Under the pieces are notes generated by a model. The model did no database searches, was not told the origin of the DNA, and saw nothing but the letters and a program-made list of their open reading frames with translations. 64,000 nucleotides of DNA from Polytrichum commune (taxonomy: Eukaryota; Streptophyta; Polytrichopsida; Polytrichales; Polytrichaceae): assembly GCA_950295325.1 (NCBI GenBank), contig OX485804.1, positions 33,480,001 to 33,544,000 on the forward strand. The letters are read 5' to 3'. Position numbers and translations under genes: made by a program. Below, one piece after another: positions 1 to 64,000 of this stretch (position 1 is the stretch's first letter; each line of letters opens with the position of its first letter).

Positions 1-547
1 GGCGAGGTCTTTGTAATCTTGCATGCTTGCCATGGAACCATGCACCGTGTCCCCTTGCCATTCATAACCAAGGAGCATGAATGGCAACAAAACCACCAAA
101 CCCGCCACAAGGACCCCGTATGAGTACATAGGGGTGCAAAATTGGTTGTAAGCCAATCATGTGCCTCCTTTGCAAACCGCATGCTTTGATTCAATGGCCT
201 CCATCTCCTTGTTCTTTTGTCATATGCCTACATGTGGTTGTGGATGCCGGGCCAATGTAACCTGCACGGCCACCAAGGACATAAGACACAACCCCCCTAA
301 ATGGCATTGTTGTCTTCATCTATGTCACTAGTTACATCCACCATCGGTTGATCTTCATCTTGCTGACAAGTGCCACTAGACCCACGTCCTAGAAGATAAC
401 CTCAACCTTATTGGCATGACTGATGCCATTTCCCAAATTGTTTCTCAACTCAAAGGTGAATTTGAGATGAAAGATCCAAGAGGAACCATCTTCTCTCTTG
501 ATCTACACGGTGAACATTTTGCATGCGGCATTTTTTTACATTAGGAT
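1..547. other. No recognisable feature
   Basis: I see no conserved coding signal, terminal repeat or RNA gene here. The last part may be older copia sequence, because a copia-like reading frame begins just downstream, but I could not follow the protein into this stretch. Confidence 0.5.
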
Positions 548-1844
548 TTGTGCACGTGTAAAATATTCAAGTGTTTCTCAATAGATGCAGCTCATCCACT
601 AAGTTCTCTGATGGTGGCATGGTCGTTGGACCTAAAGAAGGACGAGTTTCGACCATGTGATGAGGGGAAGAAATATTTGGGACCTAAGACCACGGGGAGG
701 TCACTTCATTGTCAAGTTGACACCACGTGCGGACAAAGTTTGCTACCCCTATATTACATGCCATATATAATTTTAAAGTTTATGATATTTTTTCTACATA
801 TACATAACCATTTATAGTATCTTTTGTATACTTTTTTGAAATTTTTAGTCATCTTTATTTATTTTTAGTAATTGTTTTAGTTCAATTATGTGTCATTCTA
901 GTTAGAAATGGTATGTTTTATGAAAAAAAACAAATCATCAAATTTAGTTACCACTTTTAAGTATGTCATATGTACTATGTATATCTACTCATGAAAAAAA
1001 TTTGATAAAATTTTGACCCATTTTGGTGGTGCAACTTACCAAAAGAAGATTTTTTTTGGTCGCACATGGTGTTCAACTTGACAATGGAGTGATCTACCTG
1101 TGCCTAAGACTATGTATTTGGCAACAATAGATGCATTAATGTATTTGAAAATTTGCACTAGGCGTGACATTACATTTGTTGTTAAATTATTGGCTAGATT
1201 TAGTTCTAAGCCAACTAAATGACATTGGAATGGTATCATGGGCACAAAGGATTTATGATTTCTTTACAGAGTTGGAGAGGGTAGCACCATCAAATGATAC
1301 GTGGATGCAGGCTACCTCTCTGATCCACATGAAGGGAAATCACAAATTTGTTATGTTTTCCTCAAACAAGGAGCAACAACATCTTGGAAGTCAACGAATC
1401 GGAGTCTTGTAGCCACATCTTAAATCATTTAGAAATTATAGCCTTCCAAAGGCTTCACACAAATGCATTTCGTTGCAACTGGTTGATGGCTTCATTGAAG
1501 TTCTTGTAGTTTTTCCGATATTCCAAAATCTCCAAACGGTAGTCTATGAAGATAAATGCAACATGCATTACTCAAATAAAGGCAGGCTACACCAAAAGAA
1601 ATTGTATCAGGCACATATTACCAAAATTCTTTGTCACTCATGAACTATTAGGATGAGATATAGATGTGGATAAAATTAGGTCTTCTTATAACCTAACATA
1701 CTTATTTACTATTTCATTACCAACCACTAGGCATAGACAAATTGTTAAAGAAACGGGGATGCATAGATTCTCATTCTTGTCTAACATTAATGAGGGGGAA
1801 GTAATGTGGTGTCTAAAAACAAGACTCATTGTGTCTAGGGGGAG
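548..1844 (+). pseudogene. Ty1/copia retrotransposon polyprotein remnant (end of RT and RNase H)
   Basis: Two blocks of one decayed copia polyprotein are separated by a MITE at 691-1102. The first block (548-690) carries HPLSS, SLDLKKDEFRPCDEG and LGPK. After the MITE the reading resumes with YLATIDALMYL, TRRDITF and LLARFSS, then a DAGYLSDPHEGKS-like stretch split between frames. Known copia proteins have the order PLS-P-MVVRSLD, YLSAIGALMYLA, TRPDI, LLARFSS, ADAGYLSDPHK at the RT/RNase H junction. Near the 3' end, 1666-1800 reads DKIRSSYNLTYLFT, which matches the conserved 'DLFTK-LP' tail. A purine tract (TCTAGGGGGAG, 1834-1844) ends the internal region, as expected of a polypurine tract. 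There are several in-frame stops and frameshifts, so this is a dead fragment. Confidence 0.8.
691..1102. mobile_element. 412-bp hAT-type MITE inserted in the copia remnant
   Basis: The ends form an imperfect terminal inverted repeat with consensus CACRGGKAGRTCACTYCA, continuing through TTGTCAAGTTGA. The 8-bp sequence CCTAAGAC occurs exactly on both sides (683-690 and 1103-1110). An 8-bp duplication is the hallmark of hAT elements. The interior is AT-rich with no coding capacity. The flanking copia protein resumes in register after the element, which confirms the insertion. A diverged relative of the right half lies near 19862-20140. Confidence 0.85.
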
Positions 1845-2120
1845 TGTTATAACAACATGTCAATGGCGATTGGGTGTCAAGAAATCCAACTTTGTCGTTG
1901 TAGGTTGTTATCTTGGAACAACAATAATAATGTGATCTTGGATGTGTAGTTACGAACAAGGCACGTTACATCAAAGGTATCAAACCTTATCCTTATATAT
2001 ATAGAGAGAGAGAGACATCCCCCACAAGTAGAAGGTTAATAAATAAAAATTGACCTCTTGTTCTTGTGATCTCTTGCTCATAGAATTTCACCCATCAGTG
2101 CTCTCTATCATCTTCTTTCA
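1845..2120 (+). mobile_element. 3' LTR of the copia remnant (right end uncertain)
   Basis: The segment starts with TGTTATAACA directly after the polypurine tract, which is the expected LTR start. A TATATATATA box followed by a GA run lies at about 1998-2015, and the following U5-like stretch is rich in CTCTTG/CTTGCTC. I could not fix the terminal CA or a 5-bp target duplication because the 5' LTR is not in the window. Confidence 0.55.
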
Positions 2121-5100
2121 CTATGTTTGGTAACACAAACAACCTATTTAGATTTTTGTTAGGAAGAATTAAATTTTTTAGTAAGAGGTTATATCATCGT
2201 GTTATTCCAAATCGTAAGTGACATGAAATACCATAAACAGTAAACTTATTTTTTATATCTGACTAGAACAATGTATGACGTGAACTCCTAACGTGCAACT
2301 TGCAGGAGCCAATTTTATAACTCACGTGACTTAACTCATAAGTTATTCATGTAACACATAGAGAATAGGTCTTGATGGAGAGCTCTAGAGAGCCATGGTA
2401 ACAGTGGTGCCCCCGGGGGTTGGACTCTTCATACCACATACAAGCGAATCTGATTGCAAAAAGGGGTATTATTCAAGGTATTACAATACATCTATATATA
2501 ATGGAGCTAGTGGTGGTGGTTTGTTAAAAATGGACACATTCCAACTAGATTCTAAAAAAATAAGGGTCACATGCCAAAATTTATTCTACAAAACAAACAT
2601 GTGACAAATGAAAGAAAACAATTGTGGAAAGGTGAGGGACTACAAGTACAAAAAGTGGGCATGGTGGGGGAAACCACAGGGAGGTGGCATGCATGTAGCT
2701 AAGGTGGTGACATGGCATACGTAAAAGGATAACGTAGATAGTTGATTAATAAGGAAGGAAGATTCACATTTTCTTCTACTTACAGCGCTTCATGGGGAAT
2801 GGTAATAGTTGACAGGGGATTATGAGCATGGGCATATGGTTGCATGGAAGTAAAGGTTTATGTACATCCGGGACATTAATTCAAATGCATAGTTGCAATG
2901 GGGCTAGGATAGCACATGTCCAAACTAATAGTATACATAAGGGATATTATCATTTTTCTTTAGTGTGTGCATTGTAAAAGGCTATCAAGAAGCTTGAAAT
3001 GAAGGTAGATGTACAAAATGGGGGCCTAAGTTTAGATTTATTTTTTTATTTTTTTTTATTTTTTTTACAATAGAAGTGTTTATTTCATTCAATTTGTGTT
3101 TTCATCCATTGTTATCATAGGGTAATAGTCCCCAAGGACTACCCAATCCATTCTTGTTAGGTTTGCATTTGGGTTCTAGATGTTCCCAAACTTGAGACTC
3201 TTAGATTTAGCTTCATTGAGTTTTTCTCTCTTGATTGTGGCTAATTTGTTGTGCTCTTGTCTTTGTTTGTTTTATGCGATCTATGGATGGAAAAAATGTT
3301 CAATGACTTCTTATTCGAAAGTAAAAGTGGGTAATATATGTAATAAAGGCCTATTTGTATTAAAATTTTATTTTGTGCATGTAATAAAGGTATTTATCAC
3401 ATTAGATTGAATAGCTAAGTGCAAATACATGAGTCCATTTTCAAGCATGCCATAAATATTTATACGTTTGTTTTCCTTCATTATCTCATATATGAGGGGT
3501 TAAATTTTATAATACCCACACACATCATTTAGATTTCCAATGAAGAGTCCACCCCCTAAGGTGGTGCCTCTACGCCATGGACCTCAAAAAAACGTTTATA
3601 TGCACCCTCTACTACTCTACAACCACATTAAAACTCACAAGATTGTTGCAACGTGGCGCAATGCACCACCCGACTTCGCTGCAACCTAGCGCATTTAACA
3701 ACCCCAACTTTGACTGCACCTCACTGCAATAGACAACCACCACCCAAACCCTACCTTAGAAAACCAAAATCTTGCATTGCAGAGCTGCACAAAACTCTTC
3801 CAACTTCAACTACATCCTCCTATACAATGAAGTGTCATGAGTGCCATAGCATCACAAAGTGCCAACCCCTCTAAACACACCTCCCCCCCCCCCCCTCTCA
3901 CATCCCTCTTGATATCTACAAACTCGCATATTCTTAACATCACTCTCCCAAAAACTGCAAACACAAGACCATTCAACATCACTCAATCCACAACACACAA
4001 ACTAAAATTGAACATTGCCACATGACTTTATTTTCAACATTCGGTTACATGGTTCAATCATTCAATTTTTAAAGTAATTATGCCTTGCCAAACTCTTCCT
4101 ACGCCCTTCACTCTACTGGCTCAAGCATGTCCTCGTAACCTTTCTTACACACACCACAAAAACTTGCTCAGCCTTTCACAACAAACAAAAACCTCCAATG
4201 CAAAGCCACTTCCCTAAAATGATCCCCTCCTACAACTCCCACCCCAACCTTTCCACTACACACTCTAAGATGCATTATTCTAAACTCCCCTCACCACCGC
4301 CACAATAGTTCCTCACATTTTCTTCATTGCCAACATCTCACATCTTTCTAACAATTCCCTCAAAAATATCTCCCTACAACTACAATTCCCCTTCACCTCC
4401 CTGCCACTTTGCTTTCACAAAAATCCACCCACTAAAATCCAAATCCTTCGTCCCCAACATCCTCAAAGCATCTACATCTATGCGTATTTGGTAAGCAAGG
4501 TCTTTGTGCTCCACTCCAGCGCTCCTTACCTCCATCGATCTTCCCCTCTCCCCACACCCACACATGTCCCTCCTTGTATTGCATGCTCCTCCCACCTTCT
4601 CACCACCCATCCCCTTCCATTCCATTTGACTTCATGGTTGGATGTTTTTGCAAAAATCTCCCGCAAATCGCACAACTCGGCATGTCTTCCAAAGACAACA
4701 CCTCTTCATGAGGCGCCTTTGCATGTCAGCTCAACTGCACCTCCAAATCAAAGCCCCCAATCCACATGCACGAGACAACGAGATGATAGATGCCCTCCTC
4801 AAACACAAGCTATCTACCACTTGATCATTTGCAAAAATGCCCACCCTCTTCTCAAAAGGGCTATTTGGTCTCTCAATTAATGTTTCCTCGAGTGTTTTTC
4901 ATGACTGCCTCTTTGACTATGGCTGAGAAAAATGTTGAGGGAGGATGCTAGAAACTTGACCTTCAAGAGACGCACATGTCCAATAGCCAACTCTCAAGTC
5001 CTACTTCGTATCAACCCATGTGTCTAAAGCCCTTTGCTAAGGACTCTTCTACTTCATGCCAATAGTCATGACCACCAATCATTTACCTCCTCATTGAGAA

Positions 5101-8100
5101 CATGGAAAAATGATCAACCAACTCTTTAACTTAAACCATGCGTCCTCCAATGTCAAAAATTTTGCCTACTTCAAAGTAATGCCAATCTTCAACGGCTAAA
5201 TCTTAGAACAACAGTTTTCCAATGACACAAAGATGAAGTGTTTCTTCCACCTATATTTATGCTGGAAGGATTCCCTTAGGTTGGGCACTTTGTGAGACCC
5301 TCAAAGGATGGTGTTGCAACCGTTTGCCCTAGAAACAAATCACATTTACATCAATTGTGTATACTTCGTAAGGCAAAGAACACTACCTAATATTCAAGTC
5401 ATGTTAAAGGTAGAAGCTTAATTTTACCACAATAGGGTAAACATTAGAAACTTCACTTACGTTTCTTTAGGCATTGGAAAGTACCTTGAGGGAAGGGGGG
5501 GGGGGGGGGAACAACAACAACAACAACATGTTGAAGAAGAAACATTGATTTAAATGAGTAATTAAGGTTAAGGAATTTTGACTACGCTTAGAATGGAATA
5601 GTGTGTTAAGTTTGACCATTTGTAATTTTGTAAGGGGTAACCACTTGTGGAATGGATGAAGCATTGAGTTTTGCTCTACTAGAAATGGAATGTATGTATG
5701 GATTGATATTGAACTAAATGCCTAAGCCTGGAACATTTCTTTGAATGACTTGGTATTGTGTCTTGACAAAGATAGTTAAGTCAACAATGTATTAAGGGGT
5801 GATCAATTGTCAATAAGAGTTCAAGTGAAAATTTTGCCTAACTCGGTAGTTGAAGGATTGTGGAATGCATTTAAGAGATTGTAGAATCCCAATGGTTGGA
5901 GGTATGAGTGTACAAGGTCAAATATCAAGTAATGATAGTAACCCTGAAGAAGGTACTTTTGGTGACCAAAGGGATTTACAATCAATATAGCAAGAGAATA
6001 TAATATTAGGAGTATACAACTTTAGTAGGATAACTAGTTAGTATCATAGTAAGGACCTCTACTGGTAAGGTATAAGGCGCACTAGGGGTACGGCCAGGCA
6101 ACCTTCACATAACATGATGGTTCCATCCGCAATTTCAAATGCACAATTGAAAACAAAAACCTTAAAATAGTCTATACCCATGTCATGTTCCAATTCAAAT
6201 ATGTAGACAAATGGCGTAGTAGCACGGATATACACCACCAATGGTCCAACCTCTTATGGAACCTACCCACCATTACATACGCACAATCTCTAGATTCTTG
6301 ATATTTTGATATGGAACCCTATGTGGTTAACATGTGAAATTTGACCGTCCTCAAAGGCTTCTTGTCTCCCATCCGCAATGACCCTCACACTTGACTACAC
6401 CTTCTATCATGGCGCCCCAACATCCCTCTCAGCAACCTCCTCACTACTTGCCATAATCAAGGAGTGCATGCGCTTACCACCCTCCTCAAACTCCACCCCT
6501 CAACAAGATGTCACATCCTCACCCACACATGTACCTCCCGCATCTAGAAAGCATTGTCCCCTCATGGTTACTCCCTTGCACAAGCTATGCCACCCGATGC
6601 ACTTGCCTCTCTAGACTACACCCATACATCCTATGCATGCAAGGCACACTCTCACACAACAATCCCATGTTTTACCCCTCCCTTTCTCTTAAAATGCAAT
6701 TCATATAATTCATGTAGTACAACGATTGATTCACACAAGACACCTTAAACCAACATCATTGATCCACCTACCAAACGGCATGCAAGTAACCCAAAAGCAT
6801 TGGCTTTTTGATGTAGGTTGTCCAACAAACCTAGTTCATGTTAGTGCCCCTGCACCGACATTCCTCTCTTTCTCTATGTAATGTGTGCATATAAAGTCTA
6901 AACTTAGTACTTAGTACCTTTCATGCTTTTTGGGTTGATACCTCAAATGGAAATTGTCCCTCTCCACCCCCCCCCTTCACCAATCACAAAGGTTCCTTTT
7001 CGCATGAAATGGATGGAGAGCCGGTTTACACTAGTGACTAATGACCACCCCTTCCTAATTTCTTTCATTGGTTGAGAAATGAGTGCCGGCCCCACTTTGT
7101 TTTACACAAGGTCACCAAAAATAAAAGAAACCATGTCAAAGAATCATCAAGAAAGTGACATGGAATCCTACATGTTCATAAATGGACAACATCTGGTGGT
7201 CACCCGAATTTTGCAACAAGAGAACCTAATAGACTGTCTCAATAAAACATTAAAAGCACATAGTTAGTGATTTCTAATTGTAGATCAACAATGTTCTTAG
7301 CACTCTTGTGTTTTTTTCATTAAAACCCTATGTCCATTGTACATTGTGTCATGTAACCAAGGCTATCAAAAAGTAATGTGAAACTCTCTTGGTCGTGGTC
7401 TTAGAACTACACACCACGACTATGTGAAACCCTAAACTCTTTTGTTTTGTTTTGTTTTTTCCTTTTTTCCTTTTTCTCACATGTGTAAAATGGCCATGAT
7501 CGGTGCATTCTCCTTCTAGTTTTCCAAACTCACTTTGATTCTTTCCAACTTATAAGGCCGATGACCAAGTGGACGTAAAGTGGAGTGCAGATTGAGGAGC
7601 CAGCCAAATGGGTTTGGAGTGTTGCTCATTAGAATATTATAGCTGATACAAGAGTCACGAAACGTGGGCTAACTTATTGTGTTATGGCATGGCCTTGCAA
7701 GGAGGCTGAGGAAGGAGTAACTTAGCAGAGAAGAGAAGGGAGAAGCAGCTAGCCTATAGCAGGAGCGAAAGCAGGGCATGTGATTGGGGACAGCACAAAA
7801 GGTTTGCAACCACTTTTGCCACCAACACCCAAAAGCTGACATTGCCTCCCTCTATGAGCCTACTAGCTTAATTAAGCTTACATTGCCCCCGTCCCCACCC
7901 CTTCCTTTTTCCCACTCGACTTTTAAGGTGTGTGGGTGTTCATTATTCGGTTCGTTTTTCATGTTCTCCAACTTGTACCGATTTGGATTTACACAACAAA
8001 ACACGACGTGTGTTTCACTAGCAAATCTACGATGAAGCATCGATATAAACGGTGTTCAGAATCAAACCTTCCATGATATACTTATGGTTAATGACAGTGC

Positions 8101-8562
8101 ATGTTTGTTGATTCCTTAATTGAATACGTAGGTTTTCTCAGTTGTGTTCACTTTGAGAGTGTAGAGTTGTTGATCATATTCGAAGACATAGTCCAACCTC
8201 TTTTTCAACACATGTGTCTTTAGGGTGTTTGCTCTTCGGTCCTCATCACACCACATACCAGTCAAACATAGGGACCTGATTGGCAAGAGGAACCATATAG
8301 TACCCGCATGCCTTAGTTGAAACATCACTTAGCCTAAAAGTTTGTTTGGAAAACCTTGCCTCCACACCATTGATGCTATCTAGTCCCGACCTACCTAGCA
8401 TAGGAGATTGCGAGGTTTAAAACGAATGTTCTAAACCTCAAGCACCGACCTTCCCATTGATACCTAGAGATGAGACGAGGATGATTGTCAACCAAGGACC
8501 ACCCTCACCCCACCAGCCAAGGACAACCCCCAAACCATCAAGTAACTAACCAAATTGTCAAA
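2121..8562. other. Long noncoding stretch, no supported gene
   Basis: Open frames here are short and have no recognisable protein features. Visible composition features are a T-rich run (3035-3067), a 13-C tract (3883-3895), a CA/C-rich, G-poor block (about 3540-4900), and a 15-G tract directly followed by (AAC)n (5495-5527). A faint retroelement-gag-like flavour near 5160-5400 was not strong enough to call. Confidence 0.5.
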
Positions 8563-9712
8563 TTACCTACATATGTTGATGTTTCCACTTCCAAGTGATT
8601 CTCGAATTCTCACGTTTACAAAGGACATTTCTAGTGCCCCTAGTTTGGTCGAGGCCTCTAAAGAGGGCTTAGCCAAAAATGCACTAATGTTAACATACTT
8701 AAGCACCCTCTCCCAAGCTACCTTGGCGTACAAATTGAGGTCATTCCAAATGATGTGTTTGACCTTTAGACTCATGCCATTGTTCTTGATTGAAGACTCG
8801 AACATTATGCTCGCTCCAAATAGTCCAAAGGGCAAAGCCACATAGGAGGTGCCAAATCTTAATTTTTTTGGCAAACTTCTTAAGAATCCTTTCCCCAAAG
8901 AGGGCTTCTTTTCAAAGGAAGCTATCACAATTACCCGTCTGAACCCCACATAATTCATGCATAATGAAAGTGGCCCACTGCTGGGTTTCTCTGGGCTTGA
9001 ATGCAGTCCCAAAGTTTATACTTAACCTATTCGCTTATGTTAGGGAGGGGAAAATTACATTGCTTAAAATAAATGCTAATGCAATACATGCTCTCCATAC
9101 ATCCATTGTGACAACCTTGCACCAAATAAATCACATAACTGCAAGTTCTTGGTGATTTTTTTGTAAATTTTTGTAAGTAAAGTAATCAACCGCTACTGGT
9201 TAAGATCCCCTAGCTCCCCCTCCTTGGGAATGAGACTAACTAACCCTTTAGTCATTTCCTCATGGAAATACCATTTAGCCCCCTGCTTGATCATGCAAGT
9301 ATCATTTTTGGTGAAAGTTGAATCCGAGGGTAGGCAACAGTCATCGAAAGAATTCGACTGGTATCATGTCACGACCTACTGCTTTCCCATTAGCCATTGA
9401 GTTGATCGTAGTGCCAAACTCCCTCTATGCGATTCCCTACGTGAGGGTGTCATTCTTCACCCTTGTAAAGGTGACATGAAATCCCTCAATGCCACCCTCA
9501 AATATGTCCTTGCGGCCATAGAGTTGTTTATAGAGATCATGACAAATTCCGTTTAATTCCTTCCTCTTGGTGAACGCTCTAGCATAGTTATCCCGGAGTT
9601 CAATCATAACAAATGCGGAGTTTTTTATTGCCTGACTGACTTAAAAAACTCAACCAACACTTGTTATCAACCTTATTCTAGTTAACCTTGGACTTGATAG
9701 TATCCCCCTCCC
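8563..9712 (-). pseudogene. LINE (non-LTR) reverse transcriptase remnant
   Basis: Read on the minus strand, this is a frame-broken LINE ORF2-like protein. Between roughly 9600 and 9200 the translation contains RKELNGICHDLYKQLYG-like and SMANGKAVGRDMIPVEFF pieces, then MTKGLVSLIPKE and ELGDLNQ. These match the plant LINE RT block 'MANGKSPGPDGIPVEFYK ... LISLIPKEGE..DLNNWRPITLL'. Between 9012 and 8563 an open stretch (WNDLNLYAKVAWERV and surroundings) may be the C-terminal region. Stops and frame changes show it is dead. A SINE abuts it at the upstream side (9725-9913). Confidence 0.7.
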
Positions 9713-9724
9713 CAACCTTTCTAG

Positions 9725-9913
9725 TTTTTTTTTTTTTTTTGAGACAGAAGGCCGACATGCCAGCGCCAAAGCACAGGAGGCAGTTCACCACCTGGCAAGT
9801 TTTCCGTCAAGTAGAGAGGAGATTTCACAGCCGGGATTCGAACCGCCAACCTCTTCCTTGAGATTTGGGTATCTCTCTACCATCACCCGGTAATTTAAGG
9901 TCATCTCGGACCA
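9725..9913 (-). mobile_element. tRNA-derived SINE, full copy with 12-bp TSD
   Basis: On the minus strand the element reads from a tRNA-like head to a poly(A) tail, seen as a T run at 9725-9740 on the plus strand. The head contains GGTTCGAATCC, a perfect RNA polymerase III B box, preceded by a degenerate A box (TGGTAGAGAGATACC). The 12-bp sequence CAACCTTTCTAG occurs at 9713-9724 and again at 9914-9925, the target-site duplication made by LINE machinery. The tail-proximal block (GAGACAGAAGGCC on the plus strand) recurs in a second copy at 61671-61767. It is not a functional tRNA gene, because no full cloverleaf can be drawn. Confidence 0.9.
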
Positions 9914-9925
9914 CAACCTTTCTAG

Positions 9926-10592
9926 TCTTGAAGGGGGGAATTTTGGATTTGCATGCATATACACATCCAACATACCTACCGGAGGCAGGTGGAATGAAAT
10001 TACTTAATACACTCCATGTACAAGATACCTTTAAGTACCAGGGGGGCCAAGATACTAATGGAATCATGAGCAACGGAGATGGGCTAGAAGACTAGCAAGG
10101 TGTGATAGGGTTTACAATTTCATGCTTTATTCACATGTACTTGGTGGGAGTTGCATCTCCAACTTAGGGATAGTCGGGTTGCCCTCCCGGAGGAAGCACC
10201 TTATTTTGTGTAAAGATTGTATAGGGAAACTTAGCAAACATAAGAAGTGTAGGAAAGAGGAACTACACTAAATATGATATGTAGTGTCACATATTATTTA
10301 GAGCTACGCATTCCTATATCTTTTTACTATTAATATTTTCTTACCAAGCAAAGATATTAATGTTCTATAATGTCCAAACAACCCATTTGATTGTTGTTGG
10401 TAAAAAGATGTATAGTAAACAGTTATAGCGTTGCGTGATTCCAAGTAGTAAGTGGGAGTGTATATTATATTTAGTGTAGATCTTAGGGCTAGACGAGCAC
10501 AACCGGCTGAAGTTGAAGACTTCAAGAAAATTACCATTCGATGTAGAGGGATTTATTAATAAAGGAAAACACTAAAAAACACTTAAAAGATG
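9926..10592. repeat. Noncoding; part of a dispersed repeat
   Basis: No gene is seen. About 10352-10460 (TTAATGTTCTAT onward) is recognisably similar to 45233-45345, and 10500-10560 is a partial copy of the 'accggttgaagttgaagac' repeat found at 15080, 53630, 54113 and 58325. Confidence 0.5.
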
Positions 10593-10595
10593 TAA

Positions 10596-11189
10596 AGGCC
10601 GCTTCACACTATGGCCGTCCAAGTCGAGAGGCCGTGGGATTGGATTGGCCAAACTTTGTTGAGAGTCCAAAGAAATGGGTTGAAAATAGCCGATAAAATA
10701 TAGGAATTGGAGCATTCGTCCAGGTGTAGTGGGAAGCCTCCAAAGGCCAAGCCCAAAGTCCAAACCTTTGGCCATGAACTCCCATGATCTCTTGACCTAG
10801 ACGGCCAGAGTGTGAAGCCTCTGAAGACCAAGCCTAAAGTCCAAAGGAAGGAGAAGCATCCCACTTCAATCCCAGTTGCAAACAACCCCTCTAGTCTAAC
10901 GACCAAGGTCTTGTTAGTTTTTGTTTAGTTTTTGTTTTTGTTTTTTAATAAAAAAAATTGACGCCCTCTTGACCATTATTTGGGTTCCAATTCCCGTCCG
11001 ACCCAAACTTCTTGCGAGAGCCCGTCGCCTTGGTAGAAAAACACTGCCATGTAGACATTTTGAAGAGCGACGGCCTTTGGACTTTGGCCTTGAGTGCGAA
11101 GGGTCGACATGTTGAATTCTTGGTTTCTCGCAACCTAATTGGTGGAATTCGATCACATCTCGACCTTCGGCCATAGTGTGAAGCAACCT
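10596..11189. mobile_element. 594-bp PIF/Harbinger-type MITE (TAA target site)
   Basis: The ends are AGGCCGCTTCACACTATGG on the left and, inverted, AGGTTGCTTCACACTATGG on the right. TAA flanks both sides (10593-10595 and 11190-11192), the 3-bp duplication typical of PIF/Harbinger elements. Its inner sequence repeats the phrase 'agtccaaa..ttgg' in mixed orientation. The TIR resembles those at 37499 and 60569. Confidence 0.75.
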
Positions 11190-11204
11190 TAATCTGATTG
11201 GAGT

Positions 11205-11591
11205 CAATGTCCAAGATCGAAGTCCCCAACGCCCTTCAAACGTGATTTCGCCCTTCAAAATATACCTCTCCAAAAACAACCCTTCAGAACGCAACCCCAA
11301 ATTGAAAATGAAGGCGTCACTTGAAGTCCTCAATACAATCCGCCCGCCACAAGAACCAACAAGCGTAGGGGCATCGTCACTACAAGAAGATGTTCGATTC
11401 TAACCCTTCACATGGTACTAGAAGCATGCACCATATAATGGATGCACAAGCATAATACGAGTTTTGTATTCCATATCCATATTCTTGGATTGACGTCTTG
11501 GATTTGAACCAACCCTTCCACTGAAGAACTGAAATCTAGAGAGCCCTTCGAAACGAAACTCACCTCACATACAAGCTTCGATCTTGACCGA
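11205..11591. mobile_element. MITE family M1, copy 1 (about 387 bp)
   Basis: The ends (CAATGTCCAAGATCGAAG; inverted end CGGTCAAGATCGAAG) are degenerate versions of the CAGTGTTCAAGATTGAAG terminal repeat seen in the copy at 47052-47444. The interior shares landmarks with the other copies, in the same order: CTTCACTTGAAGTCCTCAA-type, CACTACAAGAAG and CTTGGATTGACGTC. Confidence 0.7.
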
Positions 11592-12385
11592 CGGTGGGAG
11601 TTGAAACACTAGGATCTCGCTCGCTCGCTCATACCAGGGCCACACCAAAAACCCGGCCGGGGATTCGTGGCACTCATGTATTTTCATTAGTGAGAGTTCA
11701 TTCATCTTTGCGGATGAGATGAACCACTTTAGACACTACCTCACATTGTTGGCTCCTTGTCTCAAGGGTTTCAAAAATACCAAGTTTTAGTAGTTCTAAA
11801 TGATCCTAGTCTAATCTAATACTTAAGGCAATAATACAAAGGGGATTAGATAAAATAAAAATGCCTCATATAGAAACAAGTGGGTGCATCATGCGTTGCC
11901 AACCTATGATTACTAGTCCGGTTATTTTTAAGAAATTAATATGGGCGGACATTAAATACCCCCTCACAAACTTTCGGGGGTGTCAAATCTAGGCTAGGGC
12001 AACCCTCTAAAGAAATTTCTAAACCTAATAAAAAATTGTTGCCCATCCCGCCCAACTTCGAAAAAAAACATTGCCCTTGCATTCTTGAAGGGCGCTTGAC
12101 TACAAATCCCATATTGAGTGCACTTCACTTCAAGGTCTAAAATCCAATATATATGTGCACTTCCAATTAGTAAATAAGCAATTGATTGGGATTTCATTCC
12201 GGAAGTGAAACCATCAATGAAGCATGTAATTAACTTGGAGGTCAAAAACATTGCAAAATCCTCATTAACATTGAGGTTATAATTTTGTGACTTAAAACTA
12301 TCTTTGTCATCCTAATGATAGATTAGTGCAAGTGTTCATAAAATGACCAAAATGAAACAATGAATGTAGAATATAAAACATACGA
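11592..12385. other. Noncoding spacer
   Basis: No coding or terminal-repeat signal was found. The first part (11592-11700) carries the phrase 'cactaggatctcg' that accompanies the accggtt repeat family elsewhere. Confidence 0.45.
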
Positions 12386-12741
12386 ATAAATATATAAATA
12401 TATAAATATATAAATATATAAATATATAAATATATAAATATATAAATATATAAATATATAAATATATAAATATATAAATATATAAATATATAAATATATA
12501 AATATATAAATATATAAATATATAAATATATAAATATATAAATATATAAATATATAAATATATAAATATATAAATATATAAATATATAAATATATAAATA
12601 TATAAATATATAAATATATAAATATATAAATATATAAATATATAAATATATAAATATATAAATATATAAATATATAAATATATAAATATATAAATATATA
12701 AATATATAAATATATAAATATATAAATATATAAATATATAA
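12386..12741. repeat. 8-bp minisatellite, (AAATATAT)n, about 44 units
   Basis: About 356 bp of essentially perfect tandem repetition of an 8-bp AT-only unit, with no visible variant units until the last ten bases. It is far longer and purer than any other simple repeat in the window. The flanks are ordinary AT-rich DNA. Confidence 0.97.
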
Positions 12742-13473
12742 ATATAAATATTATTTTTTAGGTAATATAATATGAGCTATAAATAAATGGTATGTTATTT
12801 GGAATTAGACTTGTGGGACAACGTTATGGATGGGGTATACTCAGAAAATCATAAGTTTCTGACTATAGCCTATCTGAAATATTATAAGATTTTATCCTCA
12901 TCAAATATTGTATTATCTTTAAAATCGCATGGTGTAGATTAATTATTTTCAAATAAATGTTATATTATTATTATTATTATTATAATGAATTAAAATTTGA
13001 GTTCACCAATTTACCATAAGTTGATATATATTATTTTGACATATTACAAATGTTTGAGCAATCACACCCGTGCAAAATAAATGAATTATGAACAAAAAAA
13101 ATTCTATGACAACACATCATAATTATATGTTGCACACGTTGATATCTTGCGATATTTATCAAAATAACCATATGGAAGTCAAAGCCACATCATGGCCTTG
13201 GAAACAACTTTATGGGAGGTTAGAAAATAGGCTTAGAGCATCCAATGCCACATCGTTGCCTCTTGCCAACTAATTGATATTTACAAAATAGCTAGTAGTT
13301 CACAATAGCTATGAGGGAGAAAATAGGTCTTACATGCCAACTCGGAGGCGTTTCACTAAAGTAAGCTCCATCCGAGCTTCTTGATGAACTCATCCGATTT
13401 TTGTTACCGGATGACTTTACTTGAGTGCCATGAATCCCCGGCCCAAAAACCCCAACAGCTCCAGTAGACATAA
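12742..13473. other. AT-rich noncoding stretch
   Basis: It contains a short (TTA)n run near 12962-12982. No gene or terminal repeat was identified. Confidence 0.5.
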
Positions 13474-13600
13474 ACACCAACCCTACGTATTCTCCGGGAA
13501 TACAGGGCTGGGATTTCAGAAGGCGGGTAGCCTGCAACCAACAGCTCCAGCCATCTGAAATCCCAGCCATGTATTCCCGGAGAATACGTAGGGCTGGTGT
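13474..13600. repeat. Near-perfect 127-bp hairpin (47-nt arms, about 33-nt loop)
   Basis: The arms 13474-13520 and 13554-13600 are reverse complements with only two mismatches by eye. Each arm holds CTACGTATTCTCC, GGGAATACA and GGCTGGGATTTCAGA. The loop carries a second copy of CAACAGCTCCAG, which also lies just upstream at 13453-13464. The geometry suits either a foldback element or a plant microRNA/siRNA precursor. Nothing in the sequence decides between them. Confidence 0.85.
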
Positions 13601-14138
13601 TTCTGGCTGGGCCTACCGGTGTGGCCCTGGTATCAATAGATCATGTCTAAGCACCTCCCAGGACACTGAGGAGCTTTTCCTCAAGTGTAGGCATACAAGA
13701 CATTGGATATTGGGTAAATCCATGGGCCTGCTGTAACTTCCCCCGAGTGCGTACATCTATGTCCGTGCTGCTACGATCTGATTCCATCTATCTTATCTCC
13801 TCTGTCTCCAGAGGGCTCGGATCCTCTATACATGCCTGCCAGCCATCTTAAATTATTATCTTATTATTCCCCAACATGCACTAGCCTCCAGCCTGCCTGC
13901 CTGCCTGCCTGTAAGCTTATGTAATGTTAATGTTAATGTGCATTGAGGCTGAGTGAGTGAGTGGAATCCACAGTGAGTGCATGCATGCTGATCTCGGGTG
14001 GACATGGGGAGGCTGGCTAGGGTCCTGGAGGGTGTGGAGAGCTGGCCTGCTGGCCACACTTATAAGTGAAGTGCCGGAAACTGCGTCGGCTGCTTCCTCC
14101 CCTTGCAGATCATGTGTTTGTCTCACCACGAGAGTCTC
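13601..14138. other. Noncoding spacer with short simple repeats
   Basis: It contains (CCTG)n at about 13894-13912 and a GTGAGTGAGTG run near 13951. No gene is seen. Confidence 0.45.
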
Positions 14139-14964
14139 CAGTCTCCAAGATTCAAGTCTTCAATGCCCTTCGAATGCGATTTGGCCCTTCAAACGAATGT
14201 GGAAATACCATAATCTGTGAAAATAACGTGATTCGATCGCATTCGAGATCTGGTCTGACGATCGTGAGATTATTTTCCAAGATAGATGAGAAGGATTCAT
14301 GAAGGATGAATGCAAGTTGTTTCATGTTTGTCTGTCCTATGCAAAAAATGCTACAGTTTTTCAAAAGTGGGAAGTTGTCCAACCCCCTACTTGTTCATTA
14401 GATTCTCCCTACACCGAACGCGGTAATCCGCATTTCCATACATAACGTTGCCTAAATCGGTTACCTCATGAGTACATTAACACTTGACTCTCATTGGCTA
14501 CACTAAGTGTACACACGTTGAAGTTGGTGCCGAGCCATGATCGGTTTCAGAACTGGCACTTCACCATTATGACGGTGGTCTAGTGCACGGCTAGAATGTG
14601 GTTAATGGGTTATGGTATTTCTACCTTATACCTCTCCCAAAACAACCCTTCGTAACGCAACCCTGATTTGGAAATGAAGATGTCACTTGAACTCCTCAAT
14701 ATAACCTGCCCGCCACAAGAACCGACAAGCGTACTAGGGCATTGTCACTACAAGAAGTGGAGTTAGATGGTTGATTCTTAACTCTTTCACATTGTGTAGG
14801 AAACACGTACCATGTAATCCATGCATGAGTTTGATATGAGTCTTGTATTTCATTTCTATATTCTTGGATTGACGTCTTAGATTTGAAGCAACCCTTCAGT
14901 TGAAGAGCTGAAATTTGAAAGCCTTTCAAAATGAAACTCATATGAGGGCTTCAATCTTGAACAC
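14139..14964. mobile_element. MITE family M1, copy 2, split by another element
   Basis: The left piece 14139-14195 (CAGTCTCCAAGATTCAAG) and right piece 14628-14964 (ending TCAATCTTGAACACCG) align in order with the intact copies at 11205 and 47052. About 430 bp of unrelated DNA interrupts it at the point where the other copies read CTTCAAAATAT(A/G)CCTC. No target duplication of the outer element could be recognised. Confidence 0.75.
14196..14627. mobile_element. 432-bp nested element inside MITE M1 copy 2
   Basis: Its borders show an inverted repeat: AATGTGGAAATACCATAA on the left and, inverted, AAGGTAGAAATACCATAA on the right. The host MITE continues on either side. The target duplication is not clear, so the superfamily is unassigned. 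Confidence 0.65.
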
Positions 14965-15079
14965 CGAGGGAGACCCAGCTCCTAGGTCCAGACGAACCAT
15001 CGTGTTTGAGAAATACACATCAATATAATAAAGAGAAAAGAATAAGCAAAAGATGTCCACATGTACATACATAAACCAG

Positions 15080-15290
15080 TTGGACTCGGGAACAATGATC
15101 GGGGAGAACCGGCAGTTGGTTACAAATGAACCGGTTGAGTTTGAGAAAGAAATAACCAGTTGAAGTTGAAGACTGCATGAAAATTACCGATCATTTTAGA
15201 GGAATGTAGAGAATATACCCCAATTTAATAAAGGAAAACCGGACGATGTCAACTTGTAACCGGTTGGACTTGCAAACACTAGGATCTCGG
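15080..15290 (+). repeat. Dispersed 'accggtt' repeat, copy
   Basis: A block of about 210 bp has recurrent AACCGGTT-type phrases, GAAGTTGAAGACT, AAAATTACC and ATTTTAGAGGAAT, ending in CACTAGGATCTCG. The same order occurs at 53631-53830 and, inverted, at 54113-54320 and 58325-58530. It is noncoding. Confidence 0.7.
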
Positions 15291-15335
15291 CCGATTATGA
15301 ATGCCCAATAATCTCCATGGACATTGCACAAATGT

Positions 15336-15356
15336 CACACACACACACACACACAC
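15336..15356. repeat. (CA)n microsatellite
   Basis: About 21 bp of CA dinucleotide repeat lies just outside the left end of the inverted-repeat element at 15362. Confidence 0.9.
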
Positions 15357-15361
15357 TCTAA

Positions 15362-17516
15362 GGGTTGCTTTACACCTAGAGGTTGGGCCAATTCCCCTAG
15401 AGGCTAATTGCATGAAATTTCAGCCCTTTTTGGGTTGGAGTCCAGCCTCAACTACACATTATAATAATGGTGTGAGGCCTAAACCCCCACCCTTAAGCGT
15501 CATAGTCCGAGTGAGGGTTTGGGGGCTCACACCAGCCTAATTGCCTCAGTGCCTCATTGATTTAATTCCCTTATGATAACCCAAACATATAACTCAAAAT
15601 CATCTCTTTATTCCAGGTCAAACAAGGTAGAGTATTAAAAAATAATTTTCCTTATTAATTTCCAATCCACCTAACTCTCTAATTTTCTTCCCCCCTTATA
15701 AGCACGTTAGGCGAGTGACTTAGGGCATTTCCCACAGTCCCCCACACTCATCATTTAGCACTTAGATCCTACTCCTAAATGGCCCCTAATATTACCCCCT
15801 TAAGCCTGGTTGATTAGCATTTCGTTTCCTTGCCGCTCCTGGTTCGAGGTTGATCGCTCTGTTTACTCTCTAACCTGCTGGAGCCGGGAATGCCCCTGCC
15901 ACGTGGCGGCCCAGGCCCTCACTCTCCACCTCACGGCCTTAACCTCCTCCTCTGGATCTCTAGTTCAGTCACCCCCTTGCCTCTGCTCGCTGGTCCCGAT
16001 TACAATTCAGCTTCAATCCAGCCAGAATCTCTACACCCGTTCTCGATTCAGGGTTGCGGCCCAGATTCCAATTCCCTTCCCCTAATCCCTCAATTAAATC
16101 ACCCGAATTCAATGCGAATTTACTCCCCTGCATTACCGAATGCCAGCCTCCTACTTGAAGCTGACTGGGATCAGGGCGATTCTGAGTCCACTTCCCTTGC
16201 ACTTAACGGTTGAACTCGTCAGGTAGCTTCTTCACACCGAGAAGTTGTAATCCGAATCTTCAAGCTTGATTGAATGTCACCGACTCCCTCTCCTCCGCAT
16301 TTCCGATTCTCCCTCCTGAATCCCGATTGCATCATTCCTCTCGTTGCTCCTCCACCTGCATTGCGCCCTTTCCTGGTTTTCTCTCCTCACCTTGCCACTG
16401 TGAAGGAGACAATTCGCCGCTCTCCCTTCCAGCGAGCCAACTCCGACGTCTGATTTCACCCCAGTCCTCCTTCGATGTCTGGCTTACCCTTACTCAATTC
16501 ACCTGATCAGTCCAACTCGCCTCCTTCGGCCGGCCGACTTCCTTCCACATAATTATTCCCAACCCCCTCCCTTCAACAAACACCCAACCTCACATCTCAG
16601 CAGCCATCACCTTGCTTCAGCGCCGCCCCCTCTCGGCACCCCTGCCGCCTCTGTACCCTTAACCGCAAAAGAGAGAGTGAGGGAAACCATTCCCCGTTCT
16701 CCTGGACCCCTTCACCTCCGAACTTCCCGAAAAACCTCATCTCTGGAACCCGAGGCACCCCCCTTCAATGGGCAGGGATATGGCTCAATTCCAACTCTAA
16801 AACCCAGCCTCTACCCTTGAATGAACACTCATAATATCTAATTAACTTAATTCCACACCAACCACATCCTTTAAGGCTTCAAGCCTAAATCAAAACTATA
16901 GCCTAATCTCTAATTCAAGTCCCCCTTTATTCCCACGCTAAAATGCTAACATCCTCCCCTCACCTCTAACTTCAATTAGACTAGACATACTCACTCTTTT
17001 TATATTTTGATGAAGTAATAATAAATCCAAACTCAAGTCTTAATCATTTTCAGACTTAAAACACATGTGGGCACATGCTTTTGGGCTCACAAATGGGGGA
17101 CAATTTTCCCATATGTAAAGGCCTTAGGGCCAAGAAGCTAGGCCGATTCAATAAATCTAGCATAATCCAACCGATCTACCATAATCTAGCATAGAGTTGT
17201 TCATATTTCCACATAGTCCAATGGATATAGTTCGCTGAAAAAATCATATTTTATTAAAATAAAGTTTTTATTATTGAAATGTGACATTGGCCCCGAGGCC
17301 AAGAATTGGCCCTTCATTTTTGGGTGCACCCAATTCAACAAGCTCGGGCCATGTCATACCATGCATTTTTTGATTAAAAAATTCATACCACCAAATCGGC
17401 CCGGCCTCTAGGTGTAAAGAGGTTGGGGCCAATTTCAACCTTTTGGGCAATCACAAGTGAGGACTTCAAGCCTCTTACACAACGAATTGGCCCAACCTCT
17501 AGGTGTAAAGCGGCCC
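15362..17516. mobile_element. Inverted-repeat element with TAA target site, split by a solo LTR
   Basis: The left end GGGTTGCTTTACACCTAGAG and the right end, read inverted, GGGCCGCTTTACACCTAGAG continue as matching arms through GGTTGGGCCAATTC. TAA flanks both ends (15359-15361 and 17517-17519), as in PIF/Harbinger. Subtracting the 1.62-kb LTR inserted at 15471-17091 leaves an element of only about 530 bp, so it is a noncoding MITE in its original form. Confidence 0.8.
15471..17091 (+). mobile_element. Solo LTR, family L1, copy A (1,621 bp)
   Basis: It starts TGTGAGGCCTAAACCCCC, ends GGGCTCACA, and is flanked on both sides by AATGG (15466-15470 and 17092-17096). TG..CA ends with a 5-bp duplication define an LTR. 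No primer-binding site, gag or pol lies next to it, so it is a solo LTR left by LTR-LTR recombination. The body is CT-rich and noncoding. Copies B (17562), C (40827) and D (63006, inverted) share the start 'cctaaac.cccaccct.. agtccgggtgagg' and the end 'catgtgggc..gggctcaca'. Confidence 0.85.
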
Positions 17517-17561
17517 TAAGGGTGGGTTTGCATTAAGGGAAACATGCCTACTTTGCTCGCT

Positions 17562-19108
17562 TGTCAGCCCTAAACCCCCACCCTTTGCGTCGTAATCCGG
17601 GTAAGAGCCTCGGGCTCACACGTGAATGTCTCCTCTTTCCTCAACTAATACTTATACAATGCAAATATTAACCACTCTCTTTTATTTGAAAGAATACAAG
17701 CAGTGAGTATTGACAAATACTCCCTCCTTAGTATTTTCATACATCCAAGCACACCACGCTTAATGCCCCTCCCCTTTGGTTTGCTAATCGCCAACCGGGC
17801 ATCATTACCTACATCTAATTACCCTTACTGCCAACATCTAATTAAACCTAAGCCTGATGCCTTGGCCCAGTTATCAATTGGGATTATCTAGCCTGGCCCT
17901 TAATGCAGCCCTGGACCTTCCTCTCAAAGACCAAGCCGTGCCTCCTCGGACCTGTGACATGTCCACTACCTGGGCACCCAACTAACTGCTAAGCTGCCGG
18001 TATGTAGCTCCCTCTCGCCACACCGCTCCAGGGGCCCATTCCCGGGAACTTCCCTCAATGCTGCCGCGGCTGAGCTCCCCAACAAATGGTGCATTCCTCC
18101 TCTCTGCTACCAATCTTCCCGGCCAAGCATTGATCTCCTCCCTCTGAACCAAATCACCCCACATTGATCCCAAGAAATGAAACTCCCCTGCGCCTAATCC
18201 TGATCTAAATCCTTGAGGATTAGCTGGTCTCAGGAATGTGGCATTCTCTCTGTGCATAGCACAAGTAAAACCCGTGCTCTTCCGAATGCAGCATCCATCA
18301 CCTCATTCCCTGCCCCTCCTTCCAATCTGTCCTCGGCTGCACCAGGTTTGTGCCCGTGAATGCACCCTCCGAGCCCAGCAACCTAGGTGGAAACAATGCG
18401 GCCATTCCTGGTTTCGAGGTGATCCTCGCATCTTCCTCCACCCTTGGTTGGAATCGCAGCGCAGCGACTACCCTTCCATCATACCTCATCTCGCACTTCC
18501 CTCATCTCCATCTGGGCTGGAGTGCCTTGGCTCAACCTCGACTGCCGCCGCTCTCCTACTTTCTTTCTCTGCTCAAAAAATGCCTGCCTCTGGCTGCCGA
18601 GAGCGGGGATCCCTTGGCCGGAGCAGGAACCCCCTTCTTCCCTGTGCCCGGATTTTTGGCAGTTGCCTTATCCCGTTGCGGCATAACCCCTTGCCTTGAA
18701 TGAACAAGGCCTTAGCCCGAAATGGACACAATCAACCCCAGCCAACTAGTCCTAACTCAAGCAACGACCCCCTGGGCCGAGGCCCCAGCCTTTTGGTCTC
18801 CAACCAGCAAGGTTTAAATTCACACTAATTAAATCAAGCCCAAGCCAGGCTACACACCTACACCCTCCAAACTAACTTCACAGTCTAATACTTGCAACCA
18901 TAACTTTCCTACCTATAAATTCATTTCCTATCCCTCTTGGAGTTGACAACCCCAAACTAATTCCCACCTTGACCTCCAACTCAATTATGGGCCTAAGCAC
19001 TACATTGCACTCTTTTTATCTTTTTCGAATAGTTGAATAACATCAAAGCCAAAGTACTAATGTTTTCCTAGAATTAACCTCACATGTGGGCACCATATTG
19101 GGCTCACA
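17562..19108 (+). mobile_element. Solo LTR, family L1, copy B (1,547 bp)
   Basis: It starts TGTCAGCCCTAAACCCCC and ends TTGGGCTCACA. The 5-bp flanks are TCGCT (17557-17561) and TTGCT (19109-19113), one mismatch apart. It lies only 45 bp downstream of the inverted-repeat element that hosts copy A. The 470 bp between copies A and B is mostly that element's right half and shows no retrotransposon internal region, so A and B are separate insertions. Confidence 0.75.
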
Positions 19109-19113
19109 TTGCT

Positions 19114-19861
19114 TCTCTTCATCAATCGCCTATGTTTGAGTGGTGAGTGGTTAGGTTAGGATGTAAGAACATGTATCAAAAGGACATGTGTTTAAACGAG
19201 ATTGGATTATGTGTTCAAAATTTGGTCACCATGCTAGGTTCAGTAGTCAACAGGTGGTGGGTGGGTTAGAAGGGGGGAGGGTACATTGTCACTTTATGGC
19301 TCTCGCACTTTTTACTTTGCAAAATCAATGCAAACAATATGAGAGATCAAAATATCTATGGATGAGCGCAAGCACGGTCAAGTACACAACTTAACTACCC
19401 TGCATTGGTTCAAGTAAAAGTGATTCAAAACTATATACTAGCTTCGAATTTTGTGAAGGAATAATTTATAAACATTTGAAAAAAATGTAAGTCAAGAAAT
19501 CTATGTTAATATTTTATATATAGAAAAGTCTACACATTTTAGAAATCTACGTCCCAAACTAGATTTAACCATTATCTTTTGAGTGGTACTTATAGTCATA
19601 GGTTTTGAAGATTTCATCTTGATATTTTATATTTGAGTACCTAACACAACAATAGAGGGCATCATGCAAAAAAGACTCCCAATTAGGACAACACTTTGCT
19701 TCTACTTTTGGGCATTTGACCAAAAAAATTATGGTTTCAGTATACCAGAGAATTTATTTTGTATACTTGACCGTGTTTTCTCCCAAATTGTTGTTGCAAT
19801 CACATATCACATTTGGGATCCATGAGAAATCCTAGACATACAACCATAGACAAAAATATAT
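19114..19861. other. Noncoding, with a degenerate dispersed repeat
   Basis: The phrase 'gagattggattatgtgttcaaaatttggtcaccatgctaggttca' (here about 19198-19243) recurs in degraded form at 36595-36660. No coding potential is seen. Confidence 0.4.
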
Positions 19862-20140
19862 CGTTGCTTTTTATTTTTTTATTAATATTTATTAAGTAGT
19901 AATTGTTTTGGTTTGAATTATGCATCATTCTAGTTATAAAGGATATGTTTTATACCATTATATACACAAGAGAATCCCCAAATTTGGTTACCATCTTTTC
20001 ATGTGCAAAAGATACCATGTACATCTACTCAAGAAAACAAATTGATAGATTTTTAGCCCATTTCGGTGGTGCATCTTAGAAGTAATAGGTTTATTTTTAC
20101 CACACATGCTCTTAAACTTGACAAAATGGAGTGACTAGAT
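19862..20140. mobile_element. Diverged partial copy of the 691-1102 hAT MITE
   Basis: Shared landmarks in order are TAGTAATTGTTTT, CATTCTAGTTA, ATATGTTTTAT, GTACATCTACTCA, CATTT(C/T)GGTGGTGCA and a terminal AACTTGACAAAATGGAGTGA. Only the interior and right end are clear. The left terminal repeat is missing or too diverged to place. Confidence 0.6.
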
Positions 20141-20736
20141 CTCAAACTCAAGCAACCCATTTGCAACTAGCAATCAAATCTCCCCATTCATATTCTTGGA
20201 CTCTAGATTGGATCATAGATTTGGTGGGGAAAGTGATACCACATAAGTGCCACTTCATTTTTCATGCCTTGGACCTGGACCCTAGTGTGAACTTCTTGGA
20301 TGCAAACTTCTTGCTCCCAATTACTAAGATTGTTGGATTTTGGAGTTTCTTTGCACCATGGGAATTGTGTGGTCATGTCAGTACCATTTTTAATGCATTT
20401 TGGAGTTGAAATGTCCCACACCATTGTGACTCATATTTTGTAACTCCCTTGTTAATGTAGTGGAGATGGACCAGTATTAGAGGAAAATTATAAAGACAAA
20501 GAATTCAATGATTTGTAAAAATAGTATACACAAATTCTTTGCAAATTACAATGTGTACAAAACCAGTGATAACATGAACTAGTAAACCCTAATGATGGAA
20601 ATGGACAACGTATTTTCCAGCTTTTATGTGAAACTTCAACCATTGATATTGTTCTAAGTCTTTCACTTTCTAGTTATGCGTAAGGTGACAATTCAAAGCT
20701 CTTGAGAATGAGGATCTAATGAACCTCTCATCTGAC
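20141..20736. other. Noncoding spacer
   Basis: A 92-codon open frame (20131-20409) has no recognisable features and overlaps repeat DNA, so it is not called. Confidence 0.4.
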
Positions 20737-21147
20737 ATCCTAAGTCCAAGATTTGAATAGAAAGCATCAATAATCAACATGAAGAGAAGCTCCCCTTTGA
20801 ATGGTCATTGCACTTAAAGGACTAAGAGTTTGAAGACGAGATTGGTGTCTATGGAAAGAGCTTGAGAAGTCAAATATGATGATCTCAAGCTTACATGCGA
20901 AGTCCAAGAGATGAGAGAGAAAGCATTGAAAACAACATGAAGAGCAGTTGCACCTTGAATGGTCAATGTGCCCAAATGGCTAAGAGTTAGGATGCAAGTT
21001 TGGTGTCAATGGATGGAGTTCAAGAAAGCAAATCCACAGAACATACTCTTGCAACCTTAGTCCAATATGTTAGGGATTAAACATCAAAAAATTGACATGG
21101 AGATGAGTTGGACTTTGAATGCTCACCCTACCCAAATGGCGAGGGAA
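20737..21147 (+). repeat. Diverged tandem repeat, about 158-bp period, 2.6 units
   Basis: Units begin near 20737, 20894 and 21053 with AGTCCAAGA/AGTCCAATA and share AAAGCAT(C/T), AACATGAAGAG, TTTGAATGGTCA, CCAAATGGC, AAGAGTT and TTGGTGTC(T/A)ATGGA. The third unit is cut off exactly where the Mutator-like element's inverted repeat begins, so the element probably inserted into this array. Confidence 0.75.
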
Positions 21148-21247
21148 GCTATCTTATAAGCGATTAGCAATGAGCAGTGAGCGGTGAGCAGTAAGACATG
21201 AGCGGTGAGCAATACGACATGAGCAGTGAGCGGTAATATATGAATAA
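21148..21247 (+). repeat. Left terminal inverted repeat with 7-bp subterminal repeats
   Basis: After GCTATCTTATAAGCG come about ten in-register 7-mers of the type TGAGCGG, TGAGCAG, TAAGACA and TGAGCAA. The inverted counterpart lies at 32150-32215. Short iterated subterminal motifs are the usual transposase-binding sites of cut-and-paste elements; that role is inferred here. Confidence 0.85.
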
Positions 21248-22774
21248 TGAATTCAAAATAGTAAAGGTGCACGGGTTTAGGGTATATGAACTAAATATAG
21301 TACTACATGAATTGAAGATTTTCAAATGTAAAGAGTTCAAATGAAGCAAGAAAGAATCGTATTACCGTGGATCATTGGAAATACTTCCAGTCCATTGCTA
21401 ATTTTTATTATAACAATCCAAACCAAAACATGTCATTTTTTGACATTCAAATATATGGTACTTAATAGACCATTTGCAATACTACTCACACTCTACAATA
21501 CCAGCAAGTTCAAGTAGTCGCATGACCTCGTTATAGGTATATGTAGGTGCATGAATGAACTTGTCACTCTCGTAATCCACCTTAACAAAAATTTAAACAC
21601 ATAATAAAGATGTTTACAATACACCCATTTTCCTTTCTTTCCCAATGCATGAGAGGATATTTTCGTGAAATCCGGGCATGTGCAATGCGGGATGTCGCCA
21701 ATTGTGACATGGTATGTGATATCTTGCTTGGAGACAATGTTGATTATCACTCCAATATGGAATGGCAGTGACCCCAACCACATAGTAACCCTCCATGAGT
21801 CCGGCACTCTCCCATTTGTTTTTGTGATCCGCTAGCGGTGTTGTTGGATTACGACGCACTGTCTTCCCAAACCTGAATGTAGGGTGGGCATCCGGGTTTG
21901 GTGGCATAGAAAAATGCGAGCGAGGGATGGGGAGAGTTGCAATTGTTGAAAGCCTACGACGAGGGGACAATGCCTTCCTCTGCTGTAGTTGAAATTCAGC
22001 ATCTTCAAGTGCCAAAACCTCCTCTCTCGATAGATTGGTACCTATCTTCACCGGCCACGTGTTGGGTACTATAGGCCAGTCCAACACATATTTCTTCTTA
22101 CTGCCACTCACACAACGCTTGATGTCGTCAGGGCAAAACCAAAATTCATACTCCACATTGTTGGGAGATCGAAATTCCTTCCTGAGCCCTTTGTATGTTG
22201 GGGCAGGTGTGCCATGTTTCCCAGTCCCGATTTTAGCATTGCACATAGTCCCTGTAATGGCCTGTAGTGCCCAACATCGTTTGGCTGAGTTGGGTGGTAA
22301 TCTTGCAATGTGCCACTTGGAAGCAAGACAATCAGTCTCTAACACGGATGTAGTATGAGCCACACTATGAATTGCAGAACTCAACGATTCCTCTATGCGT
22401 TGACGAGTTGCTCGGGTGTTGGGACGAGGAATGGAATAGTCCACTTTGTCGGGTCGATGAGAGTCACAATCGGCACCCGGTGGTAGGTTGAATTTGCGTT
22501 TAGTAGAACCAAAGAGTTCTGACCCTTCCAATGCACAATCTCTAATGTTGACGTCTTCTGCCCCTCGGTAAGACTTCATGGCATCAGCCAACATTTTTGG
22601 ATCTCCACACCTGGCAGCTGCTTTGAGTTTCAAGGAGGCCGAATCAGGACCTTTACTATCAGACCCCCCTTTCAACCATGTCCGGTAATTTGCAATTTGC
22701 ATGAAGGCACGGATCATGTCGTCCACTGTAGCTTCATATAAACAAGTCATCTTGTTGCCGGACTGTTGGAGCCA

Positions 22775-23171
22775 TTTGTTGTGTACAGTCTCTGCAAGGT
22801 TGCATGTTGGCATTTCCGCATGCTCTTCTATTGTCATATCCTATGAACAACACACAAATACAAGGATAAGACAAATATAAGATAGATTATATATCTAGGT
22901 TTGGGTCGAACGATCCAAACTGCCTACAAGGTTTGGGTCGAACGACCCAAACTACATACAAGGTTTGGGTCAAACGATCCAAACTGCCTACAAGGTGTGG
23001 GTCGTTCGACTCAAACTGCATACAAGGTTTGGGTCGAACGACCTAAACTGTTTGTTGTTTGTTGTGTACAGTCTCTGCAAGATTGCATGTTGGCATTCCC
23101 GCACGCTCTTCTATTGTCATATCCTATGAACAACACAGAAAGACAAAGATAAGAAAAACATAAGATATATT
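22775..23171. repeat. Direct duplication of an exon/intron border flanking the palindrome array
   Basis: About 113 bp at 22775-22888 (the start of transposase exon 3, its splice acceptor and upstream intron) recurs with few differences at 23058-23171. The second copy therefore contains a pseudo-exon with its own ATAG acceptor. The palindrome array at 22899-23050 sits exactly between the two copies. Confidence 0.85.
22899..23050. repeat. Palindrome family P1, array of 5 in the transposase intron
   Basis: Five copies, about 31-35 bp apart, of an inverted pair with half-site GTTTGGGTCG and centre AA or TT. Each can form a 10-bp stem with almost no loop. The separators resemble 'tgcctacaag'. The same palindrome recurs seven times at 27720-27940. 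Confidence 0.93.
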
Positions 23172-25488
23172 ACATTGAATAATGAAGTTTGATATGTACT
23201 TACAAGTAGTATATGGCCACCCCATTGTCTGTAACGAAAGTGCCAAAATCCCAACCACTTTGAAAGGCCAAGGATGCCTTCTTCGGAGGCAGCTCCAAAT
23301 GACAACCACCAAGAACGAATCACATGGTACTTGGTCTCAGCATCGTACATTGTTTTCGCGTCTTTGTAATCCTTGCATATTTGTTTGTGTTGAAATTGCA
23401 ATGATAGTTTGATATACTTTTGGGTCACCTTATTCAAGCTTGCGGACCAATGGAAAAGACATGTACGCTCACGTGCAACCATGGGTAGACTTGGATCACC
23501 ATCCCCATAAATCGCCCTCACCGCATTCCAATTAGCTTGAGCACTATCAGCCATAAACCCTTTGAAGTTTACGTTTCGTACACCATTTTCTGCCATGACA
23601 GCATTCAAATTTTCCCAAAAGAGAATTTGTGCTGCACCATCTTCAGATTGTATGTCACAACACGCAATAGTCAACACTTTACAGTATCGACTCTCGTACA
23701 CATGGCAAGCCATGGTCTGACATGGTCAAACATAATTCATGAATTCTCCATATCCCCACCGACTTGCATCCTCTTCACAAGCTCCACACCACTACCTGGA
23801 AGGTCTACAGACATCTTGAAAATAAACACTTTGTCCTTTGAATGCCCTGGGAACCGACTACCATGGACGAATTTAAAAGCAGAGTGCTCTTTGAGCGCCA
23901 TAATACTATCCATAGTTCCCATTCCACTACGCAAAAAACGCTTTGATCCAGATACAAAGTTACGATAATTTGGAGACGCAAGAGTGCTGAATTTGTCCAT
24001 GACGACCTCTAGGGATGAACCAACCAAATGATGGCCTTCGACATTTGCAGGAGATTTGAGAAGGTAATCGGCCAAGAATTGTTTGCTCGCCGCCATAACT
24101 ATGGCCGAAATTTTTGTTGTGGGTGTTTTCAATACTTCATTTGCAACGCATTGGTATACCATGTCCAATAATTCACGGCATGTGCCATTGGTCACAGGGT
24201 GATCATGTACACCAAGATGAATGCAAGTCCTGGACATTCCAACGGATGTGGAGTGGATGTATATGATTCGAGCATTACACAAAGCAATGCACACACGTGT
24301 GGAACAACATTCGTTACACTCGACAGTGGACTTAGTAGGAGGAACAACACCCACAGCAAATGGGATAGGAGTTGAACCGGCCCATTCAGTGTTGTTCCGG
24401 AGGCCCCCATTGCGATTCATGTAATCACAGTAGTCATTATGACATTGGAGATGACCAGCACAAGTACAGCGCCGGAAGGACAGTCCAAAGTCATTTTGGA
24501 TATTTGTAGTTTTGGTGGTGCACCAAGGGTGACCGTCGCACATTTTGTCCATGCCGGCCATTGAGCGACCATACGTACTTGGAGCTTTGAGCGCCACAGG
24601 AGGCAAGAGAAACAAAACATCACCATTACAAGAAGATGGTAAGTACTTGACTTCACGAACATCTATACTGTCAAAATCAATGGATGCAATATCGGACTTT
24701 GATTTTTTTCTTGACTTTGTCAGCTTCAAGGCATCAACCATAGTCAACCCTATAGATGAAGGTGAAGGGTGTAGTGGAGGACGTTGAGAAGGTGAGATTT
24801 GGGGAACCATCTTCTTGTACATAAGACCGCAAGGGGATTTGGCTACATGTATAGGAAGTTGGGAAGGAGTAGAATGAACACTTCTAAATGGAAATGGCGA
24901 TGTGTTTGAAAGATCAACAAATGCACAAATGTCATCTTTTGAATCTGATAGCACAAACACACTATCATCAAGGGGTTCCACCTTAACAGGTGTGATAGAA
25001 GGAATTTGAACTGTGGATGTACCAGATTCGTTTGTCAAAATGACTGTTAAAGCTTACATCTGAGACTCATAAAGTCCTATCACCCTAAATGAACTAGGTC
25101 TTAAGATCCACATAAAACCAACATCAGTTCTATTTTTTGGAACCAAAATCGTTTCATACACCTCTCCATCTGCAGAGTACATCTCATGCTTTAAATACAT
25201 GGTTCCTATCTGGAGGTTGAATCTCAAACTAAGTAAATCCTCTGAAACACTCACATGACCATTATCTTGGACTAGCAAGATGAAGGGAACAAAAAGATCC
25301 ATGAGCTCTAATGGTAGCCATAGAAAATCAAAAGAACATATGAACAACACATCACAAAAATATGGGGTGAATGTTGCTTTCGTATAGAGTTCTGTGAGGA
25401 AATGAATGGAAATGAAAACGTGTGATACAATAATGGATGGAGATGAAAACGTGTAATACATAGCATCTAATAATACAGAAGTGGACAT

Positions 25489-25843
25489 AACACAATAATA
25501 GTCAAAGAATATTTACGAGCAAAATATACACAAAATGGCGTCAAATACTAAAAGTATTGGTATAAATTTAAAATATATATGTGTGGACTGACGTAGATGT
25601 AGAAAGAATTAAAATTGGTTGGAATAATAAATTATTGATCATTATGAATAGAACAAAATAGGTGTCCGAAAATTTTGGCGGATATAACAAAAATAAACAC
25701 ATAATGACAAACGCGTCGAAATATCTCGTTCATTGAACGCCAATTACAACATGTGATCGTAATATACGCCGGATTTTGTGACATAGATACATTGGCAGAA
25801 TAAATGATAGTACCTGATAAAAAACATATCATAGACACCAACG
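25489..25843. promoter_or_regulatory. Divergent intergenic region of the element
   Basis: This AT-rich gap separates the start of the minus-strand transposase from the plus-strand open exon at 25844. A TATATATTTTAAAT stretch (25566-25580 read on the minus strand) could serve as a TATA element. No other motif is clear. Confidence 0.35.
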
Positions 25844-26125
25844 ATGGTGGACGATGTAGAGAGAACACCCGTGAGGCCGAAAAGAAGACGTAAAAAAACT
25901 TTGTATTTCACTTCCGAGAAAAAGAGATTCAGACTCAGTGTGGGAAAGAAGGATGCAAATAAGGAAGGGAAAAGAAACTTGTTGAATACGGTAGGAAAAA
26001 CTGTGAAGACACTGGATTTTGATGCGATGGAGATTGATGAAGGTGCAAAGAGCAAAGAAGATGTAGACGATCGTATATCAGAGTCTGAATTCAAGACGGG
26101 TTCAAAGAAGACGACAAACAAAAAG
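25844..26125 (+). CDS. Putative first exon of an uncharacterised basic/acidic protein
   Basis: An open frame of 94 codons starts in a good context (ACGATGG) and ends exactly at AAG|GTAAGT, a consensus 5' splice site at 26126. The product has a basic, nuclear-localisation-like cluster (PKRRRKK, residues 12-18), is Lys-rich to about residue 55, then turns acidic (DFDAMEIDE, KEDVDD) and ends Lys-rich. I recognise no domain. The partner exon is not identified: the phase (0) does not match the acceptor at 28216 in the frame used by the downstream gene. It could be an alternative 5' exon of that gene, or a separate small gene of the element. Confidence 0.45.
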
Positions 26126-26229
26126 GTAAGTCAGTTCAACGTTCACATAATTTGATAGTACATAAGTTGTAAGTTAGGACGGAGAACCTCGTATGTTCAT
26201 TCACATGTCATGTAGTAGCAATTTATAGA

Positions 26230-27010
26230 AGTTATAAATTGGAGAGGACAAACCCTATACGTTAATGCACATGGTATATAACAGAAATTTAGGAAGACTA
26301 GAAGTCAAGAGGAGAACCCAGAGGGTTTATAAGAGCAACTTAGGAGGCGAGAAGTTGGGAGGTGAAACCCTGTACGTTAACGCACATGGTTTATAAGAGC
26401 AACTTAGGAGGCAAAAAGTTGGGAGGTGAAGCCCTGTACGTTAACGCACAGGGTTTATAAGAGCAACTTAGGAGGCAAAAAGTTAGGAGCTAAAATCCTG
26501 TGCGTTAACGCACAGGGTTTGTAATAGCAACTTAGGAGGCCAAAAGTTGGGAGGAGAAACCATGTACGTTAACGCACAAGGTTTGTAAGAGCAACTTAGG
26601 AGGCAAAAAGTTGGGAGGAGAAACCCTGTGCGTTAACCCATAGGATTTGTAAGAGCAACTTAGGAGGCAAAAAGTTGGGAGAAGAAACCCTGTGCGTTAA
26701 AGCACAGTGTTTGTAAGAGCAACTTAGGAGGCAAAAACTTGGGAGGAGAAACCCTGTGCGTTAACGCACAAAGTTTGTAAGAGCAACTTCGGAATGCCAA
26801 AGTTGGGAGGAGAAACCCTGCGCGTTAACGCACAAGGTTTGTAAAAGCAACTTAGGAAGGCCAAAGTTGGGAGGAGAAATCCTGTGCGTTAACGCACATG
26901 GTTTATAAGCGCAAGTTAGGAAGGCCAAAGTTGGGAGGTAAAACCCTGTGCGTCAACGCACAGGGTTTGTAAGAGCAACTTAGGAAGGCCAAAAGTTGGG
27001 AGGTAAAATG
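26230..27010. repeat. 64-bp tandem array, about 11 units, each centred on a palindrome (family P2)
   Basis: Units repeat about every 64 bp. The constant parts are AAGAGCAACTTAGGAGGC, AAAAGTTGGGAGG and a palindrome GTGCGTTAACGCAC extended by CC(T/C) and (A/G)GG to about 20-22 bp. GTTAAC sits at the centre in most units. Variation falls mainly outside the palindrome core; a few units have one broken arm (26626, 26690). The array lies between the 25844 exon and the TATA box at 27560. Confidence 0.95.
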
Positions 27011-27457
27011 ACAAGGAGAGCCTAAAAGTAAAACAAATATCTATTGTATGAATTTAAATCGATGTTCAGAGCGTAGGAGCAAAAAAACTATTCAAAACGG
27101 GGTTTGAATGCAAGAAATGAGAAATATGTCTACTCAAGTATTTATGCAATACGTTATAGAAGCTAGAAAATGACACAAAATAGCATTATTTTTTTTTGCC
27201 CCGAAACCCAAAATGTACGAGGTGGCCCAAAACAAGGAAATAGATAGAAGAGTGAGAAAAGAAAATGATTTCAAACCAAAACAAAATATCAGAAGAATTT
27301 GAAGCTACGGAAATTTAGATAATATAGCATATTTTTGTTCTTTTTTGGGACCCCATTAGAATTTTTTCCAGATTTTACAAGTTTTGGCAAATCTACCAAT
27401 TCCAGACAAACGCACAGGGTCTACTTGCTTAGCTAGAGGCTTTGCAAAGTTGGGCAA

Positions 27458-27489
27458 GTAGACCCTGTGCGTTAACGCACAGGGTCTAC
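27458..27489. promoter_or_regulatory. Perfect 32-bp palindrome, P2 type, upstream of a TATA box
   Basis: The half-site GTAGACCCTGTGCGTT is followed immediately by its exact reverse complement. It is the longest perfect palindrome of the P2 family and stands alone, outside the 64-bp array, about 70 bp upstream of TATAAATAG. A half copy (ACGCACAGGGTCTAC) occurs at 27410-27424. It resembles an operator in placement; that is inference. Confidence 0.85.
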
Positions 27490-27559
27490 GCTGGCAACTT
27501 TCTAGCGGCTATGCGGGGCCACGAAGAGCCACGCTAAATATGGCTGCAGGGACGAGTAG

Positions 27560-27568
27560 TATAAATAG
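27560..27568 (+). promoter_or_regulatory. TATA box for the ParB/methyltransferase-like gene
   Basis: TATAAATAG lies in a GC-richer context (GAGTAGTATAAATAGCC), an excellent plant TATA consensus. Transcription would start near 27590-27600, and the first in-frame ATG of the downstream gene is at 28225, leaving a long leader (with a possible intron) that carries the P1 palindrome array. Confidence 0.65.
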
Positions 27569-27719
27569 CCACACCCCCAAAGCATTCAATCTTTTTTCTC
27601 TCATTTGTCGGACCTGAGCTCGTCGCTGCAAGCTCTCTCATCTATAGGTGCAGTACAAGGTTGTTTGCACTTTCGTGATGACTGGGTAATTGCGCATAAT
27701 CAGGTGTAAATTGCGAACA

Positions 27720-27940
27720 GTTTGGGTCAAACGACCCAAACTGTCTGCCTAGTTTGGATAGAACGACCCAAACCATGTTCACAGTTTGGGTCGAGAGACC
27801 CAAACCACGCGTAGAAAGTTTGGGTCGAACGACCCAAACCGCGCGTAGAAAATTTGGGTCGTCCGACCCAAACTGGCTGTAGGCGGTTTGGGTCGCTCGA
27901 TCGAATTCACGTGGACAGTTTGGGTCGTTCGACCCAAACC
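27720..27940. repeat. Palindrome family P1, array of 7 in the leader of the plus-strand gene
   Basis: Seven copies of the GTTTGGGTCG inverted pair occur every 30-39 bp, several with perfect arms and a variable 0-4-base centre (AA, GAGA, TT, TCC). The separators differ from those of the intron array, so the palindrome and not the spacer is what is shared. In RNA each would form a stable short hairpin. Confidence 0.93.
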
Positions 27941-27977
27941 TCGCGTCCAACTTTGGTAGACCTGTAGTTGGACACAC

Positions 27978-28005
27978 AGACCCTGTACGTTAACGCACAG
28001 GGTCT
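27978..28005. promoter_or_regulatory. P2-type palindrome downstream of the P1 array
   Basis: A 28-bp inverted pair with half-site AGACCCTGTACGTT has one mismatch between the arms. Together with 27458-27489 it brackets the TATA box and P1 array. Confidence 0.8.
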
Positions 28006-28224
28006 GGCCTTATAGTTTTGGGTGAACGGCCACCCTAATCGTACAATATTTAAAGGTGCAAATGGCAGTGTCTAGGATAATTTTTGTCATTTTTCCCTGT
28101 GTTCGTGGTATTCTGTTGTTATTGTTGTTGCTATTGCCGTTGTTTTTGTAATGTTATTGCTAATGTGTTGCTACTGGTTTTCAAATATTTATGAAACTTA
28201 TTTCATTTGTTTTAAGACCAATCA

Positions 28225-31200
28225 ATGGATTTGGAGAGAACGACTCCTATTTCTACTGATGATGATTCCACAATGCATTCAACTCAAGATCGTCCATCTC
28301 AACAAGTTCATCATCATCAGGACATATCGTCAAATCTTCATAATAAGAAAATAAAAAATAAAAAATGAATCCCTCGATGATTTTGACTCGGATGGTGAAG
28401 ATAATGATGGTGATAAGTGTGGGAGCTTACAAACAAACGAAAGGTCAATTTCACTTCCACAATTTCCTCAATCCGTGCTAGACTTAATGCTCGCTTGCGT
28501 GTACCCTTATGTCGCATGGTTCCTATGCTGATTGTTCGTCCTGCTTTGAAGGGTGACATTACTAAATTGGAGGCTGATTTTTTCAATGGTTATCGTAATG
28601 GTAACCGTGTGTTTTATATAACGGCCACAGATTCTAAGGGAAACTTTCAATTCGTGGATGATAAGGTTCGCGCATTTTGGAGCCCAAATTGGGCTCAAGC
28701 CAATGCCCTGTTTGAATCTCAATTGGATACAGATTTGTCATTGACGTCATACAAGAACAAGATGTTTTTTATATGGGATGGAAATCACAGATTTTTTGCT
28801 TGGAAAAATTATATTGACCGCGTATATACCGAAGATTATGAATGTCATGTCTTTGTGGATTATATCATTTTGGCGTCCGAGCCTGACTACATTCCAAGTT
28901 TGTTGACTGCTATGCATGACATCAACAAGTAATATTCTTACCTATTTTTTTACACGTATTTCTAGTTTATATTTTGTTTTCCAAATTATATCATCATGAA
29001 TCTAATCAATTTAATATTTTTTTCAGGTCAACCGAAAATTCTCACGTATCCACCAATTTGGTGCATACTTTATATCGGATGCAAAATATTGGCACCATGC
29101 CTTTGACTTCCTCCAGAAAGCAACTGAATCCAAAGAATTATAAAGGATGTGAGGAGAAGTCTGTCGAAACTTGGTATTCTTTGACACGACCAATTTTTTT
29201 GGATTACATGTACAATGTAAGTTCTTCTACCATTGCTAATATGTGCCTTATGTTTATTGATTTTCATTTTACATTACACCTATATGAACTTATAAATATT
29301 GACTTTTGTTTGATTTTTCAGCAAGAACTTACTGAGGCTAGCGATATTGCTCTCAACCAGTACAATGAAATTCATCCTCTTGAACGGACATCAGACGGAG
29401 TTTCAAAAGCAATGTCCGCAGCTGTCAACAAAAAACGTGCAATGTTATCTTCTAGTTTTACGAAACAACTAGCGATTGCCGATATCAACCTTACCTCTGC
29501 TTTTCTTGAAGAAGTTAAGCACCATTGGGGTTCATTTTCGGTGCCTGAAATGCTACAAGAGAAACTTCATCGTGTTGCTGTCAGTAATGTGGATGCAGAA
29601 GTCAAAGTTGGATGGCTCAAGCTTTGGAATGGCAATAGATTTGACAAAGATGCATTGCATTTCCCGAAATCGCCCCTCTCTGATTCTGCACTTGATGATT
29701 GGTTATCAAAGTCTACATATTGGGCACAGTTGGAAAAAAAGGCTATCGAAGAGCTTCAAAATGTTCTTTCATCTCCTCTTCAGTTGCCTGCAGATGTGCC
29801 TACTCTCTCCAAGTATATCCAAACCTGGAAGTTTGCGCTTTCAATTCAATATTCTATCGTAAATTCCAAAGCGGAAAAGTTAAAAAACAAAACGGTTGGG
29901 ATGAGCAACCTAATATTGATCTTGCTATGAAACGTGTATTATACAGGTACAACCTAATCTTGTTATTTTTTTGATTTTTTTTATTCCATTTGTCAAATTG
30001 TCATGGAATATTTGACTTACAATATTTTTGTGTGTAGGTATTTTCAATATGTTTTGATTCCACATAAATGCGTTATAGGGGAACCTCGTTTTTTTCCAAA
30101 TTGGCGTGACACTGGTGCAGGAGATTCATGCATGTTCACTACTGATATTTGTTTGGATTGGTCGCTCCCACACTATGAGGATTGTGGTTGGTATCTTGAT
30201 TGTCCTAAGGATGCATGTCCATCAAGTGAGAAGACAATCCGTCAGATAAATGATGCTAAAAATATGGATCCTCGTGATACTGCAATTTTGCAAGCACAAA
30301 TTGTGCAGCTTAAACTTAGAGAGCCAGAACCAAAAGAAACAAAACGTAGTAAGAAGAAACATGTTCCTGAAACCAAAATACAAGGTCAATCGGAAATTTC
30401 ACAACATGAAGAATTGCTTGTTCTTTCCAATGATTTGGATAAGAATCCACTTGGAGACGAAAGTTCAAAGTCTGGGTGCGATGTATTGGAATTCCATTAC
30501 TCCAACACCTATGACGCTATTCATCGTGTGCCAACGGATATTTTGAGAAAATAGTTATTCATACTGAAGAACTTTCTCACGCTCTCGTTTGCTCGATCTA
30601 TTGCTGTCAAGAACAAGTCTGAAGGGGTGGATGTAGGCCCTCCTGAGTGGATCCAATGGCGGAAATTTCTTGAAAACATAAGTATTATTGTTTTGGTATT
30701 TTCTCTAATGTTCTTACTTTCATTTGGATTTTATTTTGTGTCTTATATTGTGATATGTTGTGGTATTTCAGTTCAATGACAATCCCGAATTTCATGTCAT
30801 GGGAAATCCGACTCCCTTTGCCGTTGACTTGGTTTTTCTGCAATTTCCCGACGGTCTTGATTTCAACCTCTCCAATAGACCTGCTGAAATTCCTCTTTGG
30901 AATAAATATGACAAGAACTGGATGGTTGCAACAATGTCCTTGTGCAAGTCCATCTTGTCTGATGATGGCATCCTCATAGTATTTTCTGCTATCGATGTGC
31001 AAACCAAGAAGGTTTTGAATTCAACCTTAGACAACGGCAACATGAAAGTTCTTAGGACTTTTATTTGCCTCAATTCGTACATGGTGTTCAAGGATCCGGA
31101 GTCTCCAACCTACACCGTAAGTATAACACACAATTGTTTATATTTAATTATTTTGGTGTTATTTGCATTGTATATAGTTTTAACACAATTTACATTTTTT

Positions 31201-32025
31201 TGTAGACTCCGGCATTTATGGCTCATGTCTTGGTAAGGGATTTTACTACCACAAAATCCACGAGACAACCAAACTCCATTTTTTTTGGCATTGGATTGAA
31301 AAGCAAAAACTTGCTTTTCAATTTTGTGGATGAAAAAAACATGCTTCTTCAAAAATCGGGAAGACCTTGGAGGGGGCCATATCAAAAATCGCCGCGTTTT
31401 TTTTCAAGATCTTATTGAATTGTTTACACCATCGAATGGACGCGTTGTTGATTTGACATGTTCCACTAGAGCTTCTATCCTAGCAACACACGCATGTGGC
31501 AGACATCTTCTTGCTTTTGAGGGTGATAATGACATGTTTGAGCACATATTGAAACCGCTTTTAGAAAACGTTTTGAAAGAGGGGTCATCTAAGGAGAATA
31601 TACAAGATCTCACAAAAAAAGATGATAACCTCTCAGATGAGGAGATGCTTGAATTTGAGTGTGAGTAAGTTTTAATACAATAAATTTTTATTCAATTCAT
31701 TCGTTTCATTCAATTCATTGGTTCATTTTTATTTCTTCACATTATTTACATGTTTCATCGATTTGATTTCAGGAATACGATTGGAAAGAGGACATGTCTC
31801 CCGTTTTGGGCACATAGACAATTCCTACGAAGTCCAAGCCGTAGCCCGCGTCTCCCATCATATGCCGAGAATGTTGCAATTGCAATGTTGAATCTCAAAG
31901 ATTCGGATCCAAATGAAGAATCTTGCTATAGTTCCAAAATCAATTCGCAATGCAAAGGTGCTCGAATATATATAGATGACGAGGCAAAAGATAGTTTCAT
32001 GTCTAGTGCTACTACTGATGAATAA
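28225..32025 (+). pseudogene. ParB-like domain fused to a beta-class DNA-methyltransferase-like domain (decayed)
   Basis: Seven exons: 28225-28928, 29027-29216, 29322-29946, 30038-30677, 30772-31116, 31206-31664, 31773-32025. All junctions are phase-compatible and, with one exception, carry GT/AG, giving about 1,070 codons. Exon 1 has IWDGNHRFFAW (DGNHR at 28777-28791), the signature of ParB/Srx-type N-terminal domains. Exons 5-6 read DLVFLQFPDG (30829-30855, where DPPY would stand), LSDDGILIVF, then DLTCSTRAS (31450 on, where DPFxGSGT would stand). The catalytic block comes before the SAM-binding block, the beta-class order. Motif I has lost its glycines and motif IV is not DPPY, so methylation activity is doubtful even if the gene were intact. 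Lesions: opposite one-base shifts near 28360 (A run) and 28499, a shift at about 29849, TAG at 30552, donor GT>AT at 30678, and an extra T near 31400. Confidence 0.78.
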
Positions 32026-32149
32026 ATTTTTGGACTTCATGTTGTTTATCCTTCTCAACCCTCTTATTACTAAACCCTAAAATCATCATTTGTAAGGCCA
32101 CAATTCCACGGTTATAGGATATTGGTGGCCCTATTACCGAAATTTTCAT

Positions 32150-32215
32150 CTTCCTCACTGCTCATAAGTTACCGCTCATCGCTCACCGCTCATTGCTCAC
32201 CGCTCATAAGATAGC
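32150..32215 (-). repeat. Right terminal inverted repeat with 7-bp subterminal repeats
   Basis: Read inverted, it begins GCTATCTTATGAGCGG and continues with TGAGCAA, TGAGCGG, TGAGCGA and TGAGCGG units, mirroring 21148-21247. Confidence 0.85.
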
Positions 32216-33961
32216 ACTCCCCACCTTGGTGGGTGCATTTGGTTCTCATTATGTGGTAGTGTGGCACCCTTGAGGGTTCCACCTTCCCTCCAAGTGGGTA
32301 TATATATTTTTAGTATTTTGATCCATTTTTGGTGTCACCCGTTTAACCTTCTGTCCACATCAAAACCAAAACCAAAATCAAAGAAAAAAAAAATTAAAAG
32401 TAGCAGATGAAGACAATGATGCAAAAGATAATCCCCTAAAACAACAAAATGCAGCGGCCTCCATAAGATCAAGGTTAGTACCAACTTGGCAAAAAGACTT
32501 GAAAATTCCTAATATTGTATATTGAAACAGGATGGGGTGCAAGCGTGGTCAATTGGAGTATTAAGTTGATCAAGTATGTTGAAATCACACATTTCTTGGT
32601 CACAAGCTATAAAATAGTACCAAGATATCTTTTAAGTTGATTAATTTTCATGAATTAATCATGAAAATTAATTAGTGTTACAAGTACTCAAATCTATAAT
32701 ATCAAATGATATCTTCAAAACATTAACTAAAATTATGTTCACAAACAAATGACTATATTTGGTTCTAGAGCCTACTTTAATAACCCTAAATGTCTTAAAG
32801 TTGAATTGGACTTTTAACACCTTGAGTTCATGAAAACTTGTGGGTTTTATCACTTCCAACTTCAAAAAATAGACAATTTTAATGTATTCTAATCTTATTT
32901 TGAATAAAAAATTCTTGACCTAATGCAAGTTGTTTCTCAATATGAATTATTTTTACCATGAAAAACACTTGGATACTTAAAGCATAATGCGATTTGAAAT
33001 TTGCTTTGAAATTTGTAGTTGTACAACCCATAGAACATAACCTTCATGCATCGAAAATGAACACTTAGAGTGGAAACATAACAAGAGTGAGTGTGTATTC
33101 ACAAGCACAACACTTACTCCGTAAAAGACTGACCATGTTGCCCAGAAAATTGCAACCATTGTTGCTAAGTAGGAGTCATGTGGTTCTCTACAAGTTTGTG
33201 CAGGTGGATTTAGGGCATGCAAAACAAAACAAACCTATGTAATCATGTCTCATAACTAAGTGTCCAATCATGCACCAAAGAAACAAACAATTTATGACAA
33301 TAAAACAAACAAACATCAAGATCTAAGAGTAAGGCTATCCAAATTCCCACATTGTCAATCGAATCATCCCCATGACGGACAAAGTATTCTCGCGGCTAGC
33401 CTGACTTGAGGTGCAAATGGATTTCATAGAGGTCCGTTACATCGAAGCATGCAAAAGAGCTCGTGTGAAGGCACAACAAAATTACCCTTCATAGTCCACA
33501 TCTTCACTTGAGTTGCCATCCGTAAACACCAACATGGCCGCCCCAACAGAAATGGAACAATCAATCACAAGCCATGCACAAAAACTCTTAACCCTCAACC
33601 ACCTCCAAAACAACCATAAGACCTTCAACCAAGAAAATTAAACCCTATATGGAACTTCACGGAAATGCTTGATTCTAAAACAACTATAAAGGAGACTCTA
33701 GAAAGGAGATCCTAAACCAACTACAACAAGACATACTTGCTGGAGTTTGTTACCATAAGCTTCAACAAGGAAGAGCTTCAACAAAAAGTTGCCCAAAACA
33801 CAATAAACACGAGGAAGAAACAAAACCCTAGGTGTTTTTAACAAACGGCAGTGAGTGGAAACGACCAATAACGGGTGCTACAACTTTCATTCATTTTTGG
33901 GCAAACAATGAGCCATTTTTCATCCATCCCTCATGAGGCATGCGTACAAAATTGATCCTAC
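32216..33961. other. Noncoding spacer
   Basis: The only structure seen is an AT-rich hairpin at 32638-32676 (half-site TTAATTTTCATGA). No gene is supported. Confidence 0.45.
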
Positions 33962-33964
33962 TAA

Positions 33965-34883
33965 GGGGTTGTTTACACCATGGACCATGAAGTCGTCCCA
34001 AGCCCATGTAAGAGCGTTGATTGGTTGTTGAACTCATCCCGGGACCACTTCAATTTACACCAAGGAAAAAACGTCAAAGTGACCATGGAGGTTGAGGTCC
34101 CCATAAGACATACTCTAAGGCCTACATAATCCACTGACATGGTCCAACGGGTCTTGCGGTGAGAGAGGCAAAAGGTGGTCTGGTAGGAAAAAACAAAGGC
34201 CCATGGCAAAGAACGCTCTTATAAAAAAATTTAATGAACATATACAACTCTTCCTACTATGTAAGGCTCACAAGGTACATTTTTCAACATCTATGTGCTA
34301 TAATGATTCTTGAGAAGCAAATATGCCTTGTATATACCTTGATCATATCATAGCCCATGAGACATACCATTTCTTCCCTATACTACCCCTTAAACCAACT
34401 CCCACATGTTTCATCAAACAATGTGGGGCATCTAGAACTCAAGAATTCAAGTACACATGGTGAAGAGGGTTGCAATTATAATTCTCAATGCACAACACAA
34501 GGTACATGTCACATGTAAATTACATGTCACATGTACAAATTAAATCACTCAAATTTTTTTGTAAAAATTGTTGTGAGAAGGTTTGCAAGCCACATCTTTG
34601 ATACATTTAACAAGTAATGAAGACAAGTGAAGCCCAAGAGAAGACAAGAGAATGGTCAAACTTGAGTTTACAAAACTACCTTTTTAAGGCATATATTAAA
34701 AAAATCAACACATTCACTTTTGGTGCACGGTCATTCTTCTTGGTCCACATTCAGTTTACACCTAGCGAGGGGCCCAAAGGCTTTGTAATTTTTTTTTAAA
34801 AGAAATCAGACCATGTAAGTTGGACCATGGGAAAAGACCATCTTCCATGGTCCAACTTTATGGTCCATGATGCAAACGGACCC
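33965..34883. mobile_element. 919-bp Tourist/Harbinger-type element (TAA target site)
   Basis: The left end GGGGTTGTTTACACCATGG and inverted right end GGGTCCGTTTGCATCATGG continue as ACCAT(G/A)AAGT. TAA is duplicated at 33962-33964 and 34884-34886. 'Accatgg'-type phrases recur inside in both orientations. There is no coding capacity. Confidence 0.8.
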
Positions 34884-34886
34884 TAA

Positions 34887-37495
34887 ACATACATCCTAGG
34901 ATCCTTATTTTCAACCCCTATATTAATTTTACAAAAAAAAAGAATGGCCCACATTTTAAACCTATCTACCTTACTTGTAATGGGATTGTTTAATTTTAAT
35001 GGACACTTCATTATTTTGAATTATTTTATAAATTCTATGTCAAACAGATTCAATCCTTCTTATATTATGCCACACATCGTTTTTTAAATGCACTAAGTGA
35101 ACTACCCATGGCCACCAAAGTAAATTCCTTGAAAACCACAAAACACCACAATCATGTGATAGACACTCGATACACCCTAGCCTCAACACCCACACCTCAT
35201 CATTCAAATTTGCAAATGCAACGCCGACAAAAGGCATCATGGCAAAATCTCCAACAATACAAATCTATCCCCCCCAACCCCCCCCCCCCCCGCCCAAATA
35301 CATGACGATGAAAGAAATTATCAAACCTCCACTTCCACTAGCTAGACTAACATGGCTATGGGAGAGCTACTCCTCCACACTCTCCCACCATATAATTTAG
35401 ACAAACTTATCCAAACCTTCCAAGGTTAGTAATTAAGAATGGGCACCAAAGAATGTATTAAGATTATGTGCTCACAATATATAAAACAATACAAGGTCAA
35501 TTCTAACACTTGAATTGGGAAGACATATATGCATGTTTAGAAATAAAGAGAATATTCATTTTGACATCTTGTTTCTTATTGCATCTCAACTGCAACTCTG
35601 GAACTTAAAAACACATTTTATGATCTTTGTAATTGTTGACTGGGTGAGACAATTCTCGATTCAATCCACTAGTGAAAATTTATGTGGAGTTGGAGCTTGG
35701 AGGTGCCTACAATAGGACCATGTCGTGCCTTAGTACAAACTTGTAATTTAACTTGCATGACATTGATTTTTCATAGAATGTTGCACGTCCTAGGTTACAA
35801 TCAAATTTTGTTCCTTTAGTAATTGTCTATTCTCTCTAGTTGGAGTACATGCACGAAATATTTGTACATACGACATTCTCTAGATCAAAGCTCCATGAAT
35901 TGTAGGTCTTTCTTATCAAAGCTAGGAGAATGATCTAATTTTCCTTTCATCTACCATCGGGCGATTCATTGAGAAAATGGAGGTCTTTAAGGGGAACTTT
36001 TGCATAACAACTAGAGCCTAGAGGAGCTATAAGTCCAATGTTGCTACCATAAACATGTGAGTAATAAACACCCCCATTAATGCCTCATAGTAATAATCTT
36101 GCAATCACTTTGTGGTAACTAGGATATTTTGCGCCGCATGATAAGTCATGAAAACTATTCTAATTAGTGCGGTCACATCAATTATGATGTCACAATAAAC
36201 CATAATTCTAATATATTGATTTGATGACGGTGTTGTTGTTTCATCTCAAGCAAGGTAAACATGTCTTATTTGTTTAACTGCAATTATCCGGACACCTAAA
36301 GTCCAATGATATGTTGTTAGGTGTACATCTAATCATAAACATCTCAACAACATCTGTTATGAGAGATTGGACTACATCTTCGAATCGGCTAACCATTCTA
36401 GACTCGAAAATCAACTCAAAAAGGAGGGGGAGGACAATGGCCAATAAGCCATCACATCTCATGTTGTAATTAGAATTCAATAATTTAAAGTTATGTGGGT
36501 AATATGTGGTCTCTCTTTTCTCCTCTTCTTAATGAATACTTGTTTCATAAGTGGCACTTAATGGCTTGATTTATAATTAAGAATGGACAACAAAAAGAAA
36601 TGTGTTACAATGAGATTGGATTATGTGCTAGAATTTGATCAAAGCGTTTTAGGTTCAACTGCTAACATTAATGGGAGGGCCTATGTGATTGTTTTAAAAG
36701 GAAAAACGATCTTCACCTTGCATTTTTATAACTTTTACATCTCAACTCCGATCTAAAACTTGAAATGACTATCTTTGCAAGGTAGACATGTCCAATCCCA
36801 ACATAGCAATAAATCGAAGACCTCTATTTGAGTGGTATGTGCTTAGCTCTAGATTAAAGAACAAACACCAAAAATACATGTGTTTAGAAAAAGAGATAAG
36901 ACCATGTGCTCAAGATATGCTAACCATTACGGATCCAATAATCCACATAATTGGAGGGACTTATCTGATCATTTAATGAGCATGAGAATCTCCACTTTGA
37001 TAATGAATAAAATATTCATACCATCTCCAAATGAGGAAGTGACTATGGCCTCGATGTGGGTTTGGCAACCATTTTGTACTAATCACATGTTTCATATCAT
37101 AAGAGAGGTGGGCGAGTTGGAGAAAAATAACCACTTAAGACCCCATCTATGTGACGTTGCAATAACTAAGAACATGAGAAAAATCCTGAGGCGATCCAAC
37201 GGCCACGATTCTCCTCAGATTTGGAGGTGCCCACAAGAGGCCCTCACACAATCTTGTACCTTAACTTACACCCCATGATCATGGCAAAGTGGTGGGTGAT
37301 CGTGGCCACGACGGTTTCACTAATTATGCAGCCGACCTCGGGCTTCCCGCACGCTTGTCCTCTTTTGTCACGCCCTCTCTCTCTCTTTCCGTTCGTGTGC
37401 ATATTGTTCTACTCCCAACGGCCATAATAAGCCATAGCCAAAGCAAAGCCCTCTACACTAAAGAATCATAGAATTCTATTTGTCTTGCTCAATAC
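34887..37495. other. Noncoding; three degenerate copies of an old dispersed repeat
   Basis: Blocks near 35430-35750, 36570-36810 and 36850-37270 share phrases such as 'caccaaa.aa..atgtgtt', 'gattatgtgct', 'catctcaactgc/ccga' and 'ttggaggtgcc.acaa.aggcc'. They are too diverged to classify. A C-rich tract lies at 35270-35292. Confidence 0.4.
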
Positions 37496-37498
37496 TTA

Positions 37499-38001
37499 GG
37501 GCCACTTCACACATGAGCCAAGAGTTGTGACCATGAAATTGCGAGAGCCTAAAAGAGAGTGTCCAAAGGCCGTCTCAACACACCTCCAACATCATGTAGT
37601 GTGGTCACGGACCCTCAAGTGCACTGTGAAGTCATATGTGACCAGGCCCTCAACCAAATGCTATTTCAATGAATTTCTACTCATGCGGGTCCTCACACAT
37701 GATAAAAATCAAATAAATCAACAGTTGTGAGCGTTCGGAGTGCCATGGTCTCCCGGTTTTGTGTTAGGCTTACCTCCAAGTGACGGTTTTTGATAAGAGT
37801 TCAAGTGACCATGAAACATGATCCATTTGATGCATGTAGGAATCCATGTAGACTTTACATCCACCTTGCATTCACTTATATACTCCGTTGGTCCCTCAAG
37901 TGTAGTGTGAAGCGAACTTGGACCGCATCCGCCTTTTCCACCGATGAGAGTGCTTGAAGTGTAATGGTCACGAGCTCTAAGTCTCGTGTGTGAAGTGGCC
38001 C
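37499..38001. mobile_element. 503-bp Harbinger-type MITE (TTA target site)
   Basis: The left end GGGCCACTTCACACATGAG and inverted right end GGGCCACTTCACACACGAG are nearly identical. TTA flanks both sides (37496-37498 and 38002-38004). A second, more diverged copy is at 60569-61147. Confidence 0.85.
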
Positions 38002-38004
38002 TTA

Positions 38005-39123
38005 CTGTAAATCACCTGCGTAGTGTCGCTAACACTAATTGTAAACCTAACATTATATGTCATTCCTAGTAAATTTGTTTGGGCATGGTAGATTTACAAT
38101 GTTGCAATTAGTGCCACTTAAGTGATTTTTAATCCACATCTCAATCATCAATGGTAAATTTCATTATGGAAATGTTAGGATGTAGAATTTACCAAAGTTT
38201 GTTTCAGTATTTGGCATTTGGCTGAATTAAAAGTAAGTTGCGATGCCAATATTTGTAAATTAACTCATACAAAGTGCCATTAGAAAAGTTACCACAATGA
38301 CATTGAATACCATGTGATACTAAATACAATGTCCAGTATAGTTTCCAACGTTCAAATGCAACTTAGCCCTTAAAGGATGCAAGGTCTCGATATATGGATG
38401 TACACACAATTTACATGGGCTTCACTAAGTTTAGAATTCAAGTTCTATATATTTATCGGTTTGAAACCTTAACATATACGTTGTCTTATGTCAAGGAGAA
38501 ATAAAAATTTGACTCATACTTGATATTGATGATCATAATAGAATGTATGTATTTTGCATCCAACCACACACATGTTGCGTATTTTAACTTAAATTCTCAA
38601 CAACATCAAGGTGTTTAACTTGTTCAAAGAATGCACTTGAAGAATGAGTTGATTTCAAATAGGGCCACTTTTGACATGATTGGCTACAATGGAAGTATAT
38701 AGCTCAAACAAATGTTTTTTTTTGTGATTGGAGAGTCCCAATATATTGTATGGGCCTCTTCCATACTTAAGGGTTAACCCTCAAAGGACTGAAGGAGTTT
38801 GTATATGGGATATGTGACCATGTGCATAAACCCCCAACAAGCATTCAAATACAATTTACTTTGTCTTAAACTCATTCAACACAATATATTCAGAAGTGTA
38901 AGTGAAATTAGAGTCATATGTGACAACGGTGACTAGATATATATGGTATAAATATGATTATGGTTAATTCAAACATGTCTCTCTACAATTCATTGTACAC
39001 ACATGCATCGTTTGATTAGAAGAATGCATATGCAATAGATGGATTATTTCTTAAAGAAGTAATCTTAAAATTCCTCCATAGGTCATCTTGAGGTTTATAG
39101 CGTTTCTCTCTATCCTTTAAAGG
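38005..39123. other. Noncoding spacer
   Basis: I see no coding or repeat structure that I can support. Confidence 0.4.
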
Positions 39124-39422
39124 TTAAAGTAGAGTATGCTAAAATCAACATTCCACCCAACACCAAGGCCCTATAATCTTGCATAGTAAGGACATGATCA
39201 ATATGAGAAGGTCTACCACCTCCACATCAAGTTTCAATGTTGGTTTAGATCATCTACCAATAAAACTTTGAGCCCTCATAATCTTTGCATGAAAAATTCA
39301 TGCGTTGATTTCCCATGTCGATTGCTAACAAGAGTCAAACTCTTTAATAATTAAAAAGTGATGAATAGTAGTGTCTATGATCAACACTTAAGTCATGGTT
39401 TTAGCACCATCTACCCTGATAA
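39124..39422. mobile_element. Short diverged copy of the 52360-53077 inverted-repeat element
   Basis: The left end TAAAGTAGAGTATGCTAAAA and inverted right end TCAGGGTAGATGGTGCTAAAA resemble the terminal repeat CTAAGGTAGA(G/C)GGTGCT of the longer element. The interior shows no clear similarity. Confidence 0.5.
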
Positions 39423-40821
39423 GCTTTAATTGTAATTAAAAATATACCTAATCCAATCATGTTAGATAAAGACAAAATCAATTATTCAACCTTTCTAATT
39501 GCTCAAGCTTGCATGTTTGGTGGGGCAATGTAAAAGGATTTAAGCACAAACTTGAACTTGGTGTTAATCTCAAGCTATGTGTGGTTGACCTTTCAATGCC
39601 AAAGTTGCTAAACTAAATTTTTATCCACCCAAGCTTCCTTTTGTTCACCCCAACTTCGATTTAAACTTTTGTTGAATGCTTAGACCTAGAGGTACGTGGC
39701 TCAAGACTCAAGTCCTTAAGGAAAATACGACCATTGGATCAAATCAAGGATTGTCTTAGTCGATATTTGCATATCATGCAAATTGGCATGTCAAACTTGT
39801 GAATCAAAGTTGAAACTTGAGATGTAAAAGTTATAGGAGGTTCAAATGGATAGAATCTTCTCTTTAAGTGACCATATAGGTTCTTCTAAATGTATTAACA
39901 AGTGAACCTAGAATGGTGTCTATCTTCTTAACACATCGTTTCAACATTATCATAACACATATATGCTTGGTGTTCATTCTTAACAATGGACTTCGTCATA
40001 TATCGCTCAAATCAAATGTAGGTATCCAACCAAGAAAAGTGACCGCATAAGGACCAAAGACTTCAAATAGGAGCCACCAAAGCCCCCATAAAACCATGCA
40101 AGCCCCATTCATGTAAGATATCACTATTTGACTCCAAGTTTATGTTATTCATGTTCGCATATGAAGGAGTGAGTAATAGGGTTAAGACATACTTGTTCTT
40201 ACCTTGCCCTCTTTGTTCCCTCCCTATTCACCTCTTTGTTTTATGGGAACTCTTAATTTTATGTCGTATTTGAGGTTTACCTAAGAGATTAAGGTGGATG
40301 TGTGGTTAGATATAATTGCATGAAGTGTCCTCAAGAAACAACCCGAGATCTTAAATATAGTTAGACCTTGTCTTTTTAACTATGCTACTCTTAAGTAGAC
40401 TAATCCCTCACTAGCAATGAAATGATAATCCTTATGTGCAACATGGCCCATGTGTGATTCTAATGTAAGTCATAGGTGTGAATGTGTTCAAGAAAATAGG
40501 AAATTTATTCCAATGTTTATAGTATATTTAGTGTCACCAACCTAATACCTTGGGCGCCCGGGGGGGGGGGGGGTGGATCTTTTGCGCATCATAAATTACG
40601 TGTGTGCGTCTATGTGAAATAAACACTCATACATACATACATACATATACATATACAGTATTTTGGTGTGAGCAAAGGGTATTGTGTTCAAGACATGGAA
40701 TATAATAACCCTATTTATATTTGCAATTCATTGTCACAAGTAATACACCTTATAAAGTTACATGCACCCGCATTGTATAGTACATTCAATTAAGGTGCAA
40801 CCGTGGGCTTAATAGTGTCAG
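39423..40821. other. Noncoding spacer with a G tract
   Basis: It contains a run of 14 G (40560-40573) and a (CATA)n run near 40627-40660. No gene is supported. Confidence 0.4.
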
Positions 40822-41282
40822 GAACTTGTGAGGCCAAACCACCCACCCTTAAGCATCCTAGTCCGGGTGAGGGAATGGATATCACATTCATGCTTCCACA
40901 CTCCATTTGACCAAATTCGTGAGAATCCATTACATTTCTCATCAATCAGTGCACACCAATCCATTCCACGATAATATTACAAGCGTTGACAAACGCTCTT
41001 CTCTATTATCCCAATCATAACACCCCCTATTGCTACCCCAATACCATTCACACCCCAAATCCAACCGCTAATCCTACCATCCAATACTTCTTGTTCTCCT
41101 AGCTTACTAACGAATTAATTATTTAAACTAATATTAAGTGACAACCTAATTAACTATCTATTACCAAGTCCCATGTGGTTCCCCCCTTTATATTCCTTGG
41201 TTCCCTTGAGTCCTATAACTAAATCCCTCAAGCCTAGCATTAAGCCCTTGCAACCAGCGCTCCACATTCCCTTGTGACCGGC

Positions 41283-41900
41283 AGCTGCCCTCCCTAGCTA
41301 AGCTTAATCTTTGAACTGCTGCCTTAGCCTGTCCTCGGCAGCCTTATGTATTAACCACACTAAGCTTAATCTTTGGCTGTTGCCTTAGCATGTCCTCGGC
41401 AGCTGCCTTCTGTATTAACCACACTAAGCTTAATCTTTGATTGTTGCCTTAGCCTGTTCTCGGCAGCTGCTGCCTTCCCTAGCCCAGCTTAATCCTTGAA
41501 CTGCAACTGCCTTCTTTGAACTGCTGCCTAACCTGTACTCAGCAGCTGCCTTCTGTATTAACCACACTAAGCTTAATCTTTGAAATGCGGCCTTAGCCTG
41601 CCCTCGGCAGCTGCTGCCTCCCTAGCCCAGCTTAATCTTTGAACTGCAATTGCCTTCTTTGAACTGCTGCCTAACCTGTACTCGGCAGCTGCCTTCTGTA
41701 TTAACCACACTAAGCTTAATCTTTGAAATGCGGCCTTAGCCTGCCCTCGGCAGCTGCTGCCTCCCTAGCCCAACTTAATCTTTGAGCTGCAGCTGCCTTC
41801 TTTGAACTATTGCCTTAGCATGTCCTCGGCAGCTGCCTTCTTTGAACTGTTGCCTTAGCATGTCCTCGGCAGCTGCCTTCTACATTAACCACACTAAGCC
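41283..41900 (+). repeat. Complex tandem repeat inside LTR copy C
   Basis: A basic unit of about 65-75 bp (CTTAATCTTTGAACTGC, GCCTTAGCCTGTCCTCGGCA, GCTGCCTTCTGTATTAACCA) is repeated eight or nine times with deletions. Two adjacent blocks of about 175 bp (from 41524 and 41699) are almost identical, so a higher-order duplication has followed the first expansion. Confidence 0.9.
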
Positions 41901-42024
41901 CTACTTAATCTCACTAATTTCCCCAAGACCCCCTTACTAATATTCCTACCTAATCACACTAAATCCCCTAATACCCTCTTACTAATTCACACACTTTCTT
42001 CTAACTCTAAGAGCTCGAAATCCT

Positions 42025-42107
42025 AGAGAGGAGGGGGAGAGAGAGAGAGAGGAGAAGAGAGGAAGAAGAAGAGAAAAAGAGAGGAAGAGGAGGAGGAGGA
42101 GGAGAGG
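42025..42107. repeat. Purine-only GA/GAG tract
   Basis: An almost pure AG stretch of about 80 bp near the end of LTR copy C, with (GA)n then (GGA)n. Confidence 0.9.
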
Positions 42108-42459
42108 GCACCCAAGACCACAAACCCCTTAACCTTCTCCTACTTAGTAGGACCTTATCCTATCCACTAAATCCTCACCCTCTAAACCAACAAGAGCATG
42201 TTCTAATTCAAACATTTAAATCCAAGGCCCTTCCTCTTGCTTCATCAAACACTACACACTTAACCAAAACACTCCCTAATGTCACTAAGCTTCTAATTAA
42301 CCACACAAAATAGGCTTAAGGCCTAAAACATAAACCACACCAAGCCTCACTCTTTTTACACTTTTGATTGTTTCAATAACACTCCAAATGCAATTCTAAA
42401 TAAATTATAAACATAAAACAAATATGAGCAACCATTTTGGGCTCATAAAACTCTATTGT

Positions 42460-42700
42460 GAGGTCTATGCATATGTTACACTAATGGTCAACTTCCTAAC
42501 TAACAATGTAACCACATGACACTTAGCATTAGTATGCTTAACAATATAATGAGGCCTATTCCTAGGATACATAATGGTCAACCATTTGATCATTAGTGTA
42601 AACCCATGACACTTGGCATTAGTATGCTCAATAGTATCTTTCTCTTACTTGGAAGGCATAACTATCATCTCAAGTACTCCAATGTCCTATGCTAATTATG
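42460..42700 (+). repeat. Dispersed repeat 'acacttggcattagtatgctcaat'
   Basis: The phrase TGACACTTGGCATTAGTATG occurs twice here in slightly different forms (about 42518 and 42609), again at 52110 and 52170, and in part at 51236. It is accompanied by 'atcatctcaagtactcc/tcctaatgtcctatgct'. It is noncoding. Confidence 0.65.
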
Positions 42701-42987
42701 AACAACGAGTTGGTGATGGGGTGCCACCTTGTTGTACCCCACAACTCCTCGCAATTTGCCGCCATTCAAGTCAAATATTTCCAAGGAAATATAGAAGATC
42801 ACATTTACAAACTCCATATATATATATATATATATATGAGGGGAAAAAAATGTCATGGTTTTTTACCATGACATGCGATGTCCGTTCACCAACTTCCTCT
42901 CATGTCTGTTTGGGCATGAGACTGGCGGTGTCTTAGTGCCTATTTTCATAGGTGGACCGTGTGGTAAGTTTAAGGGCTACGTGTTGA

Positions 42988-43083
42988 TCTGGGCAAACCA
43001 ACCTATACACTCGTTCCTTGTTGGAAACCTAAACCCTTGCCTCCAAGGAACCAATGTATAGGTTGGTTGCCCCAACCGCTATG
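42988..43083. repeat. Hairpin, family H2 (about 30-bp arms)
   Basis: The left arm GGGCAAACCAACCTATACA..GTTCCTTG pairs with the right arm CAAGGAACCAATGTATAGG..GCCCC across a short loop containing CTAAACCCTTGCCTCC. The same hairpin occurs at 62830-62912, with a partial one at 61490-61520. Confidence 0.8.
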
Positions 43084-44615
43084 TGTTCTATGTTAGTTTT
43101 GGGTTTTAGGGTTAGTAAGTGTTTAGTCGAGTGGGACCAAGGCTTGTTTCTTTTTCGAGTTTCCTTTTGTTTAAAATTATGTGTGTTAGGTACCTTAAAG
43201 CAATTTGGGAGAAGGATTCCATTAGTTTATGAATTATGAAGTTGGGGATTTGTAGGTCTTGAAGGACTTTAATAATTATTGCATATATAATGCCCATTTG
43301 TCTTGCCGTGATTATAATGGGTGGTAGTACAATCCACCCTAGTGGTGGAGAATGATGCATTTATCAAGTTTTCAGTTGGTGGATTCTATAGGAGTGATAA
43401 CATACAACATGGAACTAGATTGGGAAAAGCATGGGTGCAAACTATGAGAATCTTGGTGGAATCCAGAGGGAGGCGGTGACCATGGAATGACCAAAGGGGC
43501 CATGGGAAATATGATGGTGGCTAGTTGGGGGGGGGGGGGGGGGAGGGGGCCTTATGGGCATGGACACATGCATAGGCACACATGCATATAGCAAGTGCAG
43601 ATGGGCATGGCGATTGGATACTAGTTCATATTCACATGTGCAATGGGATGGGGTGGCAAGGATTTAAACTAGTGTGAGACTATACAAAAATTAGTCATTG
43701 TAAAAAAAAGACTTATATTGACAAATATTGTCACGTGGACGATTATCAAACCTAACAATTCTAAAGTCTCTAGGCAAACTAGTGTTAACTTTTGCAAAAT
43801 AGTGTACATAACAACAAGGGCATGTTACACAAAAGCCATCAGGCTATGGCTCTTGCAAATCCTTGAATTTTCATTGGTTGAGAGTGTCATGGGTCCCTGC
43901 TTTAGGTTTATACGATGGTTCTTTTGGATCACAACCTATAACATTTTAAGTGGATGAAAAATTAACATGGTATCCCACATGGCAAGTCTAAATAATGTTC
44001 GCCGGGATTGTAATGATTTTTTCGGTATGGCTTTTGAAGGTCTTAGGTAGGCATGACATAATTTGCGTTGGGCCCCAGGGGACAACCTATAAAAACTTAT
44101 GAAAATACATATTCTAATGCTATTTATGTTCAATTCTTAATGTGACGGTTGGAGCTACTATAGAAAGCCTACTTTATGTGTAACTACTATACAAAACTTT
44201 TCTATTATGTAGTAAACAAAGTTGATTGTGCAAACTCGCACCCTCTAAATAGATATTGAATCCTCAAAACTTGTTGAATTAACATATACAAACATCAATA
44301 TTGTATGAACAAAACTAGTGCATTGTCTTCCTTCTCTCCTTTGTGGTGCATTCTCATGTCTAATTAAAATATTGTGGGGTCTTTTTAATGATGCCATTTG
44401 GGTTTACACCAAGGGCTTGTGCCCCTCCAAAGGCTCTGGGCTATACCTTAGTCCACGGATTTCTCTATGCTTTCCTCCAAAAAGCAAGGTACCATGGTCA
44501 TTTGAGATCCATGACCTAGTGCCTTTGGTGTAAGCATGCCTTTACTACCCAAGCAATGTAAATAAACCATAAGGGAGAGGCATTGTGAAGGGGAGCCCAC
44601 ACCAGTTCCCAAACA
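43084..44615. other. Noncoding spacer
   Basis: It contains a 17-G tract (43527-43543). A small inverted pair near 44398-44538 (GGTTTACACCAAGGGC and its inverse) may be a MITE remnant. No gene is supported. Confidence 0.4.
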
Positions 44616-44888
44616 GAGTTCGGTAAGCCAAGGTAAAAGAATTTGGGCCTTGATGTGTGCCTAAGTTCGAGGAGTTGCGTTCCGTGGTCGGTCCCCCGTA
44701 CAGGGGATTAAAACTAACCGTTTCCAACTGTGATTAAAAAAACAGAGGTTTTAAACCCTTGCAAAAACGCCGTCTTGGACTGGAGTTGAAAACGGATCGT
44801 TTTCTACCCAATAAAAAGGAGACCAAGCTCCTTGAAAGTAGGCACATGTGGAGGCGAACATTATCTTTTACCTTGGCTTACCGGACTC
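44616..44888. mobile_element. 273-bp inverted-repeat element
   Basis: The left end GAGTTCGGTAAGCCAAGG and inverted right end GAGTCCGGTAAGCCAAGG continue as TAAAAGA. No convincing target duplication flanks it. The interior is noncoding. Confidence 0.65.
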
Positions 44889-46487
44889 CATTTCACCGGC
44901 GTTTTTCAACGTGTGTGGCCACCTCTTGAGACGACATTGGTTTTCCGGTCCATGTGGTGGTGTTGTGCCGCAGGTGCTTCCTTGGAACTCAAGGCACTCA
45001 ACCAGCTGCCAGTCGTGGAAAGTTTATTAAGTTCAGTTTGTGTGCACATTTGGGTTTGCATGCATGATGACAAATTGGTACTCGTTGGAAAGGGTTCCAT
45101 TATCATGACTTTATTAACTCACGAGGACTACACTCATTTATGGTACTTAACTATTAGTGCTACCTAACTGTTCAAAGATTTGCAGTGCTTCAACTCGTTA
45201 TCCTATAATGGAAGTCTTTGTTTAGTTGAGGTATTAATGTTCTATGATGTCTAAACAACCAATTTGACGTTTGCTTGTAAAAAAGTGATATCCATGATGA
45301 ATAGTTATAGGATTGCGTAAGATTGTTTAGTAATGGTGTACTAGCTAGAGGTGTGTTTCTATGAGATAAGCGGCATTTTGAACGAACCCAACCAAGGATT
45401 CAAACAAGCTTCATATACGTGGTTTGTGGTATTGAGTCCATGTTTAGCACAACCTATTGAAGAGAGGAAGTTATGTATTTGCGTCGAAGTTATTTATACA
45501 AGCTCAAGTTGCCCTATGATGCAATTGATGTATATGTGTTTTTCAAGTAGAAAAATGGTCTTTGACAAATGGGTTGATTTGTTATCAGGGTAATTTTGAC
45601 ACAAAAGAAAAATAGATAACGAAGTAAACACAAAACCCCTTTGTATGACATCTTCGAGTCTAGAATGGGTCCCTTGGAGTCATAAGGGTGGATCTAACTT
45701 AACAAACTCATGTATTTAGCATGCTTCCAAAGTAAAATACCTCTTCCTATGTGCCCATTACGTCATTTACTTACTACGTAGTTGTCAAGACTAAAATTCA
45801 TTTAGATTGTCTACCGGAAACACGGTGTTTCCAAACAATGTTTGATCCCCCCCTCCCCCCCATACATGTTGTGATTCTAGACACCTTGAACATTGTGCCA
45901 CCAATTTAAAGATGAAAATTAACAAATCGATGGTCAAAAGCATTTTCATTGTCACTAAATGTGAGGTGTTTCCTCCTTTGAACTCTCCCACTGTTTCATA
46001 TATGCAACATATAGAGGGGAGACTTTCAACTCCTCTATAAGGCAATCAATTTTCAATACCTCACAAGGAGGGGTACACCCATGGCAAAATTCCCTCTTGC
46101 CTACATAGAAGAGATCTTCACCTATAATAAATTTACTTGACAATATTGCTTGGTGTACCACATGTGGTCACGCCCTAAGAATACAATTCACATTTGAGCA
46201 TGGAACACAACATGTTCGTGTGATGGTGTTTAGAATTGATTATTGACATGGTTTACATTACTTATCTCATGTGCTAAATACTATCTGATGAGAATTAGAG
46301 TGCACCTACAATATTATCCTGAGGATTTTTGTACGTAAATAGCTATAGTGCAGTTCTCAATATTTTTCATTTTTAATGAAGATATGTAAAACAACACAAT
46401 TTAATGTAAAATCAAAATTTGCGTGTCATGTTGACTAGAGTGCACTTCATGACTTCTCATGTAACAACAAATGTATTATGACACCCT
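44889..46487. other. Noncoding spacer
   Basis: 45233-45345 resembles 10352-10460. Short open frames (44832-45167 and others) overlap the inverted repeat above and have no recognisable features. Confidence 0.4.
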
Positions 46488-47540
46488 CTCTAGTTAGTTG
46501 CCACCCAATTGGTACAAAACAATTGATATGGGCCGATGATGAATAAGGTGGGCCAACCTAAATGAGGTGTGTATGTTACCTTTCTTGTACCATCAAGGCA
46601 CAATAAAATAAAGCTAGGTATTGGATTGAGTTAGTTTACCCAAGTCCAACTGATCTTGAACCAAGATCATGGATTCTATTATTTAAGCATCCAAATGTAT
46701 TGTAACATAACATTATTGAGCAACTAGATGATGGTCGCTTGCAAAGAAAGAGATTGCGATTAAAAACGTTGAAGTTATAGATGTGTGGCGAGAACTTCAC
46801 AATGTGTCACATGTGTGTTCCCTATAAACTAAGAATCCCAAAAATAAAGGAAAATTATGCTCCCTCAATAATTGATCCTACAAAACATAGCCATTGGCCA
46901 AGGAGCTAAGTAATGTTATGGACACCCCCGGCCTCTCAAGTTACCGCCTAGTTATTGCAAAGCGATTAGTATAGGTTGATAATGAATAATGTGGGCCACA
47001 CTAAATGAGGTCTTTATTGTACAGTCCCCATATCACTATATGGATAGGTGCCAGAGTTCAAGATTGAAGACCTCATATGAGTTTCATTTTGAAGGGCTCT
47101 CAAACTACAACGCTTAAGTTGAAGGGCTCGTTCAAATCCAAGACGTCAATCTAAGAATATAGAAATGAACTACGAAACTCATATTAAACTTGTGCATGAA
47201 TTATATGGTGCATGTTTCTAGTATAATGTGAAGAATTAAGAATCAACCATCTAACTCCACTTCTTGTAGTGACAATGTGCTACGCTTGTAGATTCTTGTG
47301 GTGGGCACATTATATTGAAGACTTCAAGTGACTTCTTCATTTTCAATTTGGGGTTGCGTTTTGAAAGGTTGATTTGAGAGAGGCATATTTTGAAGGGCCA
47401 AATTGCATTTTGAAGGGCATTGAAGACTTCAATCTTGAACACTGCTAGGTACTGGTTGGAGTTGGTTTACCTAAGTCGAAGTGAACTGGAACCAAGGTCA
47501 TGAATTCCAATGTCAAACTAAGAAGTATCCAAATGTGGGC
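46488..47540 (+). repeat. Direct repeat pair, the second copy interrupted by a MITE
   Basis: Copy 1 (about 46488-46700) and copy 2 (about 46935-47051 plus 47445-47540) share TAGTTA(G)TTGC, GATAATGAAT/GATGATGAAT, GTGGGCCA, AAATGAGGT, CTAGGTA(T/C)TGG, GTTTACC(C/T)AAGTC and AACCAAG(A/G)TCATG. Copy 1 reads straight through CTAGGTAT, giving a paralogous empty site for the MITE. Confidence 0.85.
47052..47444. mobile_element. MITE family M1, copy 3, intact (393 bp, 8-bp TSD)
   Basis: The ends CAGAGTTCAAGATTGAAG and inverted CAGTGTTCAAGATTGAAG define the family. The flanks ATAGGTGC (47044-47051) and CTAGGTAC (47445-47452) agree at 6 of 8 bases, and the unoccupied paralogue at about 46614 reads CTAGGTAT. 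CAG ends with an 8-bp duplication indicate the hAT superfamily. Confidence 0.88.
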
Positions 47541-48608
47541 CATGGGGGCGGTGGTTCTCACTACCTTTCCATAGTCCAACAAAGGGCGGGCCATTGGATG
47601 TATAAACAAAGACTAAAAATCTATCTAAACCATGAGTATGTCTCCCAAAAGGCTATGGGTGTGTGTGTGTGTGGGGTGTATGTATGCATGCATGGATGGA
47701 TGGATGTTTGTATGTATAAAAATGAATAAACATCAATTGTAGAAAGAAACATCAAGTACAAAAGGCATTGGAACCCTAACCAATGGACCAAATGGGGAAA
47801 CCAAGTACTTGGTGCCTAGCTTTTCAAGTAATCTCCAAACCCCTCCGATAACCAATCAACTCCGGAGAGAGGGAATTATGATGTATGGGTGTGTACCTCT
47901 CATTCATCCAACATAAAAGCCATGAAATAGTGTGCACACTGGAGGTTACATTTTTTTAGGTGATTTGATACCGGGGTTGGCTTTAAAGATCCCAAACTAG
48001 TTTGCACTCGATCATTTTAGACAAAGTGACAACAAACCTATAGAGGATCAAGTGTTTATATTGCATGAATGGAGGTACACTTGTATATGATAATTCCCTC
48101 TCTCCATCCACTCCTCTAACACACCGCACCAAATCAAAAACTCCTTGAGGCCATTATCCACAACCACTTGTGGAGCTTGTTTTCTCTTTTGGCAATCGAT
48201 CCTATCAAAATCGATGAGAGAATTCCATGCCACCTATTGGACTTTTTGATTAGGTCACTTGACATTATGGAAACATCGTTTCAGTGCATTGGTGCCAATG
48301 ATCCAAGGCATGCCACTACGAAGGCAAAGCCATATTCTAGAGAACCCCATGAGCTCCTCACGAAGCTTAACATCAAAGAGGCAATGCAACATGAAGAAAG
48401 AACCATGGAGGACCTTGGGTCGGGCTTTGCAAGAAGTTGTCGCTTGATACTTGAGTGCATAATGTTACACACTTGTGTCGGTGCAAATAAAAAGTGTCGA
48501 TGTTATAATTATCTTGTTTATTATTAGACAAGAGCAACTAGAAACTACGTTAAGAAACAAATTGGATATACGTATTGATTGGTGCCGAAGGTGACCTAAG
48601 AGTCATCC
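47541..48608. other. Noncoding spacer
   Basis: It contains (GT)n and (TGGA)n/(TGTA)n simple repeats near 47659-47715. A minus-strand frame at 48048-48233 may be a LINE fragment but is not called. Confidence 0.4.
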
Positions 48609-48611
48609 TTA

Positions 48612-49000
48612 GGGTCGGTTTGAACCACAGTGAAGAAGCGCACCAATCAAGAATGTTAGGGAGATGAATCGATATGATTGGTTACGAAACGGGTTCTTCA
48701 TCAATAGGGGTTTACACTACGACCATGATATCTCTGGTGGAGAATTTCAAGTATGGATGAAAAAATGACATGGTTGTCAACACAACATTTTTTGTTGGGG
48801 TAGTTCTCTGGAGGTCAAGTTTCTTGGGCAACCTCAAACCTTCGGACAAGAAACTTGGTCCCCAATGAACTCCGACTTGAGACATGATGTTGTTTACTTT
48901 CCATTTTGTCCGTCATACCAACCTTTGTTTCAAATAACCTTGTTTGGGGTTGAAATACTTGACTGACCGGTGCGCTTCTTCACCGTACCTAAACCAACCC
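48612..49000. mobile_element. 389-bp Harbinger-type MITE (TTA target site)
   Basis: The left end GGGTCGGTTTGAACCACAG and inverted right end GGGTTGGTTTAGGTACGG both continue into TGAAGAAGCGCACC. TTA flanks both sides (48609-48611 and 49001-49003). Confidence 0.82.
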
Positions 49001-49003
49001 TTA

Positions 49004-52000
49004 GTAGTGTTAATGTACAAAGAAGCGGACAAGACTACAGGATGTAGTCCATCACCCCCAACAAGAAAAGAGGCGGAGGCTGAGAAGAAACATATCAACC
49101 GGATGCAACATAGTTTAAACCCAAACCCCAAAGAGGCTAGAACCAAAAGGCAAAGGACAAGGGAGAGCCAAGGGTTACGAGAGAAGGGCTGAACAAAGTG
49201 CTGAAGGACGTGAGGCATCTAGATCACCATCTCCGTTACCTGAAACACCTACTCACTCTAATACACAAGGAGAAGAAGGAGATCATTGAAATCAATAAAA
49301 AAAACAAGGATACAATTACACCCTTAAGTACTTCTAGATCGAGGAGACGAAGTAAAGTTAATCATTGAAACCTAGATACCGAATACAACAAAGAAACTCA
49401 AGATAAAGGAAGAGTTTGCAAACGGTAACATACAAAAGGGTGTGGAGAACCCCCACGACTAAACAAGTTACCATGTTTTGGTGGATCAAAAAACATGATA
49501 ACAAAGTGATTGTTACAATTGCAGGTGCTTATTGTTAAATTGACCACATAATGTGTAGTTAAGATTTTAATTAAGATAAAATCCAAGGAAACACTCAGGA
49601 AAGGCTTAAAAGATGATTATTGTATCATCTAGGTGTCTCAACTAAGTTTAATTAGGACAAGTTTAGGTATCCTTGAAGTTGTGTAGGATTCTTGATTGAC
49701 AGTTCGTACATTTCTTCAAGAATAAGGGTTGAGAAGTCTCTCAATTACAATACATGCATTTGTGAGAGTCACTCAATCTTACATTATTTCACTTTGACAA
49801 TAGTATGGCAGTGAGTTCATTTGACTCAGACCTTGTGCGATGCACAAACATAGGTGAAACTATTTCAGTATTCTTGCATGAAGTATCCCATTGCTTTCTC
49901 TTTACCAAAGCCAAGGGCACTTTGGTGTGGACAATAGCCTCATCATACAAAAAATGCTAGTATTTGGAAGTTAAGGAATTCATTCTCACTTCTTACAACT
50001 TAGAGAATCAACTTTACCAATGAAATTAACACTCAAAGTTTGGAGGGATAATCTTACAGGTCACCAACTTGCCTCAGGCAGAAAATGTTAAACTCATTGT
50101 AAGTCATGTGCGTTGAAAAGCCAAACACTTCTTCAGAACTTCAATTTAACCACAATTAAACTTCCCTTCTCCCATCTAATAAAGTATCAGTCCCTCATGC
50201 AACATGACTTAGTCTATAGTTCAATTGCTCATGTGTCTCATGGTTAATTCATCATCACAAAGACCATAGTCTAAATGAGAATTTCTACATACCCTTAGGC
50301 AAACTATAAATCTCTCGTATCTTAGGCAAAAAAATCATATTCAGAACTCAAACACTAAGGAAGCAGGATCTCCCGCAAAGTTTTATTGCTAAGTAAAAAC
50401 TTATGATCTCTCTCTCTCTTGTTAGATCTATCTATCTATTTACAACATGTGAAAATATCAAGGTTCATATTTATTCCTATGAGACTATAATCTTTCTTAT
50501 TTCGACTCTCCAAAATCTCAAGGCCATAGTTTGCTCAAACATGCTCAATTGATAATTTATGGTTCTCATCTTGGCCTATTCCCACTTGATTTCTAAATGG
50601 ATAAACTTTTTAGCACCACGCAGGTTGGTTAAAACAAGCACAATCAATATATAAAGTGTTAACAAGCTTTGACTTGTCATTCAAGTTGGCCAAGTTTTTT
50701 TTAAATAATTTAATATGGAGATGATACCTTGCTCTTCTTCAGATTTGTGATGAAAGATCAAATTTTGACAAGTCTTATGACCATGCAACACATCCACGTG
50801 ATCCATTTACAACAAACTACATGATCGATTTACCATAAATTAAGGCATAAATGGTGAAAACATAATTATCTCAAACCGTTCAAACTTGAAAATGAGCATT
50901 ACAAAAATATGGCAAATTTTGGCAAGAAAGGGGTCAAGTTGTTTTGCAAGAACGTCATCTTGCCATTTTCCCATTGGGGCCGTTGAAAGGCCTTGGCCCC
51001 TATGCCCCCTCCCCTCCTCCAAAACCAATTTATTGGTTGGGATTCCATTGTATTTAGCATTTTCCTTGCCAATTGGGGGACTTGAACTCCACGCACATTT
51101 TTCCACAAATTGAGTGAGCATCATTACACCACTTACAGTATTTAGTGTCACATGCGTAAAAGTGTCACTTACCCTATTTTAAGGTGTATCTAGGTTACAC
51201 TAATGACCAACAATTTCATAATCAGTGTCACCTTGTCACACTTGGCATTCAAGTGCGCGTACTGATATCTTGGCATGAGCATGTTCAATAAGAAAAGAAG
51301 AAGAAGAAGAAATGTTGGCTACATCCAATGTGAAGACGATTCGTTGGCCATCTTTGTAAGAAGGAAATGTAAGAGGGAGATGGTTTAATGCCTTTTCCCA
51401 ATAGGTGGACCCATGAAGTGTAGGCATGATTGTGGTTGTTGCTTTTCAAGATTCCTTTTATTAAGGACGATGCATGTGAGGTATACAATGGCGTTGATGG
51501 AGATGTGTCCATTAGTGTTTAAAGTTTATGGAGGAGGTTAACGGAAGTTTTGTAAATAGTGCCTCAAATACCCACAATGATGATGAGGGGTGGTAGGGTA
51601 TTCCATCCTAGGCTTTGGAGGTGTGGGATGAGAACATCATATTGGCATGTTTACGTGTGTCTGCGGTGTCTGGGTAATGGTCATTGCAATACATGAATTC
51701 AATGAATTGTTTTGTCAGGGAGTGATGTGGTGGGAATGGAGGAGCATCAAAGAGTGATTTTCCTTTCACACACAATAGATCCGGCATGAGTTGAGCAAGG
51801 CATTTACATTTAGGTATAAAAAAATAACATGGAAGAAACCAATAAGATAGGGTATTTTGGAGCATGTCTAGTATTTTATGTTTACAGTAGTTCCCCATAT
51901 ATCTACCGTATCTAAATTTGAGAGTTTGAGTGATTTGGGCATCCGACACATTGGGGGAAGCTCCAAAAGAGGTTAGACCATGTTTGATGGATTTTTGTAA

Positions 52001-52359
52001 TTCATATCCATTTGTTAATATAGGGTATGTGTTTGAGTACGTTAAATAATGTTATGTGGTGTATGCCTATGTTACACAATGGTCTACAAGTTGATTAAAG
52101 TGCATACAAATGACACTTGGCATTAGTATACTCAATAATATCTTCCCCTTGCATTCTATAATGTAAACACGTGACACTTGTCATTAGTAAGCTCAAATAT
52201 CTTCCTTTTGCATACTAAAACACAAAACAATCATCTCAAGTATCCTAATGTGCTATGCTGGATGTCATAATATAAATAGTTCTTCCACTTTTAAATATTA
52301 TTTATGATGACAAATAGTATTATTGGCAATTAGCATGACACTTTGAGACTAGTAGACAA
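49004..52359. other. Noncoding stretch
   Basis: No gene is supported. 51170-51250 and 52060-52270 carry the 'acacttggcattagta' repeat. Short open frames (50840-51151, 51608-51949) lack recognisable features. Confidence 0.45.
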
Positions 52360-53077
52360 CTAAGGTAGAGGGTGCTAAAATCAACACCCCACCCAAAAGC
52401 AACACTTATAAACGCCTCCCAATTGCCAACACTCTGCTGCCTTGAACCATTCCCCATGGAAAAGGAGTGCCTGGGCCCACGGAGTGAGGGGTCTAGGTGC
52501 CATTAGTGGTGCCATCTCATACTGGCCTCCATATAGGGTAGGTAACAAACTCCAGTCTATCTCGCGTTGGTTCAAAGTGGGTTTACGGTGGGTTGTCAAT
52601 GCTTATTCTAGCCATTCTATTCACAAAGCGAAGGAGGTAGGCCCACAGAGGGCAAAGGGGTTGGTTATGGACACAAAGTGGGTCGGTATTCGGGATGCAA
52701 GGTGACAATTTTGCAACCAAACCAGGTGGGATCATGGAGGTGGCCATGTGACTTTGCGCACCGTTACTACTTGGACTTTGATCTAGCTTGGGTCTAGTCA
52801 CCAACTATGTTGTGTTGATTCTAGGCAATGAAGGTGGGGGTCCTCATATCCAAGGTCATCATACACGGGACCTAGGGATCAATTTAAAGAAAGCTACAAT
52901 AGTGGTTTTGACTCTGAATATTCACCAAATATTCAATTGAGGCTATTTTTCTTTTCTTTATACCTATGTTCAGCCCAAAGACTAATATGTTTTATTTTTA
53001 AAAAATAAAATATCAACCACATAGCCATATGTATGTGCAATAGCTTAAAGTGTTGGTTTAAGCACCGTCTACCTTAG
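52360..53077. mobile_element. 718-bp inverted-repeat element
   Basis: The left end CTAAGGTAGAGGGTGCTAAA and inverted right end CTAAGGTAGACGGTGCTTAAA both continue to CAACAC. The target duplication cannot be decided from the flanks. No transposase is encoded. Confidence 0.7.
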
Positions 53078-53630
53078 TAGAGGCCCTTCACAAATAGTGT
53101 ACGTGACACTAAATACTTCCACAAAACCATGAGATTTCCATGAATGTTCATACTCTCCAAATTTGTTTAAAAAAAAATCTAAGGCCAACACACATTGTTG
53201 AATGTTTTTGGCAAGCATCATTTTTGAATCATTCTCTAATTCTTTTTACATGGTTTGTCGTCCCCGTTTCAAGGATGAATGTTTGGATTAAATAACATGC
53301 TTGCATGGTAACATATGTTCAAGACTCAATCGCACATGGCTATCTTGTAAGAAATAATACAAGATTATCTTGAAAGAGTACATAAATGAAAAAAACAAAA
53401 AAAGACTAATAGAAATGGAAACATGTTCCAAAATTTTCATCAAAAACACTACTTAATTTATGTCCATTTTACACTATGTCCCGTGACCAAGACTCTCAAA
53501 AGGTGACGTGAATTTCTCTTCGTCGTGGCTTTGGACCAATGACCATGACCATGACCATGAGAAATCCTTAATCTTCTCGCAACCCTTGGTCAAATGTGTA
53601 AAACGGCCCTTGTAGTGAATCAAATGAACA
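53078..53630. other. Noncoding spacer
   Basis: No supported feature apart from (GACCAT)n near 53541-53560. Confidence 0.4.
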
Positions 53631-54320
53631 GGGGAGAACTGACTGCTAGTTACAGATGAACCAATCGAGTTTAAGAAATAACCGGTTGAAGTTCAAGACT
53701 TCAGAAAAGTTACCAATTGTTTTAGGAGGGTCTATGCACCATCACAAGTTCTCTTGAAGAAAAACCGAAAGATAACAACATGTAACTGGTTGGACTTGGA
53801 AACACCACTAGGATATCGATCGATTATGCCCAAAAATCCTCCCTGGAGGCTGGTAGTGGAAGTCGAAAGTAGTAAGCTTCCATTAAGCTAGAAGTTGTTT
53901 GTAGTTTTTCTTTCTTTCTTAAGGTCGGGATTTGGGGGTTGTCGGGTGATTTGTCATGTGTTGAAGGTGTTTTGCATGGACACACTCCCCCAAATTGCTC
54001 GTACTTAGGAGACAAGCCTATGTGTAGGGCAAAGCACCGGTCCAATGGTCACCCGGAACTATTCAACTGTCCCTAATAAGTTGCAGCCAAGTTGTGCCCC
54101 GGAAGTTTTAGGGCATATAGAGTCGGTCAAGATCCTAGTGATTCTAAATCCAACCGGTTACATGTTGACATCTTCCGGTTTTGCTTCATTTCATTTGAGG
54201 TATATTCTTTAGATTCCTCTAAAATGATGGGTAATTCTTCTAAAGTTTCCAATTTCAACCGGTTATTTCTCAAACTGTACCGGTTCATCTGTAACTAACT
54301 ACTGGTTCTTCGTGAGCCCT
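53631..54320. mobile_element. Foldback element with about 200-bp 'accggtt' arms
   Basis: The left arm 53631-53830 and right arm 54113-54320 are inverted copies of the accggtt dispersed repeat (shared: TAGTTACAGATGAACC, GAGAAATAACCGGTTGAA, ATTTTAG(G)AGG, CACTAGGAT). The middle is about 280 bp of unrelated DNA. This is the only place in the window where two copies face each other, and it may be the complete form of which 15080 and 58325 are single arms. Confidence 0.7.
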
Positions 54321-54434
54321 GCTTCCAACTTCACAAATGATTTTGGCCATTGGATTGGGAATTATCTCATCTAGCAAATAATGGAGGTTTGCATTTCATG
54401 TTTCAGAACAAGACTTGAGATCCCATAGTTTATG

Positions 54435-54465
54435 AGCTCTCTCTCTCTCTCTCTCTCTCTCTCTT
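54435..54465. repeat. (CT)n microsatellite
   Basis: About 15 CT units. Confidence 0.9.
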
Positions 54466-54599
54466 GATTAATGCCATGTTACACAAAAAATTTCAATTTT
54501 GAACATTTACATTAAAGCACCTAACAATGATCATCTTTATAAAACAGATGATTATAAACTCAAAGGATCCTAAATCTACATACATGGAAAGAAATCATC

Positions 54600-55577
54600 C
54601 TTACCATGAAGTGGATGTAACAAAGATGTAGATGAACAGGGTAAAGTAACAAGGGTAATAGACGGGACCTACGTCTCTAATCTATGGTAAAAATAGGGCT
54701 AGGAGAACTTACCATGGGTAAGAACTCCAATATAAACCCTTAACCCTAAAAAAATACTTTGTTTTACCATTCACGCAAGTGAGAGGTGCGGCGGGCCTTG
54801 TGTATACACATTAGGGTAATAGATACGTGCTAAGAGTAAGAGAAATTAGGGCTCATCACCAAGAGGAGTATTCTACTTGGAGTAACCCAATCATGGCCAA
54901 GGAACAGGTTTGAACACCCACATGTTGTTTTACAATGAGTGTTGTTGTATTGTGAAATACTTTGGTGCATTTGAAATGGATTATGTGTGTGCGACATGGA
55001 TAACAACTGGGTCATGTTGTTATTTACCTCGTGTATGTAACTAATCCTCAATTATTTGTTGGTTGGTTGCATGGGCACAGGTGAGGTAGGCCCTTCACAC
55101 ATTCAATGCAGTGATGTATTGTGATTATGACATTTTATGCACTTCTATTGATTGAGGTTACTAAGAACATCTCCTTTGTAAGTACCCCATACATGTGATG
55201 GATTAATTAGATGTACTTTGCAGAGAAGCAAGAAGGTTGGTGATTAGCTTCCAAAGCATGGGACAATCAATATCAAACACTTGATGATAAATACCATATG
55301 GTAGCAAATACTCTAAGTAAGGTGCATATTGTTGCAAAGCAAGACAAATTATGACACAAAATGACTATGTGGTACAACACATCAAATTAGGCATATTTGC
55401 AAGCAGCTTGCTTATGCAAAATGTGATCAGGCTATCAAATAGGAAGATGCAAAAGACACAGAAAGAGTCTAGTGGATGTTCCAACCCACCCACCCTTGTA
55501 TTGCAATGATGAAGATATTGAAGGATTTGGCCTCTGAAAAGAGGAAGTTCAAACTTTGTAAAAGTTTTGAAAAAGTC

Positions 55578-55642
<65 letters not shown>

Positions 55643-56160
55643 CTCTGTTTTTACTTTGCCAAACATAAATTACTGAGATCTGTAAATCTAATCTTTAAAG
55701 GATAAGTACCTTAGGGTTAGAAGAACTCTACCTAACTACTGTCCACCATAGATTCTACTCATGGCATCTACGGACAAGATTGTAAACCTAATCATATATC
55801 AAGAGCAAGGACCTGAGAAAGTTCCTTTTCACTCAAAGGTTGAACCACACTAAACGGTTATCTTTGGTAAACTCTGTGATTAGGGTAGAGGAAGTTAACT
55901 AGTGGGTGATTTAGGCTAAGTGCTTCAATCTGACCCCACAAGAAACTTCAATGGCAAAGGAACAGGTAAAATACTCTCTTACGGAGTATGTGGTAATGCA
56001 AAATCAATAGATGTATTGTTGTTTGATTGTGTGACATAGATAACAATTGGGTTCTGCTGTTATTCACCTCGTGTACGTGACTAATCCTCATTTTTTGTTG
56101 GTTGGTTGCATGGGCACAGGTGAGGCAGACCCTTCACAATTTTGAACGACATCCTTAGAG
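54600..56160 (+). repeat. Diverged direct repeat pair about 1 kb apart
   Basis: 54890-55100 and 55950-56140 share ATGGC(C/A)AAGGAACAGGT, GACAT(G/A)GATAACAA(C/T)TGGGT, TGTTATT(T/C)ACCTCGTGTA, ACTAATCCTCA, a shared GTTGGTTGGTTGCATGGGCA and CAGGTGAGG. The arrangement could be two diverged retroelement ends, but I cannot assign LTR borders. Confidence 0.65.
55580..55639. repeat. (CT)n microsatellite, about 60 bp
   Basis: A pure CT run. It creates artificial open frames on both strands that should not be taken as genes. Confidence 0.97.
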
Positions 56161-58324
56161 TTTGTTTACCTTTTTGGATTCATACACTTAGTGCTCATAT
56201 ATTGTATGTATTCCTTGATGGAGATGATGAATACTTACACATATATTGATTATTGGGTTATATTTTGAAGTGCACATGATGACAATGGTCCTTCCTAGTT
56301 TTTGACTAAGGAGTTGTATAGTATATACATAGTAACTTCAAAGAAATGCAACGTATATAGGGTTAGTTGAATATGAGTTGTATGCAAGAGAAGGTGTCAA
56401 ACCATGGTTACACCTTATAGTAGACCTACTAAGACATGTATTGTACTGATATGAGGAGGGATCCCACCCACCCACCCGGGTTTTTGTTAAATAGTACAAA
56501 GATATGTATATGAATGGAATGGCCTCCATATGGAGGATGTTTTCTGAATAGGACTATGCTTGAATACAAGCTTAGCTCTTACCAAGAAATGCCCAGCTCT
56601 CTCTCTCTCTCTCATGTGTTAATTAATGAGCATACAATATAGCTATCCTAGAAGTCTCTCAAAAACTCATGGTTTGGTAGGGAGTGTTGGCCCATTTTGG
56701 ACATTTTATAATGTTTGAGGGCTTTCAAGTAGTGTCAAAACCCCCAATTATGGTGAAATTAACGAAAGACGTTTGATTTTGGCCAAAAGACAACTATATA
56801 CAAATGAACTCCTTGTCAATCTTTTGAGAGCAACATTTTAAGTGCCTTTAAGTATTTTCCATGAAACTCAATTTTATATAGTCATCTTGTGGCCAAAGTC
56901 GTTGTGTGACCTCATGTCCTTCATTGTAAGAGACACTCATCATGTGTTCAATGGACCTTGACTGCTTCTAGAATAGACATATGGATCCAAAGTTGAAATT
57001 TCAAATCCTCACATACGCATATTCTAAATATACACAAATGTTTATGTTTCTATCAAACCCACTCATGCATCCCATCATCCAAATTTAAAAGGAATAAAAC
57101 AAGATATTCACTCGTTGCCTTAAGTTAGGAACTTCAATTTTACCACCATCGAATATTCTCAAAATTTTGTTGAGACAAAGAGAATTCTCATCCTACTCTT
57201 CAGATTGGAGTTGATTTTCACATACAAGTGGTTGATTATGAAACATGTTAGTGATAGTGAGTTGAATTGCCTTCAACATGAACGATGTTATGAAAATTCC
57301 AAGTTCAATATTGGAATGTGCTTGTTGGCGACAAAGGGGTTAAAGGCTTCAAATCATGGTGCCGGCTTAGGTTCGGCATTGGTTTGAGCATAAAATACGG
57401 TTTCTCTTCTTAAGATGTGTAATTTGAAAACGTCGTATTTGGTGAACATCATAGGACCATTACATGTCTTAGACCATTACATGTCTTAACTTGTGATTGC
57501 ATGTCAACAACCGTTACATTGCGTCATGTCTTGTCTTGTGACAACGAACCACAAAATACATGAGTCCATTTTCTAGCCTAATCTTGTATGCATATATTGT
57601 ATCTCTTTGTAAATTTCTCAGAGATAGGGTCCTTCATAGTCACCCTTGGAGTAGCATTTTTTTATTAAACGATAAAAGACAATTTACAAATCAAGGTTCA
57701 TCATGTCAAGTCTGTTGTGATATGATGTGATGGCCAGAGATCACGTCACTTATGTTTTCATATCTATGGTTTTAATCCATAAAGTCCTCAGTCACCAGTT
57801 ATGTGAGGGTTTTGTATGCAGTTCATTGATCATGGTTAAGGTTTAAGCATACTTTTTGGATCAACATTGGAGAATGTTCATGTGAACCTAGGGCATCAAT
57901 TGTTTGTCAAATTGGAATATTCTCTTGCTTCCGGATTTTCTCAAAGCACCCGCCAAGGAGCGGGAGATGTCCTTTTGGCAAATTCTCAATGTATATTATG
58001 CATTGTGTCATGATTGAATAACATGTTGTGATGTATCCCAAATACTCGCAAGATTTTGCAAGCATTTTATTTATTTTGTATTGCACAAATCTAATGTTGG
58101 GATCTTTATCTAGTCATTGAAATACGAATGAAACAATTCATGGACCATTGTGGCTTCAAGATCGAGGGCATAGGCTTTACACAACACAAGCTCCCAAAAT
58201 CAAATTTGAGTCAATAGTTTGAGTTCTAAGCCTCGAGCTTCCATGATTCAATTGATAATGTGATTCATGGAGTATATTTTAAAATTGAATCTCATCCCGT
58301 CACCAAGTGTCTGGGGAGAATTGT
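56161..58324. other. Noncoding stretch
   Basis: No gene or terminal repeat is supported. A short CT run lies near 56595. Confidence 0.45.
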
Positions 58325-58530
58325 GGACATAGTTGGTCAAGATCTTAGTGATTCCAAGTCCAACCGGCTACATGTTGTGATCATTCTTTTTTCTTGATGA
58401 TTTTAAGTATATTCTATAGATTCCTCCAACATGGTCGCTAATTTTCCTGAATTCTTTACTTCAACCAGTTATTTCACAACCAATTCATCTATAATTAGCG
58501 GTCGGTTCTCCCCTGTTCATTTCCGGTCAC
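58325..58530 (-). repeat. Dispersed 'accggtt' repeat, single inverted copy
   Basis: Read inverted, it shows the same order of phrases as 15080-15290 and 53631-53830, including AATCACTAAGATCTTGACC at its end. Confidence 0.7.
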
Positions 58531-60238
58531 CCATTCAATGAAATGAGATTGTTTTTAAAGTCTGGGAAGTCGAAATGGCTAATGGGACTAAAAGTACATG
58601 AGGATGGTTTCAAACCAGTCTTAATTCAATGAAAATATAAGTTCGAAGTTTTTTTCTTTTTCTTTTGAAAAACGTTGTCGACCATATATTTGTTTAGTAT
58701 ACACTATGTTCTTCACAATAAGTACACGTGGACGATTGAAATTTTTTTAGACCACTCCCATAGTGGTCATACTCAAACCACACATGTATTTAAGGTAGAG
58801 AGACCCATTTCCAATAACTTAAGCAATTTCGCATAAGTGTGGTACATGTGTGACAATAAAGTGGTTTTTTATAGGCTTGAAAATTGATATCACAATGTTT
58901 TAAAAAAATTGCAATTACAATGAATCCAAAGGCAAGATTCTCTCCCAACCCATATTCATAGCATACTAGTAGACAAAAACTTGAGTATAGCCAAGTGCCC
59001 TTTTCAGGAAACCCAAATCACGTCCTTTTAACTTATTTTTTTCATTAGGTTGAACTCCTCGACAACTATAACTCTTCTTTCATACGGTCAATACCTATTT
59101 CCAGCATTCCAAATTAGAGAATGACGGCTACACATTTGGACCTCCACAGCTTTAGGGGACTCTATGTATGAAGATTGGGGTGGTTATTGGAAATGGGTTT
59201 GTCAACCATAAATTATCTCATACAATCAATGATGAACCTCTAAATAATAATAACAGTGAACCATGTGGTTTCGGACAAAATCTTGATGTAGGGATATAGG
59301 GTTAATTTGAAAAATTCTCTATATAACCATCAATTTTTTTAAATATATCTATTTATTTATTTGCAAACAAATGTTTTGTGAATTGACAGTCATTGGGTTC
59401 AAACACATCTTGGTATATTCAAAACACTCACAAAGAGCATTCATGGCTCAAAACTATTTATGTACAACAACCATTTGAATTTAATTTTTATTATTTCATA
59501 CTAAATCAAATGAGGCAAGGGTAAGCTTGTTGGATAGATAAGCTCCAGACGCTTCTAAGTTAAGAAATTATATCGAATGCGTAATGATGTAGAACAGTGG
59601 GGCGACAACCTCACCACCACCATCACGTTGTTTGTTGTTCATTGTACATGGTTTGTCCTAAAATTATATCCAAGACGCCATGAATATTGGATGTCTTGAA
59701 TGGTAGAACAAGATGCCTTGAAAAGTAAGGCATGGCATCTTGAATACAAAAAGAAGATATCCAAGAGTTAAAATGAAATTCTGTCTCCAAAAAAAAAAGA
59801 AAAAAAAGAGAGTTAAAATGAAATAAATAATTCTCATTTCTTGAATACATAAATATTGCCAATGGGACTAAGATATTCCAATTTATGTGTAATGGATTTA
59901 GATGATTTATGCAAGTCGTGTGAAATTTGTGACGAGATTATTTCAAACAAATTGTCTTTATCGCCCCCCCCCCCCCCCCATATATATTAATATGATTGTC
60001 TACTTTACATTCATAACATTACTCAACCTCTCACCGAGGCTCCCTTTCTAAATGGAAAGTGAACAATGAGAGGTTGTCAATTCCAAGTAATTTTTGCAAA
60101 CAATCCTGTCAAGCTTTATACCCAAAACTTACAGTACTCCCAGCATGCTTGCCTTGCAAGTGTTGACTTACACATCATTCTCGACACAACATACAATAAA
60201 CATACAATAGGCAACCCTAGTCTTATAATTACCATAAC
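58531..60238. other. Noncoding stretch
   Basis: It contains a 16-C tract (59964-59979) and an A-rich run near 59790-59808. No gene is supported. Confidence 0.45.
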
Positions 60239-60364
60239 ATTATTCAAATCCATAACAATGTTATGTGGGATTGATAGTATTATGCGGAATATTCCCCATA
60301 TTCAGTCTAAATGTTTTACACAATATAGTCAGTCCCACATAACACTATTATGGATCTGAATAAT
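60239..60364. repeat. 126-bp hairpin (about 34-nt arms)
   Basis: The left arm ATTATTCAAATCCATAAC..GTTATGTGGGA pairs with the right arm TCCCACATAAC..TATGGATCTGAATAAT with few mismatches around a loop of about 57 bases. This could be a foldback MITE or a small-RNA precursor. Confidence 0.8.
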
Positions 60365-60568
60365 ATAATGACATTATGGAATAAGCAACTAATACTTTAT
60401 TAGAGTCAGTTAAGCTAAGCACGGGGGTAAGTACATGTAGGTTTCCAGTCATGAAATGAACAACACTCAAGTTGAGTAGTGTTTTTTTTGTAGGGGAGGC
60501 CCACAATGAATAAAATATGATGCCTAGAAAAATCCCAAACCCACGGAATGGCGGCCTAAAACTGAAGA

Positions 60569-61147
60569 GGGCCACTTCACACACAAGTATGAAGGCACGG
60601 GACCATTGCAATCAAAGGGCTCTCATTGGTCGCAAGGGCGGAGACTGTCCAAGTTCACTTCACACATGAAGGTGAAGGCCTAAAGGCCCAAAGAAGACTT
60701 CATGGATGAAAAGTCTACAAGGAGTCCTACATGGCGGACTTTGGATAAAGTTTCATGGTCTCCTAGAATTTTTGTCAAGCCCACTTCCAAGAGGTGGGCT
60801 TGACGCAAATTTCGGGAGACCATGTCTTTTTTAAATGTTTTTTCCAACATGACATATTTCAGGACAGGTTCTAGAACAAATTCCAGGATATACAAACACC
60901 ACCAAATAATTCTCTTGATTGAATAGAGTTTGAGACATATTATATCATACCAAATCCTCCCCTCATTTTCCGCCAAAAAAATATGCAATGGTCCCACAAC
61001 ATGGTCCATTCTCACTTCACACTGTGCTTGAGGGCCCGTGACCACATAAAACGACTTCCCCAACACGCATGGTACGGCCTTTGGATGAGAGTCAAGGGTC
61101 CACACCATTACAAGGTAACAACTCTTGGCTCATGTGTGAAGTGGCCC
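60569..61147. mobile_element. 579-bp Harbinger-type MITE, diverged
   Basis: The left end GGGCCACTTCACACACAAG and inverted right end GGGCCACTTCACACATGAG match the element at 37499. The right flank is TAA but the left flank is AGA, so the target duplication has decayed. 'Cttcacac.tg.g..gaaggcc' phrases recur inside. Confidence 0.75.
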
Positions 61148-61560
61148 TAAACATGCCAGAGTTGTCTAATAAACAAACACAGATGAAGGACGTTCTGAAT
61201 TCGAAAGCAGGCCTTTCATAAATATAGATCTACACTCTAGGTCGGATTCGGCTAAATGGGTCCGCTACATTACTTTATGCTCCAAATCCTCCTGAGTCGC
61301 TGTGCCCCCACCTCCTTGGAGTAGTATAAAAATTGTGCTAGTTTATTACTTTGTTCCCGCCATCATCTGGGAATCCACCTGATGTCCTAATTAATACCCA
61401 TCGGAGTGGCACTGCTCCTTATATAAGGTAGGTGGGCCTCAAATAGTTACTTCTCCGAGTGGCCCACTTCTTGTAGGATAGGCAAGATTTGGGTGAACCA
61501 ACCCATACACTTGTTTTAGGCCTCCAGTAATTAAGGTTTTTAGCGTCACCTTCTTTCGGT

Positions 61561-61917
61561 TAAACTTCTCGTTGAAAATGCATCAGCAGCGGCTAATCTT
61601 AATGGGAATCCAGGGGACAACTTTAGAATTGAATGGGGGGTCACAAGGCTGTCCACTGGCACCATATCTTCTTCTTCTTCTTCTTCTTTTTGAGACAGAA
61701 GGCCAATCAGCCAGCGCCAAAATGGATACCACAAAAGAAAAAACACGCGCCCTCACAGAGGGGAGGTGCACCATATCTTTTTCTCATAGCAGGAGAGGTA
61801 CTCACGCATGTAATCAAGAAAGCAGTTACGGAAGGCAAGTTGAAAGGACTCTCCCTCCTCGGGGGGAAGAGACAACAAAGCATATCCCAGAAGGAGTTGT
61901 GGCAATTACAGGTGTAA
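61561..61917 (+). pseudogene. LINE reverse transcriptase fragment interrupted by a SINE
   Basis: Just before the SINE the translation reads LELNGGSQGCPLAPYL, matching the LINE RT motif 'FELTRGVRQGCPLSPYLF'. After the SINE (from 61768) it continues PYLFLIAGEVLTHVIKK, then KGLSLLGGKRQQSISQ, the expected downstream RT sequence. The catalytic (Y/F)ADD motif is not reached, because similarity stops near 61900. It is a short dead fragment. Confidence 0.75.
61671..61767 (-). mobile_element. SINE, 5'-truncated copy, with 12-bp TSD
   Basis: The 12-bp GCACCATATCTT flanks it at 61659-61670 and 61768-61779. It carries the same tail block as the full copy at 9725 (TGAGACAGAAGGCC.. CAGCGCCAAA) but ends in (TTC)n instead of a pure T run and lacks the tRNA-like head. 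Minus orientation. Confidence 0.85.
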
Positions 61918-62700
61918 CATATTCCTTCCTATCTCTACCTCCACTACATGAGCCTCTACGCTTCATCTCACAATCCATGTGTTTGTTTAAGCCAAGGATG
62001 ACCCTCCCAAATGAGCACAAGCACACTCCAAAGCGACGACACAAAGGCTCCAAAGCAAAGACACAAAGGCTCCAAAACCGAACACAAAAGCTTCAAAGCG
62101 AATATATAGAAGCCTCAAACCCTAAGCCCTAAGCCTAAACCGGGAACCCATGATATTTTGAAATACCCCATGATGCCCTTGAGTAATCGGGGCACCATAT
62201 GATGTATATGGTCTTAAAAATACATACCTCAACTGTATCCTAACACAAATCATTAGTTTTCTATCCCAACAGTTAGACCAGTAAGTTGCCTATACATAAT
62301 TTTAAAAAATCCACACGAATATTTGCCTCCAATTAGAATTATAAGCCACGAATAGTTGCCTCCCATTAAAATTATAAGTCATTCACAATGTTAAAATTTT
62401 ATTAAAAAGTCCAAAAAGTTGGGTAGTTTGACCTATGGTACATGTATTAAAAAAATATATAATTAGGTTTTTAATGCAATTATATGCTTCAAAATATATT
62501 CATTTCCTATATATAATTACATTTTTGGATTCCTTGTTAGAAGGGCTACAAGGGTTTCCTACATTAAAACAAATTGTATCACTCAATATTGGACTAAAAC
62601 GCATTATAAGTGATTATAATCAGGACCATATAATACGGGAGTTGCGTACCCGGGGTGTTGGCCTTTTGTATTTTATTTTTATTTAAAAAAGAAACACTCA
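61918..62700. other. Noncoding spacer
   Basis: It contains a short 'acacaaaggctccaaa' repeat near 62040-62100. No gene is supported. Confidence 0.4.
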
Positions 62701-63004
62701 TTCCTTGTTGGATGCCTAAACCCCTGCCTCCAAGAAACCAATGTATGGGTTGGTTCGCCCCAGCTTGCAAGATGTGGGTGCAGAGAAGAAAAATGCCCAT
62801 TTAAGTAAGGCCTCTTTGCAATTAGATTTGAGCGAACCAACCCATACATTGGTTCCTTGTTGGATGCCTAAATCCTTGCCTCCAAGGAACCAATGTATGG
62901 GTTGGTTCGCCCCAACCTACAAGATGTGGGTGCAGAGAGGAAAAATGCCCATTTAAGCAAGGCCTCTTTGTAGCTGGATTTGGGCGAACCAATCTATACA
63001 CTCG
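62701..63004 (+). repeat. 152-bp tandem duplication carrying hairpin family H2
   Basis: Units start at 62701 and 62853 with TTCCTTGTTGGATGCC and share GGTTGGTTCGCCCCA, AAGATGTGGGTGCAGAGA and AAAAATGCCCATTTAAG. A 27-bp-arm hairpin spans the unit border (62832-62910: GCGAACCAACCCATACATTGG and its inverse). The related hairpin is at 42988-43083. Confidence 0.85.
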
Positions 63005-63005
63005 C

Positions 63006-64000
63006 TGTGAGCCTAAACGTTGGACTCACATGTGTTTTAGGTACTAAACACTTATTAGATTAGCCTTGGGGATTTTATTCAAGTAATTAAAAGTGAAAAA
63101 AAAATGTTGTTGGTAGTATAGAATTGTGTTAAGATTAAGTTAGAATTAAGGTAGGATTTCAAGTTAAATAGGGGGTTGGGCTTTTGGTTTATTAAATCTG
63201 AAATTAGCTAGGGTGAAATGCGACAGTGGGCAAGGGGTCACAGGGGGGTTTAAGAGTTGGAAATGGTATCCTTGCTGCCCATTTAGGGGTATAACCAGGC
63301 GAGGGGATAAACCTCAACCTCAGCGGGAAATCCGGTAAGGTCCAGGGGTCTCGAACGAGGAAGACATCACCAACAAGGAGGAAGCTCTCTCTCGGCGGGT
63401 CGGCGAAGGCAACTGGAATGGCCTGGCTCAAAAAAACAGAGGATTCGGCGAAGGCAGCGGGAGCAAATGTGTGTGGTTGAAAGGTGAGAGGCTGGGGAAA
63501 AGGCTAATGAGGGGCTGGCGAGCTGGGATTCCCGAAGAGGGATCGGAACAACACCGAACCAAGAGAGGGATTCGGGATGGTGGCTGTAGACCGAAGAGTG
63601 GCAAGGAGGAATTCGAGATGGTCAGCTGCTAATCCAGAGGGCAATGCTGCCAAACACCGATCCAAGAGCCCACACAATGTCACTGATTTACTGAATCACA
63701 AAAGAGGAGGTGGATTCAAGACTGGGCACTTGCACTCACGAGCTGACTCAAGAATGCGGAGTCCAGGGATTGAGGATGGAATGTGAATTCAACAGGAGGG
63801 TAAATGGGTCAATGTCGGGGATTCAAGTGACGGAGTGTGGGTCTGGTGTTGTGGGCCGAACTAGGAGGGGAGCGGCATCCCGTATGAAGATCAGCTGAGC
63901 AGGGTTTGGTGATGGTTGGATAGACAGGGTGAGGCAGGCCGATTAAGACCTCAAGGAGATATGGGAGAGTCGGCTACCTAGGGAAAGGCTGGGGTTGCTG
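63006..64000 (-). mobile_element. LTR family L1, copy D, truncated by the window end
   Basis: It starts TGTGAGCCTAAACGTTGG with GGACTCACATGTG just inside, the inverted form of the '..cacatgtgggc..gggctcaca' end of copies A-C. The purine-rich body mirrors the CT-rich body of the others. Its far border and second target duplication lie outside the window. Confidence 0.65.

Follow-up and report, generated by a model that had tools for sequence, protein, structure and literature searches.

A ParB-fold and methyltransferase-like gene conserved in a transposon family of Polytrichum commune

The window, by which we mean the whole 64,000-nucleotide stretch of Polytrichum commune DNA that was analysed, contains a member of a transposon family carrying a conserved gene under selection, in which a ParB-fold domain is joined to a methyltransferase-like domain. 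The gene is divergent to a transposase gene and encodes a protein of about 1,080 residues with a long middle region between the two domains. The copy in the window is damaged, and other copies are open. The best explanation, which we put forward tentatively, is that the product is the element's own sequence-specific DNA-associated factor.

The ParB-methyltransferase-like gene (28225..32028, plus strand) comprises seven exons at 28225-28928, 29027-29216, 29322-29946, 30038-30695, 30772-31116, 31206-31664, and 31773-32028. Measurements for five of the six introns gave lengths of 76-105 bp, GT/AG borders, and a GC content of 0.19-0.26, compared to 0.38-0.42 for the six exons measured. The five longest plus-strand stop-to-stop frames of 28225-32025 total 994 aa, whereas 500 dinucleotide shuffles of the same segment gave a mean of 395 aa and a maximum of 593 aa. 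In a MAFFT alignment, the exon borders were common to the window and most of 13 related copies, with single splice sites altered in some of these and the exon 3/4 junction missing from one (L049). The first-pass annotation had described a seven-exon frame with GT/AG introns. Its borders were borne out and recur in the copies, as were the positions of the motifs DGNHR (28777-28791), VDLVFLQFPDG (30823-30855), and DLTCSTRAS (31450-31476), but the frame is discontinuous in the window copy, with three breaks (one near 28.36 kb, one at about 29.88 kb in exon 3, and one at about 31.39 kb in exon 6) and an in-frame TAG at 30552-30554.

The assembly searched, to which the window belongs, totals 408 Mb in 64 contigs; seven contigs measure 42-78 Mb. 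The search with the ParB exon scored 150 of 1,175 candidates, all with E<=5.5e-37, and these at least 150 matches formed two groups, one close (about 55-99% identity) and the other, group II, distant (41-44%, 21 matches). A methyltransferase match was located downstream on the same strand, 2.2-3.7 kb from the start of the ParB exon, for 87 of the 96 strong ParB matches (nine misses); these were the 96 of the 150 listed matches with E<=2e-83, the window's own included, and were compared to the methyltransferase matches listed to E 2.4e-63. Four of the 13 close copies fetched (L042, L043, L044, and L051) are open over 1,082 codons, the first three being nearly alike. No fully intact gene was seen among these four, as each had at least one altered splice site in the alignment (L042-L044 are altered at the donor of exon 4, L043 at the acceptor of exon 7 as well, and L051 at that of exon 6). 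The dN/dS ratios were calculated by the Nei-Gojobori method with our own script, some exons containing few changes. For comparisons between L042, L051, and L053 (a broken copy), they were 0.12-0.21 for the ParB exon, 0.06-0.08 for exon 2, 0.11-0.24 for exon 3, 0.25-0.41 for exon 4, and 0.26-0.81 for the methyltransferase exons. The ratios were higher, up to 0.74, for pairs of closer copies and for pairs with the window. In the same three copies, dS was 0.24-0.73 in exons 1-3 and 0.04-0.19 in exons 4-6; the lower dS suggests that lineages have exchanged sequence in the 3' half by recombination or gene conversion.

The whole transposon was assigned to 21141..32222 (11,082 bp, no strand assigned), with the ends GAGGGAAGCTATCTTAT... 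and ...ATAAGATAGCACTCCCC. The left terminal inverted repeat is composed of tandem GAGCGGTGAGCA-type units (21141..21243, plus strand), and the right one is at 32151..32222 (minus strand); self-comparison of the window aligned 21148-21212 and 32151-32215 as an inverted repeat (83% over 65 bp). The outer limits of 21141 and 32222 were set by comparison with other copies. Equal ends, read by eye, adjoined perfect 10-bp duplications in three of the four other copies for which both ends were available (GTCTACGGAC, CTGCCTACAC, and ATGCCAGACG), while one end was not found in two further copies. The group II copy at C5:38650301 has the element terminus GATAGCACTCCCC (reached in one of the seven group II loci fetched), and the ParB exon of this subfamily is 43% alike. 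Neither the window copy nor the fourth copy has a 10-bp duplication of its own, and their 10-bp flanks match crosswise (ACCTTGGTGG; CCCAAATGGC). These two form a close inverted pair about 44 kb apart (21141-32222 of the window and G000:C2:33548-33562 kb; L041 and L066), 99% alike in the ParB exon and 94% in the transposase part. From the crosswise match, it was deduced that the segment between the copies was probably inverted by recombination between them, or else that the assembly contains an inversion. Elsewhere in the window, a long TATATATAAATA-type simple repeat at 12307-12776 is open in three minus-strand frames, and overlapping tandem duplications, 69-92% alike, were observed at 41279-41899.

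The SWIM-like transposase gene (21496..25053, minus strand) is in pieces in the window copy, with frames at 23740-25053, 23120-23725, 21617-22840, and 21496-21831. It has a CxCPDF...CKH pattern of the SWIM-like type (CxC..CxH). The match of the window frames to SWIM (PF04434) was below the cut-off (E 0.0056 and 0.077), and PF10551 (Pfam MULE) matched neither the window frames at E<=1 nor the transposase position in the genome list of 142. Mutator-like elements make target-site duplications of 8-11 bp. The term Mutator-like, already used in the first-pass annotation, is retained because of the 10-bp target-site duplications, the terminal inverted repeats, and the SWIM-like pattern, with PF10551 unmatched and SWIM subthreshold. 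At least 102 genome matches to 21617-22840, the window included, were 90-100% identical; as 102 of 3,046 candidates were scored, the linkage counts are lower bounds. The minus-strand transposase gene was divergent to the ParB gene in all six left ends examined, and a transposase was found upstream of at least 59 of 96 ParB exons, compared to a mean of 0.2 and a maximum of 2 in a control of 200 draws of random positions. None of the 21 divergent (group II) ParB exons was near a listed close transposase; at C5:38650301, the one group II copy whose surroundings were read, the transposase exon was 56% alike. The claimed position of the gene beside a SWIM-like transposase is seen in the close copies, which lie inside the element and are linked to the transposase rather than occurring only as unlinked host genes.

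For a homologue modelled from an alignment that included the window exon, a ParB/sulfiredoxin fold was predicted. The ParB/sulfiredoxin-like domain of the gene (28417..28928, plus strand) was assigned accordingly, in agreement with the ParB-like domain first proposed. The DGxHR-type motif is box II of the ParB/sulfiredoxin-fold superfamily. DGNHR was present in 119 of 120 fetched homologues and DGNHM in the other, while L054 and L055 have WEGNHR at box II, with the Arg kept. In the suggested comparison with Pfam, which includes ParBc, the domain had no match at E up to 10, and phrog_1033 (ParB-like) was matched by one of five sequences (E 0.14). Single-sequence searches of 5.8 billion proteins yielded 5,910 candidates, none with E<=0.001, and 18 candidates, none with E<=10; these negatives were deemed a matter of sensitivity because the alignment search found 760 proteins at E<=1. 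Single-sequence AlphaFold modelling of the window exon gave a pLDDT of 43 and no Foldseek match at E<=0.001. Relatives of the ParB part were found neither in viral contigs nor in plasmids, the phage records matched were 13 weak ones (E 5-7), and a PDB search with the ParB alignment returned six weak rows, all unrelated.

The permuted methyltransferase-like domain (30772..31664, plus strand) has LQFPDG at the motif IV position and DLTCSTRAS at the motif I position. The assignment rests on sequence profiles, and the catalytic and SAM motifs are noncanonical. Two DNA methyltransferase profiles, phrog_67 (E 9e-6) and phrog_3008 (E 0.0012), were matched by the window version. It also scored 22.0 bits with a profile built from 11 methyltransferases of phages and plasmids, compared to 10.2 for the highest-scoring of 2,000 shuffles; the score was somewhat favoured because four of the 11 sequences had been found with the same query. 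When this profile was compared to 288 window frames, the unspliced 31300-31668 ranked first (18.9 bits), followed by a frame at 7.1 bits. Profile searches were also made with four family members: L055, a relative located downstream of L047, and two copies from group I. PF01555 (N6_N4_Mtase), the check originally proposed, matched all four at E<=1 (best, 2.5e-4) and remained below its curated cut-off of 26.7 bits (best member shown, 21.5); phrog_3008 matched all four and phrog_67 three (best, 6.9e-8). With the family-member profile, DpnA was the first row in the PDB (E 7.4e-4), and the third was an unrelated viral protein (0.042). NCBIfam gave no match, PADLOC MTase_II gave E 0.029 only, and 14 phage records were matched at E<=10, seven of them annotated as methylases and none significant. 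The location of motif IV before motif I is supported by the PF01555 match to L042, which covers profile positions 30-218 of 221 in order, and by alignment with the phage enzymes. The block order of beta-class enzymes and the methyltransferase-type C-terminal part claimed at the outset are both supported by the profile data. The relative at L047 (5274-6092, oriented) is divergent, with 24% identity, and is found immediately downstream of an element of group I.

A TTTGGGTCGNNCGACCCAAA-type palindrome array with a 32-bp unit is located inside the transposase gene (22897..23050), and a second array of this type lies upstream of the ParB gene (27717..27946); a 64-bp unit containing a GTGCGTTAACGCAC-type palindrome is repeated 10.8 times at 26315..27003 (no strand assigned to any of the three). 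Within the window, both palindromes occur only inside the element, the TTTGGGTCGNNCGACCCAAA type with 19 hits on both strands at 11 places (none expected) and the GTGCGTTAACGCAC type with 12 hits (0.05 expected). Among group I loci, they were found in 11 and 12 of 13, respectively, and neither was found in the seven group II loci. At C5:38650301, the divergent copy contains different palindromes (GGCATCTCGGATCCGAGATGCC) together with a 65-bp array; the tandem arrays of L056, L058, L059, and L060 differ again and lack perfect 16-bp palindromes. A 118-bp direct duplication (22775-22892 and 23058-23175; 91.5%) is present on both sides of the array in the transposase gene. Group I palindromes also occur in the flank of L044, outside the element, where three perfect GGTTTGGGTCGATCGACCCAAACC palindromes lie beyond the right end (5307-5799, oriented).

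The tandem motif arrays in noncoding parts of the element are a trait of the VANDAL/VANC type. VANC proteins target tandem repeats of VANDAL elements (PMC5735166), and the analogy led us to infer that the product is a factor for self-recognition. In such a factor, the ParB-like domain would bind NTP and act as a switch or clamp, and the methyltransferase-like domain would serve in DNA recognition, probably without methylation in the window's lineage. The protein would load at the palindromic arrays, both in the intergenic region and within the transposase gene, and would sustain expression of the element in the face of host silencing, a role that VANC proteins have in VANDAL elements. More doubtful is a full NTP-gated ParB-like system of the element's own, which would load at subfamily-specific palindromes and spread, its methyltransferase-like domain, active or dead, helping to evade silencing while protein and palindromes coevolve.

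Beta-class amino-methyltransferases have the catalytic motif (D/N/S)PP(Y/F/W) and a GxG in motif I. The protein might be an active DNA methyltransferase (N6-adenine or N4-cytosine) marking the element's DNA, with the ParB-like domain as its regulator, yet this is considered unlikely. In its favour are the permuted motif order, the profile matches, the Asp kept in motif IV of the two divergent sequences (DLPEG and DAPED), and the second Gly of motif I, kept in all four sequences aligned. Against it, no (D/N/S)PP(Y/F/W) motif, and hence none of the DPPY type, is present at the motif IV position, which reads QFPD in group I and DxPE in the two divergent sequences. Motif I is DxxxSTGAS in all four (the two divergent ones are split by an intron and were joined by eye), with Ser in place of the first Gly of GxG. 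Purifying selection was also weakest in these exons. Judged by the defining residues, no active enzyme is claimed. A gene for transposition itself, acting in target choice, end pairing, or partition-like handling of copies, is less likely still; the divergent arrangement with the transposase would suit it, as would the frequent linkage of ParB-fold proteins to mobile elements stated in PMC12704722, but the location of the palindrome arrays is intergenic and intragenic, the ends having separate repeats, and nothing directly contradicts it. A passive captured host or bacterial gene (Pack-MULE cargo), functionless for the element, was rejected as improbable given the exon structure maintained in most of the 13 copies, the dN/dS below 1 in open lineages, and the element end shared by the subfamily with the 43% alike ParB exon. 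It would match the habit of MULEs, which often carry captured gene pieces. A chance frame or misread motif, to which the four interruptions of the window copy might point, was dismissed as having next to no probability in view of the genome and protein matches, the fold, and the profiles.

The preferred reading, a DNA-associated factor of the element's own, would mean that ParB-type NTP switches also operate in the mobile DNA of eukaryotes, and the gene may help the element to mark or protect its own DNA. Here a ParB-methyltransferase-like architecture is under selection in a multicopy transposon. The genome is large and has introns, and open copies as well as relatives exist among public sequences. 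The family lends itself to experiments on the self-recognition of DNA by transposons and on their resistance to silencing. Among the matches listed in the open-licence literature, none named a ParB-methyltransferase gene in a eukaryotic DNA transposon in its title. Fusions of the ParB-CTPase fold to N6_N4 methyltransferases (PF01555) in phages, a kind also mentioned in the first-pass annotation, are in print (PMC12704722), and ParB-methyltransferase fusions have been reported for prophages as well. As described there, they share with the present gene a ParB/Srx-fold domain, a DNA-methyltransferase-type domain, and a mobile element; here, in contrast, the gene is spliced and resides in a eukaryotic-type DNA transposon, several hundred residues separate the domains, the catalytic motifs are noncanonical, and Pfam ParBc is unmatched. 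Retrotransposons of dinoflagellates and charophytes also carry a DNA-methyltransferase-type gene, but these are C5 cytosine enzymes in another element class, and no ParB domain is named in the excerpts of PMC5890265. The N4-methylcytosine methyltransferase of bdelloid rotifers is likewise a bacterial-type amino-methyltransferase in a eukaryote; it is reported to produce an epigenetic mark and, in the excerpts of PMC8885841, is not described as a DNA-transposon gene with a ParB domain. VANDAL elements (PMC5735166 and PMC10398659) resemble the present family in having an accessory gene and fast-changing tandem repeats in noncoding parts, whereas the family described here is set apart by its ParB and methyltransferase-like architecture and its palindromic units.
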